From positions 1 to 47,249 of the IMG/VR virus record IMGVR_UViG_3300032116_022059: 47,249 nucleotides of DNA; one strand, written 5' to 3'. Below the pieces are notes generated by a model, which saw only the letters and a program-made list of their open reading frames with translations, did no database searches and had not been told where the DNA came from. Positions 1 to 47,249 of the stretch are shown one piece after another. Position numbers and translations under genes: made by a program. Numbering within the stretch: the first letter of the stretch is position 1; each line of letters starts with the position of its first letter. Origin of the DNA: a virus.

Positions 1-275
1 TGGCGTTTCAGTCGGTGTTTCAGTCGGTGTTTCAGTCAGTGTAGCTGTTGGCGTTTCAGTCGGTGTTTCAGTCGGTGTTTCAGTCGGTGTAGCTGTTGGC
101 GTTTCAGTCGGTGTTTCAGTCGGTGTTTCAGTCAGTGTAGCTGTTGGCGTTTCAGTCGGTGTTTCAGTCGGTGTTTCAGTCGGTGTAGCTGTTGGCGTTT
201 CAGTCGGTGTAGCTGTTGGAGTTTCAGTCGGTGTTTCAGTCGGTGTAGCTGTTGGTGTAGCTGTTGGTAAAATAA
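1..275 (-). repeat. Nested 12/48/96-bp tandem repeat encoding TPTE/TPTA
   Basis: The basic unit is 12 bp, read on the minus strand as Thr-Pro-Thr-Glu or Thr-Ala-Thr-Pro/Leu. Four units make a 48-bp block, and blocks begin at 1, 49, 97 and 145. Alternate blocks differ by CAG/CGG in the last unit (Leu versus Pro), giving a 96-bp super-period. The array decays towards 193-275 and continues beyond the left edge. All copies are in frame with the host gene, so it is a coding repeat. Confidence 0.95.
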
Positions 276-2157
276 TTACACAATCTGGACAATCGAAATT
301 TAATAACCCAAATTTGTTTTTTAACAATAAAAAATTATGCTTAATCTCATCACCACCTAAAGCAGACGTATACATCCTGAATTGAGATATGGCCCCATCA
401 AAAGAACCTCCGAAGTTTTGTTCTAATAATATATTCGTAGATAACCCAGATAGTGTTGTACCACTTAGTATATTATTTGGAAAGCATTCTGGGTCTTGCT
501 GATATGTAACCCCACTTAATGTTGCAGGGCAACCAGTAAATGTCAGGTTATCATGTAACCCTTGTGTGCCACCGCCCCATGATACATTAAATGGAACTCC
601 TACTTGTCGTTCTTTTTCGGTGCTTAAACCTCTAGGTATAATTTCTTCAACATCTTCAAATGTCTCAAAAAGCCTACCATTAACGTAAATTTTTAATTTA
701 CCCCTTCTGTATTTATTCTCTTGTAACCAATTTTCGTTTAATTCAACTATTTCTAGCTTTTTGGCAACTTCTTGACCATTTGTTATCGGCGGACCAATTA
801 ATTCTACAGTTTTACCCAGTTCTGATAACAGATATGGATTACGAGTAATAATATCTAAACCACCTCGGTATTTTAGATCGCATTCATCGAACCACGTATA
901 TCTTTCCCAAATAAAATTAAGTAAAACCCAATGTTCTCTTAATATGAAATTAGGATCTTCAGTTGCACAAATATCATATATAGATTTTTCTGTGCAATAA
1001 TTTTGTATTGTATATCCTGTTTGATATGTTATTCCTGTTGTTTCGCAAGATCCTGTGGTAACACAATCACCTGTAAATCGCAAAATCCTAACACATATTT
1101 TAGGATTACCTGGATCACCAGAAAATTTAAAAGAAATTGCATTAGATATACTATCTAATAACGGATCTTTCTCAGGTGAAATTGAGGTTTGTGCTGTTAT
1201 ATTGCAACCACAATCACAATTTACACCATGCGAACTGATTTCATCCGCTGGTTGATATACAGATATACAATTAGAATTTGTTATCCCGGTATCAGAACAA
1301 GCACATGTTTTTAAACATGTTAATGCCTCAGTAACTCTAGTATATCCTGTGTCGCCGGTAGGGTTTAGGTTAGCGTAATGATAATATTTATTCTCAGCCC
1401 TAGCACCTAAATAAAAAAATGTGTTTTTATTATTAGGATACACTTGATTTAGTGTTGTAAATCCAGAAGGTGGTGTATATAAATCAACTAACCTAGGCTT
1501 TAACAAAAGTTCAACAGTCCAGCCTTTATGTACTCTTTCCGGGAATATTTCATAATCATAACTGAACAACTTATAAAATCCCTGGTAAAATCCCCCATAT
1601 AATTCATGGTATATACCAACAGTTGGATCATTGTATGATACTACTTCATATGCTATATTATAATTTAATCCTGAAAACCTTAAATTAGGGCTTAACGTGT
1701 GGCCAGTAACTTGATGCAATTTTAGTCTGCGATCAAAAGATAACCTGTCAAATTTCTCAGAATCTGGTAGTAAGCCTTTAGTTATACTAATCGTAACCCC
1801 AGTCATTTGATCAACTAATCCATTATCAATGCCGGTTAATCCAATATCACATATTGTTGTGGCTGAATTGCAGGAAACGTCGTAATTATCTGGATTATAA
1901 TAATTTAAAGATATTAAATTATTATATTCGTTATACTCACCATAATCTAAAATATATTGTTCACTAGTTCCAGAACTATTTAAATCAAAATGTATTGGTA
2001 ATTTATTGCCATCATCAACGGAAATAATATTATCTGAGAATATTACCTCTTGGTTTATAGCCTCGTAATTATCTAACAGAGTAAAATCAAGAGTTTTGTT
2101 TACGCCATTTAGATACCAATTCCTAAAATTAAATTGATTTATATTTATATACGACAT
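1..2157 (-). CDS. Large LamG-like tail-fibre/adhesin protein with Thr-Pro repeat tail (partial)
   Basis: The frame opens at ATG 2157 and is still open at the left edge after 719 codons, so the C-terminus is missing. Residues about 480-620 look like a laminin-G/concanavalin-like lectin domain: a [10 protein letters not shown] strand, an FNVSWGGG loop and a closing [15 protein letters not shown] strand. From about residue 630 the protein becomes an in-frame (TPTE/TPTA)n tail. The N-terminal two thirds have no family I recognise. LamG-like folds are common in virion adhesins and fibres, so a surface or receptor-binding role is inferred. It diverges from the virion-gene run on the plus strand, with 54 bases between the two starts. 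A tail or neck structural protein is the main alternative. Confidence 0.8.
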
Positions 2158-2211
2158 ATATGTAATAAATACAACATAACTCAATATTTATTAGTGATAA
2201 TACTATGATAT

Positions 2212-3051
2212 ATGATTAAATATAATAAAGAATATTATATAAAGCCTTATTACTTTTTTTTAGTTGAAAAAGAAGATCGCCTGTCTTTATATTACTCAGT
2301 TGAAAACACGTTAACAGAATCTAGAAAACGTGATGAAAAGATTGATTTTGACAAAAAACACTCATCATCAGTTAAAAATAGGATGAAACGAATTGTTAAA
2401 GATAAGAAGGCAAAAACAAAAACCGATGTAAAAAGATATTTTAAAGACGTACCTAAAAAAGAGTTAGAGGAATTAATTGATACTGATGGTACGTTAAATA
2501 ACTCTAGAGTTCCCATTCTAAATATGGGTTTAACACCTAAAAAAACTACTGATGTTACTATTACTATGGCCACAATGGTAAATAATCCTGTTACTAGAGG
2601 CTACCGTAAGTATTACGGTGAATCAATAGAGCCAGAATTAACCGAGGTTGATTTTTCAGGTACTTTTGGTTTTGAGGAGACTAAAGATATGGATGGTAAA
2701 GAAACTTACGAATACCTTGTAGATAAAATGGAGTTAGATCCAGAAGATGCGGCAAATAGAACTATACAATTTGGTAAAGATCCTACTGGTGAGCGTAAAA
2801 AGAATACCCCTAAAAAAATTAGAGATAAAAAAGGTTATATCGATAGACAAACTCTTTCTGAAGATGAATTAAGAGCTATGGCAGAAGAAATAGTGTTAAA
2901 TAAAAAATCTAAAAACTTAGATATAAATAAAAAAGGTACATCTGAATCGACTAAATTTATAACGAAAAATGTTAAAGCATTAAAAGTTATGGCAGAAAAA
3001 GAGGGCCTAACAATAAACGATTTAATTAAAATGCTTAAACGTGAATCGTGA
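2212..3051 (+). CDS. Conserved phage protein of unknown function, likely virion-associated
   Basis: The 279-residue product is highly charged and Lys-rich, with no signal peptide or membrane segment. A Lys-rich N-terminal third is followed by a middle part with a Gly/Thr-rich stretch (VTITMATMVNNPVTRGYRKYYGES) and an acidic-basic helical C-terminus ending LIKMLKRES. I do not recognise the family. It is the first gene of the long plus-strand run and overlaps the next gene by 11 bases. Its position beside a fibre-like gene and other small phage proteins suggests a structural or assembly role, which is inference. Confidence 0.75.
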   Translation: MIKYNKEYYIKPYYFFLVEKEDRLSLYYSVENTLTESRKRDEKIDFDKKHSSSVKNRMKRIVKDKKAKTKTDVKRYFKDVPKKELEELIDTDGTLNNSRVPILNMGLTPKKTTDVTITMATMVNNPVTRGYRKYYGESIEPELTEVDFSGTFGFEETKDMDGKETYEYLVDKMELDPEDAANRTIQFGKDPTGERKKNTPKKIRDKKGYIDRQTLSEDELRAMAEEIVLNKKSKNLDINKKGTSESTKFITKNVKALKVMAEKEGLTINDLIKMLKRES

Positions 3052-3439
3052 ACTATATAATAAAGAATTCGATATTCCTGAAACGTACTTAAATTATTTA
3101 ACAAATTTTAAGGACGAAAAAACAATTCAGAATTTATTAGAAAAAAAGAAGATAACTTACCAATTGTTGAAAAAGTTAAAACATAGAATGGAAGTTGGGG
3201 GTGAAAAACAACAATTAGGTGGGGATCAGTTTTTAAGTTGGATAAACCAAACATTAAATTCTAATCGATCTTCAATCGAGACAATGAAAGACGTTAGATC
3301 GATAACAGCTTTAGATAATCAATATAATAAAACACATAATAAAATTGACTTAACAACATTAAATAGACCATCAAAAGAGCATGGTAATAAACTTAAGGAA
3401 GATGTTGAAAGAATAAATGAACTAATAAAAATAATTTGA
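3041..3439 (+). CDS. Small helical phage protein, unknown function
   Basis: The 132-residue product begins at a GTG codon (MNRELYNKEF) that overlaps the upstream stop by 11 bases. No ATG near the 5' end gives a comparable product, so the GTG start is preferred. The protein is charged, mostly helical and rich in Lys and Asn, with no motif I recognise. Tight overlap with both neighbours indicates translational coupling within the first operon block. Confidence 0.65.
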   Translation: MNRELYNKEFDIPETYLNYLTNFKDEKTIQNLLEKKKITYQLLKKLKHRMEVGGEKQQLGGDQFLSWINQTLNSNRSSIETMKDVRSITALDNQYNKTHNKIDLTTLNRPSKEHGNKLKEDVERINELIKII

Positions 3440-3440
3440 T

Positions 3441-3731
3441 ATGGTACCGTTAGAGCCTATAGACACAACACAAACTGAAGATAATGCATTGTCTAATATC
3501 GCTGAACAAGAAAGACAAAAATTGTTTGCTAGAAACGATTATAATCTAGCTAACCAATATTCTTCAACAAATCCAGATGCGTTAGCTACTGGTGATGAAC
3601 AAGGTAAAGGAACTGGTAATTTTTTAGATGTTTATAACCCAATTGCCGGTAATAATATTGATAACGTTGAACGTAAAAAAGAAATTGTAATAAATAAATT
3701 TAGTAGCGTTAATACATATCCAGACTTCTAA
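3441..3731 (+). CDS. Small hydrophilic phage protein, unknown function
   Basis: The 96-residue product is Asn/Asp/Gln-rich and probably partly disordered, with a GDEQGKGTGNFLDVYNP segment in the middle. No domain is recognised. It starts one base after the preceding stop and shares one base of its own stop with the next ATG (TAATG), so the block is tightly coupled. Similar small hydrophilic proteins accompany structural genes in T4-like phages, but that role is only inferred here. Confidence 0.65.
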   Translation: MVPLEPIDTTQTEDNALSNIAEQERQKLFARNDYNLANQYSSTNPDALATGDEQGKGTGNFLDVYNPIAGNNIDNVERKKEIVINKFSSVNTYPDF

Positions 3732-4135
3732 TGAAATTATTTAACATCTTTAAAAGTATAATATTAGAAGAAGTTTCTATGGACGTTATTATTGACGCCA
3801 TACGAAAACGAAAAGTATTAATTATAAATTACCAGGGTGATGAACCTGGAGGTAATGGATTGCGTCAAATAGAGCCTGTTTGCTTAGGAATAAGCAAAGC
3901 TGGTAACAGGGTTTTAAGAGCTTGGGATTCAGAAGGTGCTTCACATACTGCTTATTTGGGTAAACAACCATTACCTAGTTGGAGATTGTTTAGATTAGAT
4001 AAAATTCTATCCGCAAATCCTACTGGTGATATTTACAACGAACCTAGACCTAATTATAATTTTAATGGTGACGACTCTATGGTTAGAGTTCTAGTTAACG
4101 CTAAATTTGAAAACTTACAACCGCAAACTGCTTAA
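3731..4135 (+). CDS. Stand-alone WYL-domain protein
   Basis: The 134-residue product matches the WYL pattern: an INYQG strand near residue 35, then RQIEPVCLGISKAGNRVLRAW (residues 48-68) and WRLFRLDKI (about 92-100). WYL domains bind nucleic acid or nucleotide-like ligands and usually sit behind a helix-turn-helix in transcription regulators and CRISPR/defence regulators. Here no DNA-binding domain is attached. An internal Met at residue 17 (MDVIIDAIRK) could be an alternative start. It overlaps the upstream stop by one base and is followed at once by the next gene. A regulatory or virion-carried effector role is possible. Confidence 0.75.
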   Translation: MKLFNIFKSIILEEVSMDVIIDAIRKRKVLIINYQGDEPGGNGLRQIEPVCLGISKAGNRVLRAWDSEGASHTAYLGKQPLPSWRLFRLDKILSANPTGDIYNEPRPNYNFNGDDSMVRVLVNAKFENLQPQTA

Positions 4136-4136
4136 T

Positions 4137-4706
4137 ATGAGTGATTTAATGGAAAAATTAAAAGTTGCTAAAGCGATCATGGATAAACATGAAACCATTG
4201 GTAAAAATAATAAAGAAAATGGGGGTAAAAAAGCACCTGTTCTTGAAGAGTATAATCAACCTAACGTCAGATACAATTTACCTGATGACGTTTCAATAGA
4301 CGAGCCACAAGTTGTTAATAAATCTAATTTACCAACTAGAGATAGGGTTTTACAATCTAAATTACCTGATGAGATCAAAAGATTAATGATTGAGCACCCT
4401 ATTAATGGTCCAGAGCCAATTCAGACTAAATCTGTATTGTCAGATGAATTGGTTGATAGGGCGAACAAATTAATGGGGAATAATAAGCCTCAAATACAAG
4501 AAAGAAAGGTAAGCACTCCCGTTGCAAACAATTCTGAGTTAAGATCTATGTTAAAAGAAGTTTTAACTGAAATATTAGCAGAAAACGGATTGCTATATGA
4601 AGGGGCTCAAAAAACCTCAGACATGTTATCTCTAAGAGTCGGACAACATGTTTTTGAAGGTAAAGTGACGAAGATTAAAAAAATAAAGCCTCATAATAAA
4701 ATATGA
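4137..4706 (+). CDS. Conserved phage protein with C-terminal helical module, unknown function
   Basis: The ATG at 4137, one base after the previous stop, is chosen over a TTG ten codons upstream that lies inside the preceding gene. The 189-residue product has a Lys-rich N-terminus, a long linker with Pro/Asn and a C-terminal helical segment (LRSMLKEVLTEILAENG) followed by a basic VTKIKKIK tail. No enzyme motif is visible. The last codons overlap the left arm of a strong terminator, so this gene closes the first operon block. A virion-associated role is inferred from position. Confidence 0.7.
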   Translation: MSDLMEKLKVAKAIMDKHETIGKNNKENGGKKAPVLEEYNQPNVRYNLPDDVSIDEPQVVNKSNLPTRDRVLQSKLPDEIKRLMIEHPINGPEPIQTKSVLSDELVDRANKLMGNNKPQIQERKVSTPVANNSELRSMLKEVLTEILAENGLLYEGAQKTSDMLSLRVGQHVFEGKVTKIKKIKPHNKI

Positions 4707-4720
4707 GGCTTTATTCTTTA
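4682..4720 (+). terminator. Rho-independent terminator overlapping a stop codon
   Basis: A perfect 14-bp inverted repeat pairs 4682-4695 with 4702-4715 (AATAAAGCCTCATA / its complement) around a 6-base loop, followed by TCTTTATAA. The upstream gene's last five codons and its TGA lie inside the hairpin. It separates the small-gene block from the sugar island. The T-tract is short, so some read-through is likely. Confidence 0.8.
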
Positions 4721-4726
4721 TAATAA

Positions 4727-4754
4727 CCATAATTAAATCTATATTTAATTATGG
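4727..4754 (+). other. 12-bp inverted repeat that buries a start codon
   Basis: CCATAATTAAAT (4727-4738) and ATTTAATTATGG (4743-4754) are perfect inverted copies around CTAT. The ATG of the next gene (4751) is inside the right arm. It follows directly on the terminator. It could be an operator for a dimeric repressor or an RNA hairpin that limits initiation at the first sugar-island gene. Confidence 0.7.
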
Positions 4755-5968
4755 AAAAAATTAAAATATTAGTATTACCTAGCGATAAAAGTGGCGTTGG
4801 AAAATATAGGTCTGTAGACCCTCATGTTAAACTACAAAACATGTACCCAGATGATTTCCACGTCACTATTGATTATAATCCCAATTTATCAGATTTAAAT
4901 TACTTTAAAGATTTTCATATAGTTCACGCTCATAGGTCTATAGGACATGATATTGAAAGGACACCAGAACTTATTAAAAAGATAAATACTCTTGGCGTTA
5001 TTGTTATTATTGATTTAGATGATTATTGGATGCCAGGGTACGAACATCCTCTTTATACTTTAATTGTCCAAGAAAATATCGGTAAAAAAATCACAAATAA
5101 TTTACGTGCAGCAAATTACGTAACAACTACAACAAAGATTTTTGCTACAGAGATTGGTAAGTATAACAAAAATGTAGTTATATTCCCTAATGCTATAGAT
5201 CCAAATGAGATCCAATTTAAGGAAACAACAAAGCCTAGCGAAAAACTTAGGGTTGGTTGGCTTGGCGGATCATCACACTTGCACGACATAAAGCTGCTAG
5301 AATCATCATTTGCGAAATTTACTTTAGACGAAAGAAGTAAGTTACAATTTTATTTGTGCGGTTTTGATACGAGAGGGACTGTTACAGAAATAAATAACGA
5401 GACAAAGAAACAAACTCAAAGGGCCATGAGGCCTGAGGAAACAGTTTGGGCAAAATATGAAGAAATAATCACCAATAACTATTTCGGGCTACCTGAAAAA
5501 TATATAAATTTTCTTAAGACGTATAAAGAAGAAGACTACCCAGGAGAGATTAATGAGCCATACATGAGAGTATGGACTAGGCCCGTACAATTGTATGCAA
5601 AAAACTACTCTAAATTTGATGTTTCTTTGGCACCTATAAAGAATACTGCTTTTAATAGATTTAAATCTCAGTTAAAAGTTATTGAAGCAGGATTTTATAA
5701 AAAAGCATTAATTGCGTCTAATATTGGCCCTTATACTATCGACTTAAAACATAGTGTAGTTAACGGAAAATTTATTGATGGCAATGCTCTACTTGTAGAT
5801 GAAAATAGAAATCACTCCGATTGGTTTAAATCCATAAAATTATTATTAAATAATAGAAACATGGTTGAAGATCTCGGAGAAAATCTATATAATTCTGTCA
5901 AAGACATGTACGATTTAAATATCGTGACAAAACAAAGAGCAGAATTTTACAAATCAATAATAAAATAA
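4751..5968 (+). CDS. GT-B fold glycosyltransferase (GT4-like)
   Basis: The 405-residue product has an N-terminal Rossmann-like half that includes VHAHRSIGHD and VIIDLDDYW. Its C-terminal half starts with a RVGWLGGSSHLHD motif (about residues 168-180) and contains a late EAGFYKKALIASNIG segment, the usual donor-site region of GT-B enzymes. It probably transfers a nucleotide-activated sugar in the cytoplasm. Donor and acceptor cannot be read from sequence. It is the first gene of the sugar island and its ATG lies in a 12-bp inverted repeat. The next gene begins two bases after its stop. Confidence 0.75.
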   Translation: MEKIKILVLPSDKSGVGKYRSVDPHVKLQNMYPDDFHVTIDYNPNLSDLNYFKDFHIVHAHRSIGHDIERTPELIKKINTLGVIVIIDLDDYWMPGYEHPLYTLIVQENIGKKITNNLRAANYVTTTTKIFATEIGKYNKNVVIFPNAIDPNEIQFKETTKPSEKLRVGWLGGSSHLHDIKLLESSFAKFTLDERSKLQFYLCGFDTRGTVTEINNETKKQTQRAMRPEETVWAKYEEIITNNYFGLPEKYINFLKTYKEEDYPGEINEPYMRVWTRPVQLYAKNYSKFDVSLAPIKNTAFNRFKSQLKVIEAGFYKKALIASNIGPYTIDLKHSVVNGKFIDGNALLVDENRNHSDWFKSIKLLLNNRNMVEDLGENLYNSVKDMYDLNIVTKQRAEFYKSIIK

Positions 5969-5969
5969 G

Positions 5970-6707
5970 ATGATTAAGATACCGTTAACTAAGCTACTAT
6001 TCCTAGATATTGAAACTGTTGGCTTATGCCGAGATTATAGTGAGTGTGAAATAAAATATCCTAAAATTGCAAAACAGTTTGAAGGATATTTTGATTGGTT
6101 TTTAAAGAGGTTTCCTGAAGATAAGTTAGAATTAAATGGTAGTGATGAGGAAGCTAACAAAATTGAAATGTATAATCATGTCTTTAAAAAAAGAGCGGCA
6201 CTTACACCAGAATTCGCAAAAATAATTTGTGTTAGCGTTGCATTTGTTTCTGATAACGGAGACATTAGAAAGCAAACACTTGCTGATCATGATGAACGCA
6301 AATTGCTTTTAGATGTACAAAAAATGCTCAATAAAACGGCTGCTTTAGATTACTATTTATGTGGGCATAATTTGAAAAATTTTGATGTACCCATGATGGC
6401 AAAAAGAATGATGATAAATGGTATTAGACCGGCAAATATCTTACCATCATTCGATACAAAGCCCTGGGAGGTTAAAGTCTTAGATACAAAAGAAATATGG
6501 CAGTATGGTGCGTATACCTCAATAGGATCTTTGGATTTAATGTGTACGTGCTTAGATGTTGAATCATCAAAATTAGGTGAAATAACTGGTGATATTGTGC
6601 ATCATGCATACTGGGAAGAAAACAGATTACAAGAAATATGCGATTATTGTGAACGCGATGTTTTAGTTTTAATTGAAATTATTAACAAATTAAAATCTTT
6701 AGAATAA
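5970..6707 (+). CDS. DEDDy 3'-5' exonuclease (PolB-exonuclease-like)
   Basis: The 245-residue product carries the three exonuclease motifs of the RNase H-like DnaQ superfamily: Exo I FLDIETVG (Asp13, Glu15), Exo II GHNLKNFD (132-139) and Exo III Y226xxxD230. The Tyr marks the DEDDy class, as in stand-alone relatives of the PolB proofreading domain. It should remove 3' nucleotides from DNA. No polymerase domain is attached. It sits beside dUTPase, forming a small nucleotide/DNA-metabolism pair inside the glycosyltransferase run. Confidence 0.85.
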   Translation: MIKIPLTKLLFLDIETVGLCRDYSECEIKYPKIAKQFEGYFDWFLKRFPEDKLELNGSDEEANKIEMYNHVFKKRAALTPEFAKIICVSVAFVSDNGDIRKQTLADHDERKLLLDVQKMLNKTAALDYYLCGHNLKNFDVPMMAKRMMINGIRPANILPSFDTKPWEVKVLDTKEIWQYGAYTSIGSLDLMCTCLDVESSKLGEITGDIVHHAYWEENRLQEICDYCERDVLVLIEIINKLKSLE

Positions 6708-6712
6708 AAAAA

Positions 6713-7279
6713 ATGGAAAAAAATCTTTTTGATGATCAAAATGATCAAGGAAGTCTGAATGACTTAATGAAATTAATCAGTGAAATGGAGCAATCAGGTA
6801 ATATGGGCTCTTTTATGGAACCAGAAAAACTTGAATTTAATTATGAAAAACTAGATGATGATGTTGACGATCCAAACTATGCGTATGAGTCTGATTCGGG
6901 ATTTGATTTAAAAGCTAATGAGGATGTGGAAATAATGCCATACTCACGAGTAGGTGTTAAAACAGGTCTTAAGTTTTCAATACCTGAAGGCTTAGAAATG
7001 CAAGTTAGACCAAAAAGCGGACTTGCCTTGCATAAGGGGCTAACAGTATTAAACACCCCAGGAACTGTTGATTCAGGATATCTTGGTGAAGTAGTTGTTA
7101 TTATGTTTAATACAACAAAAGAAACTGTCCGTATTGATAGAGGAATGAAAATAGCGCAAGCGGTTTTATGTCCGGTGGTAAATGGTAAATTTGTTAATTT
7201 TGTCCAGGTAGAGTCAGTGGCTGATGCTAGCGGAAATAAAGATAGAAATGAAAACGGGTTTGGGTCAACCGGAGTTTAA
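6713..7279 (+). CDS. dut: dUTP diphosphatase (dUTPase)
   Basis: All five trimeric dUTPase motifs are present: DSGFDL (61-66), RPKSG (99-103), GTVDSGYLGEV (117-127), RGMKIAQ (143-149) and NGFGSTG (181-187). The enzyme hydrolyses dUTP to dUMP and pyrophosphate, keeping uracil out of phage DNA and feeding dTMP synthesis. At 188 residues it is longer than the usual 140-150. The extra 50 residues are an acidic N-terminal extension of unknown role. The leader is AATAAAAAAA with no Shine-Dalgarno element. Confidence 0.95.
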   Translation: MEKNLFDDQNDQGSLNDLMKLISEMEQSGNMGSFMEPEKLEFNYEKLDDDVDDPNYAYESDSGFDLKANEDVEIMPYSRVGVKTGLKFSIPEGLEMQVRPKSGLALHKGLTVLNTPGTVDSGYLGEVVVIMFNTTKETVRIDRGMKIAQAVLCPVVNGKFVNFVQVESVADASGNKDRNENGFGSTGV

Positions 7280-7285
7280 CCTTTT

Positions 7286-7978
7286 ATGATTACTATAGTA
7301 TATTCGACACACAAAGATACTCAGTTTAATTCTAAATTCAGGAAACATTTAGAAAAGACAGTTGGATTAGACAATGTTCAAATCCTTGAATACCAAAACA
7401 ACAATGAGTTTTCATTAGCTCAAATATATAATAGAGGTATTTCTGAGTCAAAACATGATGTAGTAGTCTGCTGTCATAACGATGTTTACTTTAGTGACAA
7501 ATGGGGTATAATGCTGTTGAATGATTTTAGAGAAAACCAAGATTTTGCTATAATAGGTAAGGCAGGATCTTGGTTTTTCCCTAGATCTGGAATCTACTGG
7601 GAAGAAATGTCACGTACTATGGTAGGACAAGTATACCACCATCCAAAAGGTAAAGTGAGGTGGTTAAGCAAATATTCGGAAAAAAAAGATAAATTAATAC
7701 CTGTTGTTACAATAGACGGATTATTTATATCGTTCGATAAAAGAAAAATAAAACATATGTTTGACGAAAACATTGGAAGGTTTCACTTTTATGACCATCT
7801 ATTTTGTGTCCCAAACTATCTAGAGGGTTTAAAAATTGGTGTTACATCGTCATTTGACATTACTCACGAATCGATAGGTAGACCAAATGACGAATTTTTT
7901 TCAACTAAAGAGTTATTTGTTAATAAGTATATAAATTACCTACCTATAGATATTAATAATTTATCAAATGAAAAATGA
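7286..7978 (+). CDS. GT-A glycosyltransferase-like protein (Glyco_tranf_2_5 type)
   Basis: The 230-residue product begins with a MITIVYSTHKD strand, followed by FSLAQIYNRGISESKHDVVV and a CCHNDVYF segment (a DxD-like nucleotide-sugar site). It later has VVTIDGLFISFDK and FHFYDHLFC, all typical of the small GT2-related family often found in phages and capsule loci. It probably transfers a sugar from a nucleotide donor. The specificity is unknown. Its 3' end overlaps the next glycosyltransferase by 11 bases. Confidence 0.75.
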   Translation: MITIVYSTHKDTQFNSKFRKHLEKTVGLDNVQILEYQNNNEFSLAQIYNRGISESKHDVVVCCHNDVYFSDKWGIMLLNDFRENQDFAIIGKAGSWFFPRSGIYWEEMSRTMVGQVYHHPKGKVRWLSKYSEKKDKLIPVVTIDGLFISFDKRKIKHMFDENIGRFHFYDHLFCVPNYLEGLKIGVTSSFDITHESIGRPNDEFFSTKELFVNKYINYLPIDINNLSNEK

Positions 7979-8528
7979 AATAACCTTTATAATACCTTCG
8001 GTCAATAGACCAACACTTGATAGTAGTGTTAATTCATTACTTGGGCAAACTAATCCAAATTGGAAATGTATTATCATTTATGATGGTGTTAGTGGAAAGA
8101 CTTATGATGATAATAGAATTCAAGTTATTAATTCTGAAAAAATAGGATTGTTTGGTGAGAGAAATGGACAATCGGGATTAGTTAGGAATAAAGGATTAGG
8201 TTTAGCTAAAACAGAGTGGGTAGGGTTCCTTGATGACGATGATACATTACACCCTGATTACACAAAACTTTTGTTTGAAAAATATTATAATTATGATTTC
8301 GTAATATGGAAAATGAAATATCCTAATGGATTAGTTCTTCCCGTATTGTATGATAACCCAATTAGATTTGGTAATGTCGGAATATCATTTTCATTTAAAA
8401 ATAAATATTCTGGGTTATTTTTTGATTCAAATAGAGATGGTGAGGATTATGATTTTATTCTAAAACTTAAAAATAAAACAGAAAACTATACAGTTTCAGA
8501 TGAAATTGCCTATTTTATTAGGCACTAA
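7968..8528 (+). CDS. Family 2 glycosyltransferase
   Basis: The 186-residue GT-A enzyme opens with the classic ITFIIPSVNRP strand and has SLLGQTNPNWKCIIIYDG, then VGFLDDDDTLHPDYTKLL, which holds the DxD metal/nucleotide-sugar site. It is shorter than typical GT2 enzymes (about 250-300 residues) but the nucleotide-binding half is complete. No membrane helices are visible, so it should act as a soluble or peripherally bound enzyme. It overlaps the upstream gene by 11 bases. Confidence 0.85.
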   Translation: MKNEITFIIPSVNRPTLDSSVNSLLGQTNPNWKCIIIYDGVSGKTYDDNRIQVINSEKIGLFGERNGQSGLVRNKGLGLAKTEWVGFLDDDDTLHPDYTKLLFEKYYNYDFVIWKMKYPNGLVLPVLYDNPIRFGNVGISFSFKNKYSGLFFDSNRDGEDYDFILKLKNKTENYTVSDEIAYFIRH

Positions 8529-8537
8529 TATAAAATT

Positions 8538-9167
8538 ATGCAAAAATTATTTGATAAATTTGATAAAGTTTTTTGTATAAACTTACCACATAGAACAGAT
8601 CGTCGAGAAAGCTTTATCTCGGAGGTAAATAAGTATGATTTGGGTAATTTTGAATTTTTTGACGCATATTACGGGCAAAAACTACCAAATCCTCACAATA
8701 TATTACCAGGAAATGTCGGCCTAATAAAAACAAATATCGAAATTTTAAAAAAAGCAATTGATGACAATTTAAACAATATTGTCATAATTGAAGACGACTG
8801 TGTTTTTACTGATGAAATATTAAATATTGATTCTTACTTTGAAAAACTTCCGGAAAAATGGGATATGCTGTATTTTGGTGGGAATCATAATTATCACTGG
8901 CATGGTGTACCAAACCCTATTATTGTAAATGAAAAAGTACTAAAATTAGTGCATAGTTTTACAACTCACTTTATTATAATTAATAAAAATATGTTCAGTG
9001 TATTAATAGAAAAATTGTCATCCTACTCTCACCCGATTGATGTAATATACGCGGAAATTCAAAAAAATTATGACGTGTATTCTTTTTATCCTTCAATTGC
9101 AAAGCAGTCTACAGGCTACAGCGATATAGAGAATAGAGAAATAAATTATGATTTTTTAATAAAATGA
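8538..9167 (+). CDS. Family 25 (LPS-type) glycosyltransferase
   Basis: The 209-residue product has the GT25 signature VFCINLPHRTDRR (about 11-23), an FFDAYYG segment, and IVIIEDDCVF (81-90) containing the acidic donor site. GT25 enzymes add galactose or similar sugars in lipooligosaccharide and in collagen-like protein glycosylation. It overlaps the next gene by four bases (ATGA). Acceptor unknown: phage protein, host LPS and phage glycan are all possible. Confidence 0.88.
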   Translation: MQKLFDKFDKVFCINLPHRTDRRESFISEVNKYDLGNFEFFDAYYGQKLPNPHNILPGNVGLIKTNIEILKKAIDDNLNNIVIIEDDCVFTDEILNIDSYFEKLPEKWDMLYFGGNHNYHWHGVPNPIIVNEKVLKLVHSFTTHFIIINKNMFSVLIEKLSSYSHPIDVIYAEIQKNYDVYSFYPSIAKQSTGYSDIENREINYDFLIK

Positions 9168-9973
9168 ATAAATTAAATATTGTTGATAACGTTTTTCGTC
9201 ACTCTGAGCTAGGCTATTGTAGTGATTTTCAACAATCAGAACTATTTGAATGGAATAGGCAAAATATTGATCACTTGCATGATATTCCGATAGTTTACAC
9301 AGATAACTCATACCATTTGGCTATAAACAATGAAATATCATATGCTTGGTTAATTGAACCATTTGAAATAAACGGCTCAATATATGAAAATATCTTAACG
9401 ATAAGACACAATTTTAAAAAAATTTTTACGCATGAAAAAATTTTGTTAGATTTAGGCCCACCATTTGAATTTATCCCTTTTGGTGGGTGCTGGATAAAGC
9501 CTGAAGATCAAAGAGTATATAATAAAACAAAAAATATTAGCATAATTGCCTCAAATAAAAATTATACTACAGGCCATAAATTTAGGCAAGATGTTATTAA
9601 ACAATTTTCGGATAAAATGGACGTCTATGGCATTGGCCATAATTTTATAAACTATAAATTAGATGGGCTAAGAGACTATAAATTCTCAATCGTAATTGAG
9701 AATTGTAAACGAGATTATTGGTTTACTGAAAAATTAATTGATTGTTTTATGACTGGCACAATCCCGATATATTGGGGGTGCCCATCTATTGGTGATTTTT
9801 TTGATTTAAATGGAATCTTATTATTTGACAATATTAATGATCTACATAACATAATTTCAAATATTGATGAGAAGTTATATTTAAATAAGCTAGAATTTAT
9901 ATCTAAAAATTTTGATATAGGAAAGAAATATCTGTTACCCGATGATTATCTTTATAATAAAATAAAAACTTAA
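9164..9973 (+). CDS. Family 10 fucosyltransferase-like glycosyltransferase
   Basis: The 269-residue product carries the GT10 C-terminal domain: YKFSIVIEN (172-180), FTEK (187-190) and GTIPIYWGCP (198-207). These are the GDP-fucose-binding elements of alpha-1,3/4-fucosyltransferases. The N-terminal 120 residues are divergent. GT10 members use GDP-L-fucose or related GDP-sugars, matching the Gmd and Fcl-type genes about 4-6 kb downstream in the same run. The regiospecificity is not predictable. Confidence 0.85.
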   Translation: MNKLNIVDNVFRHSELGYCSDFQQSELFEWNRQNIDHLHDIPIVYTDNSYHLAINNEISYAWLIEPFEINGSIYENILTIRHNFKKIFTHEKILLDLGPPFEFIPFGGCWIKPEDQRVYNKTKNISIIASNKNYTTGHKFRQDVIKQFSDKMDVYGIGHNFINYKLDGLRDYKFSIVIENCKRDYWFTEKLIDCFMTGTIPIYWGCPSIGDFFDLNGILLFDNINDLHNIISNIDEKLYLNKLEFISKNFDIGKKYLLPDDYLYNKIKT

Positions 9974-9976
9974 TAT

Positions 9977-10672
9977 ATGTCAAATTATTTAACTGAATTA
10001 GCAAATAAATATGCCTCAGATAAAGGAACAATAGCTCCGGAGACAGGGCATCATGGCCCCAGATTAGGGTATACAGAAATATATCACAAATATTTTGAGC
10101 CCTTAAGAAATTTAGATATTAATATACTAGAAATTGGTATAGGTGGGGGCCCTAGTTTAAAAATGTGGGAAGATTATTTTCATAAAGCTAGGATAGTCGC
10201 GTTTGATATAAACTCATATTCTTATTTGGATAATGATAGGGTGAAGACAATGATCGTCGATCAGTCAGATCGGACTTCATTACTTAATGCTATGAATAAT
10301 TTATCGATGGAATTTGATATAATAATAGACGATGGATCACATGTATGTGAACACCAACAAATATCACTAGGAGTCCTATTCAAATTTTTAAAAAATAAAG
10401 GCCAATATTGGGTAGAAGATCTACAAACTAGCGATGTTGATGTCTGGAATCAAACGACAACTTTGTATGGTTATAATATGGGTAACAATGTTGGTAATAA
10501 AAATACTGTTGAGGTATTTGAAAATTATGGTGATAACAAAAAATTTCTTAGTGAGTTTTTAACTGCTGACGAAAATTTATATTTAACGGAAAATATTGAT
10601 GAATATAAATTATATAGATTAGGTAAAACGTTTTACGGGGAAACTAAATTAGCATTTTTCTTAAAAAAATAA
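9977..10672 (+). CDS. Class I SAM-dependent methyltransferase (sugar O-methyltransferase-like)
   Basis: The 231-residue product has the SAM-binding loop EIGIGGG (52-58), an acidic AFDIN strand end and the post-motif IIIDDGSH. The N-terminal LANKYASDKGT and LGYTEIYHKYF segments are typical of a family that includes macrolide-sugar and cephalosporin/rhamnosyl O-methyltransferases. Lying between a fucosyltransferase and an epimerase, it most likely methylates a sugar hydroxyl, which is an inference. A protein or small-molecule target cannot be excluded. Confidence 0.8.
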   Translation: MSNYLTELANKYASDKGTIAPETGHHGPRLGYTEIYHKYFEPLRNLDINILEIGIGGGPSLKMWEDYFHKARIVAFDINSYSYLDNDRVKTMIVDQSDRTSLLNAMNNLSMEFDIIIDDGSHVCEHQQISLGVLFKFLKNKGQYWVEDLQTSDVDVWNQTTTLYGYNMGNNVGNKNTVEVFENYGDNKKFLSEFLTADENLYLTENIDEYKLYRLGKTFYGETKLAFFLKK

Positions 10673-10676
10673 AATA

Positions 10677-11525
10677 ATGGATATTTTAATAACCGGTTAT
10701 AAGGGCTTTATCGGAAGTAATATTTACAAGGCTCTAAAGCCTTATCATAATGTGTTCGGACTAGAAAAAGAAGATAGCGTAGATTCATTGATTAAAAAAG
10801 ATTACGACATTGTAATACACTGTGGTGCTTTAGCTCGTACCGCCGAGTGCAATTTAATATTTGATGCTCACAATTTAAATGTTATGACAACACTAGATCT
10901 ATTGAAAGATCTTTTTTTTAAAAAATTTATATACATCTCAAGTTGTGCAATATACGGTAGTTCAAGTGCTGTTATAACTGAAAACACATATACTAATCCT
11001 CCGAGTGTTTACGCAGCACAGAAATTATATTCTGAACACATTGTAAATTATTATGGGCTTTTAAATGATGTATCAACGATTAGTTTGAGATTGTTTAACG
11101 TATACGGGCCAGGGCAGTCTCAATTAGGTCAATACCCTAATGTTATTGCCTCACTTTGTAGATCTATATTAAATAATAATTATGCTGAGGTTACAGGAGA
11201 TGGATCACAAGTTAGAGATTTCGTTCATGTTAGTGATGTTGTTGAAGCGATAAAATTGTGTGTAAACCATTATTTTGCATCAGGAAACTACATTTATAAT
11301 GTTTGCACTAACGTTGGTACTAGTGTACATGACGTTGCAAAATATTTGACTGATAGCACAAATAATTCTTCACAGATAAAATTTATTGAGCCGAGACAGT
11401 TTGACTTGTATAAACAAATAGGATCCTTCGATAAAATTAAAAATGAACTAGGTTGGCAACCTGCAATAAATATAATCGATGGGTTAACAGATTTAGTTAA
11501 TAAAGAACTCTTAATAAAATATTAA
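10677..11525 (+). CDS. NAD-dependent sugar epimerase/dehydratase (extended SDR)
   Basis: The 282-residue product has an NAD-binding GYKGFIG loop (7-13), an SSCAIYG segment and the catalytic pair Tyr112/Lys116 (YAAQK), followed by LRLFNVYGPGQ and the substrate-side RDFVHVSDV. These define an extended SDR acting on a nucleotide-sugar, such as a UDP-hexose 4-epimerase or 4,6-dehydratase. The exact reaction cannot be assigned. It is one of four SDR genes in the island. Confidence 0.85.
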   Translation: MDILITGYKGFIGSNIYKALKPYHNVFGLEKEDSVDSLIKKDYDIVIHCGALARTAECNLIFDAHNLNVMTTLDLLKDLFFKKFIYISSCAIYGSSSAVITENTYTNPPSVYAAQKLYSEHIVNYYGLLNDVSTISLRLFNVYGPGQSQLGQYPNVIASLCRSILNNNYAEVTGDGSQVRDFVHVSDVVEAIKLCVNHYFASGNYIYNVCTNVGTSVHDVAKYLTDSTNNSSQIKFIEPRQFDLYKQIGSFDKIKNELGWQPAINIIDGLTDLVNKELLIKY

Positions 11526-11528
11526 ATT

Positions 11529-12296
11529 ATGGTAAGTTTTAATTATTACCATCCAGTACATGAGAACCAAAAATTAGATTTTAATAAAGTTCATATGGAT
11601 GGTGGATTATCTAAGGTTATTAACACAACAAAAAATATTGAAGAAGCTACGCATATTCTAATGTTAGATATACCCATGTTTTCTAATTATGAATTAGAAT
11701 TGTTAAAAACAAACAGTTTAAATGGTAAAAAAATTGTCGCTATGACTTTTGACCCATATAATTTTCTTAGATTAGAATCATATATTAATATGGGCATAGT
11801 TCACGCTGTAGTGGTTTTTGATAAAAAATTTAGTGATAGGTTTAAAGTTCCTACAATAGTTTCAGACTACTTCTTCAATGAAGATGTGTTTCCGACAAAT
11901 AATATTGATTATAGTAATAATGTTTGTATATTTGGTCATCTATCTTTAAATAGAATTAATAATTTTAAGTTAGATAAAGTCGATAAGGATGTTAACTCTT
12001 ACGAAGAGTTATATTCAAAAGTTAAACAATACAATGGTGTCGCAGTATATGATACGGGATATAACGAACATGGGACAGAAGTAGTTACGTACAATAAAGC
12101 TAAAGCAGTCGAAACATTAATGTGTGGTAGGATACCTTATTGTAAATCAGGAATAAATACAATCAACTATAACGATTTTATAAAAACCTATGATGAAATT
12201 TTAGTTCCTAGTAAAGTTCACTTTAAACAAAGTGATATTTTTGAAATAAATAAAAAAGTTTTAAATGACATAAAAATAAACATAAATCAAATTTAA
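11529..12296 (+). CDS. Putative glycosyltransferase-like protein, family unassigned
   Basis: The 255-residue product shows alternating alpha/beta strands (THILMLDI, KKIVAMTFD, AVVVFD) and a C-terminal segment with AVETLMCGRIPYCKSG. This resembles the donor-binding region of GT-B enzymes, where an E-x-M/L-x-CG-x-P pattern is common. No N-terminal signature is clear, and I cannot place it in a numbered GT family. It lies between two SDR genes in the island. A non-catalytic sugar-binding role is the alternative. Confidence 0.55.
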   Translation: MVSFNYYHPVHENQKLDFNKVHMDGGLSKVINTTKNIEEATHILMLDIPMFSNYELELLKTNSLNGKKIVAMTFDPYNFLRLESYINMGIVHAVVVFDKKFSDRFKVPTIVSDYFFNEDVFPTNNIDYSNNVCIFGHLSLNRINNFKLDKVDKDVNSYEELYSKVKQYNGVAVYDTGYNEHGTEVVTYNKAKAVETLMCGRIPYCKSGINTINYNDFIKTYDEILVPSKVHFKQSDIFEINKKVLNDIKININQI

Positions 12297-12301
12297 TTAA
12301 A

Positions 12302-13186
12302 ATGAAAAAAATATTAGTAACAGGTGGTGCGGGATTTATTGGTAGCCATGTTGTTGATGAATTAGTAAATCAGGGTCACACCGTTTATGCCGCTGACAGA
12401 AACTTGGAATGGGCTAAAAACAGTAAAGCAATTTATCATCCATTAGACATATTAAATTATACCCGTGTTGATCAATTGTTTGAAACAATAAGACCTGATG
12501 TCACAATACATTTAGCAGGAATTTTAGGTACCTCTGAAACATGGAATCATGTACAAGAATGCGTTGATTCAAATATTACTGGGGCAATAAATGTTTATGA
12601 AGCCTGTGCAAAATATAAAAGTGACATCCTAACTGTTGATGTTGGTTCTAGATGGTTGGCACCATATACGATATCTAAAAGAACTGGGGCGGAATTTGCG
12701 TTTGCTTATGGGAATAAATACGGAATTAAGGCAGGTGCGTTAAGAATTTTTAACGTATACGGGCCAAGACAAGGTACTAAAATTATAAAAATTATACCCA
12801 AATTCATTGAAAACGCGCTAAAAGGCGTTAATTTAGAAGTTTGGGGTAATAAGAATGCTGATCTTGTACATGTTAAAGATGTCGCCAGAGCATTCGCATC
12901 CGCAGTAAATAATCTAGAAAAAATAGATCAAAACGATAACGTGTTTATTGGCTCTGGCGAAATAATGACTGTTGGTGAAGTTGCAGATCTTATTGTTAAA
13001 AAAATAGGTAAAGGCACTGTTGTACATATGAAACCAAGAGTTGGAGAAGAAAAAGCAGAAGCCGGGTTTATGAATAATAATGTTGCTTTTGAACTATTAG
13101 GGTGGAAGCCAGAAATAAATTTAGAAGATGGATTGAACGAATGTATAGAGTGGTACAAAAAAATATTTGGATATATTAAAAATTAA
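12302..13186 (+). CDS. NAD-dependent sugar epimerase/dehydratase (extended SDR)
   Basis: The 294-residue product has the GGAGFIG cofactor loop (8-14), HLAGILGTSETW, the YTISK catalytic motif (Tyr122/Lys126) and RIFNVYGPRQG, then DLVHVKDVARA. It is an extended SDR acting on a nucleotide-sugar. The Ser of the usual Ser-Tyr-Lys triad is not in its common S-S-x-x-V/A-Y-G context but in VDVGSRW, so its chemistry may differ from GalE-type enzymes. It shares one base with the next ATG (TAATG). Confidence 0.85.
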   Translation: MKKILVTGGAGFIGSHVVDELVNQGHTVYAADRNLEWAKNSKAIYHPLDILNYTRVDQLFETIRPDVTIHLAGILGTSETWNHVQECVDSNITGAINVYEACAKYKSDILTVDVGSRWLAPYTISKRTGAEFAFAYGNKYGIKAGALRIFNVYGPRQGTKIIKIIPKFIENALKGVNLEVWGNKNADLVHVKDVARAFASAVNNLEKIDQNDNVFIGSGEIMTVGEVADLIVKKIGKGTVVHMKPRVGEEKAEAGFMNNNVAFELLGWKPEINLEDGLNECIEWYKKIFGYIKN

Positions 13187-13962
13187 TGATATCATCAATT
13201 TTAAAAGGTGGCCTTGGAAATTATCTATTTCAAATCTCTGCTGGATATTCCAAGGCCATAGATTTAGGTACAAGATTTGTTATTAACCCAAATTATGTAC
13301 AACAAGTACATAATCCATTATCCAGTTATTTATCAAATATTTTAAGTAAAATAATTATTGATAAAAATTATTTTTTTAAGTCAAAATACCATGAATTAAA
13401 TTTTGAATATAAAGAGATCCCAAATCTAAATTCATTATCAATAATTGATGGATATTTTCAATCTGAAAAATATTTTATTCATAACAAGACAAAAATTTTA
13501 GAATTATTTGAATGTCCAAATGAGATAAAATACGACTTAAATAATAGATTTTCAAAAATTTTAGCAGAAAATACTTGTTCAATACATGTACGTAGGGGAA
13601 ATTATTTAACTATGCCAGAATTTCATCCTTCTCAAGATATTTCTTTTTATAAAGAAAGCGTATCGTTAATGGTTAAAAATACTCATTTTCTAGTTTTTTC
13701 TGATGATGTTGAATGGTGCGTAAATAATTTCGATTTTATTGAAAAAAAGACATTCATTAGGAATGAAAAAGATTATGAAGACTTGTATCTGATGTCAATG
13801 TGCAATAATAATATAATAGCAAACTCAACATTTAGCTGGTGGGGGGCCTGGCTAAATAAAAATCAAGACAAAATTGTTATAGCACCTAAAACTTGGTTTG
13901 GTTCTAATTATTCACATTTAGGAACAAAAGATTTATATTGTGATGGTTGGAAAATAATTTAG
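13186..13962 (+). CDS. Family 11 alpha-1,2-fucosyl/colitosyl-transferase
   Basis: The 258-residue product is a clear GT11 enzyme: GGLGN (8-12), YFQSEKYF (90-97), the HVRRGNY loop (134-140) that binds the GDP-sugar, and a C-terminal NSTFSWWGAWL motif. GT11 enzymes transfer L-fucose from GDP-fucose. The colitosyltransferases of E. coli O55-type O-antigen loci belong to the same family. It begins the four-gene GDP-sugar cassette whose later genes make the donor. It starts in a TAATG overlap with the preceding SDR gene. Confidence 0.92.
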   Translation: MISSILKGGLGNYLFQISAGYSKAIDLGTRFVINPNYVQQVHNPLSSYLSNILSKIIIDKNYFFKSKYHELNFEYKEIPNLNSLSIIDGYFQSEKYFIHNKTKILELFECPNEIKYDLNNRFSKILAENTCSIHVRRGNYLTMPEFHPSQDISFYKESVSLMVKNTHFLVFSDDVEWCVNNFDFIEKKTFIRNEKDYEDLYLMSMCNNNIIANSTFSWWGAWLNKNQDKIVIAPKTWFGSNYSHLGTKDLYCDGWKII

Positions 13963-13965
13963 CAT

Positions 13966-14880
13966 ATGAAATATAAAAATATTGTTGTTACAGGAGGGTC
14001 TGGAATGGTGGGTAAATCACTAAGCCGAATTCTAAAAAATGGCATTTTTTTGTCATCAAAAGACTACGATCTAACATTAGATTCTGATGTTAATAAAATG
14101 TTTTGTGATCTAAAGCCAGACGTAATAATACATTTAGCGGCAAAAGTTGGGGGCATTATTGATAACATCAATAAACCGTATGATTATTTTTCAGAAAATG
14201 TGCTGATGAATACATTATTACTTGAGCATTCAAGAATTAATAATGTTAAACGGTTTATAGGTATTTTAAGTACTTGCATATATCCTGACGTTGTATCCAG
14301 ATACCCTATGACTGAAGATATGTTACATATTGGCCCTCCAACGAGGACAAACTTTTCGTATGGATACGCTAAAAGATGTTTAGCTGTACAAATTGACGCT
14401 TGTAATAAGCAATATGGTACTAAATATCAATATTTGATACCATCTAATTTATATGGGGAAAATGACAAATTTGGTGATAACAGCCATTTTGTTGCAGCTC
14501 TTTTAGAAAAAGTTTTTGATTTAATAAAAAATAACAAAAAAACTTTAAAATTATATGGAACAGGTTCGCCTATGAGGCAATTTATGCATTCAGATGATTT
14601 AGCTTGGGTTATCTATAAATGTCTTGAAGAAGAAATATATGAAAGTTTTAATGTTTCTACTGAGGAAAATTTGAGTATTAAAGAAATAGCAACAATTCTT
14701 TTAGATATTGCAAATTTAAATGATGTCGAATTAATCTTCGATGATAAAAAACCGGATGGTCAATATAGAAAAGATGTTTCAATTTCAAAATTGAAAGAAT
14801 ATATTCCCAACTTTACACCACTAAAATTAAAAGAAGGTTTAAAAATAGTTTATGATAAAATTAGTGAGCGATACTATTGA
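13966..14880 (+). CDS. fcl: GDP-L-fucose synthase family reductase-epimerase (Fcl or ColC type)
   Basis: The 304-residue product aligns with GDP-4-keto-6-deoxymannose epimerase/reductase: GGSGMVG (10-16), AAKVGGI (58-64), STCIYP (102-107) holding the catalytic Ser and Cys, YGYAK (Tyr132/Lys136), LIPSNLYG, and an NSH motif matching the catalytic His. Fcl makes GDP-L-fucose. The closely related ColC makes GDP-L-colitose from the ColD product. The gene is followed immediately, with a 29-base overlap, by a ColD-like gene and then gmd, so either product or both is possible. Confidence 0.88.
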   Translation: MKYKNIVVTGGSGMVGKSLSRILKNGIFLSSKDYDLTLDSDVNKMFCDLKPDVIIHLAAKVGGIIDNINKPYDYFSENVLMNTLLLEHSRINNVKRFIGILSTCIYPDVVSRYPMTEDMLHIGPPTRTNFSYGYAKRCLAVQIDACNKQYGTKYQYLIPSNLYGENDKFGDNSHFVAALLEKVFDLIKNNKKTLKLYGTGSPMRQFMHSDDLAWVIYKCLEEEIYESFNVSTEENLSIKEIATILLDIANLNDVELIFDDKKPDGQYRKDVSISKLKEYIPNFTPLKLKEGLKIVYDKISERYY

Positions 14881-16003
14881 TCGAAAAGATATTAAAAAAC
14901 TAATAAAATGGTTATCTCAAAAAGAGATACCAAAATTAACAAAAGGTAATTTAACCTGGGAATTAGAAAAAAAATGGGCTAAAAAAATTGGTAGTAAATA
15001 CTCTGTATTTGTTAATTCTGGCTCATCATCAATATTATTAACTTTAGCGGCATTAAAAGTTAGTGGTAGGCTAAAAAATAACAAGATTGTGGTACCAGCT
15101 CTAAGTTGGGCGACGGATGTTAGTTCTCCTATTCTTCTAGGCTACGAAACGATACTTTGCGATTGTAACTTATCTGATTTATCCTGTGATATTAATCATC
15201 TAGAAAAATTATTTAATGAACATAATCCTTCGACACTAATCTTAGTTTCACCATTAGGTTTAGTCCCTAATATGGATGTTGTGACCGAATTATGCAAAAA
15301 ATATGACGTAATATTACTTGAGGATGTTTGTGAAAGTATGGGATCTAAATTTAGAGACAAATACTTAGGCACGTTTGGATTCGCTTCGTTTTTTTCAATG
15401 TATTATGGCCATCATCTTTCAACTATTGAAGGGGGATTCATTAATACTGACGATGAGGACTTTTATTATCAATTATTGATGATGAGAAGTCACGGTTGGG
15501 ATAGAGACTTGCCTAAACAAAAACAGCAGGAACTTAGAGCTAAATACAACTGTAGTGATTTTGAGGCACTATATAATTTCTACTTACCTGGGTTAAATGT
15601 TAGATCTACAGATCTTCAAGCTTTTATTGGTATTGGAGCTATAGACAAATTAGACAAGTACACGATGAAAAGAAACCGTAACTTTAAACTATATCAGAAA
15701 AATTTAACTAATACTGAGCTAAAATTAAAAATTAGTGACTTAAATTTTATTTCTAGTTTTGCAATGCCGGTTTTGGCTAAAAATAGAGACTCAATTGTTA
15801 ATAACTTACTAAAAAATAATATTGAAGTTCGGCCATTGATCGCAGGTAATATGGGTAGAAAGCCTATGTGGAAAGGTAAAAATGATGATTTACCTAATTG
15901 TGATTTAATCGATAAAAATGGTTTTTATGTTCCAAACCATCAAGACTTAACTAAAGAGGAAATATTGCTCATAACGAAAATAATTAATACAACATCACAA
16001 TGA
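14852..16003 (+). CDS. colD: ColD-like PLP-dependent GDP-4-keto-6-deoxymannose 3-dehydratase
   Basis: The 383-residue product belongs to the DegT/DnrJ/StrS PLP fold, but the Schiff-base lysine is replaced by histidine: YYGHHLSTIEGG puts His187-His188 at that site. This is the hallmark of ColD, which uses PLP and glutamate to remove the C3 hydroxyl of GDP-4-keto-6-deoxymannose. Other ColD-like stretches, recalled not aligned, are LLEDVCESMG, RSHGWDRDLPK, LPGLNVRS and IEVRPLIAGN. Length matches E. coli ColD (about 388). No [2Fe-2S] cysteine tail like that of E1/RfbH is evident. It overlaps fcl by 29 bases and gmd by four. Confidence 0.85.
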   Translation: MIKLVSDTIDRKDIKKLIKWLSQKEIPKLTKGNLTWELEKKWAKKIGSKYSVFVNSGSSSILLTLAALKVSGRLKNNKIVVPALSWATDVSSPILLGYETILCDCNLSDLSCDINHLEKLFNEHNPSTLILVSPLGLVPNMDVVTELCKKYDVILLEDVCESMGSKFRDKYLGTFGFASFFSMYYGHHLSTIEGGFINTDDEDFYYQLLMMRSHGWDRDLPKQKQQELRAKYNCSDFEALYNFYLPGLNVRSTDLQAFIGIGAIDKLDKYTMKRNRNFKLYQKNLTNTELKLKISDLNFISSFAMPVLAKNRDSIVNNLLKNNIEVRPLIAGNMGRKPMWKGKNDDLPNCDLIDKNGFYVPNHQDLTKEEILLITKIINTTSQ

Positions 16004-16980
16004 AAAAAGCATTAATTACAGGCATTAATGGTCAAGACGGATCTTATCTGGCAGAATTTTTACTAAGTCAAAATTATGAAGTGCATGGCACCTTAAAACG
16101 TAATTCGGTATCTGAAAATCAAACATCCCGGCTTGATAATATATTCAACAATGTAAAATTACATTATGCCGATGTAACCGATCTGTCTTCAGTATTAAAT
16201 GTGATAGATAAAATAGAGCCAGACGAGATATATAATTTAGCGGCACAATCCCACGTTAGAATATCATTTGATCAACCAATATATACATCAAATGTTACTG
16301 GATTAGGCACATTAAACGTTCTTGAAGCTATTAAACTAATTAATAAAGATATTAAATTATACCAAGCATCATCATCAGAAATGTTTGGTAATAATATTGA
16401 TGATGATGGATACCAAAGAGAAACAACTCCAATGAATCCAGTTTCACCTTATGGATGTGCAAAAGTTTTCTCGTATAATATTACTAGAAATTATAGAAAT
16501 TCATATAATATGTTCATTTCTAACGGTATATTATTTAACCATGAATCACCTAGACGGGGATCTAATTTTGTTACTAATAAAGTTTGTAAAGAGGCTGTAA
16601 AGATTAGTTTGGGGTTATCTAATGAATTGCGTATAGGCAATTTAGATGCTAGTCGTGACTGGGGCCATGCTAAAGATTATGTTAAAGCCATGTGGTTAAT
16701 TATGCAGTTAGAAAGGCCAGATGATTTTGTATGCGCAACAGGTGTATCACACACAGTTAAAGATCTTTGTAAATATGTGTTTGATTATCTTAATCTAAAT
16801 TATATTGACTATATAAAACAAGATGAAAAGTATTTCAGGCCTGAAGAACTTAAAGATTTAAAAGGTGATGCCTCAAAATTAATTATGGCAACTAATTGGG
16901 GCCCAAAATACACATTTGAAACCATGTTACAAGAAATGATCGAGTTTTGGTTAGGTCATTATAAAACTAATAATAATTAA
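16000..16980 (+). CDS. gmd: GDP-mannose 4,6-dehydratase
   Basis: The 326-residue product has the Gmd signature: NADP loop GINGQDG (8-14), GTLKRNS, NLAAQSHVRISF, the catalytic SSSE (124-127) and YGCAK (Tyr151/Lys155), then NHESPRRG and NLDASRDWGHAKDYV. It converts GDP-D-mannose to GDP-4-keto-6-deoxy-D-mannose, the shared precursor of GDP-L-fucose and GDP-L-colitose. It is a little shorter than bacterial Gmd (about 345-370). It overlaps colD by four bases. No GDP-mannose-forming gene is seen here, so host GDP-mannose is presumably used. Confidence 0.95.
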   Translation: MKKALITGINGQDGSYLAEFLLSQNYEVHGTLKRNSVSENQTSRLDNIFNNVKLHYADVTDLSSVLNVIDKIEPDEIYNLAAQSHVRISFDQPIYTSNVTGLGTLNVLEAIKLINKDIKLYQASSSEMFGNNIDDDGYQRETTPMNPVSPYGCAKVFSYNITRNYRNSYNMFISNGILFNHESPRRGSNFVTNKVCKEAVKISLGLSNELRIGNLDASRDWGHAKDYVKAMWLIMQLERPDDFVCATGVSHTVKDLCKYVFDYLNLNYIDYIKQDEKYFRPEELKDLKGDASKLIMATNWGPKYTFETMLQEMIEFWLGHYKTNNN

Positions 16981-16981
16981 A

Positions 16982-17713
16982 ATGTCAGGAAAGAAAATTA
17001 AGTCGCCCACAAATCAAGAGGAAGAAAGTAAAACTTATCTAACTAAAAAAGATTTAATATCACAAATAATAAAGAAAAAAACCAAAGAAAAGTTTTTAAG
17101 TGAATCGCAAAGAACTTATTATGAAACATTGGTGACTAACCAGATAACAATATGTTCTGGCCCGGCAGGTGTAGGTAAAAGTTATATAAAAATGAAAGCC
17201 GCTATCGATTTATTGGCGGATAAAAATAATAGTTATGAAAAGATAATAATCGTTAGACCCGCAGTTGAAGCCGAAGAAAAATTGGGCAGCTTACCTGGGG
17301 GTGTTGAAGAAAAACTGGATCCTTATATTTTTCCATCTTATTATTTGTTAAATAAAATTATAGGTAAAGAAGCTAGAGAAAAATTAAAAGAAATTGAAGC
17401 TATTGAAATATTTGCGTTAGCGTATATGCGAGGGATGAATATTGATAATTCAATTTTAATTTTTGAGGAAGCTCAAAATTCTACACCCAGCCAAATGAAA
17501 CTTTTGTTAACGAGGATAGGCTTTAATAGTAAATTTTTTATATCCGGGGATCTAGAACAAACGGATAGATATAAAGATAAAACACAAAGTGGACTATGGG
17601 ACGCAATAAATAAATTTTCTAATATAGACGATATCGGCATATTCGTATTCGGAGATACTGATGTTGTTAGAAATCCAATTATCAGTAAAATTTTAAATAA
17701 ATACACAGAATAA
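16982..17713 (+). CDS. phoH: PhoH-like ATPase
   Basis: The 243-residue product carries a Walker A GPAGVGKS (60-67), IIIVRPAVEAEEKLGSLPGG, a Walker B with ILIFEEAQN, and ISGDLEQTD, the PhoH pattern. PhoH-like proteins are P-loop ATPases very common in marine phages, possibly involved in RNA or phosphate-stress metabolism, but their function in phages is not settled. The N-terminal 40 residues are a Lys-rich extension. It starts one base after gmd in the same run. Confidence 0.92.
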   Translation: MSGKKIKSPTNQEEESKTYLTKKDLISQIIKKKTKEKFLSESQRTYYETLVTNQITICSGPAGVGKSYIKMKAAIDLLADKNNSYEKIIIVRPAVEAEEKLGSLPGGVEEKLDPYIFPSYYLLNKIIGKEAREKLKEIEAIEIFALAYMRGMNIDNSILIFEEAQNSTPSQMKLLLTRIGFNSKFFISGDLEQTDRYKDKTQSGLWDAINKFSNIDDIGIFVFGDTDVVRNPIISKILNKYTE

Positions 17714-17723
17714 AAAAAAACAT

Positions 17724-18359
17724 ATGAAAGCTTACGATGACTACAACTGGGACACATACACAACAGATGATTATGAATCCCAAGTATTTAACACTTTAAC
17801 ACAAAAAGACGGCCTTGATTTAATTATTAAAAATTTTAAACGAGATAGCCTTGGTGAATTAGTCTTTGAAGATAATCTACACGACAACTGGAAAGAAGTT
17901 TATCATTTTGTAGATAAATTTAATGTAAATTCCGTATATGAATGCGGATGCGGCTCAGGACAGCACTTAATTAATTTAAGAATTATAAATCCAAAATTAT
18001 TAATCGAAGGGTCAGATTATTCGCAGTCACAAATAGATCTGGGTAAAAAATATCTTAATTTATCTAATTATGATATCCAAGATAAACTTTACACTATGGA
18101 TATGACCAAAGATTTACCTAATAACATTGGAAAATTTGATTTTGTTTTTACACAAGCTGTCACTATGCATTTAAGACACTCAAAGGCTTTAGAATTTTTA
18201 AAAAATATGGGTAAGTTATCTAACAAATATATTTTATTAATTGAAAACATAAATGCTCATAATTATCCTAATTTAATTAAAGAATCTCTTCCTGACTTTG
18301 AGATTGTTAATGAAAAAAAATATATTAACAATACAATAATCTTAAAAAGAAAAATATGA
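17724..18359 (+). CDS. Class I SAM-dependent methyltransferase
   Basis: The 211-residue product has motif I VYECGCGSGQH (71-81), an acidic motif II (IEGSDYSQSQ) and FDFVFTQAVTMHLRH as the post-I/motif IV region. These are typical of Methyltransf_11/25-type small-molecule methyltransferases. The target is unknown. Sitting in the sugar island it may modify a glycan or nucleotide-sugar. It overlaps the next gene by four bases (ATGA). Confidence 0.8.
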   Translation: MKAYDDYNWDTYTTDDYESQVFNTLTQKDGLDLIIKNFKRDSLGELVFEDNLHDNWKEVYHFVDKFNVNSVYECGCGSGQHLINLRIINPKLLIEGSDYSQSQIDLGKKYLNLSNYDIQDKLYTMDMTKDLPNNIGKFDFVFTQAVTMHLRHSKALEFLKNMGKLSNKYILLIENINAHNYPNLIKESLPDFEIVNEKKYINNTIILKRKI

Positions 18360-18955
18360 GAATAGCCATTGATGTAAATGGAGTATTAAGAAATACTATT
18401 AGTAAATTAGAAGGAGTCTATAAAAAATATATGATTGATAAAGTCGATGGTATAGATTCTGAGTATGATTTTACATATGAGATTGTGTCGCCGGTTGTTA
18501 GCGAGAACTATTTAGATCATTTTAAATTTAAAGATGAAACAGACTTAAATACTTTTCTATATGAAGAGTTTTCTATGGAGATATTTGGACATGCTGGATC
18601 TACGGAAACTATGACATTTAATGATTTAAATGATTTTTATCTTGATTTTAGGAATAAACACGATATAATTATCGTATCAAATGAAATTGCTAAATCAAAA
18701 CCGGCCACATTATTTTTTTTATCTAAATTTGGGTGTCAAATAGAAACAATAAAATTTTATTCAGATATAACATTAGAGTCAATGTGGAATAGTATCGATT
18801 TATTAGTTACTGCTTCTCCTAAAATAATACTAAACGCACCTAAAGATAAAATTATAATTAAATATGCTACACCTTATAATGATAAGGTTGACTGTGAGTT
18901 GACAATTTCATCTATAAAAGAATTAACACAAATAATCGAAAAAAAATATGTTTAA
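18356..18955 (+). CDS. HAD-like hydrolase-related protein, possibly degenerate
   Basis: The 199-residue product starts MRIAIDVNGVL, which resembles HAD motif I (DxDGT/V) but has Asn instead of the second Asp. A later IIIVSNE strand resembles motif II (hhhT/S). Motif III/IV acidic pairs are not obvious. HAD enzymes are phosphatases and related hydrolases, and phage copies often act on nucleotides or sugar phosphates. The substitution may change or abolish phosphatase chemistry. It overlaps the next gene by eight bases. Confidence 0.55.
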   Translation: MRIAIDVNGVLRNTISKLEGVYKKYMIDKVDGIDSEYDFTYEIVSPVVSENYLDHFKFKDETDLNTFLYEEFSMEIFGHAGSTETMTFNDLNDFYLDFRNKHDIIIVSNEIAKSKPATLFFLSKFGCQIETIKFYSDITLESMWNSIDLLVTASPKIILNAPKDKIIIKYATPYNDKVDCELTISSIKELTQIIEKKYV

Positions 18956-19226
18956 AGTTTTAAATGAATTTTATTATTTAGATTTGGATGCAATTGAAGA
19001 ATACATCCAAATTAAAGACCCAACATCAAATATGCCATTATCTGGGACCCCAGGCGAGACACATTTGAATGTTATAAAATATGAGACAGTAAAAATGATG
19101 TTAGAGGTGGTAATGTCACCGGGCGAAGATGCTGACGAAACATTAGGGGTTAAATCACAACTTTCTATGCCGTTTAAACTTGCTTTTAATACCCTACTTA
19201 ACAAAAAACTAATAAAATCTTATTAA
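18948..19226 (+). CDS. Small phage protein, unknown function
   Basis: The 92-residue product has no recognised motif. It reads as an N-terminal helix (LDAIEEYIQ), a Pro/Gly loop (SNMPLSGTPGETH) and two further helices. No signal peptide or membrane segment is seen. It overlaps the HAD-like gene by eight bases and is followed by a GT-B enzyme six bases later, so it is co-transcribed with the sugar island. Confidence 0.7.
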   Translation: MFKVLNEFYYLDLDAIEEYIQIKDPTSNMPLSGTPGETHLNVIKYETVKMMLEVVMSPGEDADETLGVKSQLSMPFKLAFNTLLNKKLIKSY

Positions 19227-19232
19227 ATCCTT

Positions 19233-20294
19233 ATGGAAAATATAAATATAGATAATTTAAAAAAATCACTTGAGAATTTAGAAACACGACATAGTAAAGT
19301 TTATTTCTTTGTTCAAGATACAAAAGGGAATCCAAAAGCCTCTGTAAGATACAGTTACCAACTAGCGATGGGATTAAAAAATAACGGGTTTAATCCTGTG
19401 ATTTTAACTGAGACTAACGACTACATTGGAGTTGGTGGCTGGTTAGGTCTTGAATATATGGAATTGCCGCATACTGCTGTTGATGGTCAAAATTTAGTAA
19501 TATCGCCAGACGACTTTATAGTTATCCCGGAGATCTTCGGATTTGTCATGGAACAAATTAAGGATTTACCTTGTGGTAAAATTGTCCTTTGCCAAGCATA
19601 TGATCATATGCTTGAAACATTAAATCCTGGGTTTAGTTGGCTAAATTATGGGTTTTATAAGTGTATTACAACATCTGAATTTCAAAAAGAGTACATTTCA
19701 TCAGTTATGAGGAATGTTTCGACTGATGTTCTCACTCCATATATTAGTGAATGTTTTGTTAAAACAGATTTAACACAAAAACCGATTATTGCTGTACATT
19801 CTAGAGAGCAAAGAAAAGCCCTTAATTTTATAAAAACTTTTTATCTAAAATACCCACAGTATAGATGGATAACATTTAGAGATATGAGGGGCCTTTACGA
19901 GACAGAGTTTGCTTCACAGTTAAAAGAATGCTTCCTTAGCGTTTGGATTGATGATACTAGTGGTTTTGGAACATTTCCTTTGGAATCTATGGCTTGTGGT
20001 GTACCATGTATTGGTAAAGTACCAAATTTATTCCCGCATTGGATGAATGAGAGTAATGGGCTTTGGATTGGGGAAGAAAATAAAATAGTTGATTACACAG
20101 CAGATTTTATCTCAAATTGGATTGAGGATAATATAATCCCAGAATTATATGAATCTATGGATGAAACTATTAGTAAGCATCTAAGCACAAAAGAGGCCTT
20201 CGAAGATAATGCTTCCAAACTATTTCAAAATTATTTCTCAGTTAGATATGAAGCCTTTGAAGATCAATTAAAAAAATTAAATAACGAAGAATAA
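19233..20294 (+). CDS. GT-B fold glycosyltransferase
   Basis: The 353-residue product has an N-terminal domain with VYFFVQDTKGNPKASVRYSYQL (a GT4-like opening that senses the acceptor) and a C-terminal donor domain. The latter contains SVWIDDTSGFGTFPLESMACGVPCIG, the E-x-M-A-C-G-x-P motif typical of GT4 enzymes. It should transfer a nucleotide-activated sugar. Donor and acceptor are unknown. It is followed two bases later by a GT2-like gene. Confidence 0.8.
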   Translation: MENINIDNLKKSLENLETRHSKVYFFVQDTKGNPKASVRYSYQLAMGLKNNGFNPVILTETNDYIGVGGWLGLEYMELPHTAVDGQNLVISPDDFIVIPEIFGFVMEQIKDLPCGKIVLCQAYDHMLETLNPGFSWLNYGFYKCITTSEFQKEYISSVMRNVSTDVLTPYISECFVKTDLTQKPIIAVHSREQRKALNFIKTFYLKYPQYRWITFRDMRGLYETEFASQLKECFLSVWIDDTSGFGTFPLESMACGVPCIGKVPNLFPHWMNESNGLWIGEENKIVDYTADFISNWIEDNIIPELYESMDETISKHLSTKEAFEDNASKLFQNYFSVRYEAFEDQLKKLNNEE

Positions 20295-20296
20295 CT

Positions 20297-21100
20297 ATGG
20301 AAAATAAATTTAATGTATCGGTTATACTACCCATAAAAACTGCTACAGCAAAAGATTTTGATGAATACTTTAGTAAAGCGATCAATTCTTTAATTGATCA
20401 AAATTGTAAAATTAATGAACTAGTAATTGTTCACACAACTGAGGAACTACTAACTAATAAATTAAATAGCTTTGATTTTAAAGATATTAACGTAGTCAAA
20501 TTAGCCTGGGATAATGAGCCTAGTTTTACAAAACAAGTTAATCACGGAATATTAAATTGTAATTCTGAATGGGTGTCTATATTAGAATTTGATGACGAAT
20601 ATTCTAAAATTTGGTTTAAGAATGCAAAAAAATATTCAGAGATTTACCCTGAGGTCTCGGCATTTTTACCAATAGTCGTTGATATCGATGATAAAGGTGT
20701 ATTTGCCGGTTTTACTAATGAAGCAACTTTTGCTGTAAATATTTCACAGGAAATCGGATATTTAACAAATGACACATTGATGTCATACCAAAATTTCCAA
20801 ACTTCAGGTATGGTGTTCAAAAAATCATTAATATCAGACTTTGGTGGGTTTAAAGATAATATTAAGCTAACATTTGTTTATGAATTTTTACTAAGGTTAA
20901 CATATAACTCAGTAAGTATTATGACAATACCAAAATTAGGCTATAAACATATTAACCTTAGAGAAGGATCTATATTTTGGAATTATAAATTTGGGAATAA
21001 CCCATTATCTGAAAACGAGGTTAAGTTTTGGATTGAATCCGCGAAAAAAGAACATTTTTTTGTTGATGATAGACAAATTAAATATGAACCGGAAATTTAA
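20297..21100 (+). CDS. Family 2-like glycosyltransferase
   Basis: The 267-residue product starts with FNVSVILPIKTAT, followed by INSLIDQNCKINELVIVHT and WVSILEFDDEYSKIW, where the acidic EFDDE segment takes the place of the DxD metal site. This is a GT-A, GT2-type layout. It is the last glycosyltransferase before the sigma factor and overlaps it by one base (TAATG). Its GT2 partners lie about 12 kb upstream in the same run. Confidence 0.75.
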   Translation: MENKFNVSVILPIKTATAKDFDEYFSKAINSLIDQNCKINELVIVHTTEELLTNKLNSFDFKDINVVKLAWDNEPSFTKQVNHGILNCNSEWVSILEFDDEYSKIWFKNAKKYSEIYPEVSAFLPIVVDIDDKGVFAGFTNEATFAVNISQEIGYLTNDTLMSYQNFQTSGMVFKKSLISDFGGFKDNIKLTFVYEFLLRLTYNSVSIMTIPKLGYKHINLREGSIFWNYKFGNNPLSENEVKFWIESAKKEHFFVDDRQIKYEPEI

Positions 21101-21855
21101 TGATACAAGATCAAAGTGGAGATAATACGCAAATCTTTGTCGAGATTAAACGAAAAAGCCGTAGATCTAAAACAGCAAATTATTTTGATGTTGCAGAGGA
21201 GCGTGCTGTTAAGTTATTTTTACTTGAAGACTCTTGGGAAGAAAAGAATAAAATATATAACCAATATTTAAGAAAGCCGTTAGATAAGATGATATCGTCA
21301 ATTATTAGACGATATAAACTATATCGCAAAGATATGGATTTTAAAGAAATCCACTCTGACACGCATTCTTTTTTAATGACCAAGATCGAAAAATTTGATC
21401 CAACGATAGATAAAAAAGCATATTCTTATTTTGGCACTATATGCAAAAACTATTTGATGGGTCAAATTATTAAAGACCAAAAAGAAACTAATCGCAAAAT
21501 TTCTTACGAGGATATATCTTCTTCATTAGAAGATGATATGCGATTTTCATATATGATGGATGATGAACACTTGGATTCATCATCCATCATAAGTCTTTTA
21601 ACTGAAGAGCTTAAATCGTTTATTGAGCTAGAAAATCTTAATGACAACGAAAAAAAATTGGGATTTGCATTAATTGATTTATTTGAAAATTATAATACAA
21701 TATTTATAGGTGCAAACAATAATAAATTCAATAAAAATATTGTTCTTTTATCGTTGAGAGAAATGACAAACCTTACGACTAAGGAGATTAGAATCTCAAT
21801 GAGGAAATATAAGAAACTTTATGGGGCAATAATTAATTTGATTTTAAAAGAGTAA
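21100..21855 (+). CDS. Late sigma factor, T4 gp55-like
   Basis: The 251-residue product shows the region-2-like core of phage late sigma factors: RKPLDKMISSIIRRYKLY, a TKIEKFDPTIDKKAYSYFGTICKNYL helix pair (core-RNAP and -10 contact) and a KDQKETNRKISYED stretch. In T4, gp55 directs host RNA polymerase to TATAAATA late promoters. The C-terminal 100 residues are helical and may hold the clamp-binding/co-activator tail. It lies just before the baseplate/tail genes, so it is well placed to feed the late programme. Confidence 0.85.
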   Translation: MIQDQSGDNTQIFVEIKRKSRRSKTANYFDVAEERAVKLFLLEDSWEEKNKIYNQYLRKPLDKMISSIIRRYKLYRKDMDFKEIHSDTHSFLMTKIEKFDPTIDKKAYSYFGTICKNYLMGQIIKDQKETNRKISYEDISSSLEDDMRFSYMMDDEHLDSSSIISLLTEELKSFIELENLNDNEKKLGFALIDLFENYNTIFIGANNNKFNKNIVLLSLREMTNLTTKEIRISMRKYKKLYGAIINLILKE

Positions 21856-21869
21856 AATATTTATTTATT

Positions 21870-22241
21870 ATGAGCAGACCTAAAAAGAAAGAAATAAACT
21901 TTTCAAAAGAATCGGTAGTTAGTATATTACAAGAAATATACAACGAATTAGTCGAACAAAGAAATACCGCAATAAGGATCCAAAATAAGATGCTTGCAAT
22001 GATGAGAGATCCTGAAGATATGCAGTTAATTGGGCCTATAATCAAAGAGCAGCAAAAAATAATTAATGATTGCGTAGAAAAGAAACTTAGCCTGGCCAAA
22101 ATACAATCATCAATTTGGGAAAAAAATAAAGAAAGTGTCGATAACTTTATGATTACGGATTTAGATGATAACGTGATAGAGTCTTTAATTAATAAAGATA
22201 TTAATTCTGCCAGTGAAAAATACAAAGTTTCTAAAAAATGA
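21870..22241 (+). CDS. Small helical phage protein, unknown function
   Basis: The 123-residue product is almost entirely helical and charged, with a coiled-coil-like central part (EIYNELVEQRNTAIRIQNKML). No known motif is seen. The ATG follows a TATTTATTTATT run and the gene overlaps the next one by four bases (ATGA), suggesting coupling with the following structural gene. A chaperone or tail-assembly factor is possible. Confidence 0.7.
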   Translation: MSRPKKKEINFSKESVVSILQEIYNELVEQRNTAIRIQNKMLAMMRDPEDMQLIGPIIKEQQKIINDCVEKKLSLAKIQSSIWEKNKESVDNFMITDLDDNVIESLINKDINSASEKYKVSKK

Positions 22242-24142
22242 GTGTTGACCTAACTAAATCTTATCAAGATATTGGGTCAACGATAAAAGCATTTCAAACA
22301 TACGTTGAAACCCTAGACAACTCTTCAAAGCTAAAAGAAGAGGCTAAAGATAATTTATCTCAAAATATAATTAATACCACAACAACAGCAGATAAATTAA
22401 AGACCCAGAATAAAAGATACCAAAGGCAGGAAAAAACTCAGCTAGATGAGTTAATAGAAATATTTGGATTCAACGCGGGTAGCGGGTTATCCTCTATCAA
22501 ATATTTAAAAACAAAATTTATACAAGCAGCTTTAAATGCGGAACCTAAGCTATTTGAAATTTTAACAGAAGAGTCAATAAAAGCATTAGGATGTTCTATT
22601 GAACAAACATACGCACCAAATTTACAGGGAATTTACATTGATATTCGAAGCATTGACTTAAATAGATTGCTACAAAATAGTCCAGAATCCACAATAGGCC
22701 AATTGTCATATGAAACAAATGATCCCGTTTCGTCACAAATACCATATAGTATGAATCGGCAGATTTGGTCTCTTATACAATCAATAGGTAATCCTGTATC
22801 AATATATGGAGCATCTAAAGAAAAATTATTTGATGTTAGCTACGTAACTCAAGACAACAATGGTACACCAGGTGATTTTCTGAAAATAGAATTATTTTCA
22901 TTACAAAATAATATTAACAGTGTTAGTAATTTTATTGTTGATTATTATAAATCAATAAAATTATTAGACACTAATAACTTTTTTCAAAATTTACTTGATG
23001 TGATGCTTGGGTCAGTTTCATTTACGGCTGAAATTGGATTTAGTGAACTAAAAGAAAAACGTAAATTTAATATTATATTACAACGTATTTTAGGCCTTTG
23101 TTTTGATAGTACTAGAGAAATTGATGTAACCGGAAACTCAAAAATTTCAGAGTTAGACGGTGTTGATACTTCATTTTTTGAGCTAACAGACATCGATCTA
23201 AGAAATATCGAATTAGAAATTGATAATATACAGAATGGTGTAATCGAATTTGAAGATTGTGACAACGTTAAATTACCACTAAATAATGCACAAATACTAT
23301 CTGAACTAATTAAGTTTAATAGTGGCAGCACAATAAATTATTATGAAGAGGTCGCGGATAATCTAACAAACATTATTATTAATAATAATGAATGGAAAAT
23401 TTTGATACCGTCAAAAGTTAATTTAGATATCTCATTAAATTTAAGTTTTGTAAAAAATTTACCAAAAGCATTATTATTTGCATTATTGTCCCCAAAAGTG
23501 TTGTTGCCTTTATTGATAATGTCTAGGGCTACGGCTCAAAAAATTGGTAATTTTACCAATTATAGTGAATTCATTAACGTATATAATAAGTATTTGACAA
23601 ATATTATGTCAAAAGTTGGTAGTTTATTTATTGAAGAACTATTCCTTATAATAAAGAAAGACATTTTTGTTTTAGTCTCTAGGATAAAAAATGACCTTTA
23701 TAGCGATAAAAAATTTAAAAAATATGCTATCGTTTTAAAATTAGCTGAGGCTATTATTATTCTAGCAAAGGCTGGTGTTGATTGGAGAAAATGTAAAAGT
23801 GTGGTAGACGAGATGGTAAGATTGCTACAACTAGTAAATGTCGGTAACGATAATAGAATACCTAGCTATTTGCTAGCGTTTTCTTCTATGTTAGACGGCT
23901 ACTCAACAACAAGGGCTAAAATAAATGTTTTAGAAGAACTTCAAAAATTGGGAATTCCGACAAATCCTATGCCAGATGGAAGCCCAAATCTAATGAATCA
24001 ATTCATATCATCTATGATAGATGGTATAGCTAAGGAGCAATATGAAAATGGCAAAGTGCAAGTATTTGTCCCCCCATTAGTGGTAAACCCAGCAACATTA
24101 ACAACAATACCTCAAGGGAGCGTTTTTGGTAAATGGTTTTAA
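22238..24142 (+). CDS. Large virion structural protein, probably baseplate/tail
   Basis: The 634-residue product has no domain I can name. The N-terminal 75 residues are helical, followed by mixed alpha/beta parts. A hydrophobic stretch near residues 410-430 (ALLFALLSPKVLLPLLIM) could be buried or membrane-contacting. The C-terminus is Pro/Thr-rich (VFVPPLVVNPATLTTIPQG). It lies immediately before the OB-fold hub gene and shares its operon, which supports a baseplate or tail role; the role is inferred. Confidence 0.7.
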   Translation: MSVDLTKSYQDIGSTIKAFQTYVETLDNSSKLKEEAKDNLSQNIINTTTTADKLKTQNKRYQRQEKTQLDELIEIFGFNAGSGLSSIKYLKTKFIQAALNAEPKLFEILTEESIKALGCSIEQTYAPNLQGIYIDIRSIDLNRLLQNSPESTIGQLSYETNDPVSSQIPYSMNRQIWSLIQSIGNPVSIYGASKEKLFDVSYVTQDNNGTPGDFLKIELFSLQNNINSVSNFIVDYYKSIKLLDTNNFFQNLLDVMLGSVSFTAEIGFSELKEKRKFNIILQRILGLCFDSTREIDVTGNSKISELDGVDTSFFELTDIDLRNIELEIDNIQNGVIEFEDCDNVKLPLNNAQILSELIKFNSGSTINYYEEVADNLTNIIINNNEWKILIPSKVNLDISLNLSFVKNLPKALLFALLSPKVLLPLLIMSRATAQKIGNFTNYSEFINVYNKYLTNIMSKVGSLFIEELFLIIKKDIFVLVSRIKNDLYSDKKFKKYAIVLKLAEAIIILAKAGVDWRKCKSVVDEMVRLLQLVNVGNDNRIPSYLLAFSSMLDGYSTTRAKINVLEELQKLGIPTNPMPDGSPNLMNQFISSMIDGIAKEQYENGKVQVFVPPLVVNPATLTTIPQGSVFGKWF

Positions 24143-24143
24143 T

Positions 24144-24350
24144 ATGAATGAAAGAGATAAAGTTGTAGAAATAATTAAGAGTTTAAAGGACTCATCAAAC
24201 AACGATTTAAAATTTGCATTAAATATACTTAGTAAAGATTTTGACGATATAAAATCAAAATTAATAAATTTGACTAAGGATTTAGATAATGTAGAAAAAT
24301 TGTATAATAGAGTTCTGTCTGAATACGATAAACGAAATCCGATTAAGTAA
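24144..24350 (+). CDS. Small coiled-coil protein, unknown function
   Basis: The ATG at 24144, directly after the preceding stop, is preferred over a TTG six codons upstream. The 68-residue product is a single coiled-coil-like run (FDDIKSKLINLTKDLDNVEKL) with no other domain. It ends in a TAATG overlap with the OB-fold hub gene. A spacer, chaperone or tail-length/baseplate accessory role is plausible but not shown. Confidence 0.7.
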   Translation: MNERDKVVEIIKSLKDSSNNDLKFALNILSKDFDDIKSKLINLTKDLDNVEKLYNRVLSEYDKRNPIK

Positions 24351-25915
24351 TGGCTGAAAATATAAATAATATTAGGATACTAAACATAGGAACGGTAATT
24401 GATACTGAAGATCCAAAGATGGCGAATAGAGTTCGCGTATCTTTTGATTTAGAGTCCAATATCGCGTTATTAAATTCAATACCGGATACTAGTAAAGGTA
24501 AGAGGACAAAGAATGCTGCTAATACAGATCTCCAACCTGAATTTAAGTGGACTGAGATTGATCCTTTTTGTGTTTTACCTTTATTACCAATATTCATTAA
24601 TGTTTTACCTAAGCTAAATGAATCGGTTCAAATTATATATCCGATAACATCTGTAAGCCCAAGAAATTCTACGCATAATGAACAATATTATGTGCCAGGG
24701 CCATTCTCGTCTCCATTAACAATATCATATGAGAATAATAATTCACAAAGAGGGTTTGCCAGTAAAATAAATATCAAAAATGCTGTAGATATTAAGAATC
24801 CGGTAAACAATGAATATAATGTATCTGCTGATCTACTGAAAGGCGTATTTATTGAACCATCGGATATTGGTATTCAAAGTAGGGGTACTACAGATCTTGT
24901 TTTAAAACAAAATGATGTATTACTAAGGGCGGGTAAAAGCAAAGAGATCCCAGACGATAAATCTAAATTTGTTACAGCAAATTTGAATAGAAGCTTTATT
25001 CAGTTATCAAATTTTAATAGTACTGAAAGTTTAGGCCCTGAGGTAACAAAGAATTCTGTTGATATTGTAGATGAAAATGTAAAATTATTGATAGAATGGA
25101 ACATAATAAATCCTGAAAATACCCAAAATGTTTTTACGATTGAAGTTTATCTTTATAAGATAGCATATAATAACAAATATAGCTGTAAATTATTTTCGGT
25201 CGATACCGAAGTTTCAGAAAGTGATAAATCACTAATTCAGAAATATTCATTTGCATCAATTAGCCAGGCTAATGCTGAAAACATTATTAATGGGATAATA
25301 AAAGGATGTAATGATGGAACTATTAGTGCCCCTAACTACCCTAAATTAGATATATATTATTTCCCATTTTATTACAGGCCATCAAAATCAATATTAAAGA
25401 TATTTAACTCACAAGCACCAAGCCCAGAATACACAAACGTAATTTCATTCTTTAATCAGATAAAAATTTTGAACCAAAATGGGGGTTACGGGTTAGTATC
25501 TGCGAAAGATGTTGCAGGAGTACAATTAAAAGTAGTTAAAACGGTAGAGAATGAATATATTATAAGTAATGCACCGGTAACATATAATATTCAAGGGGCT
25601 GATAAATTTATATTTATATCACATATAAATTCAGGTAAATATCAAATAAATTGGGATGACCCAAATGCTTTATATGGCATAGAGCAATCCTACATTATTA
25701 ATAATATATTACCGAAAACAAGTCCTACTGTTCGTGGTGATGAATTAATTAGTTTCTTGAATTATTTAACAAGATTCTTAATTTCTCACGTGCATTCCTT
25801 CCCTGGAATACCCCCAGTACCAACAGGAACTGACGGATCTACAGTATCAGAATTACTTGCCAGACTTACAGATGCAGATAATACGATTTTAAATCAAAAT
25901 ATTAGGATTAATTGA
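24350..25915 (+). CDS. Baseplate hub-like protein with N-terminal OB-fold (gp5-like)
   Basis: The 521-residue product begins with an OB-fold-like stretch (GTVIDTEDPKMANRVRVSF) and ends with LISHVHSFPGIPPVPTG, a tail seen in T4-like gp5/VgrG-type hub proteins. The conserved FCVLPLLPIF and SVQIIYP strands belong to the same region. In T4 the hub tip protein pierces the cell envelope, but no lysozyme domain is visible here. It sits between a coiled-coil gene and another virion gene. Confidence 0.7.
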   Translation: MAENINNIRILNIGTVIDTEDPKMANRVRVSFDLESNIALLNSIPDTSKGKRTKNAANTDLQPEFKWTEIDPFCVLPLLPIFINVLPKLNESVQIIYPITSVSPRNSTHNEQYYVPGPFSSPLTISYENNNSQRGFASKINIKNAVDIKNPVNNEYNVSADLLKGVFIEPSDIGIQSRGTTDLVLKQNDVLLRAGKSKEIPDDKSKFVTANLNRSFIQLSNFNSTESLGPEVTKNSVDIVDENVKLLIEWNIINPENTQNVFTIEVYLYKIAYNNKYSCKLFSVDTEVSESDKSLIQKYSFASISQANAENIINGIIKGCNDGTISAPNYPKLDIYYFPFYYRPSKSILKIFNSQAPSPEYTNVISFFNQIKILNQNGGYGLVSAKDVAGVQLKVVKTVENEYIISNAPVTYNIQGADKFIFISHINSGKYQINWDDPNALYGIEQSYIINNILPKTSPTVRGDELISFLNYLTRFLISHVHSFPGIPPVPTGTDGSTVSELLARLTDADNTILNQNIRIN

Positions 25916-25918
25916 TAT

Positions 25919-25938
25919 TTATATGTAAAAACATATAA
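25919..25938 (+). other. 8-bp inverted repeat at a start codon
   Basis: TTATATGT (25919-25926) and ACATATAA (25931-25938) are perfect inverted copies around AAAA. The A of the following ATG is the last base of the right arm. It resembles a weak operator or a start-site hairpin. There is no T-tract, so a terminator is unlikely. Confidence 0.55.
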
Positions 25939-27437
25939 TGTCGATACATAGGTCGTATTTTAACAAAAACAATACTATAGCGTATAACTCGTATGCAAAT
26001 ACAGGTAGAAATCCTGTAACAGACATTTTTTTCGGGTCAGATACTACATCAGTCTCATTAAATGGTTTTAGCCGGTTTTTATTCAATATTGACCTATCAC
26101 AATTAATAGATAAGGTTAATAGCAACGTAATTAACATTACGTGCACTTCAGGTATTACTCATACTCTTACTATGACTAATACGATCAGATTTAATGACGA
26201 TCTGTTAAATACATTTAATTCGGACTCTAGGAAACGGGCTAGCTCATTTGATCTTATTTTATTTAGAATCCCTAGATATTCTGGTGCTACCGGTGACACG
26301 CAAATATGGGATGAGGGGGTAGGTTATGATTTTACAAATAATATAAAAACAACAGACACAGCCGGAGCTTTATTCTACACCCAACCATTTACTGATAATA
26401 CATACTCAACGAGACCGTCAAACTGGTATGAAAATATAAATATGAGTGGATGGTCAGTTCCTGGACTATATTCTAATAGAAACAACTCAACATTGGTCAA
26501 TTATAACGATTTAATTATAATTGATATTCAACATTTTGAAAGAGGTGATGAAGATATCAATTTTGATATGACATCAGAAATTAACGGAATTCTAGATGGG
26601 ACAATAACTAATGTTACAGGATGGGGCATTGCTTATAGGCCTGAGTTTGAATTGATAACTGGATTAACATCAAACTACAGCGTTTCTTTTTTTACTAGAC
26701 ACACTCAAACTTTTTACGAGCCATATTTGCTAACAACATACGATGATCTAATTCAAGACGATAGAAATTTGTTTGTAGAATTTACTCAAAACAAACTATA
26801 TATGTTAGCTTATGTTGACGGTGATCTTGTTAGCCTAGATACTAACCCTACTGTGGATGTATTAGATCCTTCAGGAGACCCTATTCCTGGCTACACGGGT
26901 CTAACTACATGTCAAAGGACTAAAGGTGTATATGAGGTCGTTATACCAGCTTTAAGCGGATATTCAACACCTTGTGAATTTACGGATGTGTGGAAAAACA
27001 TATCGTATAATTCAATTAGCCTACCAAATATAGAAAACAATTTTACATTATACTCTTACAGTAAAAAAATCAATATAGGCCCAGATTCAAAAGAGCCTCA
27101 GATCTATGGATTCGATTATTATGGCATAAATCAAGACGAGAAAATCTTAAATACTGAAATACGTAAAGTTGGTGTGTTACTAAAGAAAGCTTACACATCA
27201 CACAACTTATTGCAGAACGTAAATGCTCAATATAGAGTCTACGTTAGAGAGGGTACAACAGAAGTTCAAATCCAGGATTGGACAAGAATAAATAAAACTG
27301 CAAATGAATATTATTTTATTTTTGATACTAGAGATAAAATTCCTAATGAATATTTTATCGACATAAAAGTGAATACTAGTGGAGAAACTAATATTTATAA
27401 AAGAACTTTAAAATTCCAAATTGTTAATAAAAAATAA
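25938..27437 (+). CDS. Virion structural protein, DNRLRE-like N-terminus (tail fibre/baseplate wedge)
   Basis: The 499-residue product is beta-rich and Thr/Ser/Asn-rich. The N-terminal region (SYFNKNNTIAYNSYANTGRNPV, then SRFLFNIDLSQL) resembles a DNRLRE-type beta-sandwich found in surface proteins. Later parts contain short repeats of Tyr-rich strands and a Pro-flanked DPSGDPIPGYTG linker. No enzyme motif is visible. Its neighbours on the run are baseplate genes, so a fibre or wedge component is inferred. The ATG lies at the end of an 8-bp inverted repeat. Confidence 0.65.
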   Translation: MSIHRSYFNKNNTIAYNSYANTGRNPVTDIFFGSDTTSVSLNGFSRFLFNIDLSQLIDKVNSNVINITCTSGITHTLTMTNTIRFNDDLLNTFNSDSRKRASSFDLILFRIPRYSGATGDTQIWDEGVGYDFTNNIKTTDTAGALFYTQPFTDNTYSTRPSNWYENINMSGWSVPGLYSNRNNSTLVNYNDLIIIDIQHFERGDEDINFDMTSEINGILDGTITNVTGWGIAYRPEFELITGLTSNYSVSFFTRHTQTFYEPYLLTTYDDLIQDDRNLFVEFTQNKLYMLAYVDGDLVSLDTNPTVDVLDPSGDPIPGYTGLTTCQRTKGVYEVVIPALSGYSTPCEFTDVWKNISYNSISLPNIENNFTLYSYSKKINIGPDSKEPQIYGFDYYGINQDEKILNTEIRKVGVLLKKAYTSHNLLQNVNAQYRVYVREGTTEVQIQDWTRINKTANEYYFIFDTRDKIPNEYFIDIKVNTSGETNIYKRTLKFQIVNKK

Positions 27438-27440
27438 ATT

Positions 27441-27734
27441 ATGAAAAAAATTATAAAATTAACGGAGAGAGATCTAACCAAAATAGTTAAACGGGTTATA
27501 AGAGAAACTAATGACGATGAACTTTCTTATCTTGATAACCTTAAAAATCCTAGTGGAGACGACTTGTTAACAGTAAAAGCCCAAATATATAAAACTATGG
27601 ACTTTATTGACAATGAGTTGAGTAAAATATCTAATGTTAGTGATATACAATCATATCTGAAACTATCAGAAATAAATGATAAGTTGTTTACTGTGTTAAA
27701 TGAACTTATGCAATATAATCAAAAAAATAGATGA
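27441..27734 (+). CDS. Small protein with N-terminal amphipathic helix, unknown function
   Basis: The 97-residue product begins MKKIIKLTERDLTKIVKRVIRE, a short basic-acidic helix pattern I have seen at the start of many phage proteins. The rest is helical with no enzyme motif. T4 uses a short N-terminal capsid-targeting peptide on internal proteins, and this leader could serve in a similar way; that is only an analogy. It overlaps the next gene by four bases (ATGA). Confidence 0.65.
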   Translation: MKKIIKLTERDLTKIVKRVIRETNDDELSYLDNLKNPSGDDLLTVKAQIYKTMDFIDNELSKISNVSDIQSYLKLSEINDKLFTVLNELMQYNQKNR

Positions 27735-28186
27735 GGAACACATACAGTAAAATAGAGATACATTCTTTAATAAAAGAATTTTTAACAGAAAAAGCCTCAG
27801 AGGACTACAATTCAGAAAGTGGTAATTATATGTTTTTTTCTAATTTAGAACAAATAAGAGATCAGGCCGATGAGATATTACAAATGTCGAGAAACAATGT
27901 CGATAGAATTTTAAGTGATGGACATGCCTGGGCTGTAGATCATATATCAACATCAAAAGATGATGTAGAAGAAGTATATAACTTCTTAAAGAACCGCAAT
28001 AATATGCCCTTAGAGGAAGGAAAAAAGAAAAGTGGTACCAAGCTTTGCGCGAGAGGAAAAGCTGCCGCAAAATCGAAATTTAAGGTGTATCCTTCAGCCT
28101 ATGCAAACGGATATGCGGTACAAGTTTGTAAAGGATCTAAACCTGGTTTAGATGGTAAAAAAAGATGCTCTCCCCCATATTGCTAA
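27731..28186 (+). CDS. Phage protein with C-terminal ARGKAAAK Cys module
   Basis: The 151-residue product has an N-terminal helix (SLIKEFLTEKASE), a charged middle and a C-terminal module: LCARGKAAAKSKFKV, YPSAYANGYAVQVCKG and KKRCSPPYC. Four Cys and many Lys suggest a compact, possibly metal-binding fold. I have seen this module at the C-terminus of proteins in other marine phages, with no assigned function. It ends just before a bidirectional terminator. Confidence 0.75.
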   Translation: MRNTYSKIEIHSLIKEFLTEKASEDYNSESGNYMFFSNLEQIRDQADEILQMSRNNVDRILSDGHAWAVDHISTSKDDVEEVYNFLKNRNNMPLEEGKKKSGTKLCARGKAAAKSKFKVYPSAYANGYAVQVCKGSKPGLDGKKRCSPPYC

Positions 28187-28188
28187 AT

Positions 28189-28221
28189 AAAAAGCCCCCA
28201 ATATAAACTGGGGGCTTTTTT
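28189..28221. terminator. Bidirectional Rho-independent terminator
   Basis: AAAAAGCCCCCA (28189-28200) pairs with TGGGGGCTTTTT (28209-28220). The hairpin has a G/C core and flanking A/T tracts on both sides, so it can work on either strand. It lies between the convergent genes ending at 28186 (+) and 28220 (-), the second of which has its stop inside the T-tract. It bounds the long plus-strand run. Confidence 0.93.
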
Positions 28222-28444
28222 AGTTTAAAATACTATCATCTAAAAGTCTGGAAGCAAAAGGTCCCAAATTTTCGTCTATCTCAGCAATATATTCGCCAAT
28301 TATTTCACAATAACCTAACCCATTATTTTCACAATATATTTGGGCGTCATAAAAAGAATCTGCTTCGATGTATGGGCCTAACCACTCACATAAAACACCA
28401 TCTTTTGGGTTTATAGCTTTTATTTTAGTGACATATTTTGGCAT
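28220..28444 (-). CDS. Small acidic phage protein, unknown function
   Basis: The 74-residue product (MPKYVTKIKAINPKDG...) is acidic, with two Cys in a YCENNGLGYCEI stretch. No domain is recognised and no signal peptide is seen. It shares one base with the preceding gene's stop (TAATG arrangement), so the two are translationally coupled. Its own stop lies at the edge of the terminator. Confidence 0.65.
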   Translation of the reverse strand: MPKYVTKIKAINPKDGVLCEWLGPYIEADSFYDAQIYCENNGLGYCEIIGEYIAEIDENLGPFASRLLDDSILN

Positions 28445-28851
28445 TATTTATTTTCATCAATAGCTAAGAACATTGCCGCGTCTAGTAAATCTAGAGCAAT
28501 CATTTTAAAAACAGTATTTGTTGTCTTATTAAACCAAATATAATAAATCGACCTATTGTGAGCTTTTTGTGAATAAATAACATAATCGTCAAAAGAGGTT
28601 TCTTCTGTCCATCCTGTCGAAATTAGTGGGACATCACTGAGTATCGATTTTATACTATTACCGTCTTTATTATAGACAATATCAAATCTATCTTCAGAAA
28701 AACAAAGGTTAGTTTTGACTTTAAATTCAGTACCAACAAAGGCGGTATCAGCCTCAACATAATAAATGTTGTTAAAGGTGTATGTTCCTATCTGAGAATA
28801 AGACATTACACTGTGAAAAATAAATGCGAGAATTAAGGTAATTTTTTTCAT
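28444..28851 (-). CDS. Secreted/periplasmic small protein with Bacteroidetes-style signal peptide
   Basis: The 135-residue product starts MKKITLILAFIFHSVMSYSQ, a classic Sec signal peptide ending SYS|Q, the pattern common in Flavobacteria. No lipobox Cys follows, so it should be soluble in the periplasm or outside the cell. The mature part is beta-rich with no named domain. It is followed at once by a small acidic protein. A role in the host envelope, such as superinfection exclusion or lysis support, is speculation. Confidence 0.75.
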   Translation of the reverse strand: MKKITLILAFIFHSVMSYSQIGTYTFNNIYYVEADTAFVGTEFKVKTNLCFSEDRFDIVYNKDGNSIKSILSDVPLISTGWTEETSFDDYVIYSQKAHNRSIYYIWFNKTTNTVFKMIALDLLDAAMFLAIDENK

Positions 28852-28863
28852 AATTATGGTTGT

Positions 28864-29292
28864 TTAACTTTCAATTAATTTAATATCAACAATTACAACT
28901 TCAAAGATAAATCCTTTACCAGCCAAAGGGTTATTCAAATCTAATTTAACTTTGTCGTCAGTCATGGATAAAACTTCCGCAGTAACTATACGATTTTTAA
29001 TCCTAGTTGTCACGTAATTTCCGACATTTATTTCACCATTAATTGATGATTTATCAATATCGATAATTAAATTTTCATCCCTAGCACCAAAACCATCTTC
29101 AGGGTTTACCACAATTCGTTTGCTTTCACCTATATGCATTCCGATTAAGGAGTTCTCAACTATTGGTAATAACTCGTTTGATCCTATTTCAGAATACATA
29201 GGGAATTCACTTTCCCAAATTTGTTTACCATCTAAATCCCACATCGTATAGCTAAATCGGACACCATCACCTTTTTGTACATTTTTAGTCAT
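28864..29292 (-). CDS. slyD: SlyD-like FKBP peptidyl-prolyl isomerase
   Basis: The 142-residue product follows the SlyD pattern: VRFSYTMWDLDGKQIWES at the N-terminus, GMHIGESKRIVVNPEDGFG, an inserted flap domain (about 75-115) and a C-terminal DLNNPLAGKGFIFEVVI that matches the VDGNHPLAGxxLxFEV family motif. SlyD isomerises proline bonds and acts as a chaperone. The His-rich metal-binding tail of enterobacterial SlyD is absent. It is the first gene of the minus-strand accessory trio and diverges from the nuclease gene. Confidence 0.88.
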   Translation of the reverse strand: MTKNVQKGDGVRFSYTMWDLDGKQIWESEFPMYSEIGSNELLPIVENSLIGMHIGESKRIVVNPEDGFGARDENLIIDIDKSSINGEINVGNYVTTRIKNRIVTAEVLSMTDDKVKLDLNNPLAGKGFIFEVVIVDIKLIES

Positions 29293-29339
29293 AATTTTTT
29301 TTATTTAAATTTGATTTAATCAATAATAGGTATATATTT
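29293..29339. promoter_or_regulatory. Divergent promoter region with TTGATTTAATCAA palindrome
   Basis: This 47-bp gap separates divergent genes. It contains the palindrome TTGATTTAATCAA (29311-29323). On the plus strand, TTTG (29310-29313) and TATATTTA (29333-29340) are 19 bases apart, close to the Bacteroidetes consensus (TTTG ... TAnnTTTG). If used, transcription would begin near 29347 and the second in-frame ATG (29355) would be the start. The assignment is tentative. Confidence 0.4.
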
Positions 29340-29867
29340 ATGAAAAAAAAAGAAATGAAGAAATTAAAAAATTTTTTAACACTTGTTATGTTGTTTTTTA
29401 CAACAATTAGTTACACACAATTACCTTTTGCTAAAGTATACGCTGTTCATGATGGTGACTCATATAAAATAGCTTACATAGGCGACACAACAAATACTAA
29501 GATTTGGATCAGGCTTAATCTAGTAGATGCCCCCGAAGTTAGGAGTAATTATGTAACCAGAGATCAAGCTGATGGTAGAATGGTTGCCGATTACATGAGA
29601 AACTATTTAAAAAATAAAATAGTAACAGTAGATACTTTATATCGAGACGTATATGATAGACATGTAGCTGCGGTTTATTTAGATAGTGTAGATGTCGCCG
29701 AATATATGTTAAAAAATGGGTATGGTTGGTACGTACCTGATGGACGCAAAGACATTAATCCTAAGTACAAAAAAGCATATTTAAGAGCTAGAAGAATAAA
29801 AATAGGTATATGGGACAATTCAAACATTATGAAACCATCCGCATTTAGAAAGAAGTACCGTTATTAA
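29340..29867 (+). CDS. Exported Staphylococcal nuclease-like (SNase) enzyme
   Basis: The 175-residue product has a signal peptide (LKNFLTLVMLFFTTISYTQ, cleaved before Gln27) and then an SNase OB-fold: AVHDGDS (35-41), Arg58 in WIRLNLVDAPE with Glu66, and Arg107 in YDRHV, matching the catalytic Arg35, Glu43 and Arg87 of the staphylococcal enzyme. It should cut DNA and RNA outside the cytoplasm. Its start may be ATG 29340 or ATG 29355. Its 3' end overlaps the convergent gene by 23 bases. Confidence 0.88.
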   Translation: MKKKEMKKLKNFLTLVMLFFTTISYTQLPFAKVYAVHDGDSYKIAYIGDTTNTKIWIRLNLVDAPEVRSNYVTRDQADGRMVADYMRNYLKNKIVTVDTLYRDVYDRHVAAVYLDSVDVAEYMLKNGYGWYVPDGRKDINPKYKKAYLRARRIKIGIWDNSNIMKPSAFRKKYRY

Positions 29868-30396
29868 CATATTCTTCCAAAACTCTACTAATAATTTCGT
29901 TTAATTTTTTATCCTTTTTAGGTACATATTTTACCATTTTAGGTTTGTTTCCCGTACCACTTTTATTATGAGTTTTTTCGGCTTGTCTCTTTTGTTGGCA
30001 AGCCGATTTTTTTTGAGAGTCTGTCATCTTGCCAGCAACACCGGCAGCTCTACATTTGGGGTATGCGGAATCGTCAGCCTCTTTTCTACCACATGGGGGG
30101 TGTTTCCCATTTTTATCTTTCCTACATATATTAACCCAAGGCCCTTTAGGTTGAGAACTGCCTTTTGGTTTTTTCTTTGTGCCAAACCAAACTCCAAGAT
30201 CTTCTTTAACTACTTCTTTTTCATCTAAATCATCAACATATTCTTCTGGGTCTGTGGAATCAGACACATCAATTAAAAATGGTTTTAGACTATAATCTTT
30301 CCATTTTCTAATTTTATTTTTTAATGGACTTGTGTAAGATCCACCTAAAGGTGAATTTGTAGCTTCTTCTATTTGACTAATAATTCTATTTTCCAT
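29845..30396 (-). CDS. Phage protein with C-terminal DUF6321-like Cys module
   Basis: The ATG at 30396 (MENRIISQ) is chosen over one 17 codons upstream that would run into the divergent gene. The 183-residue product has an acidic linker and a conserved Cys/His-rich module: PWVNICRKDKNGKHPPCGRKEA, AYPKCRAAGVAGKM, and SACQQKRQAEKTH. This matches a module (DUF6321, from memory) found in many phages, with no known function. It may bind metal or nucleic acid. Its 3' end overlaps the nuclease gene tail-to-tail. Confidence 0.75.
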   Translation of the reverse strand: MENRIISQIEEATNSPLGGSYTSPLKNKIRKWKDYSLKPFLIDVSDSTDPEEYVDDLDEKEVVKEDLGVWFGTKKKPKGSSQPKGPWVNICRKDKNGKHPPCGRKEADDSAYPKCRAAGVAGKMTDSQKKSACQQKRQAEKTHNKSGTGNKPKMVKYVPKKDKKLNEIISRVLEEYVNNGTSF

Positions 30397-30419
30397 ATTA
30401 TTATAAATATATGGAAAAT
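30388..30419. promoter_or_regulatory. 11-bp inverted repeat covering two divergent start codons
   Basis: ATTTTCCATAT (30388-30398) and ATATGGAAAAT (30409-30419) are perfect inverted copies around TATTATAAAT. Each arm holds the ATG of one divergent gene, so both proteins begin Met-Glu-Asn. Only 14 bases separate the two starts. A TATAAATA (30402-30409) overlaps the centre. It may be a shared operator or a leaderless divergent promoter. Confidence 0.6.
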
Positions 30420-30629
30420 CATAATGAACCTCAGAATATAGGTACATTATTTGGAAAATTTAAATATAATAATTTAGATGAACTAAATAATTTTGTAACA
30501 GACCTTAACAAAACCCAAGCTATATTTTTTTTAGTCGAAGCCGTACAGTATGCATATACAAATAATGTATATTCTTTAGCTGAAGCTGAAATAGTATCTA
30601 AATCAATCAGAGAACTAATATCTAAATAA
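30411..30629 (+). CDS. Small acidic helical protein, unknown function
   Basis: The 72-residue product (MENHNEPQNI...) is helical and acidic (YSLAEAEIVSKSIREL). No motif is recognised. Its ATG lies one base after a TATAAATA and inside the right arm of an inverted repeat, leaving no room for a leader if transcription starts there. It is followed three bases later by the methylglyoxal synthase gene, with which it likely forms a bicistronic unit. Confidence 0.65.
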   Translation: MENHNEPQNIGTLFGKFKYNNLDELNNFVTDLNKTQAIFFLVEAVQYAYTNNVYSLAEAEIVSKSIRELISK

Positions 30630-30632
30630 TAT

Positions 30633-31019
30633 ATGAATATAGCCCTAATATCACACGATAATAAAAAACCTGATATGGTATCTTTTATCCTTAAAAGATT
30701 AAGCTACTTTTCTAGTAATGATATACAAATATTTGCAACAGGTACAACTGGTAAATATTTAAAAAATGCAGGACTAAATAACGTTAAAACTGTTTTAAGC
30801 GGCCCAATTGGTGGTGATGCTCAAATTGCTGCTAAAATTGCTAATAAAGAAATTGATTGTGTAATCTTTTTTGTTGACCCATTGGATGTCCATCCGCACC
30901 AAGTTGACGTTAACATGCTATTAAGAATCTGTAACGTTCATGACGTTCCTCTAGCGACAAATTCTAGTACAGCAGAGCTGGTTTTTGACTCGTTATTAAA
31001 TAAGAAAGGGAGCGACTAA
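30633..31019 (+). CDS. mgsA: Methylglyoxal synthase
   Basis: The 128-residue product contains the full MgsA signature: SHDNKK (7-12) with catalytic-site His8, TGTTG (36-40), SGPIGGD (56-62, catalytic Asp62), VDPLDVHPHQ (81-90) and ATNSSTAE. It converts dihydroxyacetone phosphate to methylglyoxal and phosphate. It is slightly shorter than E. coli MgsA (152) because both ends are trimmed; the active site is complete. The stop codon lies in a strong terminator. It is the last gene before the head module, which is on the other strand. Confidence 0.93.
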   Translation: MNIALISHDNKKPDMVSFILKRLSYFSSNDIQIFATGTTGKYLKNAGLNNVKTVLSGPIGGDAQIAAKIANKEIDCVIFFVDPLDVHPHQVDVNMLLRICNVHDVPLATNSSTAELVFDSLLNKKGSD

Positions 31020-31030
31020 TCGCTCCCTTT
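31005..31030. terminator. Bidirectional Rho-independent terminator
   Basis: AAAGGGAGCGA (31005-31015) pairs perfectly with TCGCTCCCTTT (31020-31030) around CTAA. The mgsA stop TAA is in the loop. T-rich flanks on both sides let it end transcription of mgsA (+) and of the capsid gene (-), which stops at 31056. Confidence 0.93.
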
Positions 31031-31055
31031 ATTTGAAATAATATTCTTATTTGGA

Positions 31056-32909
31056 TTATCTTAATTCTTGTAAGTCAAATGTTCTAACACCATCAACAAC
31101 AATTCTACCATAGAACCTATTGTTAACCATTTTCTTAGCGTATCTAGTCATGATACCTTTGATTGGCGTAAAGTTAAATGGATTATACATTGTTGGTGTT
31201 AATTGTAATGGAACATATGGTGCGTAGATGTAACCAGTATCTAACAATGATGTACCTTTGTGTCCCATTAATACTGTATTAGGTGGGAAGTAAGGGTCAC
31301 GATAAACTTGGTAACGACCAGCTAATGAACCAACTCTTTCAATACCCATGTTGTACTGATCCTGATCTGGAGATGCATTTGATACGTGGAAGTATTCTAA
31401 GTCATCAAAAATTGCTGAAATTTCAGATGAAACAACAATCCAGTTAGCACCACCTCTCAATGTAGATTTGTGGATTTGGGCAGAAATTTGGTTTATAGCA
31501 GTAATCAACGTTTGGTTCCAATCTTTTTGCGTATAAGATGTTGTATTTGCAAGTCTTCTCCATCCATTGTAATCCCAACGTAATGTCCATGCAGCACCTT
31601 TACGTAAGTCACGTAAGATTTCACGGTCAATCTCTGCTGCGATTTGCTCAGATAACAATGCTGTTAACTCAGCCTCAGCATCAATATTGTGGAATGCGGC
31701 TACGTCTTGAGCTAATTCTGGAGACCATTGTGCTCTTAGTTTTCTTTCTGTAACAGATACAGTTACTGACTCAAGATCAAAAGAAACTTCACCAATTTTA
31801 TCTTCAAATTCTAATTCTTCGTAACGCTTCCAAACAGCTTTGATAGGAGCATTAGCACCTGTTCCACTCCAAGCATTTGTTGTTATTGTTGCACCAGAAT
31901 AACCATCAGGTGTTGATTGACCGCATGAAACGCAAACAGGGACTTGTGTATCAATTTCTAAGTAAATTACGCCAGTTGCACTGCAAATGTCATAGAATGT
32001 ACCACCATTACCACCTGTTGTTGACCTATTAAATGCTGCTGTTGTGTTTGAGCCATACTCAACCATACCCTTACCATATTTCTGAGTAACGACTCTGAAT
32101 AATAATGGAGCATATGTTGATGTTCCTAATTCCGTTGCTACAGTTGAATTTGTAGTATAAAGTTTTAAGTCCGATAAGAATGATTCTGTATCCATTTCTT
32201 GACCATCAGGGCCAATCAACTTACCGTCACCTGTTGACGTGAAACCAGACATACCTAATAATATCTTTCTGAATTCACCATTAGTGTATGCAGATGTAAT
32301 TAAAGCACCATTATTCCACGCAACAGTTTGTGTGTTAGCTGTTACAAATAAGAAACGACCTTTTGAGTAATCAAATAATCCAGCAGGATTTAATGCTGGC
32401 TCAGCACCCTCATAGAATAAATCATATAAGTTTTTAGTGTAAGCATTTGCATCGTTAGGATATCCAGCACCAGGTGAACCTGGGTAGTTACCAGGAGATC
32501 CAACTGGAGCATAGTGCGAACCAGAATCGGAGAATCCACCAGGAATATTACCATCAACGGTTGCTCCAGAATAACCTTGAATTCTCGGCACAAAGTAGAA
32601 TAACTTACCGATAGGTAGATTCATAGCTTGAACCGAAACAATGTCGTTTGCTAATAATTTAGAGAAAACTCTTCTAACTATCGGGAAAACAACAGTTTCA
32701 AAAGAACCTGAAGAATCTGTAGATGACGCTTCGTTTATCAAGAAAGACGCTTGGTTTTCATATAATTGAGCAACGTTTTCTTTCATGTGACCTCTAAGAC
32801 CTTCTAAGAACCCTAGACGATCCCATTTGTTAATTGTGTCCTCTTTGATAACTTTTAAATGTTTTAATCCTATGTTACCAACAAGACCGCTTTCTAATAA
32901 TGCACCCAT
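31056..32909 (-). CDS. gp23: Major capsid protein, T4 gp23-like
   Basis: The 617-residue product has the gp23 hallmarks: TVSVTERKLRAQWSPELAQDVAA, HNIDAEAELTALLSEQIAAEI and DREILRDLR, and an N-terminal SFETVVFPIVRRVF segment. It forms the hexons of the prolate or isometric head and is usually cleaved by the gp21 protease near residue 65. It is about 100 residues longer than T4 gp23 (521). The extra length is in a Gly/Asn/Tyr-rich insertion (about residues 115-200) and a Cys-containing loop near residue 325. Confidence 0.97.
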   Translation of the reverse strand: MGALLESGLVGNIGLKHLKVIKEDTINKWDRLGFLEGLRGHMKENVAQLYENQASFLINEASSTDSSGSFETVVFPIVRRVFSKLLANDIVSVQAMNLPIGKLFYFVPRIQGYSGATVDGNIPGGFSDSGSHYAPVGSPGNYPGSPGAGYPNDANAYTKNLYDLFYEGAEPALNPAGLFDYSKGRFLFVTANTQTVAWNNGALITSAYTNGEFRKILLGMSGFTSTGDGKLIGPDGQEMDTESFLSDLKLYTTNSTVATELGTSTYAPLLFRVVTQKYGKGMVEYGSNTTAAFNRSTTGGNGGTFYDICSATGVIYLEIDTQVPVCVSCGQSTPDGYSGATITTNAWSGTGANAPIKAVWKRYEELEFEDKIGEVSFDLESVTVSVTERKLRAQWSPELAQDVAAFHNIDAEAELTALLSEQIAAEIDREILRDLRKGAAWTLRWDYNGWRRLANTTSYTQKDWNQTLITAINQISAQIHKSTLRGGANWIVVSSEISAIFDDLEYFHVSNASPDQDQYNMGIERVGSLAGRYQVYRDPYFPPNTVLMGHKGTSLLDTGYIYAPYVPLQLTPTMYNPFNFTPIKGIMTRYAKKMVNNRFYGRIVVDGVRTFDLQELR

Positions 32910-32946
32910 GTTTTATTTTTTTTTTAGGTTTAGTTTATTTTTTAAA

Positions 32947-34986
32947 TTATATGACGTTATTAACTTTAGTCATTAGATCTTTCATTCTTAAAAACTGAGG
33001 ATTTTCGTATGTTTTTGATTCAATCAAATTAGATGCAGACCCAGAATATTGAGTTTTATCTATTTTATTTTGAATTGATTCAGTAACAACTCCGCCTGAA
33101 TTTTTATTTGAAAGTTCGTTTTTTATTGATTTGTATAAATTCTTAGACTCTTTTAGTGATTCAACACCATCAAATCTTCTTAAGATATTTATTTTTTCCT
33201 GTTTAGTTGTTGAATGTTCAGTAAACAATCTTGTCGCATACGCTAAATTAGAATTGAATACAGCGACTTCATTTAACTTTTCTCTAAACATATTTAAAGC
33301 GTTCCTATACTCTTCATTCTTTTCTCTTAAAAGAATAAGCTCATTTTCAACACTTTCTGTTCTTAAATGTCTAGGAGCTGCTTTTGGTTTTGGTAATCCT
33401 TTTTTACCGAAAAATTTTCCAGCACCAAGAGTTCTTGAAGCTTCAGTAGTTTCGGATTTTTTTGGTCGCATTTTAAAATCAGTATTTTCTTCTTTGAATT
33501 CAAATTTAGGCTTACCCATACCAACACCTCTAGTACCACGTTTCATTTTTGTTTTAAAACCACCAGATTGTTTTTTATAAGAAAATTTACTTGGTTTACC
33601 CATGCCCATACCTTTTGGTTTAAATGCTTCCTTTATGTCATCATAATCAGAAACTTCTTCCCCTCCATATCTATCATCATAGATATCTTCTTCAAAATCA
33701 AGGCCATTTCTTTCATATTCCTCAAAGTCAGCTTCTTCATTATCATCCTCAAGATCAGGTATAGACATATAATCATCATCATCATCTGTATCATACTTTT
33801 CCATATCAGACACATTTTCACCATCGATACCAAATTTTTCGTAGTTTGATTCACGGTCAAAGGTATCCGGGAACATATCTGTTCCTAATTCAAGTTCATA
33901 AAGAATTTCTTCATTTAAAGTGTCATCATCTTCTTCTTCATCATATCCCTCGGAATATTCACCACGAAAACGTCCAGAACCCATCATATCATCTTCATCG
34001 GATGACGCGGACCCTAATGACATATCAAATTCATCATCGTCTTCATCGTCTTCATCGTTTCCATAGGTGTCTAATGGTATGTCAAATTCTTCTTCTCCTT
34101 CATCATCAAAGTCAATACCACTACGACGACCAGCAGCAATTACACGATCAATGTGTGCTTTAATTTCTTCTGGAGCTAATTCACTAAATAAGTTATTGTC
34201 AATTATTTCTTGGTCCATTGGATCCAAATCAACTCTACTACCCGAAGGACGATCATCAAATTCATCATAATCAGAATCACCAAAACCTGGCATCTCATCA
34301 TAATCATTATCAGAAGCTCTAGATCCTGACATCATATCAATATCTTCGTCTTCGTACATATTCTCAAATAAATTTCTACGTTTCATAGATTCTCCTAAGG
34401 CTATTTTATATTCGACATCAGATTCTGAATCTGATAAGTCTATGGTATTACCTGTTTTTTTTACGATAATGCCATCGGTTTCTTTCATTGCTTTAAATAC
34501 TTTTAAAATTTCATCAGTACTAGCGTGAGTTAGGTCGATTTCAGTATCATCATCACCAGTTATACCGTCGACACGAATATCAGTACTCATGTCATCTTCA
34601 AAGTCATCTGCACTAAATGTTCCCATTTCGTTATCTTCAAGATCATCAAGATCCATTTCATCATCTTCAAGATCATCAAGATCCATTTCATCATCTTCAA
34701 GATCATCAAGATCCATTTCATCATCTTCAAGATCATCAAGATTCATTTCAGCATCAAGTGCTTCAAGATCTTCATCATCTTCAATATCTTTTGCAAGATC
34801 ATCTTCATCCTCCTCGTTAATCCTACGAGCTTTTTTGGTATTAGTCTTTAATGACTCTTTTACTAAACTGCTGATTTCATTCCCCATTGTGGCGGAAAGT
34901 ATTCCTTTTGCGTTTTCTGTCACTATATCTTCCAAACCTTTTATTTGGACTAGTGCTTCTTCTACAATGTTTTCTTTTTGTGCCAT
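32947..34986 (-). CDS. gp22: Prohead core scaffold, T4 gp22-like, with acidic repeat
   Basis: The 679-residue product is very acidic. It has an N-terminal helical region, then four (DDLEDDEMDL)-type repeats near residues 80-120, further Asp/Glu tracts, a Lys/Arg-rich middle (about 460-530) and a gp22-like C-terminal helix: FREKLNEVAVFNSNLAYATRLF, STTKQEKINILRRFDGV and ESKNLYKSIKNEL. In T4 gp22 is the main scaffold around which the capsid assembles. It is much longer than T4 gp22 (269). It lies directly upstream of gp23 in transcription order. Confidence 0.88.
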   Translation of the reverse strand: MAQKENIVEEALVQIKGLEDIVTENAKGILSATMGNEISSLVKESLKTNTKKARRINEEDEDDLAKDIEDDEDLEALDAEMNLDDLEDDEMDLDDLEDDEMDLDDLEDDEMDLDDLEDNEMGTFSADDFEDDMSTDIRVDGITGDDDTEIDLTHASTDEILKVFKAMKETDGIIVKKTGNTIDLSDSESDVEYKIALGESMKRRNLFENMYEDEDIDMMSGSRASDNDYDEMPGFGDSDYDEFDDRPSGSRVDLDPMDQEIIDNNLFSELAPEEIKAHIDRVIAAGRRSGIDFDDEGEEEFDIPLDTYGNDEDDEDDDEFDMSLGSASSDEDDMMGSGRFRGEYSEGYDEEEDDDTLNEEILYELELGTDMFPDTFDRESNYEKFGIDGENVSDMEKYDTDDDDDYMSIPDLEDDNEEADFEEYERNGLDFEEDIYDDRYGGEEVSDYDDIKEAFKPKGMGMGKPSKFSYKKQSGGFKTKMKRGTRGVGMGKPKFEFKEENTDFKMRPKKSETTEASRTLGAGKFFGKKGLPKPKAAPRHLRTESVENELILLREKNEEYRNALNMFREKLNEVAVFNSNLAYATRLFTEHSTTKQEKINILRRFDGVESLKESKNLYKSIKNELSNKNSGGVVTESIQNKIDKTQYSGSASNLIESKTYENPQFLRMKDLMTKVNNVI
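34631..34750 (-). repeat. Four tandem 30-bp repeats in the scaffold gene
   Basis: Units of 30 bp (34631-34660, 34661-34690, 34691-34720, 34721-34750) are nearly identical, with single changes in the first and last. They encode four copies of a ten-residue Asp-Asp-Leu-Glu-Asp-Asp-Glu-Met-Asp-Leu-type motif and stay in frame. It is a coding repeat, prone to copy-number change. Confidence 0.93.
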
Positions 34987-35069
34987 TTACATTTATGTTT
35001 TTAAACAAACATTATTTTTTATATTGTTGCAAATAGTATACAACAATATAAATATTATGAAAAATAAAA

Positions 35070-35095
35070 AAAGGCGACTTTAGTAAGTCACCTTT
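35070..35095 (-). terminator. Rho-independent terminator (distal of a tandem pair)
   Basis: On the minus strand AAAGGTGACTT (35085-35095) pairs with AAGTCGCCTTT (35070-35080), with one G-U pair, around ACTA, followed by a T-tract. On the plus strand the same position would be a C-A mismatch, so the hairpin fits minus-strand use. It backs up the terminator at 35112-35140. Confidence 0.8.
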
Positions 35096-35111
35096 CAAAA
35101 AAAAATAAAAA

Positions 35112-35140
35112 AAATGGCCAGAAAATAATTCTGGCCATTT
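35112..35140 (-). terminator. Rho-independent terminator (proximal of a tandem pair)
   Basis: AAATGGCCAGAA (35112-35123) and TTCTGGCCATTT (35129-35140) form a perfect 12-bp stem around AATAA. On the minus strand it is followed by a run of T, so it should stop the transcript that ends with the small gene at 35166. Confidence 0.88.
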
Positions 35141-35165
35141 AGATCATACTGTATTTGAGATTATA

Positions 35166-35375
35166 TTAGTTAATAACCGTATCAATTTTAGATTCTGAAA
35201 CAGAAGTTATTCTCCAATCTTGAGGGAAATCTTTAAAGTTTTCTGTAACTTTTGCCTCAACATCTGTTACAGAAAAGCCCTTAACAAGCTTTTCTTCTTT
35301 AATTTTTTTAATTTTCCCTGAATTCTCGTCAACGATGTCAAGTTGTACTTTTACGATGAAATATTTTTCGTCCAT
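35166..35375 (-). CDS. Small phage protein, DUF4494-like, unknown function
   Basis: The 69-residue product is a compact alpha/beta protein: YFIVKVQLDIVDENSGKIKK, then VKGFSVTDVEAKVTENF and WRITSVSESKIDTVI. The layout (strand, Lys-rich turn, LVxxxSxTDAEAxV helix, strand) resembles DUF4494 of Bacteroidetes and its phages, recognised from memory with moderate confidence. It lies between the protease and scaffold genes and is followed by a tandem terminator. Confidence 0.6.
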   Translation of the reverse strand: MDEKYFIVKVQLDIVDENSGKIKKIKEEKLVKGFSVTDVEAKVTENFKDFPQDWRITSVSESKIDTVIN

Positions 35376-35383
35376 AGTGTATT

Positions 35384-36115
35384 TTATTTTGATAAATAAT
35401 CTTCTAATTTTTTCATTAAGTCAAGCGATTTATTTCCGGAGCTTGATTGTGATGCACTGAACCTGGTTTGTCTCATGCTATTTTCTTCTTCCAAGTTTTC
35501 CTCATATTTCATTCTATCATCTTTATTGTGGAATAAGTAAGCACCTGGCGTAGATGGGGACCAAACTAAGTCAAAGCATATTAATTCGAAATCATCTTGT
35601 ACATGATTTTGTTCACCTTTTTTAACTAACGATCCAACACCTCTTGAAGAGATACCTAACGTAACCCCGTGTCTTAAATAATTTGCAGCTAAATCGGCTT
35701 TACTTGAAACAATACCTCTTTCGTGAAATCCTGGTGTTGTTAGTAGTCGAAGTTTGCCCATAACAACATTTGGACCTTCCCACCAAATATCTGTTATCAT
35801 GTGTGAAACTCTATCTAAATCAACTAGAGATGATTCTGGATGATTTAACTCTGATAATGCCGTATTCTTAGAAATGGCTTTTTTGTAATTATCTATTTCA
35901 CGCTTTAATAATTTATCTGGGTATACCCTACCATTTCTATTCGGTGTATCACTTTTTTGTAATACCGCATATAATTCAAAAGGTTTTGAATAATCTAAAA
36001 GATCTTTACCTTCTCTTATTAATGGGGTGTTATATCTTTCTGTTGGTGAAACATACCCTGCGTCATATTCTATTAGTATACCAGTGCCTAAATCATTCGG
36101 TCCTAATATTTTCAT
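35384..36115 (-). CDS. gp21: Prohead protease, T4 gp21-like
   Basis: The 243-residue product has the gp21 family features: FELYAVLQKSDTPNRNGRVYP at the N-terminus, catalytic His92 in ELNHPES and the catalytic Ser region GISSRGVGS (154-162). It cleaves the scaffold and capsid N-terminus during head maturation and degrades itself. Its length is close to T4 gp21 (212). The C-terminal 35 residues are charged and Ser-rich. Position between gp22 and portal matches the T4 order. Confidence 0.92.
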   Translation of the reverse strand: MKILGPNDLGTGILIEYDAGYVSPTERYNTPLIREGKDLLDYSKPFELYAVLQKSDTPNRNGRVYPDKLLKREIDNYKKAISKNTALSELNHPESSLVDLDRVSHMITDIWWEGPNVVMGKLRLLTTPGFHERGIVSSKADLAANYLRHGVTLGISSRGVGSLVKKGEQNHVQDDFELICFDLVWSPSTPGAYLFHNKDDRMKYEENLEEENSMRQTRFSASQSSSGNKSLDLMKKLEDYLSK

Positions 36116-36150
36116 ATTTACATCTAATTTATAGATATAAATATGTTTGT

Positions 36151-36585
36151 CTATTCAATTTTCCTGTTGTAAAAATTAAATTGTTTATTTTTTATGAAAT
36201 TATTTGATAAAATCGAATCAACAATTGATTTAATCGTTGATTTTATTTCATTCGATTTAAAAGCTATTTGTTCATTCTTAATGAAAAAAACACATTCTAA
36301 ATTTAGAAACGATTTTTTACCATATTGTATTCCACTAGATCGGAGGTCTAAATCCACGATAAATCTATTCTCAAAGGTTTCGTCACAAATATTATCGAAT
36401 ATTGTATATTTTATTGATTTTGTCAAAGACATTACTGCTTTTGTCGGATTTTCAATGTGATCTATCGGCTCAGCCCATGTCTGTATATTAAGAAATACTG
36501 ATTTAAAATCTTTACAATCAACGGTACCATAATTAATCTTAAACCTATCATAACCGTTTATTTTAATATTTTTACCTTTCTTCAT
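36151..36585 (-). CDS. Conserved phage protein of unknown function in head module
   Basis: The 144-residue product has a FIVDLDLRSSGIQYGKKSF strand pair and a helical C-terminus. No enzyme motif is visible. In T4 the slot between portal and protease holds the small core proteins gp67 and gp68; this gene occupies a similar position but I see no sequence resemblance. It lies left of the plus-strand bS21 gene with a 71-bp gap. Confidence 0.65.
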   Translation of the reverse strand: MKKGKNIKINGYDRFKINYGTVDCKDFKSVFLNIQTWAEPIDHIENPTKAVMSLTKSIKYTIFDNICDETFENRFIVDLDLRSSGIQYGKKSFLNLECVFFIKNEQIAFKSNEIKSTIKSIVDSILSNNFIKNKQFNFYNRKIE

Positions 36586-36618
36586 TCTTTTTTAAAAAAT
36601 GTAAAAAAAAAATACACA

Positions 36619-36656
36619 TTTGTCAAAAAAATAAAACATAATAATATATATTGAAT
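36619..36656 (+). promoter_or_regulatory. Candidate promoter for the bS21 gene
   Basis: TTGTCA (36620-36625) and TAATAT (36642-36647) lie 16 bases apart, a fair sigma-70-like pair. The start ATG follows nine bases later, leaving almost no leader. The gene is the only plus-strand gene in the surrounding 16 kb, so it needs its own promoter. The boxes are weak in an A/T-rich background. Confidence 0.3.
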
Positions 36657-36845
36657 ATGTTCATAATTAAAATATCTGAAAACCAAAACATAGACAAGGC
36701 CTTAAAAATATTAAAAGGTAAAGTAATTCGTTCAAAACAGAACGAAAAACTTAAAGAAAGGCAAGAATACGTAAAAAAATCGGTTAAAAGACGAAATGAT
36801 CTTTTAAATGCAAAATACAAACAAAAATTTAAAGACTCTCAGTAA
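36657..36845 (+). CDS. rpsU: Ribosomal protein bS21 homologue
   Basis: ATG 36657 is chosen over a TTG two codons upstream. The 62-residue product matches bS21: a short N-terminal strand (MFIIKIS), NIDKALKILKGKV (ENIDRALKRFKRK in bacteria), LKERQEYVKKSVKRRNDLL and AKYKQK. bS21 binds the 30S platform near the 3' end of 16S rRNA and helps mRNA initiation. The cellular residues are partly replaced. Alone on the plus strand, it overlaps the convergent gene by 17 bases. Confidence 0.85.
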   Translation: MFIIKISENQNIDKALKILKGKVIRSKQNEKLKERQEYVKKSVKRRNDLLNAKYKQKFKDSQ

Positions 36846-37533
36846 GTTGCTTTAACTTATATAGAGTTATTGCATTTGGTTCATCATTCTTAATTCTTTC
36901 TATTGTGCTAGAGATCTTATCTTTAGTTTCAGAATCATTGTTTTCATATAGCAAATTAAGTTTCTCTATAGCCATCTCGCTTAGAACATCATATCTAGAT
37001 TTTAAATCTGACTCTGAAAGTGACTTATACTTTTTAATCTCTAATAACTGTGACTCGTTTAATGTGTCTAGATATTTTGATAAAGATTCTTTAGCTGCTG
37101 TTACAACATATTCATGAGGTAACGCGGACTTTTTAATCTCAACTTTAGTTGATACCAAGGTTTCAAGTATTAATTTTTTACTGTCTATAATACTCTCAAT
37201 TAAAATTGAATCTTTGTTGAAGACATTATCAATATGATTGTACTTATTTTTTACTTTAATATCTTTTACCCAGTTCTCTATTTTTTTTAGAGTACTTTCA
37301 GATATGAAAATATTTTCATACTGTTCTATACACTCATTCAAATAATCCTTAGCATAATCAGTATCAAATCCTTTTGGCTTAGACAACTCGTCGTATAAAT
37401 AATACGCTTTAGCCACATTTTTTTTCTCCAAAACTAAATGATTAAAGACTTTGATTTCCTTATTAAAAGTTTCATTGATATATGAGTTATTTAACTTTTC
37501 CTCTATTTTAGATTTTAATGCTCCAAATTTCAT
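36829..37533 (-). CDS. Helical phage head-module protein, unknown function
   Basis: The 234-residue product is nearly all helical, starting MKFGALKSKIEEKLNNSYINE and containing a YYLYDELSKPKG segment. No motif is recognised. It occupies the portal-to-protease slot where T4 has the prohead core genes 67 and 68, so an internal head or core role is plausible. It is 14 bases downstream of the portal gene on the same strand and overlaps the bS21 gene by 17 bases at its 3' end. Confidence 0.7.
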   Translation of the reverse strand: MKFGALKSKIEEKLNNSYINETFNKEIKVFNHLVLEKKNVAKAYYLYDELSKPKGFDTDYAKDYLNECIEQYENIFISESTLKKIENWVKDIKVKNKYNHIDNVFNKDSILIESIIDSKKLILETLVSTKVEIKKSALPHEYVVTAAKESLSKYLDTLNESQLLEIKKYKSLSESDLKSRYDVLSEMAIEKLNLLYENNDSETKDKISSTIERIKNDEPNAITLYKLKQLTESL

Positions 37534-37547
37534 AATTTTATTTTTAA

Positions 37548-39434
37548 CTATAAATATTTGCTATTTAAAAGTTTATCTAATGCTGACTCAATTTCACCTA
37601 AAGAATTTTTTCCTTTAGATAAATCAATGATAGTGTCTTCGGTTAATAAATCGTCATTCTCTAGCAAAATTTTTAATAAGTCTTTCTCACTTTCATCTGA
37701 TTCGCCAAAAAGGCCGCCGCCACCAGTTTCTCCTCCAGCCGGAGCAGGTGCAGCAGGAGTTGCAGCTCCGCCAACTTCGCCACCAAGGCCTCCGCCAAAG
37801 CCACCTAACCCTCCAAGATCGGCCCCAAATCCACCTAAATCACCACCAGGTGGTTGTGCAGCTTGAGCACCTTGCGTAGTACCACTAGTTGTTCCATACA
37901 ACTTATCAACAGTATCAAATATACCTGTTTTAATGATAACTGTTGCTGTATTAATTAATTCGGCACCAACTGCTTTTTCTAATCTTTGTTGCTGCAAATC
38001 AAGTTTAATCTCTTCATCTGAAAACCCTAAAACGTGCTTTTTAGCCCAAGAAACTGATGTTGGTGCGATGCCTTCAATAGGGCTTACAGCATCTTTATAA
38101 AGCATAATTTTCTCTTTCCATACATCGATTTTTAATAAATCAGCTTGTGTGGAAGGATTAGTTAGTCCTAACGTAAAATTTGTCAATTCATCTTCGAATC
38201 CTAATAAAAATAAGTGAATGATAGCAATTTTATTTAATTCTGCTAACATACATTTTTGTATTCTATTAATAGTTCTTGCGAATCGAATATCTTGCAAAGA
38301 TAAATTTTTACCTTCACCAACAACTTCTTCAAATCCTAAGAAAGCTTTTGGTACACGTAATGCTGTAAGTAATTTTTTCTGAATGTATTCAATATCAGCT
38401 ATTTCTGATAAATTGGAAGCCCCTGCAAGAGTTTCGATTGGACTACTAGCGTTTGCCTCTCTAACAGGTATAAAATAATCCTGGTCTACAGCCATTTGAT
38501 TAAACCTCAAGTCGACATTACCTGTTTTGTTGTCAACAACTTGATCACGTTTAAACTTATTGGCAACACGCTGTACATATGGTTCGACGTCTTTATCATC
38601 CATGTTACCGACAAAAACTTTGAATACTCTCCTTTCAGGTGCTCTTGATGTTCTATAAATTAACATAGCATCTTCAGATAACAATAGCTGTTTCCAAATT
38701 CTTCTAGCCTTTTCTAACATAGATGTGCCATATGGTAATTTACGATCGTCACCAAGTAATCTAAAATGCGCAATTTCCCAGGTATTAAACTCTAAGTCTC
38801 TATTCTTCCAACTAAATTTTAAAGCTTTCTGTTCGGTACCTGTGTTGTCCAACGCAGCTTTACCCTTCATACTTTTTTCTATCCTTTCTATTTCAATATT
38901 TGGCAATTGAAAACATCCAACAACACCTTTATTTGGGTCTAATTTTAGGTAGACAAAATTATCACCATATTTGCATGTGTTTCTCGTCCACATTGCTAAA
39001 TTTGTATTAATATCTAAAGCATTATTAAATAAATCAGTTAATACTGATTTTATTCGTTTAGATTCTGAATATATTTGTAATATGAAACCATTTTGATCCG
39101 CTGTAGTAGATTCTTCACCATATATATCCAATGCCGCAGAAATTTCTGGAGTGTATTCCATTGACTCATAATCATAATATGAAGCTAACCTTGTTGGTTC
39201 AAAATAAACACCTTGTGTATATAGGTTATTTTCTATCTTTGTCCACTGTGCAGACAAATACATTGTCTGCTGAGCTTGTAACTTAGCAAGTTCAAACTCA
39301 TCTTTATCTTTTGTCTTTAATAATTCTTTTTTATCGTATTTGTAAACCGGGTAATCCTGGTTTAAAAGAGAATTTGGCCCGAATGTTTGTGATAGTCTTT
39401 GCCAAATCGTTAATTTTTCTTGGTTATTTTCCAT
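37548..39434 (-). CDS. gp20: Portal protein, T4 gp20-like
   Basis: The 628-residue product has the gp20 pattern: SYYDYESMEYTPEISAALDIYG, a GYG-like YGDNFVYL strand, AHFRLLGDDRKLPYGTSMLE, SRAPERRVFKVFVGNM, and VGEGKNLSLQDIRFARTI. It forms the dodecameric vertex ring for DNA packaging. It is longer than T4 gp20 (524) because of a C-terminal Gly-Ala-Pro-rich tail (about 515-585) and a helical end. It lies between terminase and the helical head protein in the T4 order. Confidence 0.95.
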   Translation of the reverse strand: MENNQEKLTIWQRLSQTFGPNSLLNQDYPVYKYDKKELLKTKDKDEFELAKLQAQQTMYLSAQWTKIENNLYTQGVYFEPTRLASYYDYESMEYTPEISAALDIYGEESTTADQNGFILQIYSESKRIKSVLTDLFNNALDINTNLAMWTRNTCKYGDNFVYLKLDPNKGVVGCFQLPNIEIERIEKSMKGKAALDNTGTEQKALKFSWKNRDLEFNTWEIAHFRLLGDDRKLPYGTSMLEKARRIWKQLLLSEDAMLIYRTSRAPERRVFKVFVGNMDDKDVEPYVQRVANKFKRDQVVDNKTGNVDLRFNQMAVDQDYFIPVREANASSPIETLAGASNLSEIADIEYIQKKLLTALRVPKAFLGFEEVVGEGKNLSLQDIRFARTINRIQKCMLAELNKIAIIHLFLLGFEDELTNFTLGLTNPSTQADLLKIDVWKEKIMLYKDAVSPIEGIAPTSVSWAKKHVLGFSDEEIKLDLQQQRLEKAVGAELINTATVIIKTGIFDTVDKLYGTTSGTTQGAQAAQPPGGDLGGFGADLGGLGGFGGGLGGEVGGAATPAAPAPAGGETGGGGLFGESDESEKDLLKILLENDDLLTEDTIIDLSKGKNSLGEIESALDKLLNSKYL

Positions 39435-39491
39435 ATTAAATATGTTATAATTATAAATATAAATATAATCATATTTTTCGGTTTTTAAATA

Positions 39492-41258
39492 TTAATATTT
39501 ACCACCAAATAACCAACTGTATTTAATATAATCATTTTTTGTCGCCTCGTTTTGCGCGGTCATAGGATTTATCGCTCCTACAGGTAAAACAGGATTAAAG
39601 GCAATATTCTTAGATATTGATTGATTGTCGGTAACTTGCCAAGAATCAATCATAGCTTTAGTTTGTTCGTTAACTTTAGTAAGTTTGGTAAAAGAATTTT
39701 CGCCGACAAAAATAGCCATAGATATTGCCATGATCAAATCATCGTGATGGCCTTTTTGATGATCAGGTCGCCCATTTATATATATAAATGTATTCATTTC
39801 ATTCAATAGGCGAGTGCTGTATACCTTAAATCCATGACGCATAGCTTCCTCGAATGCAGATATTATTTGAACTCGTTTGCTATTGAAGTTTATTCCAGGT
39901 ATTTTGTCCAAACTTTTAGGGTCATATTTCCATTTATTACTAAAATCAATACCATCAACATACAAGCCACTATAACCCATTTCTTGTAATTTCCTAGATG
40001 TTGACACACCCATACCACCAGTTATATCAACAACAATAAAAGCACTATACATAGTACCCCATTTATAGGCAATTTCTGCTGCAACATCTGGAGGTATCTT
40101 ACCAATGTATTCCGCGACCTGTTCTCTTTCATCAAAATCAATAATAACTATTGATGTAAAGTCTTCTGAGTCACCTCTAGAGACATCACATCCTAAAATA
40201 TATCTATGGCCAGCAACAGGCTCTTTCCATAACCATAATGAGTTACCCATTAACTTATTAATGGGTTCACGAATCATATTATGCCTGACAGATTGTAATA
40301 AATTAGATTCAAAGACGTTATCACCAGAACCTAAGAAGTTACACTCTAATTCTTGAGAAACTTTACGCCTGTCAAACTTAAATTTTCGGATCATCCCTTC
40401 ATACCATGTTGAATAAGGTTTAAATCCATCTGAAATTTTTTCTTTAATTTCGTCAAAATTACGTTCCTTATAAGGTACACTAGAATACTCAATTATTTCA
40501 ATATCAGGATAATCTTCTTTATTTAGGATATAATTAATTGCGTTTTCAATCTTCAATAATTTAAGATCTTTTGTATATCTAGGATCTTTATACCATAACA
40601 TCTCAGATATTTTGAAATTATTCATATTTCTGAGAGCCTGGTCATAAATTTCATAGTATATCGGGTCATAACCGTTTGGTGTCGAGATTACGATAACTTT
40701 ACCACCTGTTGAAAGTGATGCCATACATGCAGACCAAAAATCTCCGTCAGCTTCAATATACGCAGCCTCATCGAATATTAATACTGTTGGAGTGTAACCT
40801 CTTAATGCGTCTTTTGACGTTGCAACAGCTTTTACTTCGCATCCATTAGATAATTTATAATGTCTCTGAGAATTCTTATCTTTTGAAAAATCAATACCCA
40901 TCCATTTTGGCCATTGAGATATAAAAGATTTAACCTTATTTGACATCTCAATCGCTGTCTCTAATTTATTTGCGATAATAAGGATTTTTTCAGGTTTTTT
41001 CTTTGATGCAAAAACTATTTTTTTTGAAGCCCAAGCCGCTGTAACAGTTGAAACTCCGGCTTGTCTATATTTTAATGCAATATTTTCATTGTAATTTTCA
41101 TAATCCTCTATTAATGATATTTGATCAGGAAATAATTCTAATGGAACATATCTAGAAACAGTGTTGTCATATGTCTGTAAATAAGTACTAAGTGCGTAAG
41201 GAGTATCCTTGACGCACTTAGTATATTCTAATATGTAATGTTCTTTAGTTATTGACAT
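39492..41258 (-). CDS. gp17: Terminase large subunit, T4 gp17-like
   Basis: The 588-residue product has an ATPase half with YRQAGVST (64-71) in place of a standard Walker A, Walker B VLIFDEAA (159-166) and coupling motif ISTPNG (191-196). The nuclease half starts at LGCDVSRGDSEDF and ends with HHDDLIMAIS. It cuts concatemers and drives DNA into the head. The usual P-loop lysine is missing (GVST instead of GKST); related phages share this variant. Length is close to T4 gp17 (610). Confidence 0.95.
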   Translation of the reverse strand: MSITKEHYILEYTKCVKDTPYALSTYLQTYDNTVSRYVPLELFPDQISLIEDYENYNENIALKYRQAGVSTVTAAWASKKIVFASKKKPEKILIIANKLETAIEMSNKVKSFISQWPKWMGIDFSKDKNSQRHYKLSNGCEVKAVATSKDALRGYTPTVLIFDEAAYIEADGDFWSACMASLSTGGKVIVISTPNGYDPIYYEIYDQALRNMNNFKISEMLWYKDPRYTKDLKLLKIENAINYILNKEDYPDIEIIEYSSVPYKERNFDEIKEKISDGFKPYSTWYEGMIRKFKFDRRKVSQELECNFLGSGDNVFESNLLQSVRHNMIREPINKLMGNSLWLWKEPVAGHRYILGCDVSRGDSEDFTSIVIIDFDEREQVAEYIGKIPPDVAAEIAYKWGTMYSAFIVVDITGGMGVSTSRKLQEMGYSGLYVDGIDFSNKWKYDPKSLDKIPGINFNSKRVQIISAFEEAMRHGFKVYSTRLLNEMNTFIYINGRPDHQKGHHDDLIMAISMAIFVGENSFTKLTKVNEQTKAMIDSWQVTDNQSISKNIAFNPVLPVGAINPMTAQNEATKNDYIKYSWLFGGKY

Positions 41259-41261
41259 ATT

Positions 41262-42599
41262 TTATATAGAGCTTAAATCGTCATCATCATCATCAAAATC
41301 AAACCCCGTGAATTTATTTTCTTCAGGATCTTCCGCCGATTCATATTGTTTTAAATTTTCAACGATTTCATTAACCATAGATTGCAACATATTTGCGCCA
41401 GATGCTGACCCGCTTAAAAGCAATTTAGCTAAAGCTAAAAATTCATTAGCTGGCAATGAAAAAAATCTTTGAGTTAGAAAGTGTTGTAAATACCTTTTTT
41501 GTTCATCAAAAAGTTCTTTAGGGTACGCTTTCATAATTCTACTATAAATTTCTTCACCTAGTCTTAAATCCCATATTTCTGCTCTAGGATCATCAGCCTT
41601 CTTAACAACTAATTCTCCGGCAGTACCTAAAGGTAAACTGGACATACCTAAAACATCGTAAACACCTTTAACTAATTCGTGCAATAGGACAGGAAACATT
41701 GTTGCTTTAGCATGAACTGCAATATTAGAACCTTCATTAGCATATTCTTCATCACCTTCATCACCTTCATCACCTTCATCACCGCCTTCTTCATCATCTT
41801 TGTCAATAACTTTAACAATACCTGTAAATGATCCACCATTAGACATGAGGTCCTGTAAATGATCAATATCATACATCCAGTACGTATATCTATTGTATGC
41901 CATTACAATACAATATAAATTAAATAGCTGAGGGTCTATAGCATTTAACTCATCTCTAAGCAAATGAAATAAATTTTCACCTCTTCTAGCTGCTCCGTGA
42001 ATTATACTATTAACAAGTCTACGTTTTTCTACCTCCAGATTAAAATTTTCTGTAGCATCGTCTATCGCTTTAACATTTCTAAGTAAATCGTCAGAATGTT
42101 TTTTTGAATTAGAAAAATATGTTACAGCCTCTTCATTATTTATTTCTATTTCTTCAAAATCGATCTTATCACGAATTACACCATCACCTGTTATAAGTTC
42201 TGGCCTTAGCTCTAAATCATCAGAGGAAATTCCAAATTCTCTTTGAATAATATCTACAGCTAGATCTTCTAAATACTCTTTATGCTCACTTTCAATTTCA
42301 AGTATTTTTTGATATGATCTGGCAAATATACTGTATAAAGTATACACAGTTGTTTGTGAAGAATCAATTTCTTCTAATCCAGTATACTGTTTTAGCTTTT
42401 GTATCGTATTTCTAAAAGATTCTGATGCGAGTAATTCAGCAAAATTAGATGGAATTTCACCTTGTTTAACATCAGGGAATGCTTTGTTTCTAGCCAACGG
42501 AAAACTTTTATCACGTAAGCGAGTTTCAGATTTTTTATCTATTCTTTCTGAAGGCCGTAAGCCACTATAGTCAATAGCTTCTTTAATATGTTTTTTCAT
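41262..42599 (-). CDS. Conserved phage protein of unknown function upstream of terminase
   Basis: The 445-residue product is largely helical. It has a Gly-Asp-Glu repeat (GGDEGDEGDEGDEE near residue 275), a KATMFPVLLHELVKGVYDVL helix and an Asp-rich C-terminus (FDFDDDDDDLSSI). No catalytic motif is evident. It lies directly upstream of the terminase gene, three bases apart. Conserved helical proteins in this place in marine T4-like phages have no known function; it may take part in DNA packaging or head completion. Confidence 0.7.
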   Translation of the reverse strand: MKKHIKEAIDYSGLRPSERIDKKSETRLRDKSFPLARNKAFPDVKQGEIPSNFAELLASESFRNTIQKLKQYTGLEEIDSSQTTVYTLYSIFARSYQKILEIESEHKEYLEDLAVDIIQREFGISSDDLELRPELITGDGVIRDKIDFEEIEINNEEAVTYFSNSKKHSDDLLRNVKAIDDATENFNLEVEKRRLVNSIIHGAARRGENLFHLLRDELNAIDPQLFNLYCIVMAYNRYTYWMYDIDHLQDLMSNGGSFTGIVKVIDKDDEEGGDEGDEGDEGDEEYANEGSNIAVHAKATMFPVLLHELVKGVYDVLGMSSLPLGTAGELVVKKADDPRAEIWDLRLGEEIYSRIMKAYPKELFDEQKRYLQHFLTQRFFSLPANEFLALAKLLLSGSASGANMLQSMVNEIVENLKQYESAEDPEENKFTGFDFDDDDDDLSSI

Positions 42600-43525
42600 T
42601 ATCGTAATTTGTTTAATGATCTAAATGTTAACCAACTAGGTAATCCAAAATTATTAGCTTTTGATGGTTTATTTTCTCTCATCTCTCTTCTTCCACCCAT
42701 ACCTTTAGGTTTTGGCCTTGGGGCTTTTTTTGGCGGTTTAAATGGGCTTGGAGTTTCTTTCGGATTTTGCTTTGGCTTTGGTGTAGTTTTTGGCTTAACC
42801 TCAGGTTCAGCAATTTCTTCAGTCTCATACATATTCCAATTACGTCGGGATTTACCTTTAGGTTTTGGTCTTGGTGCTTCCTTTGGTGGCTTAAATGGGC
42901 TTGGACGTTTATCTGGAGTTTCTTTTGGTTTTGGCTTAGTTTTTGGCTTAACCTCAGGTTCTGCGATTTCTGGCCCGCTTCTAGACATTTTTCTTTCAAT
43001 TATTCTTAATAGTTCACCTTTTGATAAAGAATCATTAGCATTATTTATCTTTTTGTCAACTAATTCCATTATTCTATTTTCTAGAATAAATTCAGATGGA
43101 TCTCTACCTTCTTTAATCGCGACTTTAGCACCTTTTACACATCTTTCATATTTAGCTTTTTGAGCTTTAGTCCATTCGCTTCTGTCGGGAGTTCCAAATT
43201 GTTTACCCATTTCTGCCGTGCATATAGCCCAGGGGTTTTTACCTTTTTTCCTACTTTCACGTAATTCACTTTCAAGTCGTTGGTTTACAACCATACTTCC
43301 ATCGCTTTTTAAGGATACCTCACCATTAACATTTAGACCCTGATTTTTGTTCTTTAATCCAGTAACTTCTGATGGTGTATATGTGGTTTGTCTTATTCTT
43401 TGATCCTGAGTTGAGGCTTCAATTAAAGACGAATGTAATGCTCTAATTTCCGATTCGCTAAGAGACATTAGGGTTTTTGGGCTGATCCCAAAATTAATCA
43501 AATTTCTATACCTATTTGTTTTCAT
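42599..43525 (-). CDS. Lys-Pro-rich phage protein with NPWAICTA Cys module
   Basis: The 308-residue product has a central module NPWAICTAEMGKQFGTP with KYERCVKGAKVAIKEGRDP, a short Cys-bearing motif found in many phages. Then come two copies of an about 47-residue Lys-Pro-rich segment (EIAEPEVKPK ... PSPFKPPK ... PRPKPKG). The basic, disordered tail could bind DNA. It overlaps the next gene upstream by 14 bases and shares one base with the gene below. Confidence 0.72.
   Translation of the reverse strand: MKTNRYRNLINFGISPKTLMSLSESEIRALHSSLIEASTQDQRIRQTTYTPSEVTGLKNKNQGLNVNGEVSLKSDGSMVVNQRLESELRESRKKGKNPWAICTAEMGKQFGTPDRSEWTKAQKAKYERCVKGAKVAIKEGRDPSEFILENRIMELVDKKINNANDSLSKGELLRIIERKMSRSGPEIAEPEVKPKTKPKPKETPDKRPSPFKPPKEAPRPKPKGKSRRNWNMYETEEIAEPEVKPKTTPKPKQNPKETPSPFKPPKKAPRPKPKGMGGRREMRENKPSKANNFGLPSWLTFRSLNKLR
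42701..42970 (-). repeat. Two imperfect copies of a Lys-Pro-rich coding segment
   Basis: The segment encoding EIAEPEVKPK ... PFKPPK ... PRPKPKG occurs twice in the same gene (about 42835-42970 and 42701-42834), with small differences such as insertions of DKR or QNP. It is an in-frame coding duplication, diverged enough to have been kept for some time. Confidence 0.85.
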
Positions 43526-43925
43526 GTTGTAATTTATTTTCTAATTCAAGAATTATATCTCTTTCGTAGAGTTTATCGCTAACTTGTTCAAAGGTATCTC
43601 CATATCTAAAAACAAGTCTAGTTTTTTTATTAAAATCAATGGTTTCATTATCCTTTTCCCAAGCTAAAGCAATCACACCATCAATACTATCTGACATACT
43701 AAAAAAATCTGAGTTCTGTATTAATTCTAATTCTATGTCAAAATTTTTTAATACTGCAACACTGGATATGTAATCAATATCTGGAGGTTTTGGATATCCA
43801 TTCGATGGTTTATGATCCCAAGAATCATCCCAAATATCTTCTATTGTGTCAGAAAAAATAAACTCATAGATATTGTCACCTTTATAATTTGTTCCTAACC
43901 CATTAACAAAAATCAATAAACTCAT
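43512..43925 (-). CDS. Conserved phage protein, unknown function
   Basis: The 137-residue product starts MSLLIFVNGLGTNYKGDNIYEFIF and is alpha/beta with several Trp/Asp motifs (DDSWDHKPSNGYPKPPD). No catalytic site is recognised. It is coupled on both sides: a 4-base overlap with the gene above and 14 bases with the gene below. The N-terminal strand plus a C-terminal region RYGDTFEQVSDKLYER suggests a small structural or tail-completion protein, a guess from position only. Confidence 0.65.
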   Translation of the reverse strand: MSLLIFVNGLGTNYKGDNIYEFIFSDTIEDIWDDSWDHKPSNGYPKPPDIDYISSVAVLKNFDIELELIQNSDFFSMSDSIDGVIALAWEKDNETIDFNKKTRLVFRYGDTFEQVSDKLYERDIILELENKLQHENK

Positions 43926-45355
43926 AAAACACTACCTTTTGGTGTTATCTTATATTGCGATCCATTAAGTTCAAAAATCAAATTATTTTTATTTGATTTT
44001 CCTATTAATTTGGCATCACTATTTCTAAACGCAAATTTTGTTGCAGATTCACGCTGTAAATCATTTTCAGAAAATTTATTTATTTCTTTTAATACTGATG
44101 AATAACGGTCTTGTAAAACTTTTTTATTGTATCTCCTCTCATCAACACTTTCCATGAAATAACTTGACAATGTATTCTCTACTAAATTATCTGTTAAATA
44201 TTTACTCTCGTTATTTATGGCTTTTTTATTCATATATTTTAACGCCGTGTTTTTAATAACATCATCCGCAAAATCACCCCAAGTTGATTCACCTAAACTA
44301 GGCGGCATAGAACCACCTGGAGGTGGGGGTGGTGGGGGTGGTGGTGGCATATCACCCATAGGTTCACCATAACCACCATCATAACTTTGATCTTCAAAAT
44401 CAAATTCATTTGGCTCAGATTCTTCATCTTCATAACCACCAAATTCGTCTGAATCAAACTCACCTTCAGGTTCCATATCAAACTTTGACATAATATCATC
44501 AAGGTCTTCTTCATCTAATATCGACAAATCAACAGCAGATAATATCGAATTAACGACATACTTAATATCTTTAGATGTCATTTCATTATCGTCACCATAT
44601 GATCTTAATTTTTGGCTTAGTTTACCGGTTAGTTTTTCTATTGTTTTGAAAGTAACGTTACCATAACCTTCTTCTCCCTCATCTTCGCCTCCAAAATCAA
44701 ATTCATCGGCAGAACCTTCGCCTCCAAAATCAAAATCTTCTTCGTTATCATACCCTCCGAATTCATCGTCAGATGGGGTAGGAATTTTAACCGCTTCTGG
44801 TGCACCACTTGCGTCACCCCCCATAGGTGGAGGTGGTGGTGGAGGAGCACCTGCTCCCATACCAGACTGATCCATACCACCCATATCAGGTGGAGGCGGT
44901 GGTGGTGCTTGAGCATCCATACCAGGATCTGCCGGAAGAGGAACATTTTCAACATCATCCATAGGCATTTTAGGTTTAGGTGTTTTTAGAGTGTATCTTT
45001 TTTGCTCATAAAACAAGCTAGTGCCTTCATTGTTTCCATAAAGAGAGTTTAACTCTTTAGCAATAATATTTAATCTATTCAATGCTTTCGAATAAGACTC
45101 ATAATATTTTCTTTCCTCTATTGGTTCGATATACCCAATAACAGATTCAGTTATATTATGTTTAATAATATAACCATTTCTTTCTTTAACAATATGGTAA
45201 GTATTACCGTCAGCTAAACGAATACTATAATCGCTATTTTTATTTTCATTTACAGGAGCTACTCTTTTATCGTTATATGTAGCAATTTCGATAATTCTTT
45301 TTAACTTATCGACGCCTTGTAATTTTTCGCTACCTAGTGGTCTTAAATCTGCCAT
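43922..45355 (-). CDS. Acidic, poly-proline-rich virion-associated protein
   Basis: The 477-residue product has an N-terminal alpha/beta domain (about 1-120), then a long low-complexity part with two runs of six to ten Pro (APPPPPPD, PPPPPPPPPPGG) and Gly/Phe/Asp/Glu-rich stretches (FGGYDNEEDFDF). It ends with a C-terminal helical domain (about 365-477). Proline runs and FGG-acidic repeats imply an extended, flexible linker. I know of no function. A TATAAATA lies seven bases before its ATG, fitting late expression. Confidence 0.75.
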   Translation of the reverse strand: MADLRPLGSEKLQGVDKLKRIIEIATYNDKRVAPVNENKNSDYSIRLADGNTYHIVKERNGYIIKHNITESVIGYIEPIEERKYYESYSKALNRLNIIAKELNSLYGNNEGTSLFYEQKRYTLKTPKPKMPMDDVENVPLPADPGMDAQAPPPPPPDMGGMDQSGMGAGAPPPPPPPMGGDASGAPEAVKIPTPSDDEFGGYDNEEDFDFGGEGSADEFDFGGEDEGEEGYGNVTFKTIEKLTGKLSQKLRSYGDDNEMTSKDIKYVVNSILSAVDLSILDEEDLDDIMSKFDMEPEGEFDSDEFGGYEDEESEPNEFDFEDQSYDGGYGEPMGDMPPPPPPPPPPGGSMPPSLGESTWGDFADDVIKNTALKYMNKKAINNESKYLTDNLVENTLSSYFMESVDERRYNKKVLQDRYSSVLKEINKFSENDLQRESATKFAFRNSDAKLIGKSNKNNLIFELNGSQYKITPKGSVL

Positions 45356-45362
45356 TATTTTT

Positions 45363-45370
45363 TATTTATA
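45363..45370 (-). promoter_or_regulatory. TATAAATA late-promoter-like box
   Basis: On the minus strand TATAAATA lies seven bases before the ATG at 45355. It matches the T4 late -10 consensus. If used as in T4, the transcript would start about two bases before the ATG, so the message would be almost leaderless. Confidence 0.4.
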
Positions 45371-45372
45371 TT

Positions 45373-45546
45373 TTAATTATTTAGGCCGTTAAATCCTCCG
45401 GCTGTAACCATAGTTGTTTGAATAACAACATCCCCCTTTTCATTTGTATATGATGGGTGCGGGGTATCTGTTCTAAATTCTGTTGTTGTGTCACATACTT
45501 CACAAATTTGTGCATCGTATGTTCCTGCTGAGTATGTTGTTGGCAT
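45373..45546 (-). CDS. Small 57-residue phage protein, unknown function
   Basis: ATG 45546 opens a 57-residue frame ending TAA at 45373, filling the gap between two larger genes. The product begins MPTTYSAGTYDAQICEVCDT, is Thr-rich with a CEVC pair and ends TAGGFNGLNN. A-rich sequence (AATTAAAAA) precedes it, as for the other genes. No domain is known. It may be a small structural or decoration protein. Confidence 0.6.
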   Translation of the reverse strand: MPTTYSAGTYDAQICEVCDTTTEFRTDTPHPSYTNEKGDVVIQTTMVTAGGFNGLNN

Positions 45547-45567
45547 TTTTTAATTTATTTAAAATTA

Positions 45568-45819
45568 TTATGCACTACGTGTAGTAACTGGTTTATAAAA
45601 AATGTCTAAATGTTCTAAAGGAACTATATCATTAAGTTTAGCACCTTTATTAAAGCCATCTTTACTAATTAATTTTAAAAAAACCAATACGTCTGAAACA
45701 GGAATATAATTAGTTTTTTCTGTAACGTGATAAACTTCATATCTTATACCTTGCAAAGATGATGCTCCAGTAAAATTAATCTCAAATTTATCTCCAACTT
45801 TTACGTTATTTGCTGCCAT
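45568..45819 (-). CDS. Small beta-rich phage protein, unknown function
   Basis: ATG 45819 (MAANNVKVGDKFEINFTG) is preferred over one 16 codons upstream, because the upstream part would run through a TATAAATA and an A/T-rich leader. The 83-residue product is beta-rich, with a KVGDKFEINF strand, YEVYHVTEKTNYIPVSDVLVFL and a charged end. I recognise no family. Confidence 0.65.
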   Translation of the reverse strand: MAANNVKVGDKFEINFTGASSLQGIRYEVYHVTEKTNYIPVSDVLVFLKLISKDGFNKGAKLNDIVPLEHLDIFYKPVTTRSA

Positions 45820-45827
45820 TTTTATAA

Positions 45828-45835
45828 TATTTATA
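45828..45835 (-). promoter_or_regulatory. TATAAATA late-promoter-like box
   Basis: On the minus strand TATAAATA lies eight bases before the ATG at 45819, nearly the same spacing as at 45363. This supports a shared late element, though A/T-rich DNA will give such octamers by chance. Confidence 0.4.
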
Positions 45836-45860
45836 TATAAATATATTGAATGTTGTAATA

Positions 45861-46604
45861 TTACCAAGAATGTTGCTCTACAGTAAATCTTTTTCCTGCA
45901 ATTTTTTTATCAAAATCATATAATTTATCAAGATAACCTTTACGTCTCAATATTTTATATACCAAATTTTCTAATGAAAGTTCGCCTTTTGTTGATAAAC
46001 CTGATTTTCTATATTTAGATAATTTTTCTTTAACTTTTCCCGTTATTTTTTTTATGGTATCTAAATCATCTTCTTCGTAATTACTCAAGATTGTGTCGAT
46101 ATATTTCATAAGATTATTTGCCTTTTCGAGTACTTCTTTGGTATTCACATTTAGTGGCTCCTTTTTAGGAAATTTAACCCACTCATCTTTAACTAAAGAA
46201 AATATCGCAGGACTCTCATGCTTTTCAGCTTTTTCTTGAGCGTAAACTTCAACGTCATGATTTTTTACTTTTATGTTATATTCTTTATTAAACAATAGCC
46301 TTTTAAGTGAAAAAATTTTTTTATATAAGTCCTGGATGTCTTCAGGGAATTGCGATATATCGATTATTAAGTGAATATCAATATCAGAATATTCCGACCA
46401 GGTATAATTACATATCGATCCTGTTATTACCGCATCATCGATAAATAAATCTAGTTCTAGAAAGTCTATAAAGCTATTTGCTGTTGCCAGTAAATTTTCT
46501 CTTATTTCTGGTTTTAATGTGGGGCGGCCATCACCTTTCTGATTATCCCAAATTTTGGGGTTTAGTTCTTTTTTTGGCTCAAAGCTTTGTATTATCTTCT
46601 CCAT
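45861..46604 (-). CDS. Predicted nucleotidyltransferase (MNT/Pol beta superfamily)
   Basis: ATG 46604 (MEKIIQSF) is chosen over a TTG three codons upstream. The 247-residue product has the nucleotidyltransferase core AVITGSICNYTWSEYSDIDIHLI: the GS and DxD pattern of Pol-beta-type transferases, with a later DVEVYAQ strand carrying the third acid. The C-terminal 110 residues are helical and basic. It could modify a nucleic acid or protein with a nucleotide; the target is unknown. It overlaps the KTSC gene by 26 bases. Confidence 0.8.
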   Translation of the reverse strand: MEKIIQSFEPKKELNPKIWDNQKGDGRPTLKPEIRENLLATANSFIDFLELDLFIDDAVITGSICNYTWSEYSDIDIHLIIDISQFPEDIQDLYKKIFSLKRLLFNKEYNIKVKNHDVEVYAQEKAEKHESPAIFSLVKDEWVKFPKKEPLNVNTKEVLEKANNLMKYIDTILSNYEEDDLDTIKKITGKVKEKLSKYRKSGLSTKGELSLENLVYKILRRKGYLDKLYDFDKKIAGKRFTVEQHSW

Positions 46605-46857
46605 TATCTTCAATAACTAATTTTTTATAATTATAAGTCTTAGCAATTACTGTAGATAAATATTTGCCTTGCGATTCAGAAAATCTAAACTTAGTAAAAA
46701 TATGGTGAGGTACATTATAATATTCATAAATAACCCCATTTTTAAACTTAACAGATAATTTGCTGTCTCTGGTATCATAAACACAATTATCAATATTTGA
46801 TGAGTTAATTGTGGTTATAATAGATGTTCCAGAATATTCTTCACTAACTATACCCAT
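46579..46857 (-). CDS. KTSC-domain protein
   Basis: The 92-residue product matches the KTSC pattern: INSSNIDNCVYDTRDSKLSVKFKNG, IYEYYNVPHHIF and SESQGKYLSTVIAKTY. KTSC domains are small beta-alpha modules found next to lysyl-tRNA synthetase and RNA-related proteins in some bacteria, and in phages; their function is unclear. It overlaps the nucleotidyltransferase gene by 26 bases, so the two are coupled. Confidence 0.82.
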   Translation of the reverse strand: MGIVSEEYSGTSIITTINSSNIDNCVYDTRDSKLSVKFKNGVIYEYYNVPHHIFTKFRFSESQGKYLSTVIAKTYNYKKLVIEDNGEDNTKL

Positions 46858-46884
46858 ACTATATAATTATTTCATTATAAAAGA

Positions 46885-46907
46885 AAAGCGCACTATTTGT
46901 GCGCTTT
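46885..46907 (-). terminator. Rho-independent terminator
   Basis: On the minus strand AAAGCGCAC pairs with GTGCGCTTT around AAATA, followed by TCTTTT. The stem is 46885-46893 with 46899-46907. It overlaps the end of the UVR-domain gene, which stops at 46893, and separates it from the KTSC gene. Confidence 0.88.
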
Positions 46908-47249
46908 ATTTGTTAGATTTGCGATCTTATCCCTTAGTTCTATCGCTCGTTCAAAATTTTGCTCTTTAACCGCAGATTCAAGTTCCTCTTTCAAAGAATC
47001 AATTTCCGGATTATTTGATTTTGCGAGCTTATCCCTTATTTTAATTGCAAGCTCATAATTTTCAGTCTTGATTGCACTTTCTAACAACTTTTCTAAATAC
47101 TCAGTGGTTTCTGTTGGATTGTCGTCAAGATTTGTTGTGTAATAAACAGTAACAAAGGGTGATCCGAGACTATAACTGTAGTTCCGGCTTTTTAGACCAC
47201 TGTCACCAAAGTAGTCCATCAAAAATTTAATAAATCTGTCGTGTTCCAT
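46893..47249 (-). CDS. Protein with two UVR (UvrB/UvrC-type) motifs
   Basis: The 118-residue product has an N-terminal alpha/beta part (KFLMDYFGDSGLKSRNYSYSLG) and two tandem UVR motifs: LESAIKTENYELAIKIRDKLA and LESAVKEQNFERAIELRDKIA. UVR motifs mediate UvrB-UvrC contact and occur in McsA-type adaptors. Here they are alone, so an adaptor or decoy role is likely. The ATG is exactly at the right edge, so the true start may lie beyond the window. Confidence 0.75.
   Translation of the reverse strand: MEHDRFIKFLMDYFGDSGLKSRNYSYSLGSPFVTVYYTTNLDDNPTETTEYLEKLLESAIKTENYELAIKIRDKLAKSNNPEIDSLKEELESAVKEQNFERAIELRDKIANLTNKAHK

Follow-up and report, generated by a model that had tools for sequence, protein, structure and literature searches.

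Gene sets for GDP-linked deoxysugars and comparison with the phage locus

To our knowledge, the dideoxy sugars of GDP-linked routes have so far been described as parts of bacterial O-antigens, and phage-borne nucleotide-sugar genes are known to us only as far as GDP-fucose. In E. coli O111 (NC_013364) the colitose genes encode Gmd, ColC and ColD, the latter two names being given by us to two unnamed genes from their position and from the ColD and WbdK structures, and they are part of an O-antigen cluster that also contains phosphomannomutase, mannose-1-phosphate guanylyltransferase, wzx and wzy; the ColD and ColC genes are direct neighbours and share 4 nt. The mechanism of ColD and the definition of its family are set out in a review (PMC8987622). 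Among phages, the described GDP-fucose cassette of cyanophage S-SCSM1 consists of Gmd, an Fcl-type reductase and fucosyltransferases (PMC9602691), and in that text no 3-dehydratase is named and the words "aminotransferase" and "colitose" do not occur.

We analysed a stretch of viral DNA of 47,249 nt, referred to as the window, which carries the same three enzyme types as O111, with the reductase and ColD genes likewise adjacent and overlapping, but located in a phage glycan cluster; it includes a ColD-type gene, for which no counterpart is named for S-SCSM1. The relevant features are as follows.

7286..9167, + strand: GT2-type (7286, 7968) and GT25 (8538) transferases of the same cluster (Pfam matches above cut-off)
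9164..9973, + strand: GT10-family (fucosyltransferase-type) glycosyltransferase, second candidate sugar transferase (PF00852, E 4.9e-07, 30 bits, cut-off 23.9)
10677..11525, + strand: GalE-like nucleotide-sugar epimerase (PF01370; TIGR01179 116.6 bits, under the cut-off of 262.3)
12302..13186, + strand: second nucleotide-sugar epimerase/dehydratase of the same cluster (PF01370/PF16363)
13186..13962, + strand: GT11-family glycosyltransferase, probable colitosyl- or fucosyltransferase (PF01531, E 2.2e-27; PHROG 2644, glycosyltransferase)
13966..14880, + strand: GDP-fucose-synthase-type epimerase/reductase, proposed ColC role (GDP-L-colitose synthase; fold, residues, linkage)
14852..16003, + strand: predicted ColD-type GDP-4-keto-6-deoxymannose 3-dehydratase (PF01041, tree, residues, model)
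16000..16980, + strand: Gmd, GDP-mannose 4,6-dehydratase (TIGR01472, 398 bits; PF16363, E 2.7e-115)
16982..17713, + strand: PhoH-like ATPase, a frequent right-hand neighbour of the block (PF02562, E 4.8e-62)

The four ORFs of the cassette, from GT11 to Gmd, were all found on the + strand at these coordinates, each with the expected family. A preliminary description had called them four consecutive, overlapping genes; they are consecutive, and the reductase and ColD genes overlap by 29 nt and the ColD and Gmd genes by 4 nt, but the GT11 and reductase genes are separated by 3 nt. The TIGR01472 match of Gmd lies just under the cut-off of 415 and covers positions 1-337 of 342, while Pfam GDP_Man_Dehyd gave 385.8 bits (cut-off 27) and the closest solved Gmd an E value of 2.3e-99; the GT11 protein matched PF01531 with 96.5 bits (gathering cut-off 23.9). 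According to the preliminary description, GT11 includes fucosyl- as well as colitosyltransferases. A Pfam search of seven further window proteins gave no match. Separately, a structural-type gene at 1-250 contains a Thr/Pro repeat whose pattern occurs six times in the window; it was considered as sugar acceptor and is not put forward, the pattern being present in 0 of 30 related records.

The phage had been described as T4-like, which was borne out by the presence of PHROGs 138, 207, 213 and 2, which we take to be T4 gp23-, gp21-, gp20- and gp17-type head and packaging genes. For comparison we used 20 related virus records, 15 with a His-type ORF in the locus and five without, and PHROG 138 was detected in 18 of them (in one only with E 1.4e-5) and in none of 14 control genomes. 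The best terminase matches in a phage collection had less than 29% identity and included Flavobacterium, Microcystis and Synechococcus phages. Host contamination was ruled out, as this contig also carries the head and packaging genes and the set is found again in large phage records. Furthermore, in six comparisons of ColD codons divergence was 0.50–0.52 at third positions versus 0.11–0.34 at first and second positions and, together with the recurrence of the three-enzyme block in many distinct viral contigs, this indicates that the cassette is not a product of chance. Across the 20 related records the ManC model TIGR01479 was never above cut-off, with weak partial matches in three, and the phosphomannomutase domain PF02878 was found in none, which makes the host the expected source of GDP-mannose.

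The PLP protein is predicted to be a ColD-type 3-dehydratase

The PLP protein (14852..16003) belongs to the DegT family (PF01041, E 7.5e-54) and its closest solved structure is E. coli ColD (2gms, E 4.4e-59), although identity between the two is only about 34%. The preliminary description placed His188 where the Schiff-base lysine would be; histidine does replace lysine, but it is window His187 that aligns with E. coli ColD His188, and position 188 is a second histidine that is also kept in most relatives. The His187 position was invariant in 53 aligned sequences, all of which had been selected as His-type. Trp86, His214, Arg218 and Arg251 also match ColD, and the active-site residues of the O111 enzyme are shared.

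The E1/RfbH CDP-4-keto-6-deoxyglucose 3-dehydrase (3bcx) is likewise a His-type 3-dehydratase of the same fold, but has a [2Fe-2S] cysteine motif and forms its own clade, neither of which applies to the window protein. Lack of this motif distinguishes ColD from E1 and also from SpnQ. The motif was looked for in the alignment of the window protein and was absent, with just one of the eight cysteines compared in the E1 stretch (window Cys160) held in common, as in E. coli ColD, and the match to the E1/RfbH model NF011936 reached 166.8 bits, below the cut-off of 423. An E1-type identity was therefore ruled out by the cysteines and the tree. This tree, a quick LG+G4 reconstruction with SH-aLRT values of 97–99, no bootstrap and a warning on some long branches (that of E. 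coli ColD among them), was built from the 135 rows left after removal of those >75% identical. It split 15 Lys-type from 120 His-type rows (SH-aLRT 99) and placed the window protein on the ColD side (98) and outside the E1 group (97). Clustering with aminotransferases had been named beforehand as the finding that would speak against a ColD, and the tree instead put the protein with ColD.

A predicted structure of the protein was compared with both ColD and perosamine synthase and fitted ColD best (3b8x; Z 45.5, rmsd 2.2, 366 aligned), against Z 42.7 for E1 and Z 42.1 for perosamine synthase. As many aminotransferases score just 3 to 6 Z units under ColD, the modelled fold alone does not decide function, and the AlphaFold loop 186-188, which carries both histidines, is of low confidence. 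Taken together, family, residues, tree and model support the prediction of a ColD-type 3-dehydratase, and the central proposal of the preliminary description, that a T4-like phage carries such an enzyme within a Gmd/Fcl-type cassette, agrees with where tree and model place the protein.

The reductase belongs to a separate viral clade

The closest solved relative of the reductase (13966..14880) is human GDP-fucose synthase (E 2.7e-58), whose fold it shares, and its top NCBIfam match is GDP-fucose synthase NF047922 (196.7 bits, under the cut-off of 500). Ser102, Cys104, Tyr132, Lys136 and His174 correspond to S107, C109, Y136, K140 and H179 of E. coli Fcl, with roles that we presume to be those assigned in work on the E. 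coli GDP-fucose synthase. In a tree from which 13 unlabelled reductases and rows >85% identical had been removed (146 to 106), the window reductase fell in a separate viral clade (clade I), in which the S, C, Y, K, N and H positions are all present in 44/44 members, while O111 ColC lay on a different branch with two other rows (L104 and L076). Identity was 30.0% to O111 ColC and 29.7% to E. coli Fcl, making the window protein equidistant; for comparison, identity to O111 is about 34% for ColD and 44% for Gmd.

Clade II, which is also ColD-linked, was more distant from clade I than from clade III and human GDP-fucose synthase, and bacterial reductases near ColD fell beside E. coli Fcl as well, so linkage alone is no proof of reductase specificity. 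A residue common to the ColD-linked clades I and II and O111 ColC but absent from Fcl was sought and none was found. There are positions typical of clade I (e.g. Phe175, Asp270 and Asn229), but as no position is common to clade I, clade II and E. coli ColC we claim no specificity motif. Of the two identities originally offered, Fcl or ColC, gene linkage favours ColC, albeit a ColC without kinship to that of E. coli O111. A search for a terminase in the bacterial genome that encodes the closest cellular reductase found none.

Proposed route to GDP-L-colitose and alternative products

Family membership, active-site residues and linkage come from sequence and structure comparison, and from these we infer reactions, product and acceptor. 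The operon quite probably codes for a transferase and for every step needed to turn host GDP-mannose into GDP-L-colitose, which is the likely product even though the reductase is not kin of O111 ColC. Gmd would convert GDP-mannose to GDP-4-keto-6-deoxymannose, from which the ColD-type enzyme, with PMP loaded by glutamate and His187 as base, would remove the C3 hydroxyl and release a 4-keto-3,6-dideoxy sugar. The reductase, in the ColC role, would then invert C5 via Cys104/His174 and reduce C4 with NADPH via Ser102/Tyr132/Lys136 to yield GDP-L-colitose, and GT11, or the upstream GT10, may attach the sugar to a glycan made by the neighbouring transferases, the acceptor presumably being a host surface glycan or a virion protein.

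Linkage was assessed in scans anchored on each of the three enzymes, with the best 80 matches of every scan kept. At least 593 viral stretches code for ColD relatives; the patterns of the ColD scan contain the HH motif, which biases its His counts, and the Gmd- and reductase-anchored scans use other genes. The ColD-anchored sample of 100 viral loci yielded 84 distinct ColD proteins (83 with HH, one partial without the motif), 58 being retained for linkage, and 58 of 80 cellular loci were likewise retained, with the motif pattern not matched in four cellular rows. Flanks were available for 73 distinct viral ColD loci; both partners were on the same strand in 57 of these, including a tight reductase-ColD-Gmd block in 33, and in 16 one or both same-strand partners were missing nearby. 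A GT11 relative was also present near ColD in several further viral loci.

These scans bear on a considerably less probable alternative, namely that the cassette serves mainly for GDP-L-fucose through Gmd and Fcl, with the ColD-like protein diverting part of the intermediate or serving another substrate; fucose would then be made alongside colitose and would be the sugar used by GT11/GT10. This would suit the fold of the reductase and its proximity to human GDP-fucose synthase, the checked catalytic residues are common to E. coli Fcl, human GDP-fucose synthase and O111 ColC, and phage GDP-fucose cassettes are described, such as that of S-SCSM1 (PMC9602691). However, in the reductase-anchored sample (the best 80 loci, less 16 duplicates and 17 without flanks) all 47 remaining loci of the window's reductase clade had a His-type dehydratase alongside (43 "HH", 4 "HT"), and 43 also had Gmd. 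Similarly, in the Gmd-anchored sample (50 of the best 80 loci, after removal of 19 duplicates and 11 without flanks) a His-type dehydratase accompanied 22/22 loci of clades I and II (20 ColD, 2 E1-type), whereas clade III, whose phages carry Gmd and an Fcl-type reductase like S-SCSM1, had one nearby in 3/14 and none in 11/14 (Fisher p 6e-7, uncorrected for kinship).

It is improbable that the product is instead another GDP-3,6-dideoxy sugar, in which C4 is reduced without C5 inversion to give a D-configured 3,6-dideoxyhexose; same-fold relatives are named C4 reductases (Campylobacter heptose reductases) and sequence cannot reveal stereochemistry, but the presumed epimerase pair Cys104/His174 is invariant in clade I (44/44). 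Finally, a perosamine-type aminotransferase despite the missing lysine, a reading that could draw on membership of PF01041 and on perosamine synthase acting on the same substrate (PMC5513705), was ruled out by that residue and by the tree, in which the Lys-type rows (perosamine synthase and nine viral) are split from the His-type rows (the window and 56 viral), and the equivalents of Trp88 and His215 are in the ColD rather than the perosamine synthase state.

Distribution and implications

A search of the open-licence literature for phage-encoded colitose gave no report among the matches listed. A full route to a GDP-dideoxysugar would carry the phage sugar repertoire beyond GDP-fucose. As such surface sugars can determine whether phages adsorb, and can determine antigenicity too, a phage supplying its own colitose, a rare surface sugar, could alter the surface of its host or disguise its own virion. 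As the same set is found in many related environmental phages, it is probable that phages themselves produce and exchange dideoxy sugars.

In the Gmd-anchored sample, among the best 80, a PhoH gene lay ≤5 kb downstream of Gmd in 36/50 loci. It is conceivable, if somewhat short of an even chance, that a large T4-like phage lineage has a sugar-switch site at which whole modules are exchanged beside a well conserved Gmd and often phoH (Gmd alone; Gmd with a fucose-type reductase; Gmd with ColD and the reductase clade seen only with a 3-dehydratase; an iron-sulphur E1-type dehydratase), and phages would thereby differ in the sugar with which they decorate the infected cell or their own particles. 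If true, this would be comparable to phage-encoded serotypes, and the fucose-type and colitose-type modules at the same place in related phages offer a natural comparison.

The gene set is neither unique to the window nor restricted to its kind of phage, as the Synechococcus phages ACG-2014f and S-CAM7 (Kyanoviridae) have Gmd, GDP-fucose-synthetase-type, HH-type ColD and GT11-type genes in a row, as in the window, although in a different order and with ColD only about 31% identical. There, the genes are annotated generically as aminotransferase, hypothetical protein or CDP-4-keto-6-deoxy-D-glucose-3-dehydrase, and these sequenced cyanophages bring the colitose proposal within reach of isolates.

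Organisation of the cassette in a T4-like phage

The window is a virus record of 47,249 bases. Its head and packaging genes (major head protein, protease, portal and terminase) match T4-like PHROGs, in agreement with the phage type given in the preliminary description. Glycan genes are concentrated at 4.7–21 kb on the + strand, where GT2, GT25, GT10 and GT11 transferases and two further epimerases were detected, along with weak GT1-clan or GT2 matches under the cut-off. Within this stretch the genes follow in the order:

13186–13962, + strand, GT11 transferase
13966–14880, + strand, Fcl-type reductase
14852–16003, + strand, DegT-family (ColD-type) PLP protein
16000–16980, + strand, Gmd
16982–17713, + strand, phoH

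The cassette is real and had, in substance, been rightly interpreted. Its first four genes are consecutive, as described, and the reductase and DegT-family genes overlap by 29 nt and the DegT-family and Gmd genes by 4 nt, but GT11 and the reductase are separated by a 3 nt gap. Elsewhere in the window, an ORF at 1–2184 on the - strand runs off the contig end and encodes a long Thr-Pro-Thr-Glu repeat (a 48-base tandem repeat, 4.9 copies); this pattern has 6 matches within the window and was found in 0/30 related records.

The PLP protein resembles ColD

The closest solved structure to the PLP protein is E. coli ColD (E 4.4e-59), followed by perosamine synthase (8.1e-28) and the iron-sulphur 3-dehydrase E1 (3.1e-25), and ColD is also the best structural match of its AlphaFold model (Z 45.5; mean pLDDT 94.3, with loop 186–188 below 50). 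His187 is the equivalent of ColD His188, and Trp86, His214, Arg218 and Arg251 align with ColD Trp88, His215, Arg219 and Arg250, which we take to be active-site lining residues; E1 instead has Phe, Trp, Cys and Lys at these positions, and its iron-sulphur cysteines were absent from the window protein by alignment. We also built a quick tree of 135 proteins, in which E. coli O111 ColD sits on a long branch; phage aminotransferases, E1 (3bcx) and the perosamine synthase of Caulobacter (3bn1) were included for comparison. The window protein falls inside a ColD group of 111 rows (SH-aLRT 98), in a subset of 47 made up of itself, 45 other viral rows and one 4.6 kb MAG contig, while 15 rows retaining the catalytic lysine are separate (99) and the nine rows of E1 type cluster together (97). 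The earlier assignment to the ColD type, with His replacing the lysine, is thus borne out by tree, residues and structure, and the protein is very probably a ColD-type 3-dehydratase.

Linkage of the reductase to His-type dehydratases

Whether the reductase acts as Fcl (GDP-fucose synthase) or ColC (the colitose-pathway reductase) had been left between the two, and similarity of sequence alone leaves it so: it shares 30% identity with E. coli O111 ColC and likewise with K-12 Fcl, and is nearest to human GDP-fucose synthase in sequence and structure comparison. Linkage to a His-type dehydratase is more informative. Three main viral groups emerge in a reductase tree of 106 rows. Clade I (44 rows, one from an Acidobacteria MAG) holds L002, a contig with a reductase identical to that of the window, and human GDP-fucose synthase falls with clades II and III (SH-aLRT 95). 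A His-type dehydratase accompanies all 44 clade I rows, 11/11 in clade II and 6/14 in clade III. All 44 clade I rows have the full set of Ser-Tyr-Lys and Cys-His residues, and so do the other clades.

Since most tree rows had been recruited through ColD, the linkage test was repeated from reductase and Gmd anchors. The best 80 reductase-anchored loci gave 64 distinct reductases, 47 with 3 kb flanks, and among these listed matches a His-type enzyme was present in 47/47, with the residue pair that corresponds to window residues 187–188 being HH in 43 and HT in 4. The best 80 Gmd-anchored loci gave 61 distinct Gmd, 50 with flanks; here a His-type dehydratase occurs in 22/22 loci of clades I and II (20 ColD, 2 E1-type) compared with 3/14 of clade III (Fisher p 6e-7, kinship between loci ignored), and 14/50 have no nearby reductase, with ColD present in 2 of these 14. 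Some bacterial ColD-linked reductases adjoin E. coli Fcl in the tree, and the family as a whole may therefore accept both substrates. In ColD relatives at L288, L289, L290, L294, L208 and L233 the catalytic first His is kept and the second is Thr.

Spread of the gene set and a possible exchange site near phoH

The window ColD used alone as query retrieved 20 viral loci (54–100% identity), with HH in 19/19 long enough to show the motif. A profile scan found at least 593 viral relatives, of which the best 80 were kept. The viral ColD matches listed include 73 distinct loci with flanks; a same-strand reductase is present in 63, a same-strand Gmd in 63, both in 57 and a tight block in 33. The remaining transferase genes differ between phages. 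Synechococcus phages ACG-2014f and S-CAM7 resemble the window in having a Gmd, an Fcl-type gene, an HH-type ColD and a GT11-type gene side by side. The best 80 bacterial relatives show ≤50% identity, save one at 59% on the 4.6 kb MAG contig, and both partners are present in 19/58 with flanks. One 592 kb Acidobacteria MAG contig (L037) is cellular and has enzymes close to the viral ones (clade I reductase 52%, Gmd 68%, ColD 47%); a terminase search of this genome gave no match.

Among the listed matches, phoH lies within 5 kb downstream of Gmd in 36/50 Gmd-anchored loci, and this holds across all three locus types (17/27 with a His-type dehydratase, 9/11 with a clade III reductase alone, 10/12 with neither), which suggests that modules are exchanged at one site. 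The loci with neither enzyme nearby number 12/50 (L204, L205, L206, L209, L211, L215, L232, L235, L237, L250, L251 and L264), one with a Lys-type enzyme.

Predicted product and other phage 3-dehydratases

Following the ColD route set out in a review (PMC8987622), Gmd, ColD and the reductase would in turn convert GDP-mannose, presumably supplied by the host, to GDP-L-colitose, which is the probable product of the cassette, and GT11 or GT10 would transfer the colitose. Among 20 related records, which are perhaps incomplete, neither ManC (mannose-1-phosphate guanylyltransferase) above cut-off (three weak partial matches) nor a phosphomannomutase domain was found. The modification might alter the surface of the host, for instance as a defence against superinfection, or might decorate the virion.

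A colitose route in a phage had been called unusual and, for a T4-like Bacteroidetes phage, not known to be described. Among the open-licence matches listed there is no report of one, which is no proof of absence, and colitose with cyanophage or jumbo phage returned nothing. The literature describes GDP-fucose genes in cyanophage S-SCSM1 (PMC9602691), a viral reductase from vent viromes that leads to a GDP-rhamnose branch (PMC5513705) and giant-virus sugars including viosamine (PMC9614988, the word colitose being absent from the text examined). One paper matching colitose and phage concerns lambda lysogens (PMC7084815). What is new here is a predicted colitose branch joined to phage nucleotide-sugar cassettes, widespread rather than singular.

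Also phage-encoded are dehydratases of the E1/RfbH type that carry a CxC..C motif like that of a [2Fe-2S] site:

L024, 5833–7128
L025, 15478–16779
L202, 6023
L269, 6022
L273, 6779
L156, 1430
L163, 198

L202 and L273 have a clade I reductase and Gmd, but the nearby enzyme is E1-type, not ColD-type, as if one 3-dehydratase had been swapped for the other. In L009, L011 and L014 a second, divergent His-type dehydratase (HV, not HH; no cysteine motif found in that of L009) follows the colitose block at ~10125–12262, accompanied by a dehydratase-like neighbour of its own. The 642 kb phage LR756502 (L025) carries an E1-type gene as well as a ColD-type one.
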